Shown: positions 1 to 64,000 of the stretch, one piece after another
How positions within the stretch are numbered: position 1 is the stretch's first letter
Layout: every line of letters starts with the position of its first letter
Assembly (NCBI RefSeq): GCF_900105095.1
Contig: NZ_LT629743.1
Span: 682,001-746,000, forward strand
Direction of reading: 5' to 3'
DNA: 64,000 bases
Source of the DNA: Erythrobacter sp. HL-111
GTDB lineage: Bacteria; Pseudomonadota; Alphaproteobacteria; Sphingomonadales; Sphingomonadaceae
Made by a program: the position numbers and the translations under genes
Notes under the pieces: model-generated
Seen by the model: only the letters and a program-made list of their open reading frames with translations
Told to the model about the DNA's origin: nothing
Databases searched by the model: none

Positions 1-788
1 GTGCCGAGCAGGCGCGTACCTTCGGCCCCGTCGCGCTTGATCTCGGAAGCGGACTGCACCGCCGCGCGCGGGCCGTCGGCGATCAGCACGGTGTCGTAGC
101 CGCCGTCCTCGCGCAGGCGCCGCGCGGCGCTGATGATCGAGGTGTTGCCGCGCGAATAGCGTTCGGTCGCGACGAGATTGCCGCCGAATGCATCGAGCGC
201 GCGGCGCATGGCGTCGTAGGAGCGCTGGCCGTAATCGCCCTCTGGCACCAGGGCGGCGAAGGCGTTCGACCCGTTCTCGCGGGCATAGCGCACGGTGCGC
301 TCGATCGACTGTTCGGGAATGTGCCCCATCAGCAGCACGTCCGCGCTGGCCGCGGAAACGTCGTTCGAAAAGGAGATCGCCGTAACCCCGGCGGGCCGCG
401 CGGCGGCCTGCACGGCGGGGACATTGGCGGCAAGGAGTGGGCCGAGGATCAGCCGGTTGCCGTCCGCGATCGCGCGCCGCGCGGCTTCGCCCGCCCCGGC
501 CGAGGTGTCGTAGGTGGTGATCCTGAGGGTGTTCGCATTGGTATCGAGCAGCGCCATCGTGGTCGCGTTGGCGAGGCTCTGGCCGACTTCGCCGGTGCTC
601 CCGCCCATCGGCACGAGCAGCGCGACCCGGTGGCGCTGCTCGTCGCTCGGCAGCGCGGTCTCGCTCGGCTCCGGGGTCGGCGTCGACGGTTCGGGGCCGG
701 TCGAGACGGTTTCGGTCTTGGGGATCAGCTGGCACCCGGCGAGCAGCGCCGCGCACCCGGCGAGCGCGAACGTGCGCCGGTTGAACAC
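1..788 (-). CDS. Penicillin-binding protein activator-like lipoprotein (LpoA/LppC family), 3' end cut by the window
   Basis: The product looks like the periplasmic-binding-fold lipoprotein that alphaproteobacteria carry next to rsmI and yraN. The family activates peptidoglycan synthases from the outer membrane in gammaproteobacteria; the role here is inferred. The GTG start chosen at 788 gives a lipoprotein signal, MFNRRTF followed by a hydrophobic run and the lipobox LAGC. A Pro/Thr/Glu-rich linker and a type-1 periplasmic-binding fold follow, with the motifs VALLVPMGG, LILGPLL and ALVPEGDYG. An in-frame ATG at 869 would add 27 residues but would leave only 40 nt to the divergent rsmI start. 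The gene continues beyond base 1, so about 262 codons are visible. It could also be called an ABC-type amino-acid binding protein, but the lipobox and neighbours favour the LpoA-like call. Confidence 0.8.
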   Translation of the reverse strand, partial: MFNRRTFALAGCAALLAGCQLIPKTETVSTGPEPSTPTPEPSETALPSDEQRHRVALLVPMGGSTGEVGQSLANATTMALLDTNANTLRITTYDTSAGAGEAARRAIADGNRLILGPLLAANVPAVQAAARPAGVTAISFSNDVSAASADVLLMGHIPEQSIERTVRYARENGSNAFAALVPEGDYGQRSYDAMRRALDAFGGNLVATERYSRGNTSIISAARRLREDGGYDTVLIADGPRAAVQSASEIKRDGAEGTRLLG

Positions 789-909
789 GCGCGCCGCTGC
801 CCGGAGGCCGGTGCACACGCCGACCGCCGCCTCGGCGGCTTGACCGCGCGCAAAACCCGTGACCTTCATTCTTGCCGACCCCCGATACCTGCTTCAAAGA
901 CAGCCCGCC

Positions 910-1776
910 ATGGCGATTGCTTACCCGGACCCTTCGAGCGAGACCCCGAGCGAACCGCTTGGCGCAGGGCTCTACATCGTCGCAACGCCGATTGGCAATC
1001 TCGGCGACATAACGCTCCGTGCAATCGACGTGCTGCGCCGCGCGACCCTCGTCGCGTGCGAGGATACGCGGGTGACCGGCAGGCTGCTGAAGGCGGTCGG
1101 GGCGCACACGCGGATGCAGCGCTATGACGATTACGCCTCGGACGAAACGCGCCGCCGGATCCTCGATCGGGCGCACGGCGAGGCGGTCGCGCTCGTCAGC
1201 GATGCGGGAACGCCGCTGGTTTCCGATCCGGGCTACCGGCTCGTGCGCGAGGCGCGCGCGGCCGGGATCGCGGTGACGACGATCCCCGGCCCCTGCGCGG
1301 CGATCGCCGGGCTGACGCTCGCGGGCCTGCCCAGCGACCGGTTCCTTTTCGGAGGATTCCTGCCGGTCAGGGACAAGGCGCGGCGCGAGGTGCTGGAGGA
1401 ACTGGGAGCGGTGGAATCGACGCTGATCTTCTACGAAACCGGGCCGCGGCTCGTCCGCAGCCTTGAGGCGATGGCGCTGGCGTGGCCGGGCCGCACGGTC
1501 GCGGTCGCGCGCGAACTCACGAAACTGCACGAGGAATGCCGTCCGGGAAGCGCCGCCGAGCTCGCCGCGCATTACCGGGACCATCCGGCCAAGGGCGAGA
1601 TCGTGCTGCTGGTCGGCCCTCCCGTCGCGGGACGCGAAGCCGCCGATCCCGACGCGCTTCTGGCCGGGGCGCTGGAGGACATGAGCCCGAGCAAGGCCGC
1701 CGCGAGCGTGGCGAAGGCGACCGGGCTCGACCGCAAGGCGCTCTATGCCCGCGCGCTGGAGCTGAAGGCGCGATGA
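910..1776 (+). CDS. rsmI: 16S rRNA (cytidine(1402)-2'-O)-methyltransferase RsmI
   Basis: This 288-residue protein is a tetrapyrrole-methylase-fold rRNA methyltransferase that 2'-O-methylates C1402 in the decoding centre of 16S rRNA using SAM. The family signature YIVATPIGNLGDITLRA lies near the N-terminus. It is followed by ACEDTRVTGRLL, the glycine-rich ALVSDAGTPLVSDPG and IPGPCA, all typical of RsmI. The ATG at 910 is preferred because the family begins just before the signature; a GTG at 859 would add 17 unsupported residues. The stop overlaps the start of the next gene as ATGA, so the two are probably translationally coupled. It is divergent from the lipoprotein gene. Confidence 0.95.
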   Translation: MAIAYPDPSSETPSEPLGAGLYIVATPIGNLGDITLRAIDVLRRATLVACEDTRVTGRLLKAVGAHTRMQRYDDYASDETRRRILDRAHGEAVALVSDAGTPLVSDPGYRLVREARAAGIAVTTIPGPCAAIAGLTLAGLPSDRFLFGGFLPVRDKARREVLEELGAVESTLIFYETGPRLVRSLEAMALAWPGRTVAVARELTKLHEECRPGSAAELAAHYRDHPAKGEIVLLVGPPVAGREAADPDALLAGALEDMSPSKAAASVAKATGLDRKALYARALELKAR

Positions 1777-2129
1777 CCGGGAGCCGCCAGCGGGCCGAGC
1801 GACGCGGCCGCGAGGGCGAGGCCGAGGCGGCGCAATGGCTGGCGCTGCGCGGTTGGCGGGTGCTGGCGGAGCGCGTGAAGACCCCGCGCGGAGAGATCGA
1901 CCTGATCGCGCGCAAGGGAAGCCTGCTCGGCTTCTTCGAGGTCAAGTGGCGCGCCCGCTGCGCCGACCTTGCCGATGCGATCGACGAGCGCCGCCTGCGC
2001 CGCGTCGCCGCCGCGGCCGAGATCGTCGCGGCCGACTATGCCGAGCCGGGCGACGATTTCACCATCGACGTCCTGCTGCTTGCACCCGGCCGCCCGCCGC
2101 GCCACATCGCCAACGCCTACCAACCCTGA
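1773..2129 (+). CDS. YraN family protein (UPF0102, endonuclease-like fold)
   Basis: The 118-residue product belongs to UPF0102/YraN, small proteins with a predicted restriction-endonuclease-like fold and no firmly established function. The nuclease-like core is readable: RGEIDLIARKG supplies the acidic D/E position, and FFEVKWRAR supplies the E-x-K of the PD-(D/E)xK pattern. The usual YraN motif ends VEVK, but here the lysine is followed by WRAR. The ATG overlaps the rsmI stop by four bases. The rsmI-yraN pairing is widely conserved and supports the call. Confidence 0.9.
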   Translation: MTGSRQRAERRGREGEAEAAQWLALRGWRVLAERVKTPRGEIDLIARKGSLLGFFEVKWRARCADLADAIDERRLRRVAAAAEIVAADYAEPGDDFTIDVLLLAPGRPPRHIANAYQP

Positions 2130-2138
2130 GGAATTGCC

Positions 2139-3107
2139 ATGAGCCTGCGCGTCGCCGTCCAGATGGACCCGATCGAGACGATCAACATCGAGGGGGATTC
2201 GTCCTTCGCGCTGATGCTGGCGGCGCAGGAGCGCGGGCACGAGGTGTTCGAATACCACGTCAACAGCCTCACGCTCGACGCCGACGACCGCCTTTGGGCC
2301 GAGGGCGCGCCGGTCACGGTGCGGCGAGTCGCAGGCGATCATTTCGAGAAGGGCGAGGCGCAGCGGCTCGACCTCGGGCGCGACGTGGACGTGGTGCTGA
2401 TGCGGCAGGATCCGCCCTTCCACATGGGCTACATCACCGCGACCCACATGCTTGAGCGCATCCAGTCGGAGACGCTGGTGGTGAACGACCCCGTCAGCGT
2501 CCGCAATGCTCCCGAAAAGGTGATGGTGCTGGGTTACCGCCGCTTCATGCCGCCGACGCTCGTCACCCGCAGCGTGGAGGAAGTGCGCCGCTTCATGGCG
2601 CAGCACGGCGCGGTGGTGGTCAAGCCCATCCACGGCAATGGCGGCAAGGCGATCTTCCGCGTGCCCGAGAGCGGCGACAACCTCACCGCCCTGTTCGAGG
2701 TGTTCAACCAGACCTGGCCCGAACCGCACATGATCCAGCCCTTCCTGCCCGAAGTGGCGGAGGGCGACAAGCGCATCGTCCTCGTCGATGGCAAAGTCGC
2801 GGGCGCGATCAATCGCATCCCGGGCGAGGGCGAATTCCGCTCCAACCTCGCGATGGGCGGGAGCGCCGAGGCAACCCAGCTGACGGATCGCGAGCGCGAG
2901 ATCTGCGAGGCGATGGGCCCCGATCTCAAGCGCCTCGGCCTGACCTTCGTCGGGATCGACGTGATCGGCGGCAGGTGGCTGACCGAGATCAACGTGACAT
3001 CGCCCACCGGCATCGTCGCGATATCCAATTTCGATGGGACGGACGTTGCAGGCATGATCTGGGACGCGATCGAGACGCGTGTCGCGGCCCTGAAACGGCA
3101 GGCTTGA
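2139..3107 (+). CDS. gshB: Glutathione synthase
   Basis: This 322-residue ATP-grasp ligase joins gamma-glutamylcysteine and glycine to give glutathione in the cytoplasm. The N-terminal MDPIETINIEGDSSFALML is diagnostic for bacterial GshB. Downstream are the ATP-grasp elements VVVKPIHGNGGKAIFRV, IQPFLPEV and the metal-binding WLTEINVTSPTG near the C-terminus. The length matches the family (about 315). It begins 9 nt after yraN with GAGGAA as ribosome-binding site, and is probably in one transcription unit with rsmI and yraN. Confidence 0.97.
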   Translation: MSLRVAVQMDPIETINIEGDSSFALMLAAQERGHEVFEYHVNSLTLDADDRLWAEGAPVTVRRVAGDHFEKGEAQRLDLGRDVDVVLMRQDPPFHMGYITATHMLERIQSETLVVNDPVSVRNAPEKVMVLGYRRFMPPTLVTRSVEEVRRFMAQHGAVVVKPIHGNGGKAIFRVPESGDNLTALFEVFNQTWPEPHMIQPFLPEVAEGDKRIVLVDGKVAGAINRIPGEGEFRSNLAMGGSAEATQLTDREREICEAMGPDLKRLGLTFVGIDVIGGRWLTEINVTSPTGIVAISNFDGTDVAGMIWDAIETRVAALKRQA

Positions 3108-3137
3108 ACGAATAGCCCGGCGGCGCGTTCGTTGCAC

Positions 3138-3758
3138 ATGACCGATCTCATCCTCGAGGTGATCCGCGAGGGCGGCTATCTCGGCATCTTCCTGCTGATG
3201 GTGATCGAGAACGTGTTTCCGCCGATCCCGTCCGAGGTCATCATGGGCTTCGGCGGCGTGCTGGTCGCGCGCGGGGACATGGCGCTCGTCCCGCTGCTGG
3301 TCTTCGGCACGCTCGGCACCGTCGTGGGCAACCTGTTCTGGTACTGGCTCGGTCGGCGCTGGAGCGAGGCGCAATTGCGCGCCTTCATCGACCGGTTCGG
3401 GCGCTGGCTGACCTTCGAATGGGACGAATTCACCCGTGCGCGCGATTTCTTCCGCCGGCACGGCGACTGGATCGTCTTCGTCCTGCGCTTCTCACCCGTC
3501 CTTCGCACGATCATCTCGCTCCCCGCGGGCCTCGCGGGCATGGGTTTCTGGCGGTTCTGCCTGTTCACCTTTCTCGGTTCGCTGATCTGGAACGTGCTCC
3601 TGATCCTGGGCGGCGCGGCACTGTCCGGCCTCATCGAAACCTACGAGGATGTCGCCAGCCTCGCGATCATCGTCAGCCTCGCGCTCGGCGTCGTGTGGTA
3701 CATCTGGCGGGTGGTGACCTGGGAACCGGCCGAGCGGCACGGCGGGGGCGAGGACTAG
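3138..3758 (+). CDS. DedA family membrane protein (SNARE-associated/VTT domain)
   Basis: A 206-residue integral membrane protein of the DedA family, whose bacterial members are linked to lipid carrier flipping, membrane potential and envelope integrity. Visible family features are the N-terminal GGYLGIFLLMVIENVFPPIPSE segment (two short stretches of it), the G-x-x-x-G rich membrane region GNLFWYWLGRRW, and FVLRFSPVLRTIISLPAGLAGM, which contains the conserved RF-x-P and PAG motifs. About five hydrophobic segments can be counted. The ATG at 3138 is preferred over a TTG two codons upstream. Its stop overlaps the stop of the convergent xerC gene by four bases. The substrate is unknown. Confidence 0.88.
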   Translation: MTDLILEVIREGGYLGIFLLMVIENVFPPIPSEVIMGFGGVLVARGDMALVPLLVFGTLGTVVGNLFWYWLGRRWSEAQLRAFIDRFGRWLTFEWDEFTRARDFFRRHGDWIVFVLRFSPVLRTIISLPAGLAGMGFWRFCLFTFLGSLIWNVLLILGGAALSGLIETYEDVASLAIIVSLALGVVWYIWRVVTWEPAERHGGGED

Positions 3759-4654
3759 GCCTTCTTCGCCCGCGGATGGGCGAGGCGGTAATTCTCGAGC
3801 AGGCTCGCCGCGTCGACCCTGGTGTAGATCTGGGTCGAGCCGAGCGAGGCGTGGCCGAGCAGTTCCTGCAGGCTGCGAAGGTCGGCGCCCGCGCCGAGCA
3901 GGTGCGTCGCGAAACTGTGGCGCAGCGCGTGCGGCGTCGCGCTGTCGGGGAGGCCGAGCGCGCGCCGCGCCCGGGCCGTCGCCCGCTGCACCATGCCGGG
4001 CGACAGCGGCCCGCCCTTCGCCCCGCGGAACAGCGGCTCCTTCGCGGAGAGCGGCCAGGGGCAGGCGGCGGCGTATTCGGCCACGGCGTCGCGGGTGATC
4101 GGGAGGATCGGAACCACGCGCTGCTTGCCGCCCTTGCCGGTGACCTGGAGCGTTTCGCCGAGCGGCACGTCGCGCCCCTGCAGGGACAGGGCCTCGGCAA
4201 TGCGAAGGCCGCTGCCGTACATCAGCAGCAGCACCGCCCGGTCGCGCGCGCCGATCCAGTGCTCGCGCGCGCTGTCCCCGGCAAGCTCGGCGAGGTTCGC
4301 CGCGTCGTCGGGCGTGACGGGGCGGGGCAGGCCCTTCCTGAGCCGCGGCCCGCGCAGGCGCGGGGGCGCCGGGTCGGGATCGCCGCTTTCCGCGCGGGCG
4401 AAGGCGATGAAAGCCTTGAGCGCCGACAATTCGCGCGCCGCGCTCGCATTGGAGATTCCGCCCGCGCGCCGTGCGGCGAGGTGGCGGCGCAGGTCATGCG
4501 CCTCGATCGCCGCGACCTGTTCGAAGGCCGAAAGGTCGCGGGCGTGGACGAGCCGGCTCGCCGCGGCGACATAGGCGCGCACCGTGTGGGGCGAGCGGCG
4601 GCGGCTTTCGGCCAGGTGGCGCCGCCACGCGCCGAGCAGGTCCGCCGCGCTCAC
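3755..4654 (-). CDS. xerC: Tyrosine recombinase XerC
   Basis: This 299-residue tyrosine recombinase most likely acts with XerD at dif to resolve chromosome dimers. The SAM-like N-terminal domain contains SPHTVRAYVAAASRLV. The catalytic domain holds YGSGLRIAEALSL with the first arginine, HALRHSFATHLLGAGADLR with the H-x-x-R box, and LLGHASLGSTQIYTRVD with the second histidine and the nucleophilic tyrosine. The length is that of XerC/XerD, not of phage integrases, and no phage genes are nearby. Its start overlaps the hemW stop by four bases, so it is the distal gene of that transcription unit. Confidence 0.93.
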   Translation of the reverse strand: MSAADLLGAWRRHLAESRRRSPHTVRAYVAAASRLVHARDLSAFEQVAAIEAHDLRRHLAARRAGGISNASAARELSALKAFIAFARAESGDPDPAPPRLRGPRLRKGLPRPVTPDDAANLAELAGDSAREHWIGARDRAVLLLMYGSGLRIAEALSLQGRDVPLGETLQVTGKGGKQRVVPILPITRDAVAEYAAACPWPLSAKEPLFRGAKGGPLSPGMVQRATARARRALGLPDSATPHALRHSFATHLLGAGADLRSLQELLGHASLGSTQIYTRVDAASLLENYRLAHPRAKKA

Positions 4655-5847
4655 GCCGTCACCAGCGTATCCGCGACGAGTTCGCCCAGCAGCGCGTCGA
4701 GCAGACCCCTGCCGCCCGGCGCTACGCCGATCCGGGCCCCCTCGGTCCAGACCAGCTTCAGGCCGGCGAGGCGGGCGAGCGCCCGTTCGTCCACGAGATC
4801 GCCCCGCGCCATGCCGAAACGCGCCGCCAGTGCAGCGAGATCGACGCCCTCGGTCAGCCGCAGGCCCATCAGCAGCGCTTCAGCCGCCTGTTCGCCTGGC
4901 GCAAGGGCGCGCTGTTCGGCAATGCCGTGGCCGCGTCCGGCGACAGCGCCGAGATAGTTCTCGGGTTTCCGGTGCCGCACGGTCGCGAAGCCGCCGCGCC
5001 GTCCGTGCGCGCCCGGCCCGATTCCCGCGTAATCCGCGTAGCGCCAATAGGTGAGGTTGTGGCGGCTTTCTTCGCCGGGACGGGCGTGGTTGCTCGTCTC
5101 GTAGGCGGGAAGGCCCGCCGCCGAGGTCATGGCCTGCGTGAGATCGAAAAGTTCGGCCGCTTCGTCGTCGTCGAGCGGTTCGAAAACGCCGCGCCGCACA
5201 TCCGTCGCAAAGCGCGTCCCCGGCTCTATCGTGAGCTGGTAGAGCGAGAGATGCGAGGTGCCCAGCGCCAATGCCCGCGCCAGCTGTTCCTCCCATTCGC
5301 GCGGAGTCTGGCCGGGCAGGGCGTAGATGAGATCGAAGGTCACGCGCGCGAAATGCGCCTGCGCCACCCCCAGCGCCGCCAGCGCCTCGTCCGCCCCGTG
5401 CAGCCGCCCGAGCCAGCGCAGCGTCTCGTCCTCGAGCGATTGGAGCCCAAGCGACACGCGGTTGATCCCCGCCCCCGCGAGCCCCGCGAAATTGGCCGCC
5501 TCGACCGAGGAGGGATTGGCTTCGAGCGTGATCTCGATCCCCTCGGCAAAGCCCCACAGGCGCTCCGCCTCCGCCAGCAGCGAGGCAACGAGCGCGGGCG
5601 GCATGAGCGAGGGCGTGCCGCCGCCGAAGAAGATCGAGCCGAGCCGTTCGCCCCCGCTTGCCGCCGCCTCGGCGCGCATGTCGGCGATCAGGGCCGCCTG
5701 CCATTCCCCGTGGTCGACACTGCTGCGGACATGCGAGTTGAAGTCGCAATAGGGGCATTTCTTCGCGCAGAAAGGCCAGTGGATATACAGGGCTCGGGCC
5801 AAGGGGCGGGCGCTTTCAGGCTTTGGTAAGATCGGGTGTTCCACCAT
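4651..5847 (-). CDS. hemW: Radical SAM heme chaperone HemW
   Basis: The 398-residue protein is a radical-SAM family member related to HemN. HemW binds heme and delivers it to respiratory enzymes rather than oxidising coproporphyrinogen. The motif YIHWPFCAKKCPYCDFNSH carries the C-x3-C-x2-C cluster ligands; the extra cysteine ligand seen in true HemN is not apparent. SIFFGGGTPSLM, ALPGQT, SLYQLTIEPGTRF and NLTYWRYADYAGIGPGAHG are standard family motifs. The ATG at 5847 was chosen because upstream sequence in this frame is antisense to the CAP gene. Only 7 nt separate its start from the divergent CAP gene start. Confidence 0.93.
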   Translation of the reverse strand: MVEHPILPKPESARPLARALYIHWPFCAKKCPYCDFNSHVRSSVDHGEWQAALIADMRAEAAASGGERLGSIFFGGGTPSLMPPALVASLLAEAERLWGFAEGIEITLEANPSSVEAANFAGLAGAGINRVSLGLQSLEDETLRWLGRLHGADEALAALGVAQAHFARVTFDLIYALPGQTPREWEEQLARALALGTSHLSLYQLTIEPGTRFATDVRRGVFEPLDDDEAAELFDLTQAMTSAAGLPAYETSNHARPGEESRHNLTYWRYADYAGIGPGAHGRRGGFATVRHRKPENYLGAVAGRGHGIAEQRALAPGEQAAEALLMGLRLTEGVDLAALAARFGMARGDLVDERALARLAGLKLVWTEGARIGVAPGGRGLLDALLGELVADTLVTA

Positions 5848-5854
5848 GTAGGCG

Positions 5855-6406
5855 ATGAGACTGCGCGCGACAATTCTGGCGGGCTGCGCCGCGCTCGCGG
5901 CGGCGATGGGCGTTGCCCATGCCGGCGAGGGTTCGGCACGGCGCGCGCCCTCCGCCGAGGCGGCGTGGCTCGCGGCGCACAACCGTGAACGCGCCGCCTT
6001 CGGCAGCGCCCCGCTCGCCTGGAACGCGGCGCTTGCTGACGAGGCCCGCGCCTGGGCGGCGCGGCTCGCACGGGAGAACGTCCTGCGCCATTCCGCCCGC
6101 CACGAGCGCGGCGGCACGGGCGAGAACCTGTGGATGGGCAGCGCGGGTTACTATTCGCCGTCCGACATGATCGCCGCCTTCACCGGCGAGAAGCGGCATT
6201 TCCGCGCCGGAACCTTCCCCCATGTCTCGCGCACCGGCAACTGGGCCGATGTCGGGCACTATACCCAGGTCGTATGGGCGGACACGCGCGAAGTCGGCTG
6301 CGCCGCGGCGCGCGGTCCGCAGTTCGACGTGCTGGTATGCCGTTACTGGCCCGCGGGCAATGTCATGGGCGAGCGCATCGCACCCGCCCGGCTCGCCGTT
6401 CGCTAG
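5855..6406 (+). CDS. Secreted CAP-domain (SCP/PR-1-like) protein
   Basis: A 183-residue exported protein with a clear signal peptide: MRLRA, a hydrophobic stretch, then cleavage near AHA-GEG. The CAP fold follows with AWLAAHNRERAAFG, ENVLRHSARHERGGTGENLW and the CAP signature VGHYTQVVWADTREVGCA, then FDVLVCRYWPAGN. The paired histidines and glutamate of the CAP cavity are present. Bacterial CAP proteins are secreted and mostly of unknown function. It lies on the plus strand between rdgB and hemW, which are normally adjacent in this lineage. It overlaps the rdgB end by four bases and starts 7 nt from hemW, so its promoter must lie inside hemW. Confidence 0.88.
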   Translation: MRLRATILAGCAALAAAMGVAHAGEGSARRAPSAEAAWLAAHNRERAAFGSAPLAWNAALADEARAWAARLARENVLRHSARHERGGTGENLWMGSAGYYSPSDMIAAFTGEKRHFRAGTFPHVSRTGNWADVGHYTQVVWADTREVGCAAARGPQFDVLVCRYWPAGNVMGERIAPARLAVR

Positions 6407-7032
6407 GCGTCGAACTGGTCCGCGACGAGCTTCGCGAAAGCATCGGCGCGGTGGCTGATCGCGTGTTTTTTCTCCGGCTCGATCTCGGCAAAGGTCATCT
6501 CGCCGCCCTCGGGCACGAAGACCGGGTCGTAGCCGAAGCCCATGTCCCCGCGCGGCGGCCAGGTGAGCGAACCGGCGCAGCGGCCCTCGTAGACCGCCTG
6601 TTCGCCGTCGGGCCAGGCGATCGCTAGGACGCAGTGGAACGCGGCCGAACGGTCGGTTCCGGGGCCGTGCGCCTGGAGCATCCCCTCGACCTTGCCCATC
6701 GCCATGTACCAGTCGCGCCCCGGATCGCCTTCGAACCATTGCCGCTCGGCCCAGTCGGCGGTGTAGACCCCGGGCCTCCCGCCGAGCGCGGCGACGCTGA
6801 GCCCGCTGTCGTCCGCAAGCGCTGCAAGCCCCGCCGCCGCGCTCGCGGCGCGCGCCTTGATCAGCGCGTTCTGGACGAAGGTGGTCCCAGTCTCGGGCGG
6901 CTCTGGCAGGCCGAGCGAACCGGCCGAGATGCACGTGATCCCGTAAGGTTCGAGCAGCGCGGAAATCTCCTTGAGCTTGCCCGGATTGTGCGTCGCGATG
7001 ACGAGCGATCCGCCGCCCAGCCTGCGGGTCAT
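6403..7032 (-). CDS. rdgB: Non-canonical purine NTP pyrophosphatase (RdgB/HAM1)
   Basis: The 209-residue enzyme hydrolyses dITP, ITP and XTP to monophosphates and keeps deaminated purines out of nucleic acids. The N-terminal [14 protein letters not shown] is the nucleotide-binding signature. [25 protein letters not shown] supplies the catalytic acidic residues, and [12 protein letters not shown] with ISHRADAF completes the family pattern. Its start overlaps the stop of rph by four bases, giving the common rph-rdgB pair. It is convergent with the CAP gene, with a four-base overlap of their ends. Confidence 0.95.
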
Positions 7033-7742
7033 TTCACCGCTTCCCTTTGCGCGGCGAAGATTTCATCGCAGCCCATCCGCGCGAGCCGCAGCAGGCGCAG
7101 CAGGCCTTCCTCGTCATAGGTCGCGCCTTCCGCCGTCGCCTGCACCTCGGCGATCCGGCCGCCGTCGATCAGGACGAAATTGGCGTCGGCGTCCGCGGCC
7201 GAATCCTCGTCGTAGTCGAGATCGAGCACCGGCGTTCCCCGGTAGATCCCGCAGGAGATCGCAGCGACCTGCGCGGCGACCGGGTCCTCCCTGATCTCGC
7301 CCGCCCGGATGAGCCCGTCGACCGCGAGCCGCAGCGCGACCCAGGCGCCCGAAATCGCCGCGGTGCGGGTGCCGCCATCGGCCTGGATGACGTCGCAATC
7401 GAGCGTGATCTGCCGCTCTCCGAGTTTCCTCAGGTCCACCACGGCGCGCAGCGACCGGCCGATCAGGCGCTGGATTTCCTGCGTGCGGCCCGACTGCTTG
7501 CCCCGCGCCGCCTCGCGCTGCCCCCGCGTATGGGTGGCCCGCGGGAGCATCGAATATTCGCCCGTGACCCAGCCTTCGCCCTTGCCCCGCATCCACGGCG
7601 GGACGTTGCGTTCGACGCTGGCGGTGCACAGCACCCGGGTGTCGCCGAAGCCGATCAGGCACGAACCCTCGGCGTGCTTGGTGAATCCGGTCTCGATCGT
7701 GATGGCGCGCATTTCGTCGGGCGCGCGGGAAGAGGGGCGCAT
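7029..7742 (-). CDS. rph: Ribonuclease PH
   Basis: This 237-residue phosphorolytic 3'-5' exoribonuclease trims tRNA 3' ends. [20 protein letters not shown] at the start, [30 protein letters not shown] and [21 protein letters not shown] are the standard RNase PH blocks. [24 protein letters not shown] provides the phosphate-binding and active-site region. The length is that of the family. It heads the rph-rdgB unit on the minus strand and is divergent from hrcA, with a 112-nt gap that must hold both promoters. Confidence 0.96.
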
Positions 7743-7854
7743 GTCTGCTCCTGTGATTTCGCTGCCCTGCGCGCTTGGCGCAATCGCGGCGCCGCGGCAA
7801 GCGGGGCGTCCAAGACAAATTGAGTTTCGGCGCGCTTTTACCTAGCTAGGCCCC

Positions 7855-8898
7855 ATGTCATCGCCTCCGATCACCGAACTCAGCAACCGCGCGCGCGAGA
7901 TATTCCGGCTCGTCGTCGAAGGCTATCTCGACAGCGGGCAGCCGGTCGGGTCGAAAACGCTCGCCGCCGACGGGACGCTCAAACTTTCGCCCGCCTCGAT
8001 CCGTTCGGTGCTGGCGGACCTCGAACGCCTCGGCCTGCTCGCCGCGCCGCATACGAGCGCAGGGCGAATGCCGACCGATGCCGGGCTTCGCATCTTCGTC
8101 GACGGGATGATGCGGATGTCCGAGCCGACCGAGGAGGAACAGGCCCGGATCGAAGCCCGCCTCGCCGAAAACGGCCCGGTCGAACAGGCCCTGCAGCAGG
8201 CGAGCGCGCTGCTTTCCGACCTGTCGGGGGCGGCGGGCATGGTGCTGGTGCCCGCGCGGGAACAGCGGCTGGCGCAGTTCAACCTGGTCGATCTCGGGCA
8301 GGGCCGGGCGCTGGCCGTGCTGGTGGGGGAGGACGGCGGGGTCGAGAACCGCGTGATCGAGCTGTCGGGCGCGCTCGATCCCGGCAGTCTCGACCGGGTG
8401 AGCAATTACGTCACCGCGCGCCTCTCGGGGCGCACGCTGGCCGAGGCGGCGCAGGCGATGCGGGCCGAGATCGAGGCGGGCGAAAGCCAGCTCGATGCGG
8501 CGAGCCGCGATCTCGTCGAACGCGGGCTTGCGGTGTGGAGCGCGGACAGCGAGCAGCGCCCGGTCCTGATCGTGCGGGGCGCGGCCAACCTCCTCGACGA
8601 GGCCGCGCTCGAGGATCTCGAACGGGTGCGCTCCCTGCTCGAGGACCTCGAGGACAAGCAATCGGTCGCCCGCCTGCTCGAAAGCGCGCGCGAGGCCGAG
8701 GCGACGCGAATCTTCATCGGCTCGGAGAACCGCCTGTTCGGGCTTTCCGGTTCCTCGGTCATCGCCTCGCCCTATCGCGACCGCGAAGGTCGGGTGCTGG
8801 GCGTGCTCGGGGTGATCGGGCCGACCCGGTTGAATTACGCGCGCGTGGTCCCCATGGTGGATTTCACCGCGCGGTCGCTGGGCCGGCGCATCGCCTGA
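7855..8898 (+). CDS. hrcA: Heat-inducible transcription repressor HrcA
   Basis: The 347-residue protein is the HrcA repressor, which classically binds CIRCE operators and is set by GroEL availability. The N-terminal winged helix includes LSNRAREIFRLVVEGYL and GQPVGSKTL, followed by SPASIRSVLADLERLGLL and the signature HTSAGRMPTD. The C-terminal domain ends with GVLGVIGPTRLNYARVVPMVDFTA. No CIRCE-type inverted repeat is visible upstream of hrcA, grpE or dnaK, so its targets probably lie elsewhere (for example groESL). grpE follows 47 nt downstream on the same strand. Confidence 0.95.
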   Translation: MSSPPITELSNRAREIFRLVVEGYLDSGQPVGSKTLAADGTLKLSPASIRSVLADLERLGLLAAPHTSAGRMPTDAGLRIFVDGMMRMSEPTEEEQARIEARLAENGPVEQALQQASALLSDLSGAAGMVLVPAREQRLAQFNLVDLGQGRALAVLVGEDGGVENRVIELSGALDPGSLDRVSNYVTARLSGRTLAEAAQAMRAEIEAGESQLDAASRDLVERGLAVWSADSEQRPVLIVRGAANLLDEAALEDLERVRSLLEDLEDKQSVARLLESAREAEATRIFIGSENRLFGLSGSSVIASPYRDREGRVLGVLGVIGPTRLNYARVVPMVDFTARSLGRRIA

Positions 8899-8945
8899 AA
8901 CACATCACCCAAGTCACATCAAACGCAGTCTGGAACCACCTGGAA

Positions 8946-9560
8946 ATGAACGAGAACGACAAGCCGCAGGACGAAGCGGCCGAGGCCGAACTGAAAGGCG
9001 TGCCCGAGGAATTCCTGAAGGATTCGCCGGGCGATGACGCGGACGGGGAAAAGCGCGAGGCAGTGGGCAAGGAGAGGGGCGAGGACCTGTCCGAAGTGAT
9101 CGCGCAGCTGAAGAACGATCTCGAGGCGGCGAGGCAGGACGTGCTCTATGCCAAGGCCGACACCCAGAACGTGCGCCGCCGGATGGAGAAGGACATTCAG
9201 GACGCGCGCAACTACGCCGCGACCGGCTTTGCCCGGGACATCCTGAGCGTCGCCGACAACCTTGCCCGGGCGGTCCAGGCGATCCCCGAATCCCTGCGCG
9301 AGGACGACAAGATGAAGGGCCTCGTGACCGGGATCGAGGCGACCCAGCGCGAGCTCGAAAAGGTGTTCCGCAGCCACGGTATCGAGCGTGTGCCCTCGGT
9401 CGGCCTGCCGCTCGACCCGAACCGGCACCAGGCCATGATGGAAGTCCCGACCGACGAACACGAACCGGGCACGGTCGTGCAGGAGATGCAGTCGGGCTGG
9501 ATGATCCGCGACCGCCTGCTGCGCCCGGCGATGGTGGGCGTGGCGAAAAAGCCGGACTGA
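8946..9560 (+). CDS. grpE: Nucleotide exchange factor GrpE
   Basis: This 204-residue cochaperone releases ADP from DnaK. The acidic, disordered N-terminus (rich in E, D and K, residues 1-50) leads into the long coiled coil with QDVLYAKADTQNVRRRMEKD. The family signature RDILSVADNLARAV and the beta domain LDPNRHQAMMEVPT, GTVVQEMQSGWMIRDRLLRPAMVGVAKK follow. The ATG at 8946 gives the normal length; longer versions would run into hrcA coding sequence. It probably forms a unit with hrcA and supplies the DnaK system encoded 1.6 kb downstream. Confidence 0.95.
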   Translation: MNENDKPQDEAAEAELKGVPEEFLKDSPGDDADGEKREAVGKERGEDLSEVIAQLKNDLEAARQDVLYAKADTQNVRRRMEKDIQDARNYAATGFARDILSVADNLARAVQAIPESLREDDKMKGLVTGIEATQRELEKVFRSHGIERVPSVGLPLDPNRHQAMMEVPTDEHEPGTVVQEMQSGWMIRDRLLRPAMVGVAKKPD

Positions 9561-9645
9561 GCAATCCGCGTCGCGGGCCGAGGAACCCGCGCATGATCCT
9601 GTCCGTAGGTTATCCGAACAGGGGGGCCGTTACGGAGAGACCAAC

Positions 9646-9936
9646 ATGAAGGAGTTCCTCATCGCACCCGCGCTCGCCGCGAGCACGCTGGCGCTCGGCG
9701 CCTGTGCCGACAACTACGCCGCCGAAGGCGGGCTCGCGGGGGCTGCGGCCGGAGCCGGCGTTGCCGCGGTTACCGGCGAGAATATCACCACCTATGCCCT
9801 CGGAGGCGCCGCTGCGGGAGGCCTCGCGGGCTATTTCGTCGACAAGAACGACGAGTGCGACGGCTACTACCGGGACGAATATCTCGACGAGGACTGCTTC
9901 GGGGAGCCCGGCTATCCCGACGATCCGCGCTCCTGA
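9646..9936 (+). CDS. Small glycine-zipper lipoprotein, function unknown
   Basis: I do not recognise a named family beyond a general glycine-zipper lipoprotein type. The 96-residue product starts with MKEFLIAPALAASTLALGAC, which ends in a lipobox (L-G-A-C) at about residue 20. It continues with two Gly/Ala-rich segments, LAGAAAGAGVAAVTG and ALGGAAAGGLAGYF, of the kind found in outer-membrane-associated glycine-zipper proteins. The last 30 residues are acidic and Tyr/Asp-rich (DECDGYYRDEYLDEDCF) with two cysteines. A GGAGAG ribosome-binding site precedes the ATG. It lies between grpE and a convergent gene. Confidence 0.72.
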   Translation: MKEFLIAPALAASTLALGACADNYAAEGGLAGAAAGAGVAAVTGENITTYALGGAAAGGLAGYFVDKNDECDGYYRDEYLDEDCFGEPGYPDDPRS

Positions 9937-9942
9937 GGCGCT

Positions 9943-10470
9943 TCAAAGGGTCGCACCCGGGAAACGGACGAGGACGTCGTAGGCGGACCTGTCCGCGACC
10001 CCGGCCAGCTTCACCCCGCGCCGCAGCAGGAAGGCGTGGCGCACGATCTCGGCCTGCTGCTCGATCCCGTAGGAGGTCAGCGGGCGGCCGGGCTTCAGCG
10101 CGTAGTCGTAACGGCAGAAGGGGTGGCGGTATAGCACGAGATACCAGCTCCCTTTCGTGCGCGTCTGCCAGACATGGGTGAGTTCGTGGATGAGCAGCCC
10201 CTGCCTGAACACGTCCTCACGCGCGAAATCGTCGCAATAGGCGCTGCCTTCCGGATGGAAATGGAGATGGCCGCGCGGGGCCATCGTCACCTTGCGTGGC
10301 TGCAGGGGAAACCACTTGCGCCGCCGGAGCTCTATTCGCGAATAATCGAGCGCATCGCCGAAGATGCCGCGCGCCAGTTCGACCTCGCCCGGCGTGAGCG
10401 GGCGGGCCGCGCCCCTGGGGCAGGCGGGCGGGGCCGCGTGGCCGCCGTTTCCGCCCGCAACCCTCGTCAG
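9943..10470 (-). CDS. 'Vgr-related' HELTH-motif protein, apparent CTG start
   Basis: The product resembles a sphingomonad protein family annotated 'vgr-related', with a zinc-peptidase-like HELTHVWQ motif, but its activity is unknown. The family-like reading frame is continuous from about 10470: it includes LTPGEVELARGIFG, DYSRIELRRRKWFPLQPRKV, then GHLHFHPEGS and HELTHVWQ. There is no ATG, GTG or TTG in frame upstream of the GTG at 10290, which would cut off about 60 conserved-looking residues. A CTG at 10470 overlaps the TGA stop of the upstream gene (CTGA) and has GGGGAAG a few bases before it. The coordinates given assume that start, yielding 175 residues; a conventional annotation would begin at 10290. 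A sequencing error or frameshift is the alternative. Confidence 0.6.
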   Translation of the reverse strand: MTRVAGGNGGHAAPPACPRGAARPLTPGEVELARGIFGDALDYSRIELRRRKWFPLQPRKVTMAPRGHLHFHPEGSAYCDDFAREDVFRQGLLIHELTHVWQTRTKGSWYLVLYRHPFCRYDYALKPGRPLTSYGIEQQAEIVRHAFLLRRGVKLAGVADRSAYDVLVRFPGATL

Positions 10471-10982
10471 CGTTCTTCCCCGGCCGCGCGCACCTCGGCG
10501 TCGAATTCGTGCGTGGCCCCGCCCGCGAAGACCAGCGTCACCCTGGCCGTGCTGCCGGGGGCGATCGCCTCGGACGGCTCGAACACCATGACGTGCTTGC
10601 CGCCCGGCTCGAAGGCGACTTCGGTGCCCTTGGTGAGCGGGATAGGGTCCGCCGTGTTCATCTGCATCCGCCCGTCATATTCCATCACGTCGTGGACGTC
10701 GGCATCGCCCGCGCCCTCGACCCTGGCATCGCGGATCGTGATGCCCTTTTCCCCGTCATAGGCGAGGTCGAAATAGACCGCCGCCGGGTTGCCCTCGACC
10801 GGAGCGAGGACGAGCCGCGCGTCGGAAATCTCGATCCCGGCGACCGTGCCCTGCGGCGCCGTTTCGGCAGGGTCGTCGGCCTCGCCCTCGCAGGCGGCGA
10901 GCGGGAGGGTGGCGGCGAGCAGCATGAGCGCGAAGCGGGTTCTCACAGCATTCGAATTCACGTCGGTTTTCCCCTTTGTCAT
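10467..10982 (-). CDS. Copper chaperone PCu(A)C lipoprotein
   Basis: A 171-residue periplasmic copper-binding protein of the PCu(A)C family, which hands Cu(I) to cytochrome c oxidase CuA. The copper site is visible as [13 protein letters not shown], and later KHVMVFEP, giving the H-x3-M ... M ... H-x-M pattern. The N-terminus is a lipoprotein signal, [20 protein letters not shown] seven codons downstream (10961) has a better spaced AAGGGG and is an equally good start, giving 164 residues. It is divergent from dnaK with 146 nt between them. The HELTH-motif gene follows with overlap. Confidence 0.9.
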
Positions 10983-11010
10983 GGGCCGAACGCCCTAGAG
11001 CTGCCCATGC

Positions 11011-11038
11011 CTTGTGCCAAGCGAAACCGCTCCTATAT
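11011..11038 (+). promoter_or_regulatory. RpoH (sigma-32)-type heat-shock promoter of dnaK
   Basis: CTTG at 11011-11014 and CCTATAT at 11032-11038 match the alphaproteobacterial RpoH consensus (CTTG, then C-Y-T-A-T-n-T), with 17 nt between the two blocks. Transcription would start near 11045, about 85 nt upstream of the dnaK ATG. The match is by eye against the known consensus. Confidence 0.7.
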
Positions 11039-11128
11039 CCCGCCAAGAATAGAGCCGCCGTGGGCCTTGCCGCTTCATGGGAGGTGCGAATTGGCGGTGT
11101 CCAACAACCAGCTATGGATGGGGTTAAA

Positions 11129-13063
11129 ATGGGTAAAGTAATCGGTATCGACCTCGGCACCACCAATTCGTGCGTCGCCGTGATGGATGGGGGCAAGCCC
11201 AAGGTCATCGAAAATTCCGAAGGCGCGCGCACGACGCCCTCGATCGTCGCCTTCACCAAGGATGGTGAGCGCCTGATCGGGCAGTCGGCGAAGCGCCAGG
11301 CAGTGACCAACCCCGACAACACCCTTTTCGCGATCAAGCGGCTGATCGGCCGCCGTTTCGACGATCCCACGACCAAGAAGGACATGGAGATCGTCCCCTA
11401 CACCATCACCAGGGGCAAGAACGGCGATGCCTGGGTCAAGGCCGGCGGCGAGGAATACAGCCCCTCGCAGATTTCCGCCTTCATCCTGCAGAAAATGAAG
11501 GAAACTGCCGAGAGCTATCTCGGCGAGACGGTGACGCAGGCGGTGATCACCGTCCCTGCCTATTTCAACGACGCGCAGCGCCAGGCGACCAAGGACGCAG
11601 GGCAGATCGCGGGGCTCGAAGTGCTTCGCATCATCAACGAACCGACCGCGGCCGCGCTCGCCTACGGCCTCGACAAGGAAGACGGCAAGACCATCGCCGT
11701 CTACGACCTCGGCGGCGGCACCTTCGATGTCTCGATCCTCGAGATCGGCGACGGCGTGTTCGAAGTGAAGTCGACCAATGGCGACACCTTCCTCGGCGGG
11801 GAGGATTTCGACAACGCGATCGTCGAACACCTCGCCGATTCCTTCAAGAAGAAGGAGAACATGGACCTTCGCAAGGACAAGCTTGCGCTCCAGCGGCTCA
11901 AGGAAGCGGCGGAAAAGGCCAAGATCGAACTGTCGAGCTCGGCTTCGACCGAAGTCAACCTGCCGTTCATCACCGCGCGCATGGAGGACGGTTCGTCCAC
12001 CCCGCTGCACCTGGTCGAGACGATCACCCGCTCCGACCTCGAAAAGCTGGTCGACGGGCTGATCCAGCGCACGCTCGATCCCTGCAAGAAAGCGATGAGC
12101 GATGTCGGCGTTTCCAAGGACGACATCGACGAGGTGATCCTTGTCGGCGGGATGACCCGGATGCCCAAGGTGCGCGAGACGGTGGAGAAGTTCTTCGGTT
12201 CGAAACCGCACACCGGCGTCAACCCCGATGAAGTCGTGGCCATGGGCGCGGCGATCCAGGCGGGCGTGCTGCAGGGCGACGTCAAGGACGTGCTGCTGCT
12301 CGACGTGACCCCGCTTTCGCTCGGCATCGAGACGCTGGGCGGCGTGTTCACCCGCATGATCGACCGCAACACGACCATCCCGACCAAGAAGACCCAGACC
12401 TATTCGACCGCCGAGGACAACCAGAACGCGGTGACGATCAAGGTCTACCAGGGCGAGCGCGAGATGGCCGCGGACAACAAGCTGCTCGGCAATTTCGATC
12501 TCGTCGGGATCCCGCCGGCGCCGCGCGGCGTGCCGCAGATCGAGGTGACCTTCGACATCGACGCGAACGGCATCGTCTCCGTCAGCGCCAAGGACAAGGG
12601 CACCGGCAAGGAGCAGACGATCAAGATCCAGGCCTCGGGCGGCCTTTCGGACAACGACATCGAACAGATGGTGCAGGATGCCGAGAAGTTCGCCGAGGAG
12701 GACAAGAAGCGCCGCGCCCTGGCCGAGGCCCGCAACCAGGCCGACAGCCTCGTCCATGCGACCGAAAAGCAGCTCGAGGAGCATGGCGACAAGATCGACG
12801 CCGGGCTCAAGACCGAGATCGAGGGCGCCATCGGCGAGGTGAAGACCGCGCTCGAGGGCGATGATCCCGACGCGATCAACGCCAAGAGCGAGGCGCTGAG
12901 CCAGCTCGCGATGAAGATGGGCCAGGCGATCTACGAGAAGGAGCAGGCCTCCTCGGCCGAGACCGGCGATGCCGGGGCCGAGACGGCTGCGGATGCCTCC
13001 TCGGGCGACGAGGACGTGGTCGACGCCGAATTCTCCGAGGTCGACGAAGACAAGAAGGGCTGA
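11129..13063 (+). CDS. dnaK: Molecular chaperone DnaK (Hsp70)
   Basis: The 644-residue Hsp70 has [17 protein letters not shown] at its start, the phosphate-1 motif. [29 protein letters not shown] and the substrate-binding-domain pieces [19 protein letters not shown] and [20 protein letters not shown] are also present. The C-terminal tail ends [16 protein letters not shown], the EEVD-like bacterial tail region. The ATG at 11129 gives the family length; in-frame sequence upstream is leader. A sigma-32-type promoter lies about 90 nt upstream and dnaJ follows. With GrpE and DnaJ in the same region it forms the complete DnaK folding machine. Confidence 0.98.
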
Positions 13064-13080
13064 GCCCCGATGGAAAGCGC

Positions 13081-13128
13081 CCCGCCGCCGACGCCGCTCC
13101 GCAAGGACCGGCGATCGGCGGCGGGCCT
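13081..13128 (+). terminator. Intercistronic stem-loop between dnaK and dnaJ
   Basis: CCCGCCGCCGA at 13081-13091 pairs perfectly over 11 bp with TCGGCGGCGGG at 13115-13125, with a 23-nt loop, and is followed by CCTTT. It sits 18 nt after the dnaK stop. It probably acts as a partial terminator or mRNA 3'-end stabiliser that lowers dnaJ relative to dnaK. The T-run is short, so full termination is unlikely. Confidence 0.5.
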
Positions 13129-13150
13129 TTGACGGGGGATCAGGACCGCC

Positions 13151-14296
13151 ATGTCCCAGACGAAGATCGACTATTACCAGACGCTCGGCGTGTCGCGCGA
13201 TGCCGACGGCGCCACGATCAAGAGCGCCTATCGCAAGCTCGCGATGAAATTCCACCCGGACCGCAATCCGGGCGATGCCGAGGCCGAGGCGAGGTTCAAG
13301 GCCGTGGGCGAGGCCTATGAATGCCTCAAGGACCCGCAGAAGCGCGCCGCCTATGATCGCTACGGCCACGAGGCCTTCACCCAGGGAATGGGCGGCGGTT
13401 TCGGCGGGGGCGGCTTCGGCGGCGGCCATCCGGGCGATTTCACCGATATCGGCGACATCTTCGAAACCATCTTCGGCAGCGCCTTCGGCGGCGCGCGCGG
13501 CCCCCGCACCCAGGCGCGGCGCGGGGCGGACCTGCGCTTCGACCTCGAGGTGACCCTCGAAGACGCTTTCCACGGCAAGTCGACCGAGGTCGAGATCGAG
13601 GTCAGCCAGTCCTGCGACACCTGCGATGGCACCGGCGCGACCCCGGGCACGGGCGAGCGTCAATGCAACCTGTGCGGCGGCATGGGCGCGGTCCGTGCGA
13701 AACAGGGCCTTTTCGTGGTCGAGCGTCCGTGCCCGACCTGCGCCGGGCGCGGCGTGGTGATCGAGGATCCGTGCAAGGCCTGCCTCGGCGAAGGCCGGGT
13801 CGACCGGCCCCAGGCGCTGAAGGTCGACATTCCTCCCGGGGTCGACACCGGCACGCGCATCCGCCTGACGGGCAAGGGCGAGGCCGGTCAGCGCGGCGCA
13901 CCCCCGGGCGATCTCTACATCTTCATCCACGTGAAATCGCACGACCTGTTCGAACGCGAGGGCACGACTCTCGCGACCCGCGTGCCGATCAGCTTCACCA
14001 CCGCGGCGCTCGGCGGCTGCGTCGAGATCCCTGACCTCGACGGTTCGACCAACCGGATCGACATTCCCGCCGGGATGCAGTCGGGCAAGCAGCTGCGCGT
14101 GCGCGGTGCCGGGATGCCGGTGCTGCAGGGCCGCGGGCGGGGCGATCTCGTGGTCGAGATCATGGTCGAAACCCCGACGAGGCTGACCCGCAAGCAGAAG
14201 GAAATCCTGCAGGCCTTCCGCGAGACGGAAACCGGCGACGAATGCCCCGAGAGCCGCAGCTTCCTGTCGAAACTGAAGGACGCTTTCGGCGGCTGA
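13151..14296 (+). CDS. dnaJ: Chaperone protein DnaJ
   Basis: The 381-residue Hsp40 stimulates the DnaK ATPase and holds unfolded clients. Its J domain spans residues 5-70 with KFHPDRNPG, which contains the HPD motif. A Gly/Phe region with GGGFGGGGFGGG follows. The zinc-binding domain has four C-x-x-C pairs: CDTCDGTGA, CNLCGGMG, CPTCAGRG and CKACLGEG. The C-terminal client-binding domains include DLYIFIHVKSHDLFEREG. It is in the same orientation as dnaK, 87 nt downstream and behind a stem-loop. Its stop lies 22 nt from the left end of the IS element. Confidence 0.98.
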   Translation: MSQTKIDYYQTLGVSRDADGATIKSAYRKLAMKFHPDRNPGDAEAEARFKAVGEAYECLKDPQKRAAYDRYGHEAFTQGMGGGFGGGGFGGGHPGDFTDIGDIFETIFGSAFGGARGPRTQARRGADLRFDLEVTLEDAFHGKSTEVEIEVSQSCDTCDGTGATPGTGERQCNLCGGMGAVRAKQGLFVVERPCPTCAGRGVVIEDPCKACLGEGRVDRPQALKVDIPPGVDTGTRIRLTGKGEAGQRGAPPGDLYIFIHVKSHDLFEREGTTLATRVPISFTTAALGGCVEIPDLDGSTNRIDIPAGMQSGKQLRVRGAGMPVLQGRGRGDLVVEIMVETPTRLTRKQKEILQAFRETETGDECPESRSFLSKLKDAFGG

Positions 14297-14318
14297 GCGA
14301 GCCCGGCGACCGCTCTAG

Positions 14319-15977
14319 CCTCTCTTATTCACGGCGATGCGGTTGGGCGCCTCTCGGCGCGAGCTTGACGCCACTGCTGCGTGCGGCGGCGTAGAGCGGG
14401 CGTGCGGCACCGCTGGCGTCTGTTTCACCGCGCTGTGATCGATGGGCTTTTCTGGTTGAAGGACTTGGCTCGGGGTTTCTGCGGCACTGCCGCGCCCGCT
14501 ACGTCGGCGCAGGCTTGAGCGCGAGAACGATGGCACGCATCAGATCGGCATCGGGGCACGCAGAGGCGAACGCTACGCGGATTCGGGTGGCGCTTTCCAT
14601 GACGCGGGCAGCAACCTTGAGCAGCCGCAGGCGCAGGGTCGTAAACTCGGCTTTTGCCAGAGCGGTGGTCTTTGGGATCGCCTGCTGAACGCGCCACAGC
14701 AGCCAGTAGGCAGCGGTGTGCAGGATCAGGCGCATCTGGTTGGCGTTCGCCGACCGGCACGAGGTGCGGTCACTGGCCAGCTGGGTCTTGTGCAGCTTGA
14801 TCAAGTTCTCGGCCTGCCCGCGCGCACAGTAGAGCGTGTCATAGATGTATTCAGCCGAGCCTTGGGTTAGCGATGTGACGACATAGCGGATATCCATGCC
14901 CAGCGTGCTGGCCTCGATCCTGGCGACGACGCGGCGCTGGCGGTTCCAGCTCTTCGCGCCGTAGCGGGTCTCGGCATAGCTGCGCAGGACCGGGAGTTGG
15001 CACTCGGCGCGGCGGACCGCGCAGGCATCGGCGGCAGTGACGATAACCGGATCAGCGCGCAGCGCGGCGTTGGTCGGCAGACCGAACACGTAATCGACAT
15101 GGGCCGCCTCGCAGAAGGCCATGACCTCGGGCCGTCCATAATGCCCGTCACCGCGGATGGTGATGTGGGTATCAGGCCAGTGGCGGCGAAGATGGCGCAC
15201 CAGACGCCGGATATGCCCTGCCGCCTCCTTGCCAGAAGGCGTCTTGCCCGTGCGCAGCAGCATCGCCACCGGCCGGCCCGTTGCCGTGTCGTAGACATGG
15301 ATCGGCAGGAAGCAGCGCTCCCCATGATGTCCGTTCCAGAAGGAGAGTTGCTGATAGCCGTGCACGACGTCGCAGGTGTCATCGATATCCAGCGTCACCG
15401 CCGCCGGCGGAGTGGGGTAGCTGGCGCAGTAGATGTCGATCATGATCCCCAGCATCTTTGCCAGCTCGCGCGTGCTCGGCGCATTCTCCCAGCGGCTCAT
15501 CGTCGGTTGGCTGGCCAACCCCGCACCCGATCCCGGCAGCTTGCCCAGCGCAAGGCGGAAGCCCGGATCATCGCGCAGAGCGTCGAGATCATCGGCATCC
15601 TCATAGCCGCAGGCGATCGCGAACATCCGCGCGCGCAGGATATCTTCAAGCCGATGAACCACCCGAGCAGGATCGCGCGGATCGGCAATACACGCCGCAA
15701 GCCGCTGGCAGAGCCCCATCATGCGCTCGGCCTGAGCCAGCACCAGGACCCCGCCATCCGAGGTCAGCCTGCCGCCGTCAAACGCAGCTGTGACCTTCTT
15801 GCCGCGCACTGCTGGAAACGAAAATACGGACGCGCTATCATCGCATCCGGCGGGTGTGGTCTGTGGCATATTTTGCCCCGTTGCAGGTCTGGCTTAAGCA
15901 ACCACATTCCTACAACAATGCAAATGCTTACGCCACTCCCGCCAACCCGTCAGACCACCGCCGGTGAATAATCCGGG
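14319..15977 (-). mobile_element. IS1380-family insertion sequence (1659 bp) with 4-bp CTAG target duplications
   Basis: The element carries one transposase gene and has recognisable ends. The left end reads CC-TCTC-TTATTCAC and the right end, on the other strand, CC-CGGA-TTATTCAC; both continue into a GGCG-type sequence. The inverted repeats match at 10 of the first 14 positions. CTAG is present immediately outside both ends (14315-14318 and 15978-15981), fitting the 4-bp duplication expected of this family. The length (about 1.66 kb) is also typical. About 180 nt lie between the left end and the transposase stop, and about 108 nt between the transposase start and the right end. The element looks complete. 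Confidence 0.85.
14499..15869 (-). CDS. IS1380-family transposase
   Basis: The 456-residue DDE transposase of the IS1380 family occupies most of the element. Candidate catalytic residues are the Asp in TLDIDDTCD, the Asp in IRGDGHYGRPEVM and the Glu in CARGQAENLIKLHKTQ. The latter is the Y-x2-R-x3-E-type region near the C-terminus. LTSDGGVLVLAQAERMMGL near the N-terminus is typical of the family. No stop, frameshift or truncation is visible, so the gene may be active. It lies convergent to dnaJ and in the same orientation as the patatin-like gene upstream of it. Confidence 0.93.
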   Translation of the reverse strand: MPQTTPAGCDDSASVFSFPAVRGKKVTAAFDGGRLTSDGGVLVLAQAERMMGLCQRLAACIADPRDPARVVHRLEDILRARMFAIACGYEDADDLDALRDDPGFRLALGKLPGSGAGLASQPTMSRWENAPSTRELAKMLGIMIDIYCASYPTPPAAVTLDIDDTCDVVHGYQQLSFWNGHHGERCFLPIHVYDTATGRPVAMLLRTGKTPSGKEAAGHIRRLVRHLRRHWPDTHITIRGDGHYGRPEVMAFCEAAHVDYVFGLPTNAALRADPVIVTAADACAVRRAECQLPVLRSYAETRYGAKSWNRQRRVVARIEASTLGMDIRYVVTSLTQGSAEYIYDTLYCARGQAENLIKLHKTQLASDRTSCRSANANQMRLILHTAAYWLLWRVQQAIPKTTALAKAEFTTLRLRLLKVAARVMESATRIRVAFASACPDADLMRAIVLALKPAPT

Positions 15978-18302
15978 CTAGCCGAGCCGGTCGCCGACCT
16001 CCGCGCGGATCGTCGCGAGAAGGCCCGCCCCGCAGCGTCCGGCCTCTGCCTCCTCCTCCAGGATGGCGAGGAAGGCCGCGCGCTTGACCCGGCGGCTCGC
16101 CTCTTCGGGTACCGGGCTTTCGAGCGTCGAGGCGACGAGGTCGATCATGCGCTCCGCCCCGTGCAGCCGGCCCCACAGGTAGTCGTTCTCGCGGTAGGCG
16201 CGGCTGAAGAACGCCCCGAAATTGTAGAATTCGACCCCGCGCAGCGTCGCCTTGGTGCCGCCCTTCCGGATCGAGCTCGCGTCGGCGGGCGAGATGCGGT
16301 CGACCTTGACCGGGTTGTATTCGTCGAGGCCCTCGCGCTGCAGCAGCGGCAAGGTGGCGACGTCGTAGAAGGGAAAGCCGAGATAGGTCAGCAGCATCCG
16401 CCGCTTGAGGCTGCGCGGCATCTCCTCGAGCGCGGCGGCGAGCCGTTCCTCCGCCGCAGCGTCGGTTTCGGGCAGCAGGCGGCGCGCGGCGAGATGGTCG
16501 AGCACGGCGCCCGGATCGTCCAGCACGTTCTCGGCGAGGGCCGCGAAATCGCCGTCGACCATCTCGCTGTCGTCGGCCGCGCGATAGAGCGCGAGGATGT
16601 CGTAGATCCGCTCCCGCGCGAGGTCGAGCGCGTCGTCGGGAATGTCCGGATCGACCTCCCAGTCGCGCGACAGGCGGCGGGCGAGCAATTGCAGCCGCCG
16701 GATGCGGAAACCGATGTCGTGCGCGCGCAGGAAAGATATCGCTTCCTCGCTCGCGAGGCCATCGTCCCCGGTCAGCGTCTCGAGCCCGCGGCGCGCCAGT
16801 TCGGCGCGCAGGACCTCGCCCAGGAGACCGGCGTCGCCGAGGCCGAGTTCGGGCGCGGCGGCGAGCGTCAGGCGGGCGAGCCGATCGACCAGCGCGGTGA
16901 ACTTTGTCTGGACATAGGCGGAAAAGGCGTAGCCCGCGCGGCTCGCGGCGGCCTCGTGCGCCTTGGCCCGCCAGATCGCGAGGCGTCGCGGCGTCGGCCG
17001 GTCGAGAAAGAAGGTCCGCCCGAACAGGCGCTCGACCGCTCCGTCGATTTCGGGCCGCATCCCCATCACGATCCGGCGCAGCCGGGCGGCGTCGCGCGAT
17101 TGCTGCTCGATCCGCTCGAGGTCGTCGCGGATCGGCTGCTCGCGCGGGATGGTCGAAAGCGAACCGAAGATCGCGCCGAAGAAACCGACCGGGTGCGCCG
17201 CCTCGTCGCGCAGCGCCCGGACCCGGTCGGGGCTGGGGTCGACATAGACGAACCGGCGATCGACCTCGCGCTGGGCAGGCCGCCCGCCGAGCGCGCGCAG
17301 GGCCGCGCCGAACGGGGCGTTGACGAGCACCGATCCGTCGATCAGCGCGACCTGCTGCGCCGTATCCTTCTTCACGTGCCCCGGCATGATCCGCGCAAGG
17401 AAGGCGTCGCGGCTGTCCCAGCGTAGCCCCTTCTCGGCCGCAAGCCGGTCGATTTCCGCCAGTTCGAGCGGCGGAAAGGCCCCCGGAAAGCTCGCCGTCG
17501 CGCGTGCCGCCAGCACCAGTTCGAGCGGATCGGCAATGCCAACACCCGGCTCCGCGCCGACCTTCGAACGGAAGGCGATCGGCATTCGATGCTCGGTCTC
17601 CTGCACGATGGGGGGCGAATGGAGCCGCAGGAGTTCGACATGGCCGCGGAAATCGGTCGCGGTGACGGCGAGGTCGAGCGGATGGCCGGGCGGCAGGAGG
17701 GGCGGGCCGGGCGGCCCGGCGGCCATGCTCGCCAGCGCTTCGTAAAGCATGGCGGAGAAGCGGTCGCCCGAGAAGGGCGGACTGAACCAGCGCCCCCGCA
17801 CCAGGCGCGAAACCTTGTGGCGCACCTCGGCGCGGGTCTCGGGCGAGACGCTCTCGCTCACCGCGTTGCCGGGGCGGGTGAGGAACCATTCGGCGATCGG
17901 CTGCGCCCAGATCTTGGCGAAGCGCCAGAGCGGCTCGGCCTCGGGATCGGTCAGTTCCGCGACATCGGCGTTTTCCAGCCAGAGGTCGGTGAGCGGCTCG
18001 AGGCTGTGGCCCGAATGGAGCGCCTGCGCGAGAAAGACCGCGTTGATTCCGCCTGCACTCGCCCCGGTCAGGATGTCGGGCAGGACCCGCACGCGCAGGT
18101 TTCGCTCGCGCTCGATCTCCCCGAGGAAATCGCGATAGACCTCGGCCACGCCCGCCAGTTCGCTCGGTTGGTCGGGATGCGAGAGGAAGGCACGGCTCGC
18201 CCGGGCGAGATGCCAGATCTCCTTCGTGACGCCGTGCATGTAGACCGCGAGGCTGACCCCGCCGTAGCATACCAGCGCTAGCCTCAGTTCCTTCTGGCGC
18301 AT
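15978..18302 (-). CDS. Patatin-like phospholipase, large form
   Basis: The 774-residue product has an N-terminal patatin domain and a long C-terminal region of the type found in large bacterial patatin-like proteins. LVCYGGVSLAVYMHG is the oxyanion-hole glycine block, DILTGASAGGINAVFLAQAL contains the G-x-S-x-G nucleophile elbow, and VALIDGSVLVNAPFG carries the D-G catalytic aspartate. The dyad therefore looks intact, suggesting a lipid acyl hydrolase, with unknown substrate. No signal peptide is seen. The TAG stop lies inside the CTAG target duplication of the neighbouring IS, so the reading frame ends at its original codon. It is divergent from radA. Confidence 0.85.
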   Translation of the reverse strand: MRQKELRLALVCYGGVSLAVYMHGVTKEIWHLARASRAFLSHPDQPSELAGVAEVYRDFLGEIERERNLRVRVLPDILTGASAGGINAVFLAQALHSGHSLEPLTDLWLENADVAELTDPEAEPLWRFAKIWAQPIAEWFLTRPGNAVSESVSPETRAEVRHKVSRLVRGRWFSPPFSGDRFSAMLYEALASMAAGPPGPPLLPPGHPLDLAVTATDFRGHVELLRLHSPPIVQETEHRMPIAFRSKVGAEPGVGIADPLELVLAARATASFPGAFPPLELAEIDRLAAEKGLRWDSRDAFLARIMPGHVKKDTAQQVALIDGSVLVNAPFGAALRALGGRPAQREVDRRFVYVDPSPDRVRALRDEAAHPVGFFGAIFGSLSTIPREQPIRDDLERIEQQSRDAARLRRIVMGMRPEIDGAVERLFGRTFFLDRPTPRRLAIWRAKAHEAAASRAGYAFSAYVQTKFTALVDRLARLTLAAAPELGLGDAGLLGEVLRAELARRGLETLTGDDGLASEEAISFLRAHDIGFRIRRLQLLARRLSRDWEVDPDIPDDALDLARERIYDILALYRAADDSEMVDGDFAALAENVLDDPGAVLDHLAARRLLPETDAAAEERLAAALEEMPRSLKRRMLLTYLGFPFYDVATLPLLQREGLDEYNPVKVDRISPADASSIRKGGTKATLRGVEFYNFGAFFSRAYRENDYLWGRLHGAERMIDLVASTLESPVPEEASRRVKRAAFLAILEEEAEAGRCGAGLLATIRAEVGDRLG

Positions 18303-18375
18303 CGCGACGGTCCCTAGAGCATGGGCGCACGCGGATGCAATTGCGTTCAGCCTTTGTTCCGGTTACACGCGGGGC

Positions 18376-19743
18376 ATGGCGAAGGCGAAGAAACGATTTG
18401 TGTGCCAGGCCTGCGGCAGCGTTTCCTCGCGCTGGCAGGGGCAATGTCCCGATTGCGCGGAATGGAACAGCATCGTCGAGGACGTGCCCGCGACCGTCTT
18501 TTCGCAAAAGCACGACTTGTCGAGCGGGGGGCGCAGGCTCGAATTCGTGCCGCTCGACCGGGAGACGCCGCTTCCCCGGCGCCGGACGACGGGGCTCGCC
18601 GAATTCGACCGCGCGCTCGGCGGCGGGCTGGTGCCGGGTTCCGCCGTGCTGATGGGAGGCGATCCGGGGATCGGCAAGTCCACCCTGCTGCTCCAGACCG
18701 CGGCGACCATCGCGCGTTCGGGCGCGGACGTGGTCTATGTCAGCGGGGAAGAGGCGGCGGGACAGGTGCGCCTGCGCGCGGCGCGCATGGGTGTGGCGGA
18801 CGCCCCGATCCGGCTCGCTTCGGAAACCTCGGTGCGCGACATCCTGACGACGCTGGGCGCGGGCGAGCCGCCGGCGCTGCTCGTGATCGATTCGATCCAG
18901 ACCATGCACTCCGACACGATCGAGGGCGCGCCCGGCACGGTCAGCCAGGTGCGCGGCTGCGCGCTGGAACTGATCCGCTACGCCAAGGCGAGCGGCTGCG
19001 CGCTGGTGCTCGTCGGGCACGTGACCAAGGACGGGACGATCGCGGGTCCGCGGGTGCTCGAACACATGGTCGATGTCGTGATGAGCTTCGAGGGCGAGCG
19101 CAGCCACCAGTACCGCATCCTGCGCGCCCTGAAGAACCGCTTCGGCGCGGTCGACGAGATCGGCGTGTTCGCGATGGGGTCCGAAGGGCTGGACGAAGTC
19201 GCCAATCCCTCCTCGCTGTTCCTGTCGGGCCGCGACCAACCGCTCGCAGGAAGCGCGGTGTTCCCGGCGCTCGAAGGCACGCGGCCCGTGCTGGTCGAGA
19301 TCCAGGCGCTGATCGTGCGGCTGCAATCGGGCGCGACCCCGCGCCGGGCGGTGGTGGGTTGGGACAATGGCCGGCTCGCCATGCTGCTCGCCGTGCTCGA
19401 ATCGCGCTGCGGGCTCAATTTCTCCTCGGCCGAGGTCTATCTCAACATCGCCGGGGGATATCGCCTGTCGGACCCGGCTGCGGACCTCGCGGTCGCCGCC
19501 GCGCTCGTCTCGGCGCTGGCCGACCGACCCCTGCCGGACAAGGCGACCTTCTTCGGCGAGGTTTCGCTCGCCGGGGAGATCCGCCCCGTCGCCCGTTGCG
19601 AACTGCGCCTGCGCGAAGCGGCCAAGCTCGGTTTCGCGAAAGGCTTCGGCCCGGTCGGTGCTCGCACCGGCCCTGCGGAAATCGACTATCGCGGGCTTCT
19701 GGGCCTTTCGAACCTCGTTGACCAGGTGATGGCGAGCGCATAA
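18376..19743 (+). CDS. radA: DNA repair protein RadA (Sms)
   Basis: The 455-residue RecA-related helicase helps branch migration during recombinational repair. An N-terminal C4 zinc finger has cysteines at residues 10, 13, 24 and 27. Walker A is GGDPGIGKSTLL, Walker B ends ALLVIDSIQTM, and the RadA-specific KNRFG motif lies in ALKNRFGAVDEIG. The C-terminal Lon-protease-like domain contains YLNIAGGYRL and DPAADLAVAAALVSAL. The ATG at 18376 fits the family length. It is followed by the cvpA-like gene 12 nt downstream, a frequent arrangement. Confidence 0.97.
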   Translation: MAKAKKRFVCQACGSVSSRWQGQCPDCAEWNSIVEDVPATVFSQKHDLSSGGRRLEFVPLDRETPLPRRRTTGLAEFDRALGGGLVPGSAVLMGGDPGIGKSTLLLQTAATIARSGADVVYVSGEEAAGQVRLRAARMGVADAPIRLASETSVRDILTTLGAGEPPALLVIDSIQTMHSDTIEGAPGTVSQVRGCALELIRYAKASGCALVLVGHVTKDGTIAGPRVLEHMVDVVMSFEGERSHQYRILRALKNRFGAVDEIGVFAMGSEGLDEVANPSSLFLSGRDQPLAGSAVFPALEGTRPVLVEIQALIVRLQSGATPRRAVVGWDNGRLAMLLAVLESRCGLNFSSAEVYLNIAGGYRLSDPAADLAVAAALVSALADRPLPDKATFFGEVSLAGEIRPVARCELRLREAAKLGFAKGFGPVGARTGPAEIDYRGLLGLSNLVDQVMASA

Positions 19744-19755
19744 CCGGGCTGGTGA

Positions 19756-20295
19756 ATGACCGGGTTCGACATCATCGTCTTCATCGTCGTCGGCATAGCG
19801 GCGATCGGCGGCTTCCTGCGCGGTCTGGTGCAGGAGGTGCTGAGCCTTGCCTCGTGGATACTGGCCGCCTTTTCGGTCTATTACCTCCACGATAGCGTGA
19901 CCGACGCGCTGCGCGAAATCTACGATGCCGAACCGGCGAGCCCGCTGCTCGCCTTCGCGCTGCTGCTCCTCATTCCCTATGCGGCGATGAAGGTGATCGC
20001 CGGCAATGTCGGCGAGGCGTCGCGCAACTCGATTCTCGGCCCGATCGACCGGGTGCTGGGCTTCGGCTTCGGCGCGGTCAAGGGCGCGCTGATCATGGTC
20101 TTCGCCTTCTCGATCCTCGTGCTCGGTTTCGACACGGCCTGGGGCTACAAGGGGCGGCCGGCCTGGATCACCACCGCGCGGACCTATCCGGCGGCCGACG
20201 CCTTCTCGCAGGCGCTGGTGCAGATGATCGACGAACGCCGCGCGGCCCTGCGCGCCGAAGAGGAAGCGGCCGAGGCCGCGGCTGCGGAACGGTGA
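19756..20295 (+). CDS. CvpA family membrane protein
   Basis: This 179-residue inner-membrane protein is related to CvpA (colicin V production). Four hydrophobic segments are visible. The first two are FDIIVFIVVGIAAIGGFLRG and VLSLASWILAAFSVYYL. The remaining two lie around residues 55-75 and 100-125. The family motif G-x-x-R-G in GGFLRGLVQEVLSLASW and GPIDRVLGFGFGAVKGAL are present. The C-terminus is charged and Ala/Glu-rich. It lies 12 nt after radA and overlaps the next gene by four bases (GTGA). The biochemical function of the family is unresolved. Confidence 0.88.
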   Translation: MTGFDIIVFIVVGIAAIGGFLRGLVQEVLSLASWILAAFSVYYLHDSVTDALREIYDAEPASPLLAFALLLLIPYAAMKVIAGNVGEASRNSILGPIDRVLGFGFGAVKGALIMVFAFSILVLGFDTAWGYKGRPAWITTARTYPAADAFSQALVQMIDERRAALRAEEEAAEAAAAER

Positions 20296-20720
20296 GCGGC
20301 GCTCCCGCCGAACGCGCCGGGAAGCTCTATTCGCCGAGCCTGCTCGCGCTCGCCGCCTCGCTCGCCGATTACCCGCTTTCAGGCGATTTCGCCCTGAGGG
20401 GCGAGGGACGCTCGCGCACCTGCGGTTCGACCATCGCGATCGGGTTCGACCTCGACGCAGCGGACCGCATCGCGCGGGTCGGGATGCAGGTTTCCGCCTG
20501 CGCGGTGGGACAAGGTTCGGCAGCGATCCTCGCCGGCGGGATCGCGGGCAGGACCTGCACGGAGCTTGCCGCCGCGGCGGACGCGCTGGAGGCGTGGATC
20601 GGCGGTGAGGGCGCGCTTCCCGACTGGCCCGGGATCGAGGCGCTCGCCCCCGCGCGCGCGCATCCCGGCCGTCACGGCGCGCTGCTCATGCCGTGGAAGG
20701 CCGCGCAGGGCGCGCTTTGA
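20292..20720 (+). CDS. IscU/NifU-like iron-sulfur cluster scaffold homologue
   Basis: The 142-residue product resembles the N-terminal NifU/IscU scaffold domain. Three cysteines sit where scaffold ligands are expected: RTCGSTIAIGFDL, VSACAVGQGSAAILAGG and GRTCTELA. The canonical C-G-D and H-C signatures are altered, so this is a divergent member common in sphingomonads. Whether it assembles clusters is not shown by sequence alone. The GTG start overlaps the cvpA-like stop by four bases. A bipartite stem-loop lies at its end. Confidence 0.75.
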   Translation: MSGAPAERAGKLYSPSLLALAASLADYPLSGDFALRGEGRSRTCGSTIAIGFDLDAADRIARVGMQVSACAVGQGSAAILAGGIAGRTCTELAAAADALEAWIGGEGALPDWPGIEALAPARAHPGRHGALLMPWKAAQGAL

Positions 20721-20760
20721 CAAGCCGGCGCCAGCGGCTAGGAAGGCCGCTTTCTTGTCA
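20718..20760 (+). terminator. Stem-loop terminator after the radA-cvpA-scaffold genes
   Basis: TGACAAG (20718-20724, including the stop codon) pairs with CTTGTCA (20754-20760). Inside it AGCGGC (20733-20738) pairs with GCCGCT (20746-20751) around a 7-nt loop, followed by TTCTT. This two-level hairpin probably ends the upstream transcripts. Confidence 0.5.
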
Positions 20761-20810
20761 CGTCATGGAGGACCGGGCGCTGCCACGCGCCCGGCGGGGA
20801 ACGGGATCAG

Positions 20811-22502
20811 ATGGCAGAAATACAGGCAGGAGCAGGGGCGGGAGCACCGGCTGCGATGTCCGGCCAGGGCGCAGCGGCCACGCAGCGCGAGCCGACCGAC
20901 CGGGAAATCAAGCTCGTCATCGGCGCATCGAGCGCGGGGACCGTTTTCGAATGGTACGATTTCTTCATCTACGGAACGCTCGCCTACATCCTCAAGGATG
21001 CGTTCTACGACGTTGAAAACGATACGCTGGGCCTGCTGCTGGTGTGGTCGACCTTTGCCGTGGGCTTCGCCTTCCGCCCGATCGGGGCGATCCTGTTCGG
21101 CTTTCTCGGCGACAGGCTGGGGCGCAAGTACACCTTTCTCGTCACCGTCACGCTGATGGGCATCGCGACCGCCGGGGTGGGCTTCATCCCCACGGTCGAC
21201 ACGATAGGGGTGGCCGCGCCGATCATCGTCATCGGCCTGCGCGTCATCCAGGGCCTCGCGCTCGGCGGCGAATACGGCGGCGCGGCGATCTACGTGGCCG
21301 AACACGCGCCGCCCGAAAAGCGCGGCTTCTACACCAGCTTCATCCAGGCGAGCGTCGCCGGCGGGTTCGTCCTTTCGATCATCGTCGTGCTCGCCTGCCG
21401 TTTCGTCATTCCTGCTGACGATTTCGCCGCCTGGGGCTGGCGCGTGCCGTTCCTCCTTTCGATCGTGCTGCTCGCCATTTCGCTGTGGATGCGATTGATG
21501 CTGTCGGAAAGCCCGGTGTTCCAGGCGATGAAGACCGAAGGGCGGATATCGGGCAATCCCTTCGTCGAAAGCTTCACCTATCCGGGCAATCCCAAGCGGA
21601 TCTTCGTCGCGCTGTTCGGGATCACCGGGGTGCTGACGACGATCTGGTACACCGCCTTCTTCTCCGCCCTCAGCTTCCTCAAGGGGCCGATGCATGTCGA
21701 TGCCCGGACGGTCGAGCTCATCCTGCTGGTCGCGGGCGGGATCACGATGAGTTTCTATCTTTTCGTCGGCAAATGGTCGGACCGGGTCGGGCGCAAGCAG
21801 CCGATCGTGCTCGGCGCCGTGCTGACGCTCGTCCTGCTTTTCCCGGCGTTCTGGGGCATGGGCCAGCTTGCCAATCCCGCCATCGCCGAGGCGGCCGAGC
21901 GCGCGCCGGTCACGGTTTCCGGCCCTGCCTGCGTGACCGACCCCTTCGCCGAACTGTTCGACCGCGAACAGACCGATTGCGGCAAGATCCTCGAAACGCT
22001 CACCGCTTCGGGCGTGCCCTACACCCTGCTGGACGGCGCGGACAACCTCGCGCTGACCGTGGGGGGCGAACAGGTCGCGCTGGAGGAGGCGTGGTTCGAG
22101 GACGGCGCGGCCCGGCGCGAGGGCATCCACGCCGCGCTTTCCCAATACGGCTTCGACTTCACCAGCCAGCAGCCGCCCTTCGCCAACGTGCTGGGGATCA
22201 TCGGCATCCTGCTCGGGCTCGGGATGCTCTCGGCGCTGACCTACGGGTCGGTCGCCGCACTGCTTTCGGAGATGTTTCCCCCGAAGATCCGCTATTCCTC
22301 GATGTCGATCCCCTATCACATCGGTGCGGGCTATCTCGGCGGGTTCCTGCCGCTGATCGCCGGAGTGATCGTGGCGAGCACGGGCAACATCTATGCGGGG
22401 CTATGGTACACGTGGATCGTGGTCGGCTTCGGGCTGATCGTCGCGCTCTGGGGCATTCCCGGCGGCCCGCCGCGCGATTTCGAAGAGAGCCATGGGAGCT
22501 GA
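20811..22502 (+). CDS. MHS-type MFS transporter (metabolite:H+ symporter family)
   Basis: The 563-residue membrane protein belongs to the metabolite/H+ symporter branch of the major facilitator superfamily. The opening helix GTVFEWYDFFIYGTLAY is diagnostic. FRPIGAILFGFLGDRLGRKY is the loop 2-3 motif, and RVIQGLALGGEYGGAAIYVAE marks helices 4-5 of the MHS group. Near residues 360-450 an extra hydrophilic stretch of about 80 residues with two cysteines (GPACVTDPFAELF, QTDCGKILETL) interrupts the second half; most MHS proteins lack it. The N-terminal 25 residues are low complexity. Substrate unknown. The end overlaps alr by 11 nt. Confidence 0.88.
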   Translation: MAEIQAGAGAGAPAAMSGQGAAATQREPTDREIKLVIGASSAGTVFEWYDFFIYGTLAYILKDAFYDVENDTLGLLLVWSTFAVGFAFRPIGAILFGFLGDRLGRKYTFLVTVTLMGIATAGVGFIPTVDTIGVAAPIIVIGLRVIQGLALGGEYGGAAIYVAEHAPPEKRGFYTSFIQASVAGGFVLSIIVVLACRFVIPADDFAAWGWRVPFLLSIVLLAISLWMRLMLSESPVFQAMKTEGRISGNPFVESFTYPGNPKRIFVALFGITGVLTTIWYTAFFSALSFLKGPMHVDARTVELILLVAGGITMSFYLFVGKWSDRVGRKQPIVLGAVLTLVLLFPAFWGMGQLANPAIAEAAERAPVTVSGPACVTDPFAELFDREQTDCGKILETLTASGVPYTLLDGADNLALTVGGEQVALEEAWFEDGAARREGIHAALSQYGFDFTSQQPPFANVLGIIGILLGLGMLSALTYGSVAALLSEMFPPKIRYSSMSIPYHIGAGYLGGFLPLIAGVIVASTGNIYAGLWYTWIVVGFGLIVALWGIPGGPPRDFEESHGS

Positions 22503-23535
22503 CCCGCCCGCGCCCACGCTGCGGCTCGACATCGACACGCAAGCGCTCGCGGCGAACTGGCGGGCGATGGATGCGCTGTCGGGCAGGGCCGCGGCGGGCG
22601 CGGCGGTCAAGGCGGATTGCTACGGGCTCGGGGCGGACACCTGCGTCCCCGTGCTGCGCGAGGCGGGGTGCCGTCATTTCTTCGTCGCCCACTGGAGCGA
22701 GGTCGCAGGCGTCGCCCGCCACGTCCCGGCGGGCGAGATAGCCGTCCTGCACGGCCCCGTCACCCGCGCGGAAGCGGACTATGCGCGCGCGGTCGGGGCG
22801 GTGCCCGTCATCAACTCGCCGGAACAGGCGCGCACCTGGAGCGCAGCGGGCGGGGGGCCTTGCCACCTCATGGTCGACACCGGCATCAACCGGCTCGGCG
22901 TGGCGCTGCGCGATCTCGCCGACCCGGCGATCGCCGCGCTCGAGATCGACGTGCTGATGAGCCACCTCGCCTGCGCCGACGAGGACAGCCCCATGAACCC
23001 GCGCCAGCTCGAGGCGTTCCGGGCCGCGTGCGGGCAGGTGCCGCATCGCCGGGCGAGCCTCGCCAACAGCGCGGGGATCGCGCTCGGCCCCGATTACGCC
23101 TTCGACCTCACCCGGCCCGGCCTCGCGCTCTATGGCGGCGTGCCGCGCGCGGAGCTTGCGCCGATCGTGCGCCCGGTCGCGCGGCTTGCCGCGAAGCTCA
23201 TCCAGTGCCGCACGATCGAGCCGGGCGAAAGCGTCGGCTACAACGCCGCGTTCACCGCCCCTGCCGCGATGCGGGTCGGCACGGTCTCGCTCGGCTATGC
23301 CGACGGCTTCCTGCGCGCGCGCGGACCGGGCGGTGCCTTCGCCAGCGCGGGGCGGGGCCTGCCCATCCTCGGCAAGGTTTCGATGGACATGGTCGTGGTC
23401 GATCTCGCCGCAGCGCCCGATCTCGGCCCCGGCGATTGGGTCGAGGTGCCTTTCGATCTCGTCGATGCTGCGCAGCAAACCATTCTTTCGCAATACGAAT
23501 TGCTGACCTTGCTGGGTGCGCGGCTGAAGTCCTGA
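22492..23535 (+). CDS. alr: Alanine racemase
   Basis: The 347-residue PLP enzyme interconverts L- and D-alanine for peptidoglycan. The PLP lysine lies in AAVKADCYGLGAD at residue 40, a variant of the usual V-K-A-N-A-Y-G. MVDTGINRLGV, SLANSAGIALG and RPGLALYGG are family blocks. GESVGYNAAFTA supplies the catalytic tyrosine, and LPILGKVSMDMVVVDL is the C-terminal active-site motif. It starts inside the end of the MHS transporter gene (11-nt overlap), suggesting coupled translation. Confidence 0.95.
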   Translation: MGADPPAPTLRLDIDTQALAANWRAMDALSGRAAAGAAVKADCYGLGADTCVPVLREAGCRHFFVAHWSEVAGVARHVPAGEIAVLHGPVTRAEADYARAVGAVPVINSPEQARTWSAAGGGPCHLMVDTGINRLGVALRDLADPAIAALEIDVLMSHLACADEDSPMNPRQLEAFRAACGQVPHRRASLANSAGIALGPDYAFDLTRPGLALYGGVPRAELAPIVRPVARLAAKLIQCRTIEPGESVGYNAAFTAPAAMRVGTVSLGYADGFLRARGPGGAFASAGRGLPILGKVSMDMVVVDLAAAPDLGPGDWVEVPFDLVDAAQQTILSQYELLTLLGARLKS

Positions 23536-23606
23536 GAGCTTTGTGTTGCCCTGCACAATGTGCAGGTGCTAAGGTCCGCAACCTTCTAATGGGCCGGGAT
23601 CCGATC

Positions 23607-24194
23607 ATGGGACGCAAGACGAACGAGACGGTCGCAGACGGCGGCGAGGCGATCATCATCAAGAAATACGCCAACCGGCGCCTCTACAACACGTCTTCTT
23701 CGAGCTACATCACCCTGGACGACCTGGCCGCGATGGTGCGCGAGAACATCGAGTTCGAGGTGCTCGATGCGAAGACCGGGGACGACATCACCCATTCGAT
23801 CCTGACCCAGATCATCATGGACGAAGAAGCCAATGGCGGCCAGATGCTGCCCGTCAGCTTCCTGCGCGAGCTGATCGGGATGTACGGCCATTCGATGCAG
23901 GCGATGATGCCCTCCTATCTCGAAGCGAGCATGGAGAATTTCCGCCAGAACCAGACGAAGATCCGCGAAGCCTTCGAGAAGGGGCTGACCACGGGGCCGC
24001 TCGCCGCGATCCATGAAACCAACATGGCGATGATGCGCGCCGCGACCGGGGCCTTCATGCCGGGCGCCAAGCCCGCGCCCGAAAAGACGGTGCGCCGCAG
24101 CGACAACGGCGCATCGGCCTCGAAGGAGGAGATCGCCGCCTTGCGCGAACAGATGGCGGCGATGCAGAAGAAGCTGGACGAACTGGGCAAGTAG
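23607..24194 (+). CDS. phaR: Polyhydroxyalkanoate synthesis repressor PhaR
   Basis: The 195-residue regulator binds PHA and DNA and represses phasin and PHA genes when no granules are present. The DNA/PHA-binding N-terminal domain is clear in IIIKKYANRRLYNTSSSSY followed by ITLDDLAAMVRENIEF. LPVSFLRELIGMYGHSMQAM and a C-terminal coiled coil (EEIAALREQMAAMQKKLDEL) complete it. The ATG at 23607 has GGGA 8 nt upstream; an ATG at 23589 would add six residues. No phaC or phasin gene lies in the window. It stands alone between alr and proS. Confidence 0.9.
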   Translation: MGRKTNETVADGGEAIIIKKYANRRLYNTSSSSYITLDDLAAMVRENIEFEVLDAKTGDDITHSILTQIIMDEEANGGQMLPVSFLRELIGMYGHSMQAMMPSYLEASMENFRQNQTKIREAFEKGLTTGPLAAIHETNMAMMRAATGAFMPGAKPAPEKTVRRSDNGASASKEEIAALREQMAAMQKKLDELGK

Positions 24195-24235
24195 CACCTA
24201 GGGCGCTGGCGCGCGGCCCCCGCGCGTCCACCCCC

Positions 24236-25801
24236 ATGTCAGCAGGAACAGGTCCCGTGTCCCAGATCCGCCACGCGCTTTCTGTCCGGCGCGAAGACGA
24301 TTTCGCCAAGTGGTATCAAGAGGTCATCGCCGCCGCCGACCTCGCCGAGGAATCGGGCGTGCGCGGCTGCATGGTGATCAAGCCGTGGGGCTACGGCATC
24401 TGGGAACGCATCCAGCGACTGATGGACGACCGGATCAAGGCGGCGGGCATTGCGAACGCCTATTTCCCGCTGTTCATCCCGCTCGCCAATTTCGAGCGCG
24501 AGGCCAGCCATGTGGAGGGCTTCGCCAAGGAAATGGCGGTCGTCACCCATCACCGCCTGATCGCCGATGGCAAGGGCGGGCTGATCCCCGATCCCGACGC
24601 GAAGCTGGAGGAGCCGCTGGTCGTCCGCCCGACTTCGGAAACGATCATCGGCGATGCCATGGCGCGCTGGGTCCAGAGCTGGCGCGACCTGCCGCTGATG
24701 CTCAACCAGTGGGCCAACGTGGTCCGCTGGGAAATGCGGACGCGGATGTTCCTGCGGACCAGCGAATTCCTCTGGCAGGAGGGGCATACCGCGCACGAAA
24801 GCCGCGAGGACGCGGTCGCGGAAACGCACCGCGCGCTCGAGATGTATCGCGCCTGCGTCGAAGAGGATCTCGCCGTGCCCGTGATTGCGGGCGAAAAGCC
24901 GGAGAACGAGCGTTTCCCCGGCGCGGTCGAAACGTGGTCGATCGAGGCGATGATGCAGGACGGCAAGGCGCTCCAGGCGGGGACCTCGCATTATCTCGGG
25001 ACCAATTTCGCGAAGGCCGCGGGCATCCAGTACCAGGACCGCGAGGGCACGCAGCAATTCTGCCACACGACCAGCTGGGGCACCTCGACCCGGCTCGTCG
25101 GCGGGGTCATCATGACGCATGGTGACGACGACGGGCTGCGCGTGCCCCCGCGGATCGCCCCGCACCAGGTCGTCATCCTTCCCATGCTCCGCGACAAGCA
25201 CGAGGACGCCGCGCTGCTCGCCTATTGCGAGCGCCTGCGCGCCGGGATCGCGGGCCAGTCCGCGCTCGGCGAAGCGGTGCGCGTGCTGCTCGACAAGGGT
25301 CCGGGCAAGGCTTCGGCCAAGCGCTGGGACTGGGTGAGGAAGGGCGCGCCGATCATTCTCGAGGTTGGCCCGCGCGACATGGAAGGCGGCAAGGTCGCGG
25401 TGCTGCGCCGCGATGCCTTGTGGAACGCGGACAATGGCAAGCCCGCGATGCAATTCGTCCCGACCGGGGATTTCGTCGCGGGCGTCGGCATATTGCTCGA
25501 GGACATCCAGCAGGGCCTGTTCGACGAAGCGCGCGAACGCCGCGACGCGAACATCACGCGCGGCCTTGCGAAATGGGACGAAGTCGCGGACTTCTTCGCC
25601 TCGAACGGGAAATATCCGGGCTGGGTCGAGGTCCAGTGGGCAAGGCCGACCGGCGCCGCGCTCGATGCGGTCGTGGAGAAGCTCAAGGGCGAGAAGCTGA
25701 CGATCCGCAACGTGCCCATGGATGCCTCGCCTGCGGACGGCACCTGCCTCTTCACCGGGGAGAAGGCGGCCGAGCGGATCCTCGTCGCGCGCGCCTACTG
25801 A
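24236..25801 (+). CDS. proS: Prolyl-tRNA synthetase (short, archaeal/eukaryotic-type)
   Basis: The 521-residue class II synthetase charges tRNA-Pro. It lacks the bacterial-type editing insertion and has the ProS type 3 pattern: GCMVIKPWGYGIWERIQ, VVRPTSETIIGDAM and RMFLRTSEFLWQEGHTAH (motif 2 region). HTTSWGTSTRLVGGVIMTHGDDDGL supplies the motif 3 area in two parts. The anticodon-binding domain begins near VVILPMLRDK. The start could also be a GTG seven codons later (24257). It is a single gene 41 nt after phaR. Confidence 0.95.
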   Translation: MSAGTGPVSQIRHALSVRREDDFAKWYQEVIAAADLAEESGVRGCMVIKPWGYGIWERIQRLMDDRIKAAGIANAYFPLFIPLANFEREASHVEGFAKEMAVVTHHRLIADGKGGLIPDPDAKLEEPLVVRPTSETIIGDAMARWVQSWRDLPLMLNQWANVVRWEMRTRMFLRTSEFLWQEGHTAHESREDAVAETHRALEMYRACVEEDLAVPVIAGEKPENERFPGAVETWSIEAMMQDGKALQAGTSHYLGTNFAKAAGIQYQDREGTQQFCHTTSWGTSTRLVGGVIMTHGDDDGLRVPPRIAPHQVVILPMLRDKHEDAALLAYCERLRAGIAGQSALGEAVRVLLDKGPGKASAKRWDWVRKGAPIILEVGPRDMEGGKVAVLRRDALWNADNGKPAMQFVPTGDFVAGVGILLEDIQQGLFDEARERRDANITRGLAKWDEVADFFASNGKYPGWVEVQWARPTGAALDAVVEKLKGEKLTIRNVPMDASPADGTCLFTGEKAAERILVARAY

Positions 25802-25921
25802 GCCTGCGCGCCGCGCGCAGGCGTGGGCGCGATTCCGGGCGCAATGCCGCCCCGATCCGGCGCGGGGCCGCGCGGCCCGAGGGTGACAGCGAGCGGCCGC
25901 GTCTCCATATGGGAGGGCGAC

Positions 25922-28219
25922 ATGGCAAAGAACTCTCCCGACCGCGCACCGGGCCTGCCCACGAAGAAGCAGGTCCTCGACTTCATCCAGTCCTCGGACC
26001 AGCCCGCCGGCAAGCGCGAGATCGCCCGCGCCTTCGGTCTGAAGGGGCAGGAGAAGATCAAGCTGAAGGCCCTGCTCAAGGACATGGCCGAAGAGGGCCT
26101 GATCGACGGGAAGAAGTCCGCCTATCACCGCATGGGCGGCGTTCCCAAGGTCACGGTGCTGCGCGTCGTCGACATCGAGGACGGTGAGGCGATCGCGGTG
26201 CCCGACAACTGGTCGCCCGAGACGGATGAAAAGCCGCCACGCCTGACCTTGCGCGAAATGAAGGGCAGGGGCGCAAGACAGGGTCCGGCGCTGAAGCGCG
26301 GCGACCGCGTGCTCGCCCGCACCGAAGAGCGCGACACCGGGTGGATCGCTTACCCGATGAAGAAGCTTCCCGCGCGAAGCGAGGGCCTGCTCGGCGTGGT
26401 CGAGGTGGACAAGGCGGGCAAGGCGTGGCTCGCCCCGGTCGACAAGCGCATCCGCATTTCCTCGCCCATCAGCGACCTCGGCGAGGCCGAAGCGGGCCAA
26501 CTCGTCCTGTGCGAGCGCACGGGCCGGTCCGAACGGTCGGGGGTCAAGGTGGTCGAGGTGATCGGCGATCCGCTCGCGCCCGGTGCGTTCAGCCTGATCG
26601 CCATCGCCAAGCACGGCATCCCGCACATCTTCCCCGAGGAGGTCCACGAGGAAGCGCGGCGCGCGGCGAACCTCAAGCTGTCGGAGGCGCAGCGCGAGGA
26701 CCTGCGCGCCCTGCCCATCGTCGCGATCGACCCGGCCGACGCGCGCGACCACGACGATGCGATCTGGGCCGAGCCGGACGGCAAGGGCGGATATGACGCT
26801 CTCGTCGCGATTGCCGACGTGTCGTTCTACGTCCGCCCCGGCTCGGCGCTCGACCGCGAAGCGCGCAAGCGCGGCAATTCGGTCTATTTCCCCGACCGGG
26901 TCGTGCCGATGCTGCCCGAAATCCTTTCCGCCGATGTCTGCTCGCTGGTCGAGGACGAGACGCGCGCCGCGATGGCCTGCCACCTCCACATCGATGCCGA
27001 GGGCAAGGTCGATCGCTTCCGTTTCACCCGCGCGCTGGTGAAGATCCAGCACAACATCGCCTACGAGGACGCGCAGGCCGCGGTCGATTCCGGTGAGCCG
27101 CCCGAATATCTCAAGCACTTGTGGGGTGCCTGGAAACTACTCGCCGACGCACGGCACAAGCGCGACCCGCTCGAGCTCGACCTGCCGGAGCGGCGCGTGC
27201 AGCTGAACGAGGAAGGCCAGATCGAGGAGATCGCCGTGCGCGAACGGCTCGACGCGCACCGCGTGGTCGAGGATTTCATGATCGCCGCCAATGTCGCCGC
27301 CGCCAGGGCGCTCGAGGCGAAGAACGCGCCGGTCGTCTACCGCATCCACGAAGCCCCCGCGCGCGAGAAGCTCATCGCCCTGCGCGACTATCTCCAGACG
27401 CTCGGCATGAAGCTCGCGCTGGGCCAGGTCATCACCCCGGGCCTGTTCAACCGGATGCTCAAGGACGTTTCCGACGAGGCGGAAAAGGCGCAGGTCATGG
27501 AAGCGGTGCTGCGGAGCCAGATGCAGGCCTATTACGGCCCTGCCAATGCCGGGCATTTCGGCCTCGCGCTGGCGAGCTACGCGCATTTCACCTCTCCGAT
27601 CCGGCGCTATTCCGACCTCCTCGTGCACCGCGCGCTGGTCGATGCCTACGGGCTCGAACAGCCCGGGCCGCCCGGTTCGCTGCCGCCAACGACCGGCCTG
27701 TCGGACCGCGACCGCGCGAACCTCGCCCAGGTCACCGATGCGATCAGCCAGACCGAGCGCCGCGCGATGGAGGCCGAACGCGACACGATCGACCGCTATG
27801 TCGCCGCCTGGCTTTCGGGGCGGGTGGGCGAGGTGTTCGACACCCGCATCACCGGCGTGCAGGGCTTCGGCTTCTTCGCCACGATCGAGGGGCTGGGGGG
27901 CGACGGGCTCGTCCCGATCTCGACGCTGGGGAGCGAGTATTTCAGTCATGACGAGGCCGCGCACGCGCTGGTCGGACAGGACAGCGGCACGCGCTTTGCC
28001 TTGGGCGACCGGCTCAAGCTCAAGCTTGCCGAGGCGAATGCGCTGACCGGCGCGCTCAAGTTCGTGCTGCCCGATGCCGATGCGGGCACGATCGAACCGC
28101 GCGGGCGCAGGCCGGAACGCGGATCGCGCCGCGAGGGCCAGCGCAAGGCCCAGAACCATGCGGTCGGCAAGCGCGGCCGCCCCGGCAATATCCGCCACCA
28201 GGGCCGGCGCCGCAAATAG
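25922..28219 (+). CDS. rnr: Ribonuclease R
   Basis: The 765-residue 3'-5' exoribonuclease degrades structured RNA. An N-terminal helix-turn-helix region (KREIARAFGLKGQEKIKLKA, residues about 28-47) and cold-shock-like domains precede the RNB domain. The RNB active site is DPADARDHDDAIW, with several aspartates for Mg2+, followed by IADVSFYVRPGSALD and ARKRGNSVYFPDRVVPMLP. An S1 domain lies at GRVGEVFDTRITGVQGFGFF. The tail is basic (RRPERGSRREGQRKAQ). The ATG at 25922 with GGGAGGG upstream was chosen over an upstream in-frame ATG with no ribosome-binding site. Confidence 0.96.
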   Translation: MAKNSPDRAPGLPTKKQVLDFIQSSDQPAGKREIARAFGLKGQEKIKLKALLKDMAEEGLIDGKKSAYHRMGGVPKVTVLRVVDIEDGEAIAVPDNWSPETDEKPPRLTLREMKGRGARQGPALKRGDRVLARTEERDTGWIAYPMKKLPARSEGLLGVVEVDKAGKAWLAPVDKRIRISSPISDLGEAEAGQLVLCERTGRSERSGVKVVEVIGDPLAPGAFSLIAIAKHGIPHIFPEEVHEEARRAANLKLSEAQREDLRALPIVAIDPADARDHDDAIWAEPDGKGGYDALVAIADVSFYVRPGSALDREARKRGNSVYFPDRVVPMLPEILSADVCSLVEDETRAAMACHLHIDAEGKVDRFRFTRALVKIQHNIAYEDAQAAVDSGEPPEYLKHLWGAWKLLADARHKRDPLELDLPERRVQLNEEGQIEEIAVRERLDAHRVVEDFMIAANVAAARALEAKNAPVVYRIHEAPAREKLIALRDYLQTLGMKLALGQVITPGLFNRMLKDVSDEAEKAQVMEAVLRSQMQAYYGPANAGHFGLALASYAHFTSPIRRYSDLLVHRALVDAYGLEQPGPPGSLPPTTGLSDRDRANLAQVTDAISQTERRAMEAERDTIDRYVAAWLSGRVGEVFDTRITGVQGFGFFATIEGLGGDGLVPISTLGSEYFSHDEAAHALVGQDSGTRFALGDRLKLKLAEANALTGALKFVLPDADAGTIEPRGRRPERGSRREGQRKAQNHAVGKRGRPGNIRHQGRRRK

Positions 28220-28278
28220 CTTCGGAACGCGCGGCATGGCGCGCTCATTGGTTGCGGGAAACCAGGAGAACCCGAACC

Positions 28279-28793
28279 ATGCTCAAGCCCGGAAAGACAG
28301 TCCCCGCCCTCGAACTGCCGCTCACGATCGGCGCGCAATACGACCTGGCGAAGCAGCGGCCGGACAATTTCACCCTCGTCATGTTCTATCGCGGCAGCCA
28401 TTGCCCGGTGTGCCGGTCCTATCTCGAGCAGGTGGGGAGCAAGGTCGAAACGTTGTCCGAACACGGCATCAACCCGGTCGCGGTTTCGATGGATGCGCAG
28501 GAGCGGGCCATGAAGGTCGATTCCGACTGGGAGACCGGCGATCTTCCGCTCGCCTATGCCATGACCGAGGAAACCGCCCGCGAATGGGGCTCTACATCTC
28601 GTCGGCGCGCGAAGGATCGGACGAGCCGGAGGTGTTTTCAGAACCCGGCCTGTTCCTCGTCCGGCCCGACGGCACGCTTTACATGGCGCAGGTCCAGAGC
28701 GCGCCCTTCACCCGGCCCGACATCGACGACCTGATCGCGGGGATCGAATACGCGCTCGAACAGGATTACCCGGCTCGCGGGACTCGGACCTGA
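28279..28793 (+). pseudogene. Peroxiredoxin-like (AhpC/TSA) gene broken by a -1 frameshift
   Basis: Two reading frames together make one AhpC/TSA-type thiol peroxidase-like protein of about 171 residues. The first frame starts at the ATG at 28279 (AGGAGAA upstream) and includes LVMFYRGSHCPVCRSYLEQV with the peroxidatic C-P-V-C, ending in family-like sequence at TAREWG. The other frame resumes at LYISSAREG and runs to DYPARGTRT at 28793. The break lies in GAATGGGGCTC near 28587, where one base, most simply a G in the G-run, seems missing. Without repair the first frame would end at 28734 with an unrelated tail. It could be a real loss-of-function mutation, a sequencing error at a homopolymer, or a slippage site. 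Confidence 0.75.
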
Positions 28794-28799
28794 CCGGGT

Positions 28800-29249
28800 T
28801 CAGCCGTGATCGGCCTCGGCCTCGTCGTAGTTTTCCGGAATGATGTAGAGCGGGCAGGGCAGCGTCCCCGCATGGGCGGAGAAATGCATCACCAGCGGTC
28901 CCGGCGAATTGCCCGAGGCCGCGCCGAGAATCAGCGCGGCGACTTCCTTGTGGGTGTCGAGGAATTCGCGCACGATCTTCTGCCCGTCGCCGATCTTGAC
29001 CGAAATCGTCGGCATGATCCCGCTTTCGGCAAGAAGGTTGCCCGCGACCCCGTGCGCGAGCATTTCGGCGCGGTCGCGCGCTTCCTGCTCGATCGTCGCC
29101 TGGACCGCTCCGAAGGCGCTGAAATTGGGCTGGCGCACGATCGCGAGGATATGCACCGCGCCGCCCACCGCGACCGCGCGGCGCGCCGCGAAGCGCAGGG
29201 CGGCGCGGGATTCGTCGCTTTCGTCGGTGATGACAAGGAATGTCCGCAT
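28800..29249 (-). CDS. Universal stress protein (UspA family)
   Basis: The 149-residue protein has the Rossmann-like Usp fold. It opens with RTFLVITDESDESRAALRFA, and the ATP-binding-type pattern near the C-terminus reads ALILGAASGNSPGPLV, a variant of G-x2-G-x9-G-S/T. PCPLYIIPE ends the domain. The ATG at 29249 fits the family start; upstream in-frame codons run into the leader. It is convergent to the broken peroxiredoxin-like gene and divergent from the E2 gene. The role is inferred as general stress response. Confidence 0.85.
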   Translation of the reverse strand: MRTFLVITDESDESRAALRFAARRAVAVGGAVHILAIVRQPNFSAFGAVQATIEQEARDRAEMLAHGVAGNLLAESGIMPTISVKIGDGQKIVREFLDTHKEVAALILGAASGNSPGPLVMHFSAHAGTLPCPLYIIPENYDEAEADHG

Positions 29250-29368
29250 GATCTCCGCTCCGGCGGCGGGTATCCTGTCAAATTCGCTGCAATGCAAGGC
29301 CTTGCCCGTGCAGCCCCGATCGGCCAGAGCGGCGCGTAGCGAGAAAGGCAAGGGAGGTCCGCGCGACC

Positions 29369-30835
29369 ATGGCGATTGAAATCAGGATGCCCGCTCTTTC
29401 CCCGACGATGGAGGAGGGGACGCTCGCCAAGTGGCTGGTGAAGGAGGGCGACCATATCGGCCCCGGGGACATCATGGCCGAGATCGAGACCGACAAGGCG
29501 ACGATGGAATTCGAGGCGGTCGAAGAAGGCACGCTGGCGAAGATCGCGGTTGCCGAGGGAACCGAGAACGTCAAGGTCGGCACGATCATCGCGATGCTCG
29601 CCGAGGAGGGTGAAGACGCGGGCGACGTGGCCCTGCCCGGCGAAGACGCCGCACCCGAGCCCGCGCCTTCGCCCGCGCCGGAGCCCGCCCCGTCGCCCGC
29701 GCCCGCCGAAGGCCCCGCCGCCTCGCCCACGGCGCGCAAGCTCGCCGAGGCGAACGGCATCGACCTCGCGCAGATCGAGGGCACCGGACCCAAGGGAAAG
29801 ATCACCAAGTCGGATGTCGAAGCGGCCATGGGCGGTGGCGGTGCGGCGTCTGTGACAGGGGCGAACTCGCCCGAACCTCCACCCGAACCCGCACAAGCCA
29901 CGGCCCCGGCCCCTTCGAAGGAGCGCATCATCGCCTCGCCGCTCGCGCGGCGCATGGCCGAGCAGCAGGGGATCGACCTCGCGCAGGTTGAGGGAACCGG
30001 CCCCAACGGCCGCATCGTCAAGGCCGACATCGAAAGCTTCGACGCCTCCGCCGGCGATCGGGTCGCCGCGCAAGCGGATACCTCGGGCGAAACGGCCAAG
30101 CCGCAGGCCGCCTCCGCGCCCGCTCCGGCCGAAGCCGAAGGCGGCGCGCCCTTCGAGGAAGAGAAGCTCTCCAACGTGCGCAAGGTCATCGCCCGCCGCC
30201 TGACCGAGAGCAAGCAGACCGTCCCGCATTACTACCTTACCATCGACATCCGGCTCGACCCGCTGCTCGACCTCCGGAAGCAGCTCAATGCCAGCCTCGA
30301 GCCGGACGGTATCAAGCTTTCGGTCAACGACCTCCTGATCAAGGCGCTTGCGCGCGCGCTGATGCGGGTGCCGCAGTGCAACGTGAGCTACCACGGCGAG
30401 ACGATACGGCGCTATTCGCGTGCCGACATCTCGGTCGCGGTCGCGGCGCCTTCGGGTCTCATCACGCCGGTCATCACCAATGCCGATACCAAGGGGCTCG
30501 CGCAGATCAGCCGCGAGATGAAGGAGCTCGCCGGCAAGGCGCGCGAGGGCAGGCTGAAACCACACGAATACCAGGGCGGCACGGCAAGCCTGTCGAACCT
30601 CGGAATGTACGGGATCAAGCAGTTCGACGCGGTCATCAACCCGCCGCAGGGCATGATCCTCGCCGTGGGATCGGGCCAGCAGCAGCCCCATGTGGTCGAC
30701 GGCGAGGTAAGGCCCGCGACGGTGATGCACGCCTCGGGCAGTTTCGATCACCGCGCGATCGACGGCGCGGACGGGGCACAGCTGATGGAGGCGATCAAAA
30801 GCCTCGTCGAAAACCCGATGGGGCTGGTGGTGTGA
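29369..30835 (+). CDS. pdhC: Pyruvate dehydrogenase E2 (dihydrolipoyl acetyltransferase) with two E3-binding domains
   Basis: The 488-residue protein is the acetyltransferase core of pyruvate dehydrogenase. A single lipoyl domain spans residues 1-80, with the lipoylated lysine at 43 in ETDKATME. A Pro/Ala linker follows. Two peripheral-subunit-binding domains come next, at about 119-154 ([15 protein letters not shown]...[11 protein letters not shown]) and 189-224 ([15 protein letters not shown]...[11 protein letters not shown]), separated by a second Pro-rich linker. Most E2 proteins have one such domain. The catalytic domain ends with [12 protein letters not shown] (histidine near 461, aspartate near 465). 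lpdA (E3) lies 640 nt downstream, beyond a lipoprotein gene; E1 genes are not in the window. Confidence 0.93.
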
Positions 30836-30927
30836 CGCGGCGTCGGACATGATCGATGCGCTTTCCTCGCCCCGTCATGCAGCCATGCCACTGGCCTTGA
30901 GGAGCCAAGCACGGTAGACCTTTGTCC

Positions 30928-31428
30928 ATGATTTTTCCAATTTCAGCCTCACACCTTCGCTCCCTCGCCACGCTCACGCTCGGCGCGCTGGCGCTCGCGT
31001 CCTGCGACAATCCGCGCGGCGACCGGGCGGACGATACGCGCATCGCGACAGAGACGATCGAGGAGAATCCGGAAGCCCTGGAAGACCCCGGCATGGTCCC
31101 GCCGCGCGCGGTCCGCATCGGCTTCGACGGCCCGCGCTTTGATGCCTGCGCGGGCTACGGCGTCATCCGCGACCTGCCCGACGGCAATTCCTCGCTGCCC
31201 GTGCGCGCCGCGCCGTCGCGCGAATCCGTCGAGGTCGACCGGATCGGCGAAGGGCAGGGGGTTTCCATGTGCCAGCAGGTCGGCGACTGGATCGGCATCG
31301 TCTATGCCCCCGAAGGCGCGGAAATCACCTGCGGCACCAATTCCCCCGTCTCGAGCGTGCGCGCCTACGAAGGCCCCTGCAACCAGGGATGGGTGGACGA
31401 GAACTTCGTCGGGCTGATCGCGGGCTGA
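30928..31428 (+). CDS. SH3-like-domain lipoprotein, function unknown
   Basis: The 166-residue product has a lipoprotein signal (LRSLATLTLGALALASC, lipobox L-A-S-C). The rest is a small SH3-like module, suggested by LPVRAAPSRESVEVDRIGEG, QVGDWIGIVY and CNQGWVDENFVGLI, the pattern of bacterial SH3 type 3 domains that often bind peptidoglycan. Four cysteines in the mature part may form disulfides. The ATG at 30928 is preferred to the TTG two codons earlier. It lies between pdhC and lpdA in the same orientation and may be co-transcribed. No specific function is known to me. Confidence 0.78.
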   Translation: MIFPISASHLRSLATLTLGALALASCDNPRGDRADDTRIATETIEENPEALEDPGMVPPRAVRIGFDGPRFDACAGYGVIRDLPDGNSSLPVRAAPSRESVEVDRIGEGQGVSMCQQVGDWIGIVYAPEGAEITCGTNSPVSSVRAYEGPCNQGWVDENFVGLIAG

Positions 31429-31478
31429 ACCCGGCGCGTCGGCGCCTTGCCTTTCCCTCCCCAGTGACAGGACTCCCA

Positions 31479-32891
31479 ATGGCAGACCCCCAATATGACG
31501 TGATCGTGCTTGGCTCCGGACCGGGCGGCTATGTCGCCGCGATCCGCGCGGCGCAGCTCGGGCTCAAGGTCGGCATCGTCGAGCGCGAGAACCTCGGCGG
31601 CATCTGCCTCAACTGGGGCTGCATTCCCACGAAGGCGATGCTGCGTTCGGCCGAGATCTTCCATTACATGCAGCACGCCGGGGAGTTCGGCCTTGCCGCG
31701 AAGGAGATCGAGGCCGACCTCGCGGCGATCGTCAAGCGCAGCCGCGACGTCGCCGGGCAGTTGAACCGGGGCGTCGGCCACCTGATGAAGAAGAACAAGG
31801 TCACGGTCCACATGGGCGAAGGCGTCCTGACCGGGCCGACCGCGCTGACGGTGACATCCGACAAGGGCGAGGAAAAGCTGACGGCGAAACACGTCATCCT
31901 TGCGACCGGCGCGCGCGCCCGCGACCTGCCCTTCGCCCCCGCCGACGGGAAGCGTATCTGGACCTATCGCCACGCCATGACCCCGCCCGAAAAGCCGAGC
32001 AGGCTGCTGGTCGTCGGATCGGGCGCGATCGGCATCGAATTCGCGAGCTTCTACAACGACATCGGGGTCGAGGTCACCGTGGTGGAAATGCTCGAGAGGA
32101 TCGTGCCGGTCGAGGATGCGGAGGTTTCCGCCTTTCTCGAAAAGGCGCTGACCAAGCAGGGCATCAAGGTGATGACCGGGGCCGGGGTCGAGGATCTGAA
32201 GGTCGGCGCCAAGGGTGTCGCCGCCACGATCAAGGATTCGTCGGGCAACACCTCGACCGCCGAATTCAGCCACGTCATCAGCGCCATCGGCATCCGGCCC
32301 AACACCGAGAACATCGGGATCGACGACCTCGTCGAAATGGACCGCGGCTTCATCAGGATCGATCCGCTCGGCCGCACGAAGACCAGGGGCCTGTGGGCGA
32401 TCGGCGACTGCACGCCCGGACCGTGGCTGGCGCACAAGGCGAGCCACGAAGGCGTCGCCGCGGCCGAGGCGATCGCGCGCGAACTCGGCAACAACGAGGT
32501 CCATCCCCACGCCCTCGACCGCAGCCGGATTCCGGCCTGCACCTATTGCCGCCCGCAGGTCGCGAGCGTCGGCCTGACCGAGGCGCAGGCGCTGGCGGAA
32601 GGCCACGAGGTCAAGGTCGGCCGCTTCCCCTTCATCGGCAACGGCAAGGCGATCGCGCTGGGCGAGGCGGAAGGCTTCATCAAGACCGTGTTCGACGCCA
32701 AGACCGGGGAACTGCTCGGCGCGCACATGGTCGGGGCCGAAGTGACCGAGCTGATCCAGGGCTATACGGTCGGAAAGACACTCGAAACGACCGAGGAGGA
32801 ATTGATGCAGACCGTTTTCCCGCATCCGACATTGTCCGAGATGATGCACGAAAGCGTGCTCGACGCCTACGGCCGGGCGATCCACTTCTGA
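31479..32891 (+). CDS. lpdA: Dihydrolipoyl dehydrogenase (E3)
   Basis: The 470-residue flavoprotein reoxidises dihydrolipoamide for 2-oxoacid dehydrogenases. The FAD-binding motif is VIVLGSGPGGYVAAIRAAQLG, visible near residue 8. The redox disulfide lies in NLGGICLNWGCIPTKAM. The NAD-binding motif is LLVVGSGAIGIEFASFY, and LWAIGDCTPGPWLAHKA binds FAD. The C-terminal catalytic H-x4-E is in FPHPTLSEMMHESVLDAYG. It is the natural partner of the E2 encoded just upstream. The stop and the next start overlap as TGATG. Confidence 0.97.
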   Translation: MADPQYDVIVLGSGPGGYVAAIRAAQLGLKVGIVERENLGGICLNWGCIPTKAMLRSAEIFHYMQHAGEFGLAAKEIEADLAAIVKRSRDVAGQLNRGVGHLMKKNKVTVHMGEGVLTGPTALTVTSDKGEEKLTAKHVILATGARARDLPFAPADGKRIWTYRHAMTPPEKPSRLLVVGSGAIGIEFASFYNDIGVEVTVVEMLERIVPVEDAEVSAFLEKALTKQGIKVMTGAGVEDLKVGAKGVAATIKDSSGNTSTAEFSHVISAIGIRPNTENIGIDDLVEMDRGFIRIDPLGRTKTRGLWAIGDCTPGPWLAHKASHEGVAAAEAIARELGNNEVHPHALDRSRIPACTYCRPQVASVGLTEAQALAEGHEVKVGRFPFIGNGKAIALGEAEGFIKTVFDAKTGELLGAHMVGAEVTELIQGYTVGKTLETTEEELMQTVFPHPTLSEMMHESVLDAYGRAIHF

Positions 32892-33751
32892 TGGGCGCGG
32901 GCACGGCGACAGAGCCGCTGAAGGGCGAGGATTGGGCGGGCGAAATGGGCGAGCGCTGGCTGGCCCATCTCGACCGGTTCGAGGCGATGATCGCGCCGAT
33001 CGGCGATGCACTCCTGGCGCGTGCCGCCCATGCACCGGGCGAACGGGTGATCGACCTCGGCCCGGGCGGCGGGGCGACGACGCGCGCCATCGCGCGCTCG
33101 GTCGCGCCGGGGGGCGAGGTGCTGGGGATCGACATCTCCCCCGATCTGGTCGCGGAAGCGCAGCGCCGCGCCGACCGGGAAGGCATCGCCAATGCCCGCT
33201 TCCTGTGCGCCGATGCGGCGGGGGTCACGCTTGACGAGGAACCGTTCGACCGGCTTTTCTCCCGCTTCGGCTCGATGTTCTTCGAACGGCCCGTGCCGGC
33301 CTTCGCCAACCTGCGCAGGCTGCTGAAACCGGGCGCGCGGATCGACCTCGCCGTTTGGGGCCCGCCGCGCGAGAACCTGTGGATGATGGAGATGATCGGC
33401 GTCGTGCGCGAGCACGTCGAGGTTCCCCGCGCCGAGCCGCGCGCGCCCGGCCCCTTCGCGTTCGAGGATCTCGACTACCTGCGCGAAGTCCTGACTGGCG
33501 CGGGCTTCTCCGGGATCGAGGTCGATGCCCACGAAGGCCGCCAGGCGATCGGCGGGCCGGATGCCACGCCCGCACAGGCGCTCGACGTGGTGCTGTCCTC
33601 CATGGGCGTGGGCCGCGTGGTCGCGGAACAGGACGAACCCGTGCGCGAGGCGATCCGGCGCGACCTCCTCGCCCTGTTCGAACGCCGCTTCGTCCCGGGC
33701 GAGGGCGTGCTGATGGCGGCGAAGGCCTGGCTCGTCACCGCGCGGGCTTGA
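32891..33751 (+). CDS. Class I SAM-dependent methyltransferase, substrate unknown
   Basis: A 286-residue methyltransferase. Motif I is RVIDLGPGGGATTRAIARS, followed by the acidic EVLGIDIS that binds the SAM ribose. ARFLCADAAG and FDRLFSRFGSMFFE give motifs II-III. The pattern resembles small-molecule (ubiquinone/sterol-type) methyltransferases, but I cannot name the substrate. The ATG overlaps the lpdA stop by one base. Its end overlaps the stop region of the convergent treY by 17 nt. Confidence 0.82.
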   Translation: MGAGTATEPLKGEDWAGEMGERWLAHLDRFEAMIAPIGDALLARAAHAPGERVIDLGPGGGATTRAIARSVAPGGEVLGIDISPDLVAEAQRRADREGIANARFLCADAAGVTLDEEPFDRLFSRFGSMFFERPVPAFANLRRLLKPGARIDLAVWGPPRENLWMMEMIGVVREHVEVPRAEPRAPGPFAFEDLDYLREVLTGAGFSGIEVDAHEGRQAIGGPDATPAQALDVVLSSMGVGRVVAEQDEPVREAIRRDLLALFERRFVPGEGVLMAAKAWLVTARA

Positions 33752-36083
33752 ACACCGCGCAGGGGAGCCCGGAACCGAGCAGGCTGCGGCCCGCCCTGGG
33801 GAATGCCTCACGGACCCAGTCGGCAGGCTCGCCCTCGATCGCCCGCAGCGCAGTCACCATCAGGAGCGCCTCTTCTCCCCCGCCGCGGAGGAAGGCAAGC
33901 GCCCCTTCGGTGCAGGGGACCGGCTCGTACCCGCCTCCGAACGCGGCGGGATGGCCGGCGCGCAGGTGGAGGAGGTCGCGCAGCAGCACCAGCTTCTCGT
34001 CCGCGCCCTTGCGCATCGCCCGTTCGCAGGCGGCGAAATCGACCGGGCGGCGGTTGTCGGGATCGACGAGGCTGCGTTCGGCCAGTTCGGCGCCCTGATA
34101 GGTGTCGGGCACGCCCGGGCAGGTCAGGCGCAGGAAGCACTGGGCGAGGCTCTTGACCCGTTCGATCTCGCCGATGCGTGCGAGGAAGTCGCCGATCTGC
34201 GCGCGCAGTCCGGCGCCCGCGTCCCCCTTCACCAGCGTCTCGGCGACCCCGGCGAGGGCGCGCTCGTATTCCTCGTCGGGTTCGGTCCAGGAGGAGCGCA
34301 GCTTCGCCTCGCGCAGGGTCTTGACCGCATAGGCGCCGATCCGGCCGGCATATTGGCCGAGCGCGCGCGGATCATCGGGCCATGCGCCGACAACGGCCTG
34401 CAACAGCATCGCGAGGTCGCCCGGATCGACCCGGTGCCCGCCCGGCACGGCTTCGGCCCAGCAGGTGCTCGCCGCGATCCATTCCTCCGCCACCTCGCTG
34501 ATCGCGGCGAGCCGGGCGCGCACGTCTTCGCCGCGCTTGTGGTCGTGCGTCGCGGTCGCGAGCATCGCGCGCGGCCAGCGCCGGGCGCGGTCCTGCTGCC
34601 AGCGGTGGAAGGCCTCGGGCGGGGCGGCGAAGCGCGCGGGGTCGAAGCCGACGTCATTGCGCGCGATCCAGCGCCCGTAGCGGTAAAAGGCCGTGTCCTC
34701 GACCGCCTTTGCCGCAATCGGGGCGGAAAGCTGCTGGAACCGCTGCACGAAGGGCGCGGCCTCTTGCGAAGCGGGCCCCTCTCCGGCGAGCCAGGCGAGG
34801 ATCGCGTGGCCGAGCGGCGCCTCGCCGGGCGGCGCGACCCCGGCCAGCCTGCGGGCCGCCTTTTCGCGCACGCGCGCGTCCTCGGGCGGGGCGGCGGTGC
34901 CGGTGCCGTAGGTGCGATAGACGGGGAAGACGACGAGCAGCGCCTCGAGCGCGCGCTTCCAGGCGGCGCGGCCGTAACAGGCGGTTTCGGGCGAGCGTGC
35001 GGCGAGGTCGGCCAGCGCGTCGGCGCAGGCCTCGAACTGGGCGGTGAATTCCCAGTGGAGTATCTCGCGGCGGGCCACGCGTTCCTCTTCCTCGAACCGG
35101 GCGGGGCGATCCGCCAGCGCGGCCCAGTGCCGCGCGAGCGGTTCGCCCGCCGCGGGCGCGTGGAGCAGGAGCGACACCTCCTCCATGAAATCATAGCCGG
35201 TCGTCCCGTCGACCGGCCAGGCGCGCGGCATGGATTCGCCGGGGCCGAGAATCTTCTCGACGATCAGCCAGGCCGGTCCGTCCTCGCGCCCCGCCTGGTC
35301 GAGCCGGGTCCGCAGCTTCGCGAGATAGGCGGCAGGGTCGGCAAGACCGTCGACATGGTCGATCCTCAGTCCGTCGATCACGCCCTCGCGGTAGAGCCGC
35401 AGCGGCAGGTCGTGGACCGCTTCGAACACGGCGTCCTCCTCGATCCTCAGGCCGGCGAGTTCGCTGATCGAGAAGAAGCGCCGCCAGTTGAGTTCGTCAT
35501 GGCCGAGCCGCCACCACGCGAGGCAGTAATGCTGCGCCGCCAGTGTCGCGCGCAGATCGCCCGGGACGAGGCTTTCGGGGCAGAGCGGATAATCCTCCCC
35601 GCCGTAAAGCCGCAGCACGGCGCCTCCGGCGGTTTCGGCGAGTTCGACATGACCCCGCGCGATCGCTTCGGGGAGCGGCGTGCCGAGCACCGGGAGCAGC
35701 ACCTTCCCGCCGTGCCGCGACCAGTCCACGTCGAAAAAGGACGCAAAGCGGCTCTTTTGCCCGTGACGCAGCAGGTCGGCCCACCACGGGGTCTGCGGGT
35801 GCGCGGCCATGTGATTGGGCACGATGTCGAGAACCAGACCCATGTCGTGCGCCTTGAGATCGCCGGCGAGCAGGCGCAGCGCCTCCTCTCCGCCGAGCGC
35901 CTCGCGGATCCGCGTCGGGTCGGTCACGTCATAGCCGTGGATCGAGCCCTCGCGCGCCTCGGCAAGGGGGGAGGCGTAGACGTGGCTCACTCCCAGATCG
36001 GCGAGATAGGGGACGATGGTGCGCGCATCCGCCAGCGTGAAGCCTGGGTGAAACTGCAGCCGATAGGTTGCCCGCGGGATCAT
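33735..36083 (-). CDS. treY: (1->4)-alpha-D-glucan 1-alpha-D-glucosylmutase (maltooligosyl trehalose synthase TreY)
   Basis: The 782-residue GH13 enzyme turns the reducing-end maltose unit of a maltodextrin into a trehalose unit. It starts IPRATYRLQFHPGFTLADA, diagnostic of TreY. GH13 catalytic regions are LDIVPNHM, IDGLRIDHVDGL (nucleophile), AWLIVEKILGPGE (acid/base) and TATHDHKRGEDVRAR (transition-state Asp). The length is short of the common 780-900 range but complete. It is the last gene of the seven-gene trehalose/glucan cluster and overlaps malQ by four bases. TreZ, encoded two genes upstream, would release trehalose from its product. Confidence 0.96.
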   Translation of the reverse strand: MIPRATYRLQFHPGFTLADARTIVPYLADLGVSHVYASPLAEAREGSIHGYDVTDPTRIREALGGEEALRLLAGDLKAHDMGLVLDIVPNHMAAHPQTPWWADLLRHGQKSRFASFFDVDWSRHGGKVLLPVLGTPLPEAIARGHVELAETAGGAVLRLYGGEDYPLCPESLVPGDLRATLAAQHYCLAWWRLGHDELNWRRFFSISELAGLRIEEDAVFEAVHDLPLRLYREGVIDGLRIDHVDGLADPAAYLAKLRTRLDQAGREDGPAWLIVEKILGPGESMPRAWPVDGTTGYDFMEEVSLLLHAPAAGEPLARHWAALADRPARFEEEERVARREILHWEFTAQFEACADALADLAARSPETACYGRAAWKRALEALLVVFPVYRTYGTGTAAPPEDARVREKAARRLAGVAPPGEAPLGHAILAWLAGEGPASQEAAPFVQRFQQLSAPIAAKAVEDTAFYRYGRWIARNDVGFDPARFAAPPEAFHRWQQDRARRWPRAMLATATHDHKRGEDVRARLAAISEVAEEWIAASTCWAEAVPGGHRVDPGDLAMLLQAVVGAWPDDPRALGQYAGRIGAYAVKTLREAKLRSSWTEPDEEYERALAGVAETLVKGDAGAGLRAQIGDFLARIGEIERVKSLAQCFLRLTCPGVPDTYQGAELAERSLVDPDNRRPVDFAACERAMRKGADEKLVLLRDLLHLRAGHPAAFGGGYEPVPCTEGALAFLRGGGEEALLMVTALRAIEGEPADWVREAFPRAGRSLLGSGLPCAVFKPAR

Positions 36084-38041
36084 GCCCTGCGCCCCCGCTT
36101 CAGGGCAGCGAGGCGTTCGGCGACATCGGGCCGAGCGAGCATGGCGGCAAGGTCTTCGGGCATCCTTCGGCGCCAGTTCGGGTGCTGGTCGGTCGTGCCG
36201 GGAAGATTCGGCTGTTCGGCAAGGCCGGCGAGGTCTTCCAGCGGGACGAGCACGCCTTCGCAGGCGCTCGCGGCGACATGAGCGACGGCGGCGGTGACGA
36301 AGGCCTCCGGCGCTTCCGGCGCGGGACAGGTCGCATGGCCGCGAGCCGCGATGCACCGCCACAGGCGCTCCCGCTCGGCCCTGCGCGCGGCGAGCGAGGG
36401 GGCGGTGCGACCGAGCCGCCGCGCCCACTCGAGGTCGCGGCCCTGCCACCATCCCGCCAGCGTCGGCAGGTCGTGCGTCCCGGTCATCGCGACCGCGGGC
36501 GCATCCCATTCCGCCGGATCGGTGAAGTCCCCCTGCGCGTCCCGCTCGAACCACAGCACGCGCATTCCCAGGATGTTCGCCTCGGCCATTTCCTCGCGCA
36601 GGCCCGGCGGGACCGTTCCGAGATCCTCGCCGATGACGATGCAGCGGTGCCTCCAGCTTTCGAGCGCGACGATGTTGACGAGATCGCGCTGCGGCATGGC
36701 GAGGTAGCACCCTTCGGACGAAGGCGCGCCGTGCGGCACGACCCAGACGCGTCTCAGCCCCAGCACATGATCGATCCGCACCCCTCCGGCATGGGCCATC
36801 GCCGCGGCAAGCGTTTCGCGAAAGGCCTTGAAGTGGGTCCGGTGGAGGGTCAGCGGGTCGAAGGTCGTGAGCCCCCAGTCCTGTCCTTCCGGCCCGAGCA
36901 GATCGGGCGGCGCCCCGACCGACAGCCCGTCGAGAAAGGCCTCGGGACTGCGCCAGCAGTCCGCTCCGCCCGGATCGACCCCCACGGCGAGGTCGCTGAC
37001 GAGGCCCACCGCCATCCCGGCCGATCGTGCGGCCCGGTGAGCCTCGGCAAGACCCTGTTCGGCCAGGCCCTGCAGCCAGCCGTGAAAGGCAATCTCGCGT
37101 TCGTGAGCGGCGGCGAAGGCCTGCACGGCTTCGCCGTTCGGAGCGCGATATTCCTCGGGCCATTCGCGCCAGGAGGCATGGCCGCGCGCCGCGAAATGGA
37201 CGTGGAGCGCATCGTGCAGCGCCTGCAGCGCGACTTCGGCTTGAGGCAGACGCGCGGCGGCCAGGGTTCGCTGGCGCGCGGCCGGAGGCGTGCGCTCGAA
37301 CAATCGCTGCAGCCGTGCGAGACGCGCGGGGCCTGCGCGGATCCAGTCGATCAGGTCGCCGCCCGCAGGCTCCGGGTCTTCCGCGTCGCTGGGATCGGCG
37401 AACAATACGTTAAGGAACCGGCGGGAGGAGGGCCCATAGGGGCTGAAGCGCGCCGGATCGGCGGGGAAGAGCGCGTGGACCGGGCTTATTGCGAACAGGT
37501 CCGCCCCGGCCTCGCCCAAAGAACGCGCGGCGCGGGCGAGGGTGCCGAAATCGCCGAACGCCCCTTCGCCCGAGTCCCTCAGCGACGGTATCTGGGCCGA
37601 AACACCCCACACCCGCCGGCCCGGAACCGCGTCCGCAAGGCCGAAGGCGCGGTGGGGTGCGATCGCGAGCCCGGTCTCGCCCGCCTCGTGCAGCAGTCGG
37701 TGATGCCCCGGCTCGGCCAGCCCCCCGAGCTTTCCCGAGGTGAGGTCGACCTGTTGCCGTTCGCCGGTTTCGAGCTCGAGCGTCGCCGCGCCTTTCAGGT
37801 CCGGGGGCAGGGCAATGACCTCTCCGACCCGCGCGGTGAGGAAGCTCGCCGCCGCCTCGCGCCGGATCGCGGCAAGCTTCTCGCGGCTGGCGGCGATCCT
37901 GGCAGGATCATCGGCAGGCAGGCCGAGCGCGGCGAGGATACGTTCAAGGTTGGCGGGCGCGACCACCTGCTGCTCGCCGGCGGCGTCTTCCCAGTCCACC
38001 GCGAGCCCGGCCTCGCGGGCGAGGCTTTCGAGCTCGCTCAT
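36080..38041 (-). CDS. malQ: 4-alpha-glucanotransferase (amylomaltase)
   Basis: The 653-residue GH77 enzyme transfers maltooligosyl units between glucans. RVWGVSAQIPSLRDSGEGAF, with SPYGPSSRRFLN, is the GH77 entrance. GGVRIDHVLGLRR holds the nucleophile, CIVIGEDLGTVP the acid/base Glu, and MTGTHDLPTLAGWW the third carboxylate. An N-terminal extension of about 130 residues precedes the catalytic core, as in the MalQ forms of many proteobacteria. It overlaps both neighbours by four bases. In the cluster it would reshape short maltodextrins made by GlgX or left by TreY/TreZ. Confidence 0.95.
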   Translation of the reverse strand: MSELESLAREAGLAVDWEDAAGEQQVVAPANLERILAALGLPADDPARIAASREKLAAIRREAAASFLTARVGEVIALPPDLKGAATLELETGERQQVDLTSGKLGGLAEPGHHRLLHEAGETGLAIAPHRAFGLADAVPGRRVWGVSAQIPSLRDSGEGAFGDFGTLARAARSLGEAGADLFAISPVHALFPADPARFSPYGPSSRRFLNVLFADPSDAEDPEPAGGDLIDWIRAGPARLARLQRLFERTPPAARQRTLAAARLPQAEVALQALHDALHVHFAARGHASWREWPEEYRAPNGEAVQAFAAAHEREIAFHGWLQGLAEQGLAEAHRAARSAGMAVGLVSDLAVGVDPGGADCWRSPEAFLDGLSVGAPPDLLGPEGQDWGLTTFDPLTLHRTHFKAFRETLAAAMAHAGGVRIDHVLGLRRVWVVPHGAPSSEGCYLAMPQRDLVNIVALESWRHRCIVIGEDLGTVPPGLREEMAEANILGMRVLWFERDAQGDFTDPAEWDAPAVAMTGTHDLPTLAGWWQGRDLEWARRLGRTAPSLAARRAERERLWRCIAARGHATCPAPEAPEAFVTAAVAHVAASACEGVLVPLEDLAGLAEQPNLPGTTDQHPNWRRRMPEDLAAMLARPDVAERLAALKRGRRA

Positions 38042-39750
38042 GGCTCCTCTCGCGCCGCGACAAAGCGCGGGCCGGAGGCGGGATTGCCGGTTTCGAACAG
38101 GACGTGGCCGCGGGGCCGATCGGCCGGGCAGGGGCCATTGCCGAACCAGGCGAGGACGTGCCAGCGCGCGCCATCCGCCAGCCGCCAGGACGCGCGCACC
38201 CCGTCGTCGCCCACGGACGCCGCACCGAGGCTTTCGCATTCGGCCATGCCGGGGACGAGGTGCGCCGCACGCAGCGCGATAAGCTCGGCGTACATGCCGC
38301 GCCATTCGGCCGCATCGGGGCCGGGTTCGGGCCTGCTCGCGGCGAAGGTCGCCTCGGCATTGGGATCGGGGATGGCCGCGCGCGCTTCCGGGTCCGAGAA
38401 GGCCGGAAATCCGGCGAATTCGCGGCGCCGCCCTTCTCGCACGGCATCGGCAAGGTCGTCGTGGAAATCGGTGAAGAAGAGGAAGGGCGTGCGCGATCCC
38501 GTTTCCTCGCCCATGAACAGGAGCGGGATGGCGGGCGAGAGAAGATGCAGCGCGGTGGCAACCTTCAGCACTTCCCGGTCCACCAGTCGGATCAGCCTTT
38601 CGCCCAGGGCCCGGTTGCCGACCTGGTCGTGGTTCTGGAGAAAGTTGACGAAACAGGTCTTTGGCAGGTGGGCACTGGGTTTCCCGCGAATCCGCCCCGC
38701 TTCGACCTCCTCGCCCTGATAGGAAAACCCTTCCGACAGGCACCGCGCGAGTCGGTCGGCCGGCGCATCGGCGAAGGCCGCGTAGTAGCTGGCGCTTTCC
38801 CCGGTCAGGAGGGCGTGAGCGGAATTGTGGAAATCGTCGTTCCACTGGGCATCGTATGGCCCTTCGAGCGGGTTCGGATCGTTCGCCTCGTTCTCGAGCA
38901 CGAGATGGACGTGGCGGCCCGGGGTTGCCGCGCGGATCTCGCGTCCCATCCGATCCACGAATGCCCGATCCCCGATTGCGTGGACCGCATCGAACCGCAG
39001 CCCGTCGAAACGATATTCTTCGAGCCACATCAGCGCGTTGTCGATGAAGAAACGCGCGACCGGGTCCCTGTCCACGCTGACCGCCTGCCCCCAAGGCGTG
39101 TGGGCATCGTGGAAGAAGTCGCTGGCATAGGTGCCGAGGTAATTCCCGTCCGGTCCGAAATGGTTGTAGACCACGTCGAGCATCGCCATTAGGCCGAGTT
39201 CATGCGCCCGGTCGACCAGCGCCTTGAGCTCGGCAGGCGACCCGTAGGCTTCGGCGGGGGCATAGGGCAGCACCCCGTCATAGCCCCAGTTCCGCTCGCC
39301 CGGGAACGCGCCGACCGGCATCAGTTCGATCGCGGTGATGCCGAGATCGGCGAGTTCGGGCAGGCGCTCGGCCACTCCGGCGAACCCGCCGAGAACGCCC
39401 GCGTGGCATTCCCACACGACGGCTTCCTCCCAGGGCCGCCCGCGCCAGTCGGGATTGCGCCATTGGTAGTCGTCCGACGCGCTCACGACGCTCCAGCCAT
39501 GCACGCCGCCATCCTGCCGGCGCGAGGCCGGATCGGGCACGTCGAGCCCGCCGCCGGGCGCATCGGGCAGGCGGAAGCGGTATCGTGCGCCGGGTCCGGC
39601 CTCGGCGGTGCAGGCGAACCAGCCCGCATCGCGCTTTTCCATGGCCCTTGCGTCCGCGCCCTTGACGACCAGCTCGACGCGCCCGGCATCGGGAGCCCAG
39701 AGCGCGAATTCGGCCCGCCCATCCGGCAGCAGGCGCGGTCCCCAAAGCAT
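38038..39750 (-). CDS. treZ: Malto-oligosyltrehalose trehalohydrolase
   Basis: The 570-residue GH13 enzyme cleaves trehalose off maltooligosyltrehalose. An N-terminal CBM48-like domain (FALWAPDAGRVELVV) is followed by WECHAGVLGGFAGVAERLP. Next come the catalytic regions LDVVYNHFGPDGNYL, FDGLRFDAVHAI (nucleophile), HLVLENEAND (acid/base) and NFLQNHDQVGNRALGERL (third Asp). The ATG at 39750 overlaps the glgX stop (TGATG); an ATG seven codons upstream is possible. It pairs with TreY to complete the TreYZ route, with malQ lying between them. Confidence 0.96.
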   Translation of the reverse strand: MLWGPRLLPDGRAEFALWAPDAGRVELVVKGADARAMEKRDAGWFACTAEAGPGARYRFRLPDAPGGGLDVPDPASRRQDGGVHGWSVVSASDDYQWRNPDWRGRPWEEAVVWECHAGVLGGFAGVAERLPELADLGITAIELMPVGAFPGERNWGYDGVLPYAPAEAYGSPAELKALVDRAHELGLMAMLDVVYNHFGPDGNYLGTYASDFFHDAHTPWGQAVSVDRDPVARFFIDNALMWLEEYRFDGLRFDAVHAIGDRAFVDRMGREIRAATPGRHVHLVLENEANDPNPLEGPYDAQWNDDFHNSAHALLTGESASYYAAFADAPADRLARCLSEGFSYQGEEVEAGRIRGKPSAHLPKTCFVNFLQNHDQVGNRALGERLIRLVDREVLKVATALHLLSPAIPLLFMGEETGSRTPFLFFTDFHDDLADAVREGRRREFAGFPAFSDPEARAAIPDPNAEATFAASRPEPGPDAAEWRGMYAELIALRAAHLVPGMAECESLGAASVGDDGVRASWRLADGARWHVLAWFGNGPCPADRPRGHVLFETGNPASGPRFVAAREEP

Positions 39751-41849
39751 CACTCGGCCTCCTGCCGCCATTCGAGCAGCGCAGCGGCGCGCGCCTTGAG
39801 CAGGTAGGTGTCGCGCACCTCCACGTTCCCCGCGGCGTCGGGATGGGCGCTGTCGATCAGCAGGCGGCGCGGGACGTCGGGCGGAGGAAGGTGGAAGGTC
39901 AGGGGATCCTCGCTCGCGTTCATCAGCAGGCTGACCGCCACCACGGATCCGTCCGCCTGTCGCTCTGCCCGGCGCATCAACAGCGCGCGGCCCTCGCCAT
40001 TGTCCCAGTCCTCCGCTTCGAGATGGACGCCGCGTTCGTCCCACCAGTCGATGTCCGGCAGGCCCTCGGCCGCCTCCTCGTTGCCGTGGAGGAAGACCGC
40101 GCTTCTCAGCACCGGGTGGCGGCGACGCATTTCGGCGAGCCGCGCGACGAAGCGGGTCAGCGCCTCGCCTTCCTCGCTGCGCGCCTGTTCCCAGTCGAAC
40201 CAGTTGATCGCATTGTCCTGGCAATAGGCGTTGTTGTTGCCGCGCTGCGTGCGCGCGAATTCGTCCCCGCCAAGGAGCATCGGCGTCCCGAGCGAGCCGA
40301 ACAGGGTCACCAGCATCGAACGGCGCACGAGCGCGCGGGTCTCGCGGATGGTCTTGTCCCTGGTCGGTCCTTCGGCGCCCCAGTTGCGGGTGAAATTGTG
40401 GTCGTGCCCGTCGCGGTTGTGTTCCTTGTTCGCCTCGTTGTGGCGCTTTTCATAGGCGGTGAGGTCGGCGAGCGTGTAGCCGTCGTGGCTGGTGAGGAAA
40501 TTGACCGAGGCCCAGGGACGGCGCGCGCGGCGGTCGAACAGGTCGCCCGATCCGGCCAGCCGCGCGGCGAGTTCGGGACGCTGCGCGCTGTCGCCGCGCC
40601 AGTAGCGCCTGACGGTGTCGCGGTAGCGGTCGTTCCACTCGGCGAAGCCCGGGGGGTAATTGCCGAGCTGGTAGCCGCCGGGCCCGATGTCCCAGGGCTC
40701 GGCGATGAGCTTGAGTTTCTGCAGCACCGGGTCCTGCCGGATCGCGGCGAAAAGCGGGGCATTGGGCCGGAACCCTTCGTCGGTGCGGCCCAGCACCGTG
40801 CCGAGATCGAAGCGAAAGCCGTCGATTCCGTAGCTCGTCGCCCAGTAGCGCAGCGAATCCATCACCATCTGGACCACCCGCGCCCGCGAGAGATTGAGCG
40901 TGTTGCCCGTACCCGTATCATTGACCAGATGGCGCGCGTCTTCCTCTGCAAGACGGTAATAGGTCGCGTTGTCGAGCCCGCGCCAACTTAAGGTCGGGCC
41001 GAGCTCCGAACCTTCGGCGGTGTGGTTGTAGACGACGTCGAGTATGACCTCGATCCCCGCCGCGTGGAGCCGCCGGACCGCGATCCGCAGCTCGTCATGA
41101 TCGTTCTCGCTCGCGAAATAGCCGCGCTGGGGAGCGAAATAGCTGAGCGTGTTGTAGCCCCAGTAGTTCGAAAGCCCCTTTTCCTGGAGAAAGCGGTCAT
41201 TGGTGAAGGCATGGATCGGCAGCAGTTCGAGCGCGGTGACACCGAGACGCTTGAGGTGCTCGATCACGCTCGGATGGGCGAGGGCGGCATAGGTTCCGCG
41301 CTCGTTCGGAGGCACGTCCGACAGCAGCTTTGTAAGGCCTTTGACATGTGCTTCGTAGATCACGGTTTCGGGCCACGGCGTGCGGGGCCGTTCGTCGTGT
41401 GACCAGTCGAACCTTTCGTGGGTGACGACGCTCTTGGGTATCGCGCGGGCGCTGTCGCGGCGGTCGAAGCTGAGATCCCTGCGGGACGAGCGGACGTTGT
41501 AGGCATGGAGCCCGTCGGTCCAGCGCAACCGGCCTTCGAGCTTCCGCGCATAGGGATCGATCAGCAGTTTGTGCGGATTGAAGCGATGGCCGTCGTGCGG
41601 GGCGTAGGGACCGTGGGCGCGGAAACCGTAAAGCTGACCGGGCCGCGCGCCGGGCAGGTAGCCGTGCCAGACCTCGTCGGTCCATTCGGGCAGGTCATGG
41701 CTGGCGAGCTGGCGCTTGCCCGTGGCATCGAACAGGCACAGTTCCACCCGCGTCGCGTGGGCCGAGAACACCGCGAAATTGACCCCGAGGCCATCGAAGG
41801 TCGAACCGAGCGGATAGGGGGAACCGGGCTCGAGCGCGCCCGCGATCAA
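39750..41849 (-). CDS. glgX: Glycogen debranching enzyme GlgX
   Basis: The 699-residue GH13 isoamylase-type enzyme removes alpha-1,6 branches. The N-terminal CBM48 begins [19 protein letters not shown]. Catalytic regions are [49 protein letters not shown] and [14 protein letters not shown]. The start is a TTG at 41849: GGGGAG lies 6 nt upstream and the codon overlaps the glgB stop as TTGA. No ATG or GTG gives a sensible start without running deep into glgB. It is co-oriented with, and coupled to, its neighbours. Confidence 0.93.
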
Positions 41850-44041
41850 GTCGCGCTCCCCGGTTTGAGCGCGATCACGCCGAGCGGCGGGAGCGTGAGC
41901 GAAAGCGAGGCGGGGCGGTGGTGGCTCGCTTCGCCGCTGGCGGTGATCGCGCCGCCATTGCCGGTGTTGGAGCCGCCGTAAAGCCCGGCGTCGGAATTGA
42001 GGATCTCGCGCCATTCGCCGCCCCGGGGCACGCCGATGCGGTAATCGTGGTGCGGTTCGGGCGTCAGGTTGGCGGCAATGACGAGCGGGGGATCGCCCTC
42101 GTTCCCCTGCCGTTCCCAGACGAACACGCTGTTTTGGCTGTCGTCCCCCACGATCCAGTCGAAATGTGCATGGTCGGCGTCGCGGGCGTGGAGCGCGCCT
42201 TCGGTGCAGTGCAGGTGGTTGAGGTCGCGCACGAGCCGCTGGATGCCGGCGTGCTTGGGATCGCCGAGCAGGTGCCACGGCAGCTGCGAATCGTGGTTCC
42301 ACTCGCCCGGCTGGCCGAGTTCGCAGCCCATGAACAGCAGCTTCTTGCCCGGATGGATCCACATGAAGGTGAGATAGGCGCGCAGGTTCGCGAAACGCCG
42401 CCATTCGTCGCCGGGCATCTTGGCGAGCAGCGAGCCCTTGCCGTGGACCACCTCGTCATGGCTGATCGGCAGGACGAATTTCTCCGAGAAGGAATAGACG
42501 AGGCTGAAGGTCATCTCGCCATGGTGCCAGGCGCGATGCACGGGATCGCGCTTCACGTATTCGAGGCTGTCGTGCATCCAGCCCATGTTCCACTTGTAGT
42601 CGAAACCCAGCCCGCCTTCGGAAACCGGTGCCGTGACACCGGGAAAGGCGGTCGATTCCTCCGCCAGCGTGATCGCGCCCATGCCCTCGTCGGCAAGGCG
42701 GGTGTTGAGGTCGCGCAGGAAGGCGATGCTTTCCAGGTTCTCGCGCCCGCCGTGGAGGTTGGGGACCCATTCGCCCTCCTTGCGGCTGTAGTCGCGATAG
42801 AGCATCGAGGCGACCGCATCGACGCGCAGGCCGTCGACATGGAATTCGCGCGCCCACCACAGCGCGCTCGAGAGCAGGAACCCGGCGACCTCGCGGCGGC
42901 CGAGATTGTAGATCAGCGTGTCCCAGTCCTGATGGAATCCCTCGCGCGGGTCGGCGTGTTCGTAAAGGTGCGTGCCGTCGAAGGTCGCAAGGCCGTGCGG
43001 GTCGGTCGGAAAATGCGCGGGAACCCAGTCGAGGATGACGCCGATCCCCGCCTTGTGCGCCTCGTTCACGAACCGGGCAAAGCCCTCGGGCGTGCCGAAG
43101 CGGGCGCTGGGCGCGAATTGCGAGAGCGGCTGGTAGCCCCACGAACCGGCGAAGGGGTGTTCCATGATCGGCAGGAACTCGACATGGGTGAAACCGAGAT
43201 CGGCGACATAGGGGATGAGCCGTTCGGCGAGCGCGCGCCAGCCGAAGGTTTCGTGGATGTCCTCGCCCGGGCGCATCCAGCTGCCCGGATGGACCTCGTA
43301 GATCGCCATGGGCCGGTCCGGCCCCTGCGCTGCGCGGCGGCTTTCCATCCATTCGTCGTCGGACCATTCGAAATCGGGCAGCGGCTCGACGATCGAGGCG
43401 GTCGCGGGAGGAAGCTCGGTACGGCGGGCGAGCGGGTCGGCCTTCTGCATCACCGCGCCGTCGGACCCGGCGACCTCGAACTTGTAGCGTTCGCCCGGGG
43501 CGAGGCGCGGCACGAACAGCTCCCACACGCCGGCATCGTGGCGCAGGCGCATCGGGTGGCGGCGGCCGTCCCAGCTGTTGAAGTCGCCCACGACCGAAAC
43601 CCGCCGCGCATTGGGCGCCCAGACGCTGAAGAGCACGCCGTCCACGCCCTCGATCCGCCTCGGGACGGCTCCGAAATGGCGCGCCAGATCGCGGTGGCGG
43701 CCTTCGGAAAAGAGGTGGAGGTCGAAATCGCCCAGCAGCACGCCGAAGGCATAGGGGTCCTCCGTCTCGTGCTCGCCATCGGGCCAGCGCACGCGCAGGC
43801 GGTAGCTCCTGTTGCGCCCGAGCTTGCCGACGAACAGGCCGTGGCCCGCGTCCTCCATCTCGGCGATCGTCCTGCCGGACTTCGCGTTGACCAAGGTCAC
43901 GCCCTCGGCTCCCGGCTGGAAGGTGCGCACGATCCGCCCCTTACCGCCATCATGCGGGCCGAACACGGCGAAGGGGTCGGACAGTCGGCCTTCGATCGCT
44001 TCGGATGCGATGGCGGCGAGATCCTTGCTCATCAGGTTCAC
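41846..44041 (-). CDS. glgB: 1,4-alpha-glucan branching enzyme
   Basis: The 731-residue GH13 branching enzyme introduces alpha-1,6 links. Two N-terminal beta-sandwich modules precede the barrel; the second contains [23 protein letters not shown] in shorter blocks such as [15 protein letters not shown]. Catalytic regions are [46 protein letters not shown] and [16 protein letters not shown]. The GTG at 44041 overlaps the stop of treS-mak (GTGA); an internal ATG three codons later is possible. It would branch the linear glucan made by GlgE. Confidence 0.96.
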
Positions 44042-47000
44042 GGGCTTTCTCCGGAAAACAGGCGCTGCGACGCGGCGGCTAGGCCGGCGAGCGGGATGGG
44101 GAGCCAGTCGGGGCGGTTCGCCGCCTCGTAGGCGATTTCATAAGCGGCCTTCTCGAGCACGAAGAGATCGAGCAGCGAGGCCGAGAAATGCGGGGCGCTC
44201 GCGGCATAGGCATCGCAGAATGCCCGCCGCGCCTCGATCTCGAAGCGGTCGAAGAGTTCGCTCGCACGTTTCTGTTCGCGGCCCGCGAGCGAAGGCAGTT
44301 CGCGCCGCACCGCCGCCTCGGCATAGCCGAAGCTTCGGAGCAGGCCCGCGACATCGCGCAGGGGCACGTCCTTGGCGCGGCGCTCCTCGACCGGGCGGGC
44401 CGGCTCGCCCTCGAAATCGATGAAGACGACATCGTCGCCCGCGACCAGCAATTGCCCGAGGTGAAGGTCGCCGTGGATGCGCGTCACCTGCGTGCCGGTC
44501 GCATCGGCGGCGATCGCGGTGATGCGGTTGTGCAGCTCTTCGCGGTGCTCCTTGAGGCGGGCGAGCGTGTCGGCCTCGTCCCACTGGAGCTCGGCGCGTT
44601 CGAGGATGCCGAGCGCCTTGTCGATCTCGGCATTGACCCGCTCGGCAAGTCGCCCGGCGCTGCCCCGGTCGAGCATGGCGGGGGCGAAGGCCGGGTCCTC
44701 GGTCGGGGTGGCAAGAAGGGCGTGCATCTCCGCAAGGCGCTCGCCCAGGCGGGTCGCGAAATGTTCGAAGAAAGGCACGGGATTGCCCTTTTCCGGCAGC
44801 TCGCGGGCATCGAGCGCGGCGCGTTCGAGCGCGTCCAGCGTCCAGCGCCAGCCATCGCCCTGGTTGCGGACGAAGCACTGCGCCAGCATCAGCGTGTGGC
44901 TCGTGCCGTCCGGCGACACCCGCCGGGCCTGGCCGAGGAAGGGCGCAACCGCCTCGTAATGGAGGTCGCACAGGTATTTCGTCATCTCGGCCTCGGGATG
45001 GACGCCGGGCTGGAGCCGCCGCAGCAGCTTCACCACCGCCCGGTCGGCGAGGATGAGGGTCGAATTGGACTGTTCGGCGGCAAGCCATTCGGTCGCGGCG
45101 TCTTCACCGAGGTCGAATGCCTCCTCCCCCTCGAACACCAGCGTGCCATCCCCCGTGTCGAACTCGGCGCTGTCACGAAAGGCGCGAATCACGGCGCGCG
45201 GGAAGCTGTTCACCGCAAAGCCGTCCGTCAGCAGCCCGACATGGCGCCCGCGCCGCGTCCGGGCGAGCGCGAGGTTGGGCGCGAAGGGGCCTTCGTGCTC
45301 GCCCTCCCAGGCGATGCCGAAGGGCAGGGCATAGGTGCTCGTCCCGCTGTCGAGCCTTACCTCGACCTCGGCCAGCAGCAGATCGTCGGCAAGCTGCGCG
45401 TGGCGCGCGATGCGCGTTCCGGCGATGTCCTCGTCCTTCTGCCCGAACCAGCGCCGCTCGGCGATGTAGGCGGGCAGGATGTCGCCTTCGAGCACCTGCC
45501 GGTTCTCGCCTTCGAGCACGTCGGCAAGTCCGGGGCGCAGGACGAAAGTGTGATGTTCGACCTCGTGCGAGGGGGCGGCGGAGGACCAGTCGGGGGCCTC
45601 GACCTTCTCGTCGAGCCGGAACCAGTAGAAGCCGTAAGGCGGCAGGGTCAGCAGGAAGGGCAGGGTGCCGATCGCGGGAAAGGGGGTTTCGCCCGAAAGT
45701 TCGACCGGCGTGAACCCGGTGAATTCGGCAAGATCGAGTTCCACCGCCTGCGCGCTCGAGGCGAGGTTCGCGACGCACAGGATCGTGTCCTCCCCGTCCT
45801 CGCGCAGGAAGGCGAGCACCTTGCGGTTGCGCGGCTTAAGAAACCGCTGCGTCCCCCGCCCGAAGGCGCGGTATTCACGGCGCACGGCGAGCATACGCTT
45901 GACCCAGTTCAGGAGCGAATGGCTGTCGCGCTCCTGCGATTCCACGTTCACCACGTCATACCCGTAGAGCGGGTCCTGGATCGGCGGCAGGGCGAGCCGC
46001 GGCGGATCGGCCCTGGAAAAACCCCCGGCGCGGTCGGGCGACCATTGCATCGGGGTCCTCACCCCGTCGCGGTCGCCGAGGAAGATGTTGTCGCCCATGC
46101 CGATCTCGTCGCCGTAATAGATGATCGGCGTACCCGGCATGGTGAGGAGCAGCGCGTTCATCAGCTCGATCCGGCGCCGGTCGCGGCCCATCAGCGGGGC
46201 GAGCCGGCGGCGGATGCCGAGATTGAACCGCGCCCGGCGGTCCGCGGCATAGGTCTCCCACAGGTAATCGCGTTCGGCATCGGTCACCATTTCGAGCGTC
46301 AGCTCGTCATGGTTGCGCAGGAAGATCGCCCATTGCGACTGTTCGGGAATGGGCGGGGTCTGGCGCATGATGTCGGTGATCGGAAAACGGTCTTCCTGCG
46401 CCACCGCCATGTACATGCGCGGCATCAGCGGGAAGTGGAACGCCATGTGGCATTCCTCGCCTTGCGGCCCAAAATATTGCTGTGTGTCCTCGGGCCACAT
46501 GTTCGCCTCGGCGATCAGCATCCGGTCGGGATAATGTTCGTCGAGGTCAGCGCGGATCTTCCGCAGCACCTCGTGCGTCTCGGGCAGGTTCTCGTTCGAG
46601 GTGCCTTCCCGTTCGATCAGGTAGGGGATCGCGTCGAGCCTGAGGCCGTCCACCCCCATGTCGAGCCAGAAGTGCATGACCTTGATGACTTCTTCCAGCA
46701 CGCGCGGATTGTCGAAATTGAGGTCGGGCTGGTGCGAATAGAAGCGGTGCCAGTAATAGGCCCCGGCTTCCTCGTCCCAGCTCCAGTTCGATTTCTCGGT
46801 GTCGCAGAAGATGATCCGCGTGCCGGCGTATTTCTCGTCGTCGTCGGACCAGACGTAGAAATCGCGCTCGGGGCTTCCCGGCGGAGCCTTGCGCGCCGCC
46901 TGGAACCACGGATGCTCGTCCGAGGTGTGGTTGATGACGAGTTCGGTGATGACCCGGATGCCGCGGCGGTGCGCTGCCTCGACGAAGGCGCGAAAGTCCT

Positions 47001-47277
47001 CGAGCGTGCCGTAATCGGGCGACACGTCGTAATAGTCGGCGATGTCGTAACCGTCGTCGCGGCGCGGGCTGGGGTAGAAGGGCAGGAGCCAGATCGCCGT
47101 GACACCGAGATCGGCAATGTGATCGAGCTTCTGCATCAGCCCGGCGAAATCGCCGATGCCGTCATTGTTCGCGTCGAAGAAGCTCTTGACGTGAAGCTGG
47201 TAGATGACCGCGTCCTTGTACCAGGACGGGTCCGCCTTGAATTCTTCCAGCGGAAGCTGCGGGTCGGCCTCAGCCAT
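44038..47277 (-). CDS. treS: Trehalose synthase / maltokinase fusion (TreS-Mak)
   Basis: The 1079-residue protein joins two steps. Residues 1 to about 552 are TreS (GH13), which interconverts trehalose and maltose: [54 protein letters not shown] (nucleophile near 213), [12 protein letters not shown] and [14 protein letters not shown]. From about residue 580 a maltokinase (Pep2/Mak) domain follows, with [18 protein letters not shown] and [11 protein letters not shown] giving the kinase catalytic loop and metal site near residue 935. Mak phosphorylates maltose to maltose-1-phosphate, the GlgE substrate. Its start overlaps the glgE stop by eight bases. Such fusions are known outside actinobacteria. 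Confidence 0.96.
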
Positions 47278-50200
47278 GCGCGCCTCCTTCCGGTTCGATG
47301 CGCCAGATGCGGTAGGGCTCGTCGGGCGTCAGGTGGATCGAGTGATGCTTGCCGTGCCAGGCGAAGCGCTCGCCGCTGGCGAGGTCCTCGACCGCGAGCG
47401 CGCCGTCGTCGGGCAGGCCGAATTCCCACAGCGGGACCTCGAAATCGCAGGAATGTTCGCCGTGCGGGTCCATGTTGACCATGACGAGGATCATGTCGGA
47501 GCCGTCGGCCGAAGGCTTGCCGTAGAAGATGACGCTGTCGTCGTGGGCGGGGTAGAAGCGCGTGTTGAGATGCGTCTGGAGGGCGGGGTGTCCGCGCCGC
47601 AGGCGGTTCAACAGGGTCACGTCCGCGACGATGTCGCCGGACGCGCGCCATTCGCGCGGGCGGATCTCGTATTTCTCGCTCGCGGCATATTCCTCGCGGC
47701 CGGGAAGCGGCGCCGCGTCGCACAGTTCGAAGCCCGAATAGACGCCCCACAGGCCCGACAGCGTCGCCGCCAGAACGGCACGGATACGGTGCGCCGGGCG
47801 GCCTCCGGTCTGGAGGAAGACGGGGTTGATGTCGGGCGTGTTGACGAAGAAATGCGGGCGGAAGAAGTTCCGGGGCGCCTCCTTCGTCAGTTCCTCGACA
47901 TACTCCGTCAGTTCGGCCTTCGAATTGCGCCAGGTGAAATAGGTGTAGCTCTGCGAGAAGCCGACCTTGGCGAGGCGATACATGACCTTCGGCCTCGTGA
48001 AAGCTTCCGAGAGAAAGATGACTTCGGGATGGGCCGAGCGGACTTCGCGGATCATCCATTCCCAGAACGGGAAGGGCTTGGTGTGCGGGTTGTCGACGCG
48101 GAACACCTTCACGCCCTCGCTCACCCACAGCAGCACGACGTCGCGCAGCGCCAGCCACAGGCCGGGCACGGCGTCGGGGCCGTAGAAATCGACATTGACG
48201 ATGTCCTGGTATTTCTTGGGCGGGTTCTCGGCGTATTTCATGCTCCCGTCGGGACGCCAGGCGAACCAGCCCGGATGCTCGGCGAGCCAGGGATGGTCGG
48301 GCGAACACTGGATCGCGAAATCGAGCGCGATTTCGAGCCCGTGCTCCTTCGCCGCGGCGACGAGTGCGCGGAAATCCTCGAAATCGCCGAGCTCGGGATG
48401 AATGGCGTCGTGCCCGCCTTCGGGACTGCCGATGGCATAGGGACTGCCGGGGTCGCGCGCTTCCGGCGTCAGGGTGTTGTCCGGCCCCTTGCGGTTGGTC
48501 TTGCCGATGGGATGGATCGGCGGGAAATAGAGCGTGTCGAAGCCCATTTCCGCGACGCGCGGGAGGTGGCCGATCACGTCGCGCAGGGTCCCGTGGCGGG
48601 ACTTGTCGTCGGTCATCGAGCGCGGGAAAAGCTCGTACCAGCTCGAAAACTGCGCCTCGCGTCGTTCGGCGTCGAGAAGTTGCGGCGGCGCGGCGGCGCG
48701 GTGGTGGTGCGGGTCCAGCGCCTCCATCGCTTCCACGACCGCCGGATCGGTGAAGACATCGCGCCGGGCGGCATCGCTTTCGGCCCCGTCAAGCGCGGCG
48801 AGCGCCTGGTCGAGCACCGCGCGGTGCTTCGAATCGGCCGAGCGCCGCGCGTTTTCGAGAAAGCGGCGGCCTTCCTCGAAGTCGACCGGCTGTGCGACCC
48901 CTGCCTCGACCTTCTTGACGATGCTCTCGCGGAAATAGCCGAAGCGGTCGTCCCATGCCTCGACGGTGAATTCGTGGCGACCGAGCCGTTCGGGGGTGAA
49001 GGCGGCCGACCACTCGTCGTTGCCTTCCTCGAACATCGGCACCGCGTTCCATTCGCGCGCCCGCTCGGCCCGCCAGAGAAGGCGCGCGCCGATCTTCTCG
49101 TGGCCGTCGGTGTAGATGTGCGCGCCGACCTCGATCCGCGTGCCGACGATGCACTTGACCGCGAAATCGCCGCCATCGACGCGGGGGACGAGGTTCTCGA
49201 CGATGATCCGCGGCGCCTCGGCGGCGATCATTGCGGCTTTCTTCGACCCGCGCGCCTTGTGCGCGACGGCGCGCGGGGCTTCGGCCGCGAGCAGGCGCGC
49301 CTCGTGAGGCCCGAGCGGCGCAAGCGGGTCCGCCGTGCCATCGATCCGGCGCAACTGCCGCCAGCGCCGCCCGTCGAGCAGGCTTGCGGGAATGTCGGCC
49401 GGAGCCTGGCCGGGATTGAGCAGCAGGATGCGCGCCGCCTGCGCCGAGCGTTCGTCGGCCGCATCGTGACGGATGATCCCGGTGACAGGCGATCCAGCCG
49501 CCGTGAGGACCTCCATGCCGCCCAAGGGCGCGTCTTGCGCCATCGCGCGCGCAAGGTCTTCCGCATCCCCGATCCGCGCGGCGAGATCGGCCGGGACCAG
49601 CGCGCCCGAACCGGTGAAGAGCGCCGCCACCAGCAGCGTTCGCGCCGCCTCGGGATCGCTCGCCCGGCTGGCCGCGGCAGGCGTGATCTCGGCGACAAGC
49701 GGGCAGTGCGGGGCGAGCGCGGCATTCTCGTCGAGCAACCAGCGCGCGCGCTGGTCCCACCATCCGAACGAGGACAGGCAGCGGTCGAAGGCCCCGCTGC
49801 GGGCGAGGGCGAGGGCATCATCGCGCGGGAGTCCCGGCGTCGCGGCGATCAGCAGGACACCCTGGCGCCGGTCGCGCAGCCGTTCGGCGAGCGCACGGTG
49901 AAACGGGACGGCCCGCGCCTCTAGCCCCTCGAACACGAAACCGTCCGCGCCCGCATCGAGCAGCGCCTCGAGCCGCAGGGCGACGCGTTCGGCCACGGGG
50001 TTTCCCGGTTCGAGCCGGTCGAGCAGGACGCGCGCTTCGCCGCTGGCAGGGGCGGGTTCGCGGGGATCATGCACCGTTCCGGACCCGGCGTGGCCCGCCC
50101 CGACCGCGAAGACTTCCGGGCAGCGCTCGATCAGTTCGTCGGCGAGATCGAACCGGTCCAGCCTCAGACGAAGGATTGTCCGAAGGGGTTTTTTGGCGAT

Positions 50201-50365
50201 GATCGGATTCGCGTCGGACGAAAACGTGGTTTCGAAATTCAGAACGATCCCGTCGAAACCCGAATTTGCAACGTTTTCGATTTCCTCGGGGTCAGGATCC
50301 TTCGAAAATGTCAGGAACCTATCATAGATTATATTGTCAATATTGCCGCCCTTTTGCCCTGCCAT
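47270..50365 (-). CDS. glgE: Alpha-1,4-glucan:maltose-1-phosphate maltosyltransferase GlgE with long N-terminal extension
   Basis: The 1031-residue protein ends in a complete GlgE. The GlgE core starts near residue 385 ([15 protein letters not shown]). It includes [50 protein letters not shown] (nucleophile near 758), [21 protein letters not shown] (two blocks around the acid/base Glu) and NTPDINP (third Asp). Residues 1-385 form an extra domain resembling a degenerate glycosidase barrel without the catalytic residues; ordinary GlgE has about 660 residues. The first 65 codons are notably AT-rich. The ATG at 50365 (GGACGGAAAAG upstream) is preferred to one five codons earlier (50380). It is the first gene of the cluster. 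Confidence 0.94.
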
Positions 50366-50576
50366 GCTTTTCCGTCCCATGAGTTTTGCAACAAGGCAGC
50401 GCCGAGGGGGTTCCTGTTGGCGCCGATCACTACGTCCGACGCCGGGAACGCATGGTCACTTTCTCGCGCGGGAAGCCGTGCCCGACGCCGGTGATCGCGT
50501 CCTTGACGCGAGGCGCGTGGGACGCGCAGTCTGCCATGCGCCGCCGAACGCCAGCGCCAGGGGACAGGATCACGCC

Positions 50577-52100
50577 ATGACCGAGAGCGACCCGCAGGAC
50601 GAGGTGATCGCGTTCCTCGCCCGGCCCGAAAGCCACGGCGTCTCCGGCCCGGTCGAGCGGATCGACACCCACGCAGCGCACGTCTTCCTGGCGGGCGAGC
50701 GCGCCTTCAAGCTCAAGCGCGCGGTCAAGCTGCCCTATCTCGATTTCTCCACCTCCGAGCGGCGCCGCGCGGTGCTCGAAACCGAATTGCGGCTCAACCG
50801 CCGCAGCGCGCCGGAGCTCTACCTCGAGGTGCGCGCGATCCGCCGCGACGAGGGTGGAGAACTGAATTTCGAGCGGGGGACGCCGCAGGACTGGGTGCTC
50901 GTCATGCGACGATTTCCGGCGGATGCGCTGCTGAGCGACATGGCGGAACGCGGCGCGCTCACGCACGCGATCCTGCGCGATCTCGCCGATGCGATCGCCG
51001 GTTTCCATGAAAGCGCGCCGCCCGGCCCGCGCGAAGGCGGCGCCGCGCGGGTGGAGGCGGTGATCGAGGGCAACCGCGTCAGCATGGAACGGCATCCCGA
51101 AACGCTCGACCCCGAACGGGTGGGCGCGCTTTGCCGGGACAGCCTCGCATTGCTGGGGATGCTCGCCCCGCTGCTCGACCGGCGAGCGGCGGAAGGCCGT
51201 GTGCGGCGCTGCCACGGCGACCTTCACCTTGCCAATATCTGCCTGTGGCAGGGGCGGCCGGTGATGTTCGACTGCCTCGAATTCGACGAGGAACTGGCGA
51301 CCACCGATGTCCTCTACGATCTCGCCTTCCTGCTGATGGACCTGTGGGAGCGGGGCCATCCGCGCGAGGCGGCGTTGGTGTTCAACCGTTATTGCGACAT
51401 GACCGGCCAGGCGGAGGGGATCGCCGCGCTGCCCCTGTTCCTCGCGATGCGCGCAGCCGTGCGCGCGCACGTCGCGGCCTCGGCCGCGGCCGGGGGGCAG
51501 GGCGCGGCGAAAGCGGAGGAGGCGCGGGGCTATCTCGACGCGGCCGCCGGGTTCCTCGAACCGCGCGAGGCGAGGCTGGTCGCGATCGGCGGGCGCAGCG
51601 GCACGGGGAAATCGACCCTCGCCGGCAATGTTGCCCACCGCATCGGCCGCGCACCGGGCGCTCGCTGGTTGCGGAGCGACGTGCTCAGGAAACGCATGGC
51701 AGGGGTGCTTCCCGAAGATCGCCTGCCGCACGCGGCCTACACCCCCGAAAACGGCCGGGCGGTCTACGAGCGGGTCATGGCAGAGGCCGAAACCGTGCTG
51801 GCGAGCGGGCAATCCGTCGTGCTCGACGCCGCCTTCCTGCGCCGGGAGGAGCGCGAGGCGGTGCGCGATCTCGCCCGGCGCGCGGGCGTGGGCTTCACCG
51901 GCATCTGGCTCGAAGCGCCGCCTGACGTGCTGCGCGAGCGGGTCACGGCCCGGCGCGGCGATCCCTCGGACGCCGATGCGGCGGTGGTCGATCGCCAGCT
52001 CGCCAGGGACCTCGGCAGGCTCGACGAGTGGAAGCGCATCGATGCGGGAGGTCCGCCCGAAGCGGTGGCGGCGCGGGTCGATCCGCTGGGACTGTGGTAG
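50577..52100 (+). CDS. Bifunctional aminoglycoside-phosphotransferase-like / P-loop kinase fusion protein
   Basis: The 507-residue protein has two kinase-like parts. The first, about 330 residues, is APH/choline-kinase-like, with [19 protein letters not shown] and [21 protein letters not shown] as catalytic loop and metal site. The second is a P-loop kinase with Walker [17 protein letters not shown], a lid with [12 protein letters not shown] and [20 protein letters not shown]. Such fusions are widespread in proteobacteria and commonly annotated as 'AAA family ATPase'; the substrate is unknown and antibiotic resistance is not implied. It is divergent from glgE with a 211-nt gap, so a link to sugar phosphates is possible but unproven. 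Confidence 0.85.
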
Positions 52101-52229
52101 GACCTTTGCGACCCGCAGGCGGCGGCGGACAGGCGGCGCTTGCCAAGGCCGCCCGCCGGTGACATTTTTGCGCACGTGTCACGCCGCAGGACCGGCGGTG
52201 ACCACCCCAGCACACGGAGCGCGCGCGCC

Positions 52230-52448
52230 ATGTCGAACAAGCAGGTCCCGGAATACCCCAATCCCTTCGCCATGTGGGAACCCGTGATGGAGTTCTGGTT
52301 CAAGGCCATGTTCGCCGGAACGCAGCAGGCCTTCCAGTTCTGGGCCGCCCCCTTCGGCCCCCCGCCCGCAGAGGAACGCGAGGAGGAAGGCGACCTCGAC
52401 GTGCCCGGCCCGTTCGAACGCGATTTCGAGGACAGCCTGCACGCATGA
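52230..52448 (+). CDS. Small hypothetical protein rich in aromatic residues
   Basis: I do not recognise this 72-residue protein. It starts MSNKQVPEYPNPFAMWEPVM and continues with an amphipathic aromatic helix-like stretch, EFWFKAMFAGTQQAFQFWAA. It ends in a short acidic tail (EEREEEGDLDVPGPFERDFE). The central pattern of Trp/Phe spaced every 3-4 residues is reminiscent of small phasin-like or surface-binding proteins, but this is only a composition argument. An ACGGAGCG site precedes the ATG. It stands alone between the kinase fusion and the glutathione-dependent reductase. Confidence 0.6.
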   Translation: MSNKQVPEYPNPFAMWEPVMEFWFKAMFAGTQQAFQFWAAPFGPPPAEEREEEGDLDVPGPFERDFEDSLHA

Positions 52449-52560
52449 CGCGGGCCGGAAGGTCGCGGTAACCGCAGCCCACAGTCAGGGATGGCGCCGC
52501 CATTCGGAACGCTTGCCTGCCTGCCGCGCTTGATTCTCGAACAGCAAGGACAGGCAAGGC

Positions 52561-53532
52561 GTGGGCTTTCTCAAGGACGGCGAGTGGCACGACGAATGGG
52601 ACTACACCGACGAGGAGAGCGGCGCCTTCGAGCGCGATGAGAGCGCCTTCCGCAACTGGATAACCCCCGACGGCAGGCCCGGTCCGACCGGAGAGGTCGG
52701 TTTCGCGGCCCTACCGGGGCGTTACCGGCTCTACATCAGCCTCGCCTGCCCGTGGGCGCATCGCGCCAATGTCGCCCGCCACCTGAAGGGGCTGACGGGC
52801 GCGATCGAACTGGTGGTGGTGCACTGGCTGATGCGGGAAGGCGGCTGGTCCTTCCGCGAGGGCGAATGCGTGACGCCCGATCCGTCCCTGGGCGCGGACC
52901 ACCTGCACCAGCTCTATACCGCCGCCAGGCCCGACTATTCGGGCCATGTCACCGTACCGCTGCTGTGGGACACGAAGACCGGCACGATCGTGAACAACGA
53001 AAGCGCCGATATCCTGCGCATGATCGGCAGCGCGTTCGACGATTGCGGCGCGAACGACCTGGACCTCTACCCGAAGGCTTGCCGCGAGGAGATCGACCGG
53101 CTCAACGCGCAGGTTTACGACGCGGTGAACAACGGGGTCTACAAGGCCGGTTTCGCCGCCTCGCAGGAGGCTTACGAAGAGGCCGTGCAACCGCTTTTCG
53201 CCATGCTCGACCAGCTGGAGGAGCGGCTGGACGGCAAGGAATGGCTCGTCGGAGGGCAGCTTACCGAGGCCGACATCCGGCTGTGGACGACGCTGATACG
53301 GTTCGACCCGGTGTATCACGTGCATTTCAAGTGCAACCTGCGCCGGATCGCCGATTATCCCAACCTTTCGGCATTCACCCGGCGGCTCTACAGCCTGGAC
53401 GGGATCGCGCAGACGGTGAATTTCCGGCACATCCGGCACCACTATTTCGAAAGCCACCGGCACATCAATCCGGCCGGCATCGTCCCGGCAGGACCCGACC
53501 CCCTGGTGCCGGGCCTGTCCAAAAGCGGGTGA
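52561..53532 (+). CDS. Glutathionyl-hydroquinone reductase-like glutathione S-transferase
   Basis: The 323-residue protein belongs to the Xi-class GST/glutathionyl-hydroquinone reductase group, which removes glutathione from quinone conjugates. The active-site motif is LYISLACPWAHRANVARHLKG, shown by the C-P-W-A-H-R core. VPLLWDTKTGTIVNNESADILRM binds glutathione, in the usual T-I-V-N-N-E-S block. The C-terminal helical domain includes WLVGGQLTEADIRLWTTLIRFD. The start is a GTG at 52561 after an AGGACAGG region. It is convergent with tRNA-Ser across a strong inverted repeat. Confidence 0.92.
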   Translation: MGFLKDGEWHDEWDYTDEESGAFERDESAFRNWITPDGRPGPTGEVGFAALPGRYRLYISLACPWAHRANVARHLKGLTGAIELVVVHWLMREGGWSFREGECVTPDPSLGADHLHQLYTAARPDYSGHVTVPLLWDTKTGTIVNNESADILRMIGSAFDDCGANDLDLYPKACREEIDRLNAQVYDAVNNGVYKAGFAASQEAYEEAVQPLFAMLDQLEERLDGKEWLVGGQLTEADIRLWTTLIRFDPVYHVHFKCNLRRIADYPNLSAFTRRLYSLDGIAQTVNFRHIRHHYFESHRHINPAGIVPAGPDPLVPGLSKSG

Positions 53533-53563
53533 CAATCCGCATGACCTTGGCCGACGCGATTGT

Positions 53564-53590
53564 CTGACGCAAGGGTGCACCTTGCGTCAG
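53564..53590. terminator. Perfect 11-bp inverted repeat between the GST gene and tRNA-Ser
   Basis: CTGACGCAAGG pairs exactly with CCTTGCGTCAG around the 5-nt loop GTGCA. It lies 31 nt after the GST stop and 45 nt beyond the tRNA 3' end. It most likely serves as a bidirectional terminator for the two convergent units, although no long T-run follows on either strand. Confidence 0.5.
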
Positions 53591-53635
53591 GCCAGACCCC
53601 TTCTTCATGCCTGAGTCATTGTTTTCATGGGGAAA

Positions 53636-53725
53636 TGGCGGACAGGGTGGGATTCGAACCCACGAAGGGCTTGCACCCTTGCCGGTTTTCAAGACCGGTG
53701 CATTCAACCGCTCTGCCACCTGTCC
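53636..53725 (-). tRNA. tRNA-Ser (anticodon UGA)
   Basis: The 90-nt minus-strand sequence begins GGACAGGTGGCAGAGC and ends CCTGTCC-G-CCA, so the 7-bp acceptor stem, discriminator G and encoded CCA are all visible. The anticodon arm is CCGGTCTTGAAAACCGG with anticodon TGA. A long variable arm (AAGGGTGCAAGCCCTT) marks a class II serine tRNA. The T arm contains GGTTCGAATCC. It reads UCA and, by wobble, other UCN codons. Confidence 0.97.
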
Positions 53726-53816
53726 GCGTGGGCCAGCCCCATAGCGGGGGGATCGGGGCAAGTCACCCGCGAGTTGGTTGTTGGGTATTCAGCCCGGTTG
53801 TGACAGAGGTGCGCGC

Positions 53817-54857
53817 ATGATCACGCGCCGCATTGCCCCTGCCTTCCTCGCTCTCCTGCTCTCTCTCGCCGGCCCTGCCGCGCCCTCGCTCGCCCAGGTC
53901 GAGGCGAATGACGGAATCGCCTTCGATGCCTATGTCGCGCAGCTCGCCGAGCGTGCCCGCGCGCAAGGGGTGAGCGAGGCGACCGTGCGCCGCATGACCG
54001 AAGGGCTTTCGCCCGATCCGCGGGTGATCCGGCTCGACCGCGGCCAGCCCGGCAGCCCGACGCGCAGCGGCTATCCCGCGCTCGCCCCCTATATCGACAC
54101 CCATGTGAACGCCGCGCGCATCGCCGGCGGGCGCGAGGTCTATCGCCGGAACCTCGCCACGCTGCGCCGGATCGAGCGGGATTTCGGCGTTCCGCCCGAG
54201 ATCATCGTGGCGATCTTCGGACACGAAACGAGCTACGGCCGGATCACCGGCGGCTTCGACCTCGCCCGCAGCCTGGCGACGCTTGCATGGGAGGGGCGCC
54301 GGCGCGAGCTTTTCGCGGACGAGTTCATCGCGCTGCTCAAGGTCGCCGATCGCGGTTTCGCGCGGGCGGAACTGACCGGAAGCTGGGCGGGCGCGATGGG
54401 CTATCCGCAGTTCCTGCCCTCGGTCTACGAACGGCTCGCGGTCGACGGCGACGGCGACGGGCGGGCGGACATCTTCGGCAACCGGGCCGACACCTTCGCC
54501 TCGATCGCGAATTATTTCCGCGATGCGGGATGGCGCACGGGCCAGCCCTGGGGCGTCCGGGCGAGCGTGCCCGGCGGGTTCGACGTCGATGCCTATCGCA
54601 CCAGGCTCGAAGCCCCGGTGTGCCCGCGCGTGCACGAGCGTCACAGCCGCTGGATGACGGTGGAGGAATGGCGCGCGCTCGGCGTGGTCCCTCAGCGCCC
54701 GCTCGCACCCGGCACGCTCGTCTCGCTGTTCCGGCCCGACGGCCCCGGCACGCCCGCCTGGCTGCTGACCGGGAATTACCGCGTGATCCTCGAATACAAC
54801 TGCTCCAACTACTACGCGATGAGCGTCGGCCTGCTTGCGGACGAAATCGTGAACTGA
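53817..54857 (+). CDS. Lytic murein transglycosylase (MltB/SLT2 family)
   Basis: The 346-residue exported enzyme cleaves peptidoglycan glycan strands to anhydromuropeptides. The signal peptide is MITRRIAPAFLALLLSLAG with cleavage near SLA-QVE. The catalytic Glu lies in IVAIFGHETSYGRITG. GSWAGAMGYPQFLPSVYERLAVDGDGDG (two blocks) and DTFASIANYFRDAGW are MltB-family motifs. No lipobox is seen, so it is probably soluble periplasmic rather than a lipoprotein. It precedes the D,D-carboxypeptidase gene, giving two adjacent murein hydrolases. Confidence 0.92.
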   Translation: MITRRIAPAFLALLLSLAGPAAPSLAQVEANDGIAFDAYVAQLAERARAQGVSEATVRRMTEGLSPDPRVIRLDRGQPGSPTRSGYPALAPYIDTHVNAARIAGGREVYRRNLATLRRIERDFGVPPEIIVAIFGHETSYGRITGGFDLARSLATLAWEGRRRELFADEFIALLKVADRGFARAELTGSWAGAMGYPQFLPSVYERLAVDGDGDGRADIFGNRADTFASIANYFRDAGWRTGQPWGVRASVPGGFDVDAYRTRLEAPVCPRVHERHSRWMTVEEWRALGVVPQRPLAPGTLVSLFRPDGPGTPAWLLTGNYRVILEYNCSNYYAMSVGLLADEIVN

Positions 54858-54907
54858 TCGCCGCGCACGCCTCGCCAAGCGGGACGGGCGGGGTTATAGG
54901 CGCGCGG

Positions 54908-56095
54908 GTGAGAGGTGTGAGACCCCGTTCGATGATGGCCATGGCTCTGGCGGCGCTGGCGTTCGTCCATGCGCCCGCGCCCGCGGGCCCTGCTGGCGAA
55001 GGCCGGTCGGCGGCACCCGCGATCCCGCCGGGCGACGAAGTGCCGATCGCGCTTCTCGTGGATGTCTCCTCCGGTCAGATCCTCCACCAGCGCAATGCGC
55101 GGCGGCGTTTCGTCCCCGCCTCGATGACCAAGACCATGAGCGCCTATGTCGCCTTCGAGCTGATCGAGCAGGGCAGGCTCGACCCGGGGCAGGTGATGAC
55201 GATCCGGCCCGAGACCTGGCGCGCCTGGAGCGGCAAGGGTTCGACCATGTGGCTGCCGGCCGATGCCCGGGTCACGGTAAATGACCTGCTGATGGGCCTC
55301 ATGACCGTTTCCGCCAATGACGCGGCGATCGTGCTGGCCGAGGGCGCGGCGGGATCGGTCGAGAACTGGGCGGCGCTGATGAACGTGCACGCGCGCGAAC
55401 TCGGCATGACCGACAGCCATTTCGCCAACCCCAACGGCTGGATGGACGAAGGCCGCACCTTCACCAGCGCGCGCGATCTCGCCCTGCTCGCCGAGGCGAT
55501 GATCCGCCGCCATCCCGAAAAATTCCGGCGCTACATCGGCAACGAAAACTTCACCTACAACGACGTGACGCAGGGCAATCACGACCCGCTGATCGGCCGG
55601 GTCAGGGGCGCGGAGGGGATCAAGACCGGCTTCACCAACGAGGCGGGCTTCGGCTTTCTCGGCACGGTCAGGCGCGGGGCCCAGCGGCTCGTGCTCGTCA
55701 CCGCCGGGGTTGACCGCGGCGATGCACGCGACGGCTGGGCGCGGCGTTATGTCGAGTGGGGCTTTTCCGCCTTCGAGCGGCGGCGCCTTTTCGATGCGGG
55801 CGAGGAGGTCGCACAGGCACGGGTGCAGGGCGGCTCCGCCCGCCGGGTCACGCTCGTCGCGGATCGCCCGGTCGAGGTCAGCGTCCCGCGCGGGCGTGCG
55901 GGGGAGATGACATTGAGCGTCCGCTACGACGGCCCGCTGCGCGCTCCGGTGGCGGCGGGAAGCCGGGTGGCGACCCTCAGGATCGAGGTGCCGGGCATGG
56001 ATGAGGCGCGCATTCCCCTGTTCGCGGGCGAGCCGGTCGGGATCGCGGGACCGCTCGACCGGATCGTCAACGCCTTCGCGCGGTGGCTTGGCTGA
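54908..56095 (+). CDS. D-alanyl-D-alanine carboxypeptidase (PBP5/6-like)
   Basis: The 395-residue penicillin-binding protein trims the terminal D-Ala of peptidoglycan stem peptides. The three active-site motifs are present: S-x-x-K in FVPASMTKTMSAYVAF, S-x-N in MTVSANDAAIVLAEG, and K-T-G in AEGIKTGFTNEAGFG. A signal sequence (SMMAMALAALAFVHAPAPAG) precedes the domain, and the C-terminal beta domain with a final amphipathic region (PLDRIVNAFARWL) may anchor it to the membrane. The GTG at 54908 is one of several possible starts (GTG 54917, ATG 54932). The stop overlaps tmk as TGATG. Confidence 0.92.
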   Translation: MRGVRPRSMMAMALAALAFVHAPAPAGPAGEGRSAAPAIPPGDEVPIALLVDVSSGQILHQRNARRRFVPASMTKTMSAYVAFELIEQGRLDPGQVMTIRPETWRAWSGKGSTMWLPADARVTVNDLLMGLMTVSANDAAIVLAEGAAGSVENWAALMNVHARELGMTDSHFANPNGWMDEGRTFTSARDLALLAEAMIRRHPEKFRRYIGNENFTYNDVTQGNHDPLIGRVRGAEGIKTGFTNEAGFGFLGTVRRGAQRLVLVTAGVDRGDARDGWARRYVEWGFSAFERRRLFDAGEEVAQARVQGGSARRVTLVADRPVEVSVPRGRAGEMTLSVRYDGPLRAPVAAGSRVATLRIEVPGMDEARIPLFAGEPVGIAGPLDRIVNAFARWLG

Positions 56096-56748
56096 TGGCG
56101 TCGCGCGGGGGGCGGGGCCGCTTCATCGCCTTCGAGGGCGGGGAGGGGGCCGGCAAGTCGACCCAGGCGCGCCTGCTCGCCGAGGCACTGGCGGGGCGCG
56201 GCATCCCGGTCGAAACCACCCGCGAACCCGGCGGCACGCCCGGTGCCGAAGCGATCCGCGGCCTGCTCCTGACGCCCCCCGGCGAGGGCTGGACCGGCGA
56301 GGCCGAGGCGCTGCTCTTCGCCGCCGCGCGGGCCGATCACGTCGCACGCCGCATCCGCCCCGCGCTCGAGGCCGGGCGCTGGGTGGTGTGCGACCGCTTC
56401 GTCGATTCGAGCCGCGCCTACCAGGGCGGAGCGGGGGGATTGGGCGACGCGGCGATCCTTGCGCTGCACGACTTCGGCAGCGGCGGGCTGCGGCCCGACC
56501 TGACGGTGCTGCTCGACGTTGCAGAGGCGCAGGTCGCCCGCCGCCTCGCCGCCCGCGACGGGGCGCAGAGCGATGCGATCGGCGGGCGCAGCGCGAATTA
56601 CCATCGCGCGGTCGCCGCGAGCTTCCGCCGCATGGCCGCAGCCGATCCGGCGGGAATCGCGGTGATCGACGGAGCGGGCGAGCCGGAAGAGGTGCAAGCC
56701 CGCGTCCTCGCCGCGCTCGCGCCGATCATGCCGGAAGGGGCGCGCTGA
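56095..56748 (+). CDS. tmk: Thymidylate kinase
   Basis: The 217-residue enzyme phosphorylates dTMP to dTDP. The P-loop is FIAFEGGEGAGKSTQARLLAE. The DRX motif lies in WVVCDRFVDSSRAYQG, and TREPGGTPGAEAIRGLLL is the dTMP-binding region. The ATG at 56095 overlaps the carboxypeptidase stop by one base; a GTG four codons upstream is less likely. It is followed by holB with the same kind of one-base overlap. The tmk-holB-metG-tatD order is typical of alphaproteobacteria. Confidence 0.96.
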   Translation: MASRGGRGRFIAFEGGEGAGKSTQARLLAEALAGRGIPVETTREPGGTPGAEAIRGLLLTPPGEGWTGEAEALLFAAARADHVARRIRPALEAGRWVVCDRFVDSSRAYQGGAGGLGDAAILALHDFGSGGLRPDLTVLLDVAEAQVARRLAARDGAQSDAIGGRSANYHRAVAASFRRMAAADPAGIAVIDGAGEPEEVQARVLAALAPIMPEGAR

Positions 56749-57719
56749 TGGATTGGCCCAATCACGAGCGGCCGTGGCGCGAATGGCGCATGGCAACCGG
56801 CGGAGCGCGGATGCACCATGGCTGGATCCTCGCGGGCAAGCGCGGCCTGGGCAAGCGCGACTTCGCGCTCGCCGCCGCGGCCGAACTGGTCGCCGAGCCC
56901 GGCGTGAGGCAGCCAGCCGATCCCGCCAACCATCCCGATATCGTGACTCTCACCCACGGGCCGAAGGACGACAAGGCCGAACGCGCCGCGGCCGAGGGCA
57001 AGCCCTTCGAGCGTGCCCGCAGCATTCGCATCCGGCAGATCCGCGCGATGCAGCGCCGCCTCACCACCCGGCCGACGATCGGCAGCCGGCGGGTCGTCAT
57101 CATCGACCCGGCCGACGATCTGGAACGCGCCGCGGCCAATGCGCTGCTGAAAAGCCTCGAAGAACCGCCGCAGGGAACCTTCTTCATGCTGGTCACCCAC
57201 GCGCCTGCGCGCCTCCTGCCGACGATCCGCTCGCGCTGCCGGGTGCTGCGGTTCCCGCCGCTGACCGACGCCGAACTTGCCGCCATGCTCGATGCGGACG
57301 GGGCGGGCGGGGACCCGGGCGAACGGGCGGCAGCGATGAAGGCGGCGGAAGGCTCCTTCGGCGCGGCGCGGCGGTTTGCCGAACAGAAGCTGGGGGCGCT
57401 GGCCGAGGTGATGGAGACGCTCCTTGCCGAAGGCGATCCGGCGATGACCGGGCGGGGGGAGCTCGCGGCCCTGATCGGCCCGCGCGCCGACCGCGAACGC
57501 CTGCAGGCGGCGTTCGACCTCGCCCGGGCGCTGGTCGCCGCGCGCGCGCGGGAAACCGGCTCGAACGCCGAACGCGGCGCACTGGTCGAGGCGCACGCGC
57601 GGCTCGTCGAACTCGCGCGGGATGCTCCGATCCACAATTACGACACGGGGCTCCTCGCGCTTGAGATCGGAACCTTGCTTGTCGGGGCGAGCGCGGCTAG
57701 CGAACCGGCCCATGGCTGA
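56748..57719 (+). CDS. holB: DNA polymerase III subunit delta' (HolB)
   Basis: The 323-residue clamp-loader subunit helps load the beta clamp. The N-terminal region HHGWILAGKRGLGKRDFALA keeps a P-loop-like G-x3-G-x-G-K without S/T, as expected for the non-hydrolysing delta' subunit. IIDPADDLERAAANALLKSLEEPP and THAPARLLPTIRSRCRVLRF contain the S-R-C sensor-type motif of clamp loaders. No zinc-binding cysteines are seen. It is preceded by tmk and overlaps metG by eight bases. Confidence 0.93.
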   Translation: MDWPNHERPWREWRMATGGARMHHGWILAGKRGLGKRDFALAAAAELVAEPGVRQPADPANHPDIVTLTHGPKDDKAERAAAEGKPFERARSIRIRQIRAMQRRLTTRPTIGSRRVVIIDPADDLERAAANALLKSLEEPPQGTFFMLVTHAPARLLPTIRSRCRVLRFPPLTDAELAAMLDADGAGGDPGERAAAMKAAEGSFGAARRFAEQKLGALAEVMETLLAEGDPAMTGRGELAALIGPRADRERLQAAFDLARALVAARARETGSNAERGALVEAHARLVELARDAPIHNYDTGLLALEIGTLLVGASAASEPAHG

Positions 57720-59301
57720 GACCGACCCCGCCCCCTTCTACGTCACCACCGCGATCAGCTACCCCAATGGCAGGCCGCATATCGGCCATGCCTACGAGGC
57801 GATCGCGGCCGATGTCATCGCGCGTTTCCAGCGGATGCGGGGGCGCGACGTGCGGTTCCAGACCGGGACCGACGAACACGGGCTCAAGATGGCGCGCAAG
57901 GCTGCCGAACAGGGCCGCACCGCGCGCGATCTCGCCGATGAAATGTCGGGCTATTTCCGCGATATGTGCGACGCTCTTGACGTGCGTTACGATCGTTTCA
58001 TCCGCACGGTGGAGGACGATCACCATCGCGCGAGCCGGGCGATCTGGCAGCGGATGGAAGCGGCGGGCGACCTTTATCTCGACCGCTACGAGGGCTGGTA
58101 CTCGGTCCGTGACGAGGCCTATTACGACGAGAGCGAACTGGTCGAAGGCGAAAGCGGCGAAAGGCTCTCCCCGCAGGGAACGCCGGTCGAATGGACGGTC
58201 GAGGAAAGCTGGTTCTTCCGCCTGTCGAAATACCAGGACCGCCTGCTCGAACTGCTCCGCACGCCGGGCTTCCTCGAACCGGCGAGCCGCCGCAACGAAA
58301 TGATCGCCTTTGTCGAACAGGGCCTGCGCGACCTGTCGGTGAGCCGCACCAGTTTCGACTGGGGGGTCAAGGTGCCGGGTTCGGACGGCACGGATTCCGG
58401 GCACGTGATGTATGTCTGGGTCGATGCGCTGACCAACTACCTCACCGGGCTCGGCTTTCCGGACGAGACCGGGGACATGGCGAAATTCTGGCCCGCCGAC
58501 CTGCACCTCATCGGCAAGGACATCGTGCGCTTCCACACGATCTACTGGCCCGCTTTCCTGATGAGCGCGGACCTGCCGGTCCCGAAGAAGGTATTCGGCC
58601 ACGGCTTCCTGCTCAACCGCGGGCAGAAGGAATCGAAATCGCTCGGCAACGTCACCGATCCGCTGGCACTGGCGGAGAGGTTCGGCGTCGATGCCCTGCG
58701 CTATTTCCTGCTGCGCGAGGTCGCTTTCGGACAGGATGGTTCCTATTCGCCCGAAGCGATCGTCACGCGGGCCAATGCGGAACTCGCCAATTCCTTCGGC
58801 AATCTGGCCCAGCGCACGCTGTCGATGATTGCGAAGAACATGGACGGGCATCTCGAGGCATTCGAGCCTGCCGAGGTTGATCGCAAGCTGCTGTCGCTGG
58901 TCGGCGACGCGTGCCTGCGCGAACTGCCGCAGGCTTTCGAGGCGCTTGCCTTCTCCACCGGGATCGAGGCGTGGCTGCGCGCGGTCCATGCCTGCAACCA
59001 GTATGTCGACGAACAGGCACCCTGGACCCTGCGCAAGACCGATCCGGAACGAATGAAGGCGGTGCTCCTTACCCTGTTCATGGCGCTGCGCGACCTTGCC
59101 ATCGCGATCCGGCCCGTCGTGCCGACGAAGGCCGCGGACCTGCTCGACCAGCTCGGCGTGCCGGCGGACGAGCGACAATATGAACACCTGCAGGACCCGG
59201 ACTGGTTCCGCCGCCTCGTCATGGCGGGCTTCACCGTGAACAGTCCCACGCCGATCTTCCCGCGGCTCGAACTGCCGGAGGCGGCGCAAGGAGCGGCATG
59301 A
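57712..59301 (+). CDS. metG: Methionyl-tRNA synthetase (short form without zinc knuckle)
   Basis: The 529-residue class I synthetase charges tRNA-Met. The HIGH-type motif is SYPNGRPHIGHAYEAI. FQTGTDEHGLKMARKA, WTVEESWFFRLSKYQDRLLEL and FDWGVKVPGSD mark the MetG2-like type lacking the four-cysteine insert. WPAFLMSADLPVPKKVFGHGF leads into the KMSKS loop, which here reads QKESKSLGNVTDP. The C-terminal anticodon-binding helices follow, and there is no appended EMAP-like domain. It starts within the end of holB (eight-base overlap). Confidence 0.96.
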   Translation: MAETDPAPFYVTTAISYPNGRPHIGHAYEAIAADVIARFQRMRGRDVRFQTGTDEHGLKMARKAAEQGRTARDLADEMSGYFRDMCDALDVRYDRFIRTVEDDHHRASRAIWQRMEAAGDLYLDRYEGWYSVRDEAYYDESELVEGESGERLSPQGTPVEWTVEESWFFRLSKYQDRLLELLRTPGFLEPASRRNEMIAFVEQGLRDLSVSRTSFDWGVKVPGSDGTDSGHVMYVWVDALTNYLTGLGFPDETGDMAKFWPADLHLIGKDIVRFHTIYWPAFLMSADLPVPKKVFGHGFLLNRGQKESKSLGNVTDPLALAERFGVDALRYFLLREVAFGQDGSYSPEAIVTRANAELANSFGNLAQRTLSMIAKNMDGHLEAFEPAEVDRKLLSLVGDACLRELPQAFEALAFSTGIEAWLRAVHACNQYVDEQAPWTLRKTDPERMKAVLLTLFMALRDLAIAIRPVVPTKAADLLDQLGVPADERQYEHLQDPDWFRRLVMAGFTVNSPTPIFPRLELPEAAQGAA

Positions 59302-60077
59302 TGCTCGTCGACAGCCACTGCCACCTCGAATACAAGGGCCTTGTCGAGGACCAGCAGGGCGTCCTCGCCCGCGCCCGCGCAGCCGGGGTAGGCGCCTTCC
59401 TCAACATCTCGACCCGCAAGTCCGAGTGGGAACAGGTCGTGGGCACCGCGAAGCGCGAAAGCGACGTCTTCGCCAGCGTCGGCATCCACCCGCACGAAGC
59501 CGACGCCCACGCCGACCTCGGCCGCGCCACGCTGCTTGCGGCGAGCGAGGACCCCCGCGTGATCGGCATCGGGGAAACCGGGCTCGATTACTATTACGAT
59601 CATTCCGACCGCGAAACGCAGGCGCGCCTGTTCCGGATGCACATCGGCGTCGCGCGCGAAACCGGCCTGCCGGTCATCATCCACACCCGCGATGCAGAGG
59701 ACGATACCTTCGCGATCCTCGAGGAGGAGATGGGGAAGGGGGCCTTTCCGGCGCTGATCCACTGCTTCACCGCCTCGGCGGATTTCGGGCGCAAGGTGCT
59801 GGAACTTGGCCTGACGATCTCGCTTTCGGGCATCGTGACATTCAGGAACGCGAAGGAATTGCAGGCGGTCGCCGCGCAGATCCCGGAAGACCGCCTGCTC
59901 GTCGAAACCGACAGCCCCTTCCTCGCGCCCGTGCCGAACCGCGGCAAGGTGTGCGAGCCGGCCTATGTCGCGGACACCGCCCGCTTCGTGGCGGACCTGC
60001 GCGGGGTCGAGCCCGAACGGCTCGCCGAAAGGACCACGGCCAATTTCTCGAAACTGTTCACGCGGGCGATGCTGTGA
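59298..60077 (+). CDS. tatD: TatD family metal-dependent hydrolase (DNase)
   Basis: The 259-residue TIM-barrel hydrolase has two divalent metals; TatD homologues show 3'-5' DNase activity. MLVDSHCHLEY carries the H-x-H, IGETGLDYYYDHSDRETQ the bridging glutamate, PVIIHTRDAEDD and LIHCFTASADF further metal-binding histidines, and LLVETDSPFLAPVPNRGKVCEP the metal-binding aspartate. The second of the two adjacent ATGs could be used instead. It overlaps metG by four bases and the MBL gene by four. Confidence 0.95.
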   Translation: MMLVDSHCHLEYKGLVEDQQGVLARARAAGVGAFLNISTRKSEWEQVVGTAKRESDVFASVGIHPHEADAHADLGRATLLAASEDPRVIGIGETGLDYYYDHSDRETQARLFRMHIGVARETGLPVIIHTRDAEDDTFAILEEEMGKGAFPALIHCFTASADFGRKVLELGLTISLSGIVTFRNAKELQAVAAQIPEDRLLVETDSPFLAPVPNRGKVCEPAYVADTARFVADLRGVEPERLAERTTANFSKLFTRAML

Positions 60078-60856
60078 AGGTCATCCTGCTCGGCTCGGGC
60101 ACGTCGACCGGCGTGCCGCGCGTCGGCGGGCCGGACGGGGCGGGTGACTGGGGCGATTGCGATCCCGCCGAGCCGCGCAATCGCCGCACCCGCGTCTCGG
60201 TCCTGGTCGAAAGCGACGAGGGCGCGCGGCTGCTGGTCGACACGTCGAGCGATTGCCGCGCGCAATTGCTCGCGAACCGGGTGGACCGGGTGGACGGGGT
60301 GTTCTGGACCCACGATCACGCCGATCACTGCCACGGCATCGACGACCTGCGTGTCCTTCGCTACGGGCGCGGCGGGCCGATCCCGGGCTACGCCTCGACC
60401 GAGACGGTGCGCCGGCTGCGCCAGCGTTTCGGTTACGTCTTTGCCGGGCAGGACGGCTATCCCACCATCGTCAATCTCGACACGCTCGACCGGCTCCGCA
60501 TCGTCGCGGGCTTTTCGGTCGACTGGGTGCAGATGGACCACGGCCCGGGCGAAACGACCGGCTATCGCTTCGAAGCCGATGGCAAGAGCATCGTCTATGC
60601 CACCGATTTCTCGAGGATTTCAGATGAGATGATCGAAACCTTCCACGGTGCGGACGTGCTGGTCAGCGATTGCCTGCGGCGCGAACCGCATCCGACGCAC
60701 GCGCATCTCGGCATGGCGATCGAGCTCGCCGAACGCTGCGAGGCGAAGCGGCTCGTGCTGAGCCATCTCGACAAGAGCATGGATTACCGCAAGCTCTGCG
60801 ACGAGGTGCCGGGGCATGTCATCGTCGGCTATGACGGGCTGGAGGTCATCGCGTGA
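60074..60856 (+). CDS. MBL-fold metallohydrolase (PhnP-like)
   Basis: The 260-residue metallo-beta-lactamase-fold hydrolase opens with VILLGSGTSTGVPRVGG, the pattern of PhnP-type phosphodiesterases. Zinc ligands are visible in WTHDHADHCHGIDDLR (H-x-H-x-D-H), QMDHGPGETTGYRFE, IVYATDFSRISDEM and LVLSHLDKSMDY. The true substrate is unknown; tRNA or cyclic phosphate processing are possibilities. The GTG at 60074 overlaps the tatD stop as GTGA. The tatD-MBL pair is conserved in the lineage. Confidence 0.9.
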   Translation: MKVILLGSGTSTGVPRVGGPDGAGDWGDCDPAEPRNRRTRVSVLVESDEGARLLVDTSSDCRAQLLANRVDRVDGVFWTHDHADHCHGIDDLRVLRYGRGGPIPGYASTETVRRLRQRFGYVFAGQDGYPTIVNLDTLDRLRIVAGFSVDWVQMDHGPGETTGYRFEADGKSIVYATDFSRISDEMIETFHGADVLVSDCLRREPHPTHAHLGMAIELAERCEAKRLVLSHLDKSMDYRKLCDEVPGHVIVGYDGLEVIA

Positions 60857-61026
60857 GCCAGTACGACATCATCGCCATCGTCAGCCTGCTTGGCTGGCTG
60901 GTCATCGCGGGGAGCGCGCTTGCGTCCTACCGGCTCGGATGGGGACAGATCGCGCGCATGGCGCTGACCTGGCTCGCTATCTTCGCCGGTTTGTTCCTGC
61001 TGGTGGGGTTCTTCATCCAGGGATGA
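60853..61026 (+). CDS. 57-residue membrane miniprotein
   Basis: A short reading frame begins with GTG overlapping the MBL stop (GTGA) and ends at TGA 61024-61026. The translation, MSQYDIIAIVSLLGWLVIAG onward, has two hydrophobic stretches: IIAIVSLLGWLVIAGSALAS and, after the polar YRLGWGQIARMAL, LTWLAIFAGLFLLVGFFI. It therefore looks like a two-helix inner-membrane protein. The tight coupling, the GC-typical codon use and the clean hairpin topology support its being a real gene. I know no function. Confidence 0.7.
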   Translation: MSQYDIIAIVSLLGWLVIAGSALASYRLGWGQIARMALTWLAIFAGLFLLVGFFIQG

Positions 61027-61054
61027 GACGGCCTTCACCCAGTTCGTATTTTAC

Positions 61055-61068
61055 ATAATATATATTAT
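61055..61068. other. AT-rich 14-bp palindrome upstream of mazG
   Basis: ATAATATATATTAT is a perfect palindrome and lies within a run of about 24 A/T-rich bases (61047-61068) in otherwise GC-rich DNA. It is 28 nt before the mazG ATG. It could be a promoter -10 region, an operator, or an easily melted site; none is proven. Confidence 0.45.
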
Positions 61069-61095
61069 CCACCCAAGCTGTCGGGAGCGAAGTTC

Positions 61096-61872
61096 ATGAA
61101 CGAGGTCCCCTCTTCCCCGCAATTGCAGCGCCTCCTCGCGATCATGGCGCGGCTGCGCGATCCGCAGTCTGGATGCGAATGGGACCTCGCGCAGGACTTT
61201 GCCAGCATCGCGCCCTATACGATCGAGGAAGCCTACGAGGTCGCCGACGCGATCGAACGCGGCGACATGGTCGAGCTCAGGGACGAACTCGGCGATCTGC
61301 TGCTCCAGGTCGTCTTTCACGCCCGCATGGCCGAGGAAGCCGGCCTGTTCGCCTTCGACGACGTTGCCCGCTCGATCAGCGACAAGATGGAGGCGCGCCA
61401 CCCGCACATCTTCGGCGGCGAAGGCGGCACGATGGGCGAAACCCGCTGGGAGAACCTCAAGCAGGCCGAACGCGCGGAGAAGGGCATGGCCAGCGCGCTC
61501 GACGGGGTCGCGCTCGCCCTGCCGGCGCTCATGCGCGCGCAGAAACTGCAGAAACGCGCTGCCCGCACCGGGTTCGACTGGCCCGATCCGAAGGGGTCCG
61601 AAGCCAAGATCATCGAGGAAATAGAGGAACTTAACACCGCTTCTTCGCAGGAGGACAAGGTCGAGGAAGCGGGCGACCTGCTCTTCGCCGCGGTCAATTT
61701 CGTCCGCGCCCACGGGATCGCCGCGGAAGACGCCCTGCGCGCTGCCAATGCCAAGTTCGAACGCCGCTTCCGGGCGATGGAATCGAGGGCCGGGGACGCC
61801 TTCGCGGAGCTATCGCTCGACCAGCAGGAAGCTCTCTGGCAGGAGGTCAAGCGGGACGAGGAAACCGTTTGA
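61096..61872 (+). CDS. mazG: Nucleoside triphosphate pyrophosphohydrolase MazG
   Basis: The 258-residue all-alpha NTP pyrophosphatase hydrolyses NTPs to NMPs and may affect (p)ppGpp levels and clear damaged nucleotides. Two MazG modules are visible. The first has LRDPQSGCEWDLAQDF, YTIEEAYEVADAIE and LRDELGDLLLQVVFHARMAEE, with the E-E-x2-E and E-x2-D metal-binding pattern. The second has EEIEELNTASSQEDKVEEAGDLLFAAVNF. The catalytic metal site is intact. It is convergent with hflX; the two stops are two bases apart. An AT-rich palindrome lies just upstream. Confidence 0.95.
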   Translation: MNEVPSSPQLQRLLAIMARLRDPQSGCEWDLAQDFASIAPYTIEEAYEVADAIERGDMVELRDELGDLLLQVVFHARMAEEAGLFAFDDVARSISDKMEARHPHIFGGEGGTMGETRWENLKQAERAEKGMASALDGVALALPALMRAQKLQKRAARTGFDWPDPKGSEAKIIEEIEELNTASSQEDKVEEAGDLLFAAVNFVRAHGIAAEDALRAANAKFERRFRAMESRAGDAFAELSLDQQEALWQEVKRDEETV

Positions 61873-61874
61873 AT

Positions 61875-63179
61875 TCAGGTGTCCAGAGTCTCGTATTGAC
61901 CCAGTTCCTTGGGATTGAGCCGGACCGTCACGCGCTTCATCGGACCGTCCGCGCCCTCGCCCGCGTCTTCCTCCTCCAGGACGTCGCCATGCGCGTGGAG
62001 CCAAGCCATGCGCCGCCCGTCGCTCACGGGGAGGGTGATGGTCACCTCCTTCGCCTGCGCCGTCAGCATCGCGCCGATCCGTCCCTCCAGCGCGGCGATG
62101 CCCGTCCCGCTCGCCGCGGAAAGCAGCACCGCCCCCTGCGTCTCGGCCGCCTCGGCGAGTTCCGCGCGGCGTTCGGGGGGAAGGAGATCGGCCTTGTTCC
62201 ACACTTCGAGGATGGGGATTTCCCCCGCCCCGGTTTCGGGATCCACCACGCCGAGATCGCCGAGCACTTCCATCACCTGCTTCTTCTGCGCCGCATTGGC
62301 CGGGTTGGCGATGTCGCGCACGTGGCAGATCAGGTCGGCGCCGGTCACCTCCTCCAGCGTCGCGCGGAACGCGGCGACGAGCTGCGTCGGCAGGTCCGAG
62401 ATGAACCCCACCGTGTCGGACAGGATCGCCTTTTCCACCCCCGGCAGCGCGATCGCGCGCATCGTCGGATCGAGCGTGGCGAACAGCAGGTCCTCTGCCA
62501 TCACGTCCGCGCCGGTCAGGCGATTGAACAGGGTCGATTTCCCCGCATTCGTGTAGCCGACGAGGGCGATCACCGGCCAGGGCGCCCTTCCCCGCCGCTC
62601 GCGGTGGAGCGCGCGGGTCTTGCGCACCTGTTCGAGTTCGCGCCGCAGCCGCGCCATGCGCTGGCCGATCATCCGGCGGTCGGCCTCGATCTGGGTTTCC
62701 CCCGGACCGCCGAGGAAGCCGAAGCCGCCGCGCTGGCGTTCGAGGTGGGTCCAGCTCCGCACGAGCCGCGACTGCTGGTAGTCGAGATGGGCGAGTTCGA
62801 CCTGCAGCCGCCCTTCCGCGGTCGCCGCGCGTTCGCCGAAGATCTCGAGGATCAGCCCGGTGCGGTCGATCACCTTGCGTTTCAGCTTCTCCTCGAGATT
62901 GCGCTGCTGGATCGCGCTCAGCGCTCCGTCGACGATCACGAGTTCGGCCTCGTACAGCTCGCACCAGTCGGCGATGCGCTGGACCTGGCCCGAACCGAAC
63001 AGGGTGTTGGGCTGCATCTGGCGCACGGGCAGGATTTCCGAATGGGCGATCACCACGCCGATCGCCAGAGCCAGCCCTTCGGCCTCCTCCAGTCGCTCGC
63101 GCGCGTCGAGGTCGTAGGTGAAGCTGCGGATATCCGGGCACAGCACAAGCGCCCGCGCGCCGCGCGTCACCTCATCCAT
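61875..63179 (-). CDS. hflX: GTPase HflX
   Basis: The 434-residue ribosome-associated GTPase splits stalled or heat-damaged ribosomes. The N-terminal HflX domain includes VRQMQPNTLFGSGQVQRIA and ELVIVDGALSAIQQRNLEE. The linker RGGFGFLGGPGETQIEADRR is the glycine-rich HflX motif. G domain motifs are G1 ALVGYTNAGKSTLFNRL, G3 LSDTVGFISDLP and G4 EVWNKADLL. It lies 24 nt after hfq in the same orientation, the classical hfq-hflX pair. A two-codon-longer start is not available. Confidence 0.96.
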   Translation of the reverse strand: MDEVTRGARALVLCPDIRSFTYDLDARERLEEAEGLALAIGVVIAHSEILPVRQMQPNTLFGSGQVQRIADWCELYEAELVIVDGALSAIQQRNLEEKLKRKVIDRTGLILEIFGERAATAEGRLQVELAHLDYQQSRLVRSWTHLERQRGGFGFLGGPGETQIEADRRMIGQRMARLRRELEQVRKTRALHRERRGRAPWPVIALVGYTNAGKSTLFNRLTGADVMAEDLLFATLDPTMRAIALPGVEKAILSDTVGFISDLPTQLVAAFRATLEEVTGADLICHVRDIANPANAAQKKQVMEVLGDLGVVDPETGAGEIPILEVWNKADLLPPERRAELAEAAETQGAVLLSAASGTGIAALEGRIGAMLTAQAKEVTITLPVSDGRRMAWLHAHGDVLEEEDAGEGADGPMKRVTVRLNPKELGQYETLDT

Positions 63180-63203
63180 CAGGTCGTCGTCGAAACTCAG
63201 CCG

Positions 63204-63794
63204 CTATGCCTCTTCGTCATCCTCGGACCCGTCATCATAGGGTTCGCTTTCCAGTCCGGCATCATCTTCCTCATCCTCGGTCAGGTCAACCGGGCTCGCG
63301 GGCTGGATGGTCGAGACGGCGTGCTTGTAGGCCAGTTGCACCGCGCCGTCGCGTTCGAGCAGCATGCAGAACAGGTCATAGGCCGCGATCCGCCCCTGCA
63401 GCATGACCCCGTTGACGAGGAACATGGTGACCTGGACATTGGCCTCGCTCACGCGGCTGAGGAACACGTCCTGCAGCAGGCGCTGTTTGGGGTTGCCCGC
63501 GCGGCTGGCGAACTGGCTCGCATCGATGTTCTGCCCCGGCATGATGGTGGAAACCGCGTGCTTGTAGACCAACTGGGACTGACCGTCGCGCCGCAGCAGG
63601 ATCGAGAAATTGTCGAACCAGGTGATGATGCCCTGCAGCTTGACGCCCTTGACGAGGAACATCGTCACCGGGGTCTTGTTGCGGCGCAGCAGGTTTAGGA
63701 ACGCGTCCTGCAGGCTGCCGGACTGGCGCGGCGTGCCCGGGCCGGGCTGTCCCTGCGGCCGGGGGCGCGGAGAGAGAGTTCGCCCGTTCGACAT
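63204..63794 (-). CDS. hfq: Tandem-domain RNA chaperone Hfq (two Sm folds in one chain)
   Basis: The 196-residue protein carries two complete Hfq/Sm domains instead of one. Domain 1 (about 25-86) has [36 protein letters not shown] and [12 protein letters not shown]. Domain 2 (about 105-165) has [36 protein letters not shown] and [12 protein letters not shown]. Both keep the L-Q-D and Y-K-H signatures; domain 2 loses rim arginines and the distal-face lysine. An N-terminal Pro/Arg/Gly tail and an acidic C-terminal tail (EDEEDDAG and EDDEEA) flank them. The ATG at 63794 has AGGAGC 9 nt upstream. Such a chain could form a trimeric pseudo-hexamer. Known Hfq proteins have about 70-100 residues and are homohexamers. 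Confidence 0.95.
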
Positions 63795-64000
63795 ATAGCT
63801 ATGCTCCTGTTCTTGGCGGCCGCTTTTACGGTCCGCGAGGAAGGGCATCGCGCCGCGAAGGGATATGACGGTCCAGCCCCGGGCCATAATGGCGCTTGCT
63901 TGGCAAGCGAGCAATCCCTGACTCGCTGTCAAGTTCCTGAAGTCTGGCTTACCTGACACGCCTGTCAAGGTGCCTGTCCCCGCGCCTTCGCCGCGGGCGG
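63795..64000 (-). promoter_or_regulatory. Upstream region of hfq with two TGAC/GTCA dyads and a hairpin
   Basis: No gene is visible in this 206-nt end of the window. It contains TGACACGCCTGTCA (63954-63967) and TGACTCGCTGTCA (63919-63931), two similar dyads with centres about 35 nt apart, and a 7-bp hairpin CGCTTGC-TTG-GCAAGCG at 63893-63909. On the hfq strand the dyads overlap TTGACA hexamers, but no convincing -10 follows. This could be the operator/promoter region of hfq. Confidence 0.35.

Follow-up and report, generated by a model that had tools for sequence, protein, structure and literature searches.

How is an Hfq ring built when a single chain already carries two Hfq domains? The question is raised by a gene in the 64,000-nucleotide stretch of Erythrobacter sp. 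HL-111 DNA analysed here (the window; contig NZ_LT629743.1, positions 682,001 to 746,000). According to PMC6561178, the Hfq cores solved so far are hexamers. The sequence-only reading of the window had described an unbroken chain with two entire Hfq domains, which might close a ring with chemically different positions. The features concerned are as follows.

63204..63794, minus strand: hfq, encoding a two-domain (D1-D2) Hfq of 196 amino acids; ATG at 63794; two PF17209 matches and a match to NF010691.
63723..63794, minus strand: N-terminal extension, residues 1-24, basic and proline-rich, with the motif RTLSPRP; net charge +4.
63537..63719, minus strand: D1, a canonical Hfq domain, residues 26-86; rim R37, R38 and K40; Lys49 and Lys52.
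63480..63536, minus strand: linker between D1 and D2, residues 87-105.
63300..63479, minus strand: D2, an Hfq domain, residues 106-165; rim S116, E117 and N119; Asn128 and Met131.
63207..63299, minus strand: C-terminal tail, residues 166-196; acidic, with a net charge of -16.
61875..63179, minus strand: hflX (GTPase), 24 bases downstream of hfq, named from sequence.

The hfq frame runs without an internal stop to a stop codon ending at 63204, and an AGGAG sequence lies 8-12 bases 5′ of the ATG; the plus-strand translation of 63204-63794 is not Hfq and contains a stop. The Pfam Hfq model PF17209 matched two stretches of the protein with 183 bits in total (cut-off 27), and in the whole-genome profile search the two separate matches reached 104 and 83.4 bits. 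The protein belongs to the curated NCBIfam model NF010691 (PRK14091.1, ‘RNA chaperone Hfq’, 176 positions), scoring 292.7 bits against a cut-off of 270; model positions 20-175 align with residues 25-179, and the N-terminal extension and the end of the tail differ from the model in lying outside the match. Two domains in one chain were thus confirmed, and the domain limits and linker length first proposed were right to within a residue or two. No second Hfq gene was found in the source genome (one contig, 3.19 Mb).

Genes resembling ntrB, ntrC, ntrY and ntrX lie upstream of hfq on the same strand, and a mazG-like gene lies beyond hflX on the opposite strand, all named from sequence. Such a neighbourhood is usual for hfq in alphaproteobacteria, and hfq and hflX are possibly in the same operon. 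A promoter scan gave a single match, inside the hfq gene, and no terminator. On the plus strand, an open frame of 609 codons (window positions 61869-63698) runs antisense to hflX and hfq and is probably a by-product of high-G+C coding DNA.

The architecture itself is known already. Yang 2010 (PMC2877685) reported two Sm-like domains in the Zymomonas mobilis Hfq ZMO0347 and in six other Sphingomonadales; we liken the window protein to ZMO0347 by description. The discussion of that paper asks whether the ring consists of three chains, so that the same idea for the window protein is plausible but not new. The available part of PMC2877685 names no domain-specific residues of the Zymomonas mobilis Hfq, and term searches of PMC7546472 and PMC5770649 gave nothing on how this Hfq assembles. 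The Zymomonas mobilis hfq has been linked to stress tolerance (PMC2877685, PMC9797736). Our search of open-licence PubMed Central, which leaves subscription journals mostly outside, found no structure, oligomer or RNA-binding measurement, domain-specific residues or single-origin analysis of a two-domain Hfq; it did not contradict the earlier remark that the RNA-binding behaviour of such a protein is undescribed. What is added here is the distribution of the fused form, tree support for a single origin, and two half-specific residues with almost no exceptions.

We examined 211 loci and found both domains in one uninterrupted frame in 144 of them, which represent 136 distinct proteins (the window gene is counted three times, and some genomes twice). 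Because the domains are uninterrupted in so many loci, the frame is not a product of chance or of a frameshift. A stop or frameshift between the domains had been named as what would undo the observation; that two genes were joined through sequencing error or annotation is so improbable as to be negligible, given one open frame in 136 distinct proteins from many assemblies and the existence of a curated model. Among the sources of the two-domain loci are assemblies whose names mark them as isolates, of Erythrobacter, Qipengyuania, Novosphingobium and other genera.

Sun, Zhulin and Wartell reportedly surveyed the distribution of Hfq in 2002. In our order-level draw of 296 genomes, 213 belonged to the window's family, and 202 of these had two Hfq matches and 11 had one. 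The other 83 genomes, from other families of the order, had one match (76) or none (six), and the last had, besides its first match, a partial one on a separate contig. Another draw, of 397 genomes from the window's family, gave 338 with two matches, 47 with one (one of them at a contig end), nine with none and three assembly oddities; the two draws of family genomes overlap, and their counts are not additive. Two matches meant one chain at the fetched loci, with all 144 two-domain loci in one frame. Among the named relatives with the two-domain form are Erythrobacter, Qipengyuania, Porphyrobacter, Altererythrobacter, Croceibacterium, Tsuneonella and Novosphingobium, and database proteins named Sphingosinicella have two Hfq domains as well. 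When the class was searched with NF010691, 5 of 385 genomes exceeded the cut-off, all from the window's family, and no fused pair was found outside this family among 398 genomes of the phylum. The fused form is nearly universal in one family, apparently Sphingomonadaceae. The initial remark that a double Hfq occurs in at least one sphingomonad was right but understated.

Several candidates were rejected. Seven non-family genomes with two matches in the phylum search had them on different contigs or far apart, as did G001, G354 and G601, the two matches of G601 being fragments at the ends of contigs; G661 had one Hfq match only. Within the window's family, the match of G1262 lies at a contig end, so that the contig may lack its second domain; in G1020 a single contig has a one-domain match close to either end; and two of the 397 genomes (G1214 and G1229) have at least three matches, the extra ones on other contigs. 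Separate Hfq genes occur in five genomes of another family, f221, which we take to be Burkholderia-like. Burkholderia-type genomes have two Hfq genes, hfq and hfq2, and thus two Hfq domains per genome as here, but in separate genes. Among 235 listed database proteins, five have three Hfq domains (P0006, P0007, P0022, P0041 and P0043). These chains, of 241-248 amino acids, come from contigs of 791-1621 bases and have one member each, and by eye they seem to switch between D1 and D2 within shared stretches. Given the short contigs and the switching, they are as likely to be assembly chimeras as products of unequal crossing-over and were not accepted as three-domain Hfqs; if they are real, two such chains could close a ring.

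The origin of the duplication was approached with two trees, both quick searches with SH-aLRT support only. In the rpoB tree, which covers 29 of 30 genomes (G002 had no rpoB match), 14 two-domain genomes fell into one clade (SH-aLRT 100) that excludes the eight single-domain genomes of the window's family. In the tree of single domains (66 columns), 28 D2 rows grouped together (support 99), as did 28 D1 rows (91). Both trees are explained by one duplication without a loss in any of the genomes read, and they favour a single tandem duplication and fusion inside the family. The mapping across Sphingomonadales that had been suggested therefore places the two-domain form in one family and favours one origin. 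D2 shares a one-residue insertion, relative to E. coli, with alphaproteobacterial relatives in the alignment, which fits a local duplication. Reversion to one domain was considered and rejected for the 11 one-match family genomes of the order-level draw: as fetched, all 11 carry Asn28 and hence look never duplicated.

We then compared the two halves, numbering residues as in E. coli Hfq, in which Lys49/Lys52 of the window's D1 and Asn128/Met131 of its D2 are positions 28/31. Counts refer to the 133 two-domain loci outside genus g12, with 66 single-domain loci for comparison. Q8, F25, G29, Q33, Q52, Y55, K56, H57 and T61 are kept in both halves at all 133 loci, and F42 is kept in every D1 and in 132 of the 133 D2; in the window protein, both halves have the proximal pocket and the YKHA motif (Q8, F42, Y55, K56 and H57). 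From these conserved sites we infer that the window Hfq would bind RNA and anneal small RNAs to mRNAs. Purifying selection acts on D2 as on D1, with median dN/dS of 0.100 and 0.087, respectively (26 disjoint pairs). It is conceivable that D1 alone forms a ring and that D2, excluded from it, serves as an additional domain for binding RNA or protein, since D1 of the window protein is nearer to single-domain Hfqs (median identity 71%) than D2 is (56%). The retention of the D2 pocket residues and a constraint about equal to that on D1 make this very improbable.

Superimposed on this shared core are differences that separate the halves, bearing out the expectation of chemically different positions. 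Position 28 is Lys in D1 at 133 of 133 loci and Asn in D2 and in all 66 single-domain Hfqs, while position 31 is Met in every D2 and Lys in D1 and in the single-domain forms. The pattern is the same in one representative from each of 51 genus labels and holds in 228 of the 230 two-domain proteins listed from the database. Rim positions 16, 17 and 19 are all basic in every single-domain Hfq (66/66) and every D1 (133/133), the window's included, but in no D2 (0/133), and 35 of the 133 D2 rims have no basic residue at all. Among the two-domain proteins listed from the database, D2 keeps two of the three basic rim residues in 93 of 230 and all three in five; the division between tail and rim, strong in the lineage of the window, is thus less marked in others. 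An acidic tail, which ordinary Hfqs have on each subunit, follows D2 alone: its net charge is -3 or below in 132 of the 133 two-domain loci, against a median net charge of 0 for the linker. Single-domain relatives have acidic tails too (median -3 to -4), so an acidic tail as such is not special to the doubles. The window protein's tail exceeds the usual in both length and acidity; the charges of its residues 166-196 sum to -16, and over a slightly shorter stretch the doubles have a median of -6 and range down to -21. Ahead of D1, 107 of 142 double-Hfq frames have a conserved RTLSARP/RTLSPRP-like motif, which occurs in none of 67 single-Hfq frames.

Genus g12 (L164-L171, and also L242-L247) comprises small genomes of 2.1-2.9 Mb with a fast-evolving two-domain Hfq that has low model scores, changes at otherwise invariant sites and, in three of eight sequences, shorter linkers. 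In these eight sequences D1 Lys28 is found in 8, D1 Lys31 in 5 and D2 Met31 in 6, and five keep the entire 28/31 pattern.

What these differences could mean is suggested by work on single-domain Hfqs. The closest solved relative of D1 by score is the Hfq of Caulobacter crescentus (PDB 6gwk, 104.8 bits). In that protein, acidic tail tips contact the basic rim residues R18 and K19 of the adjacent subunit (PMC6561178), and the rim patch is required for annealing (PMC6561178; for E. coli, PMC5606850). On the distal face, K31 is accessible (PMC5606850); the backbone of position 31 touches RNA in Pseudomonas Hfq, and position 28 adjoins the neighbouring pockets (PMC8121710, PMC10628458). A distal-face role of 28 and 31 in the window protein would thus be read across from other Hfqs, in which the cited contacts are largely through backbone or water (PMC8121710, PMC10628458).

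Borrowing the rim and acidic-tail mechanism from Caulobacter, we propose that three chains close one six-position ring, D1-D2-D1-D2-D1-D2, in which the rim used for annealing comes from D1 and the regulatory tail from D2, and we put the probability of this reading at about 0.6. Each of the six positions would retain its proximal pocket, which binds uridine, and most of the distal pocket, which binds adenine. D1 would contribute the basic patch on the rim, which accelerates RNA annealing, together with the distal-face lysines 28 and 31, and D2, having lost Lys31 and part or all of its rim patch, would carry the sole acidic tail. Both neighbours of each D2 would be D1, hence three tails would lie beside three rims; single-domain Hfq, such as the homohexamer of Caulobacter (PMC6561178), has by contrast six tails and six rims. 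With D2 between two D1, the lost parts would be complementary: the tail belongs to the half that lacks a rim patch, and in the half with such a patch a linker stands where a tail would be. The make-up of the ring, the pairing of tails with rims and any effect on RNA are inferred here.

Other arrangements of the same chain were weighed. Since each half is a complete Hfq domain, six chains could instead assemble into a D1 ring stacked on a D2 ring, each homomeric, with the linkers holding them together, and the gap of 13-16 residues between the HMM envelopes in 139 of 144 two-domain loci might span either arrangement. We consider stacking improbable: within a protein, D1 and D2 share about 53% identity (median of 133) and keep their core residues, which should present no obvious bar to mixing, and a linked neighbour would be at a higher local concentration. 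Structure prediction bears on the fold of the halves. AlphaFold2 gave one good model of five for the window protein (mean pLDDT 78.4, pTM 0.67; about 88-91 across residues 31-90, the D1 region), the other four having mean pLDDT of 36.0-44.9, and fold searches with the model recovered the Hfq fold in both halves. No solved two-domain chain was present among the 35 matching solved sequences, all of at most 114 amino acids, or among the best 50 matches of each fold search, one of which covers D2 only.

A mixed ring of three chains could also have arisen by drift, with the fusion fixed by constructive neutral evolution, D2 simply released from rim and lysine contacts that were redundant, the D1/D2 differences neutral and the function that of an ordinary hexamer. 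The D2 rim residues are variable and have been lost to differing degrees, as this account would have it, and PMC12262471 notes that E. coli K31A had mild regulatory effects in earlier work. We nevertheless regard it as rather unlikely, since D1 Lys28 and D2 Met31 are constant over 51 genus labels, where neutral positions would drift, and the same source found that K31A reduced the captured RNA pairs almost four-fold, R16A leaving nearly none. Given such effects, losing either residue from three of the six positions should have consequences unless something compensates for it. In the proposed alternating ring, the added Lys28 of D1 perhaps compensates for the losses in D2. A fuller version, for which we would not give even odds, is a natural, genetically fixed three-fold ring in which the D1 rim anneals and Lys28 adds distal grip, the three tails of D2, itself without Lys31 and the rim, gate three rims, and the distal face reads ARN repeats with a strength that alternates around the ring; in most of the family the small-RNA network would then depend on it.

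The half-specific residues, the distribution and the single origin together make the alternating ring directly testable. In a homohexamer, any Hfq mutation alters six sites together. In a natural ring with two kinds of position, point changes in one gene would show how many rims, tails and distal sites are needed, and would also reveal which of them must be neighbours. Eukaryotic Sm/LSm heteroheptamers similarly have unlike Sm subunits in their ring (PMC2877685), but there from seven separate chains, where here one gene and a six-position ring are expected. If the proposal is true, a homomeric Sm ring became pseudo-heteromeric once in this family, at a point placed on a tree, and its unlike positions would be comparable to the subunits of Sm/LSm rings.
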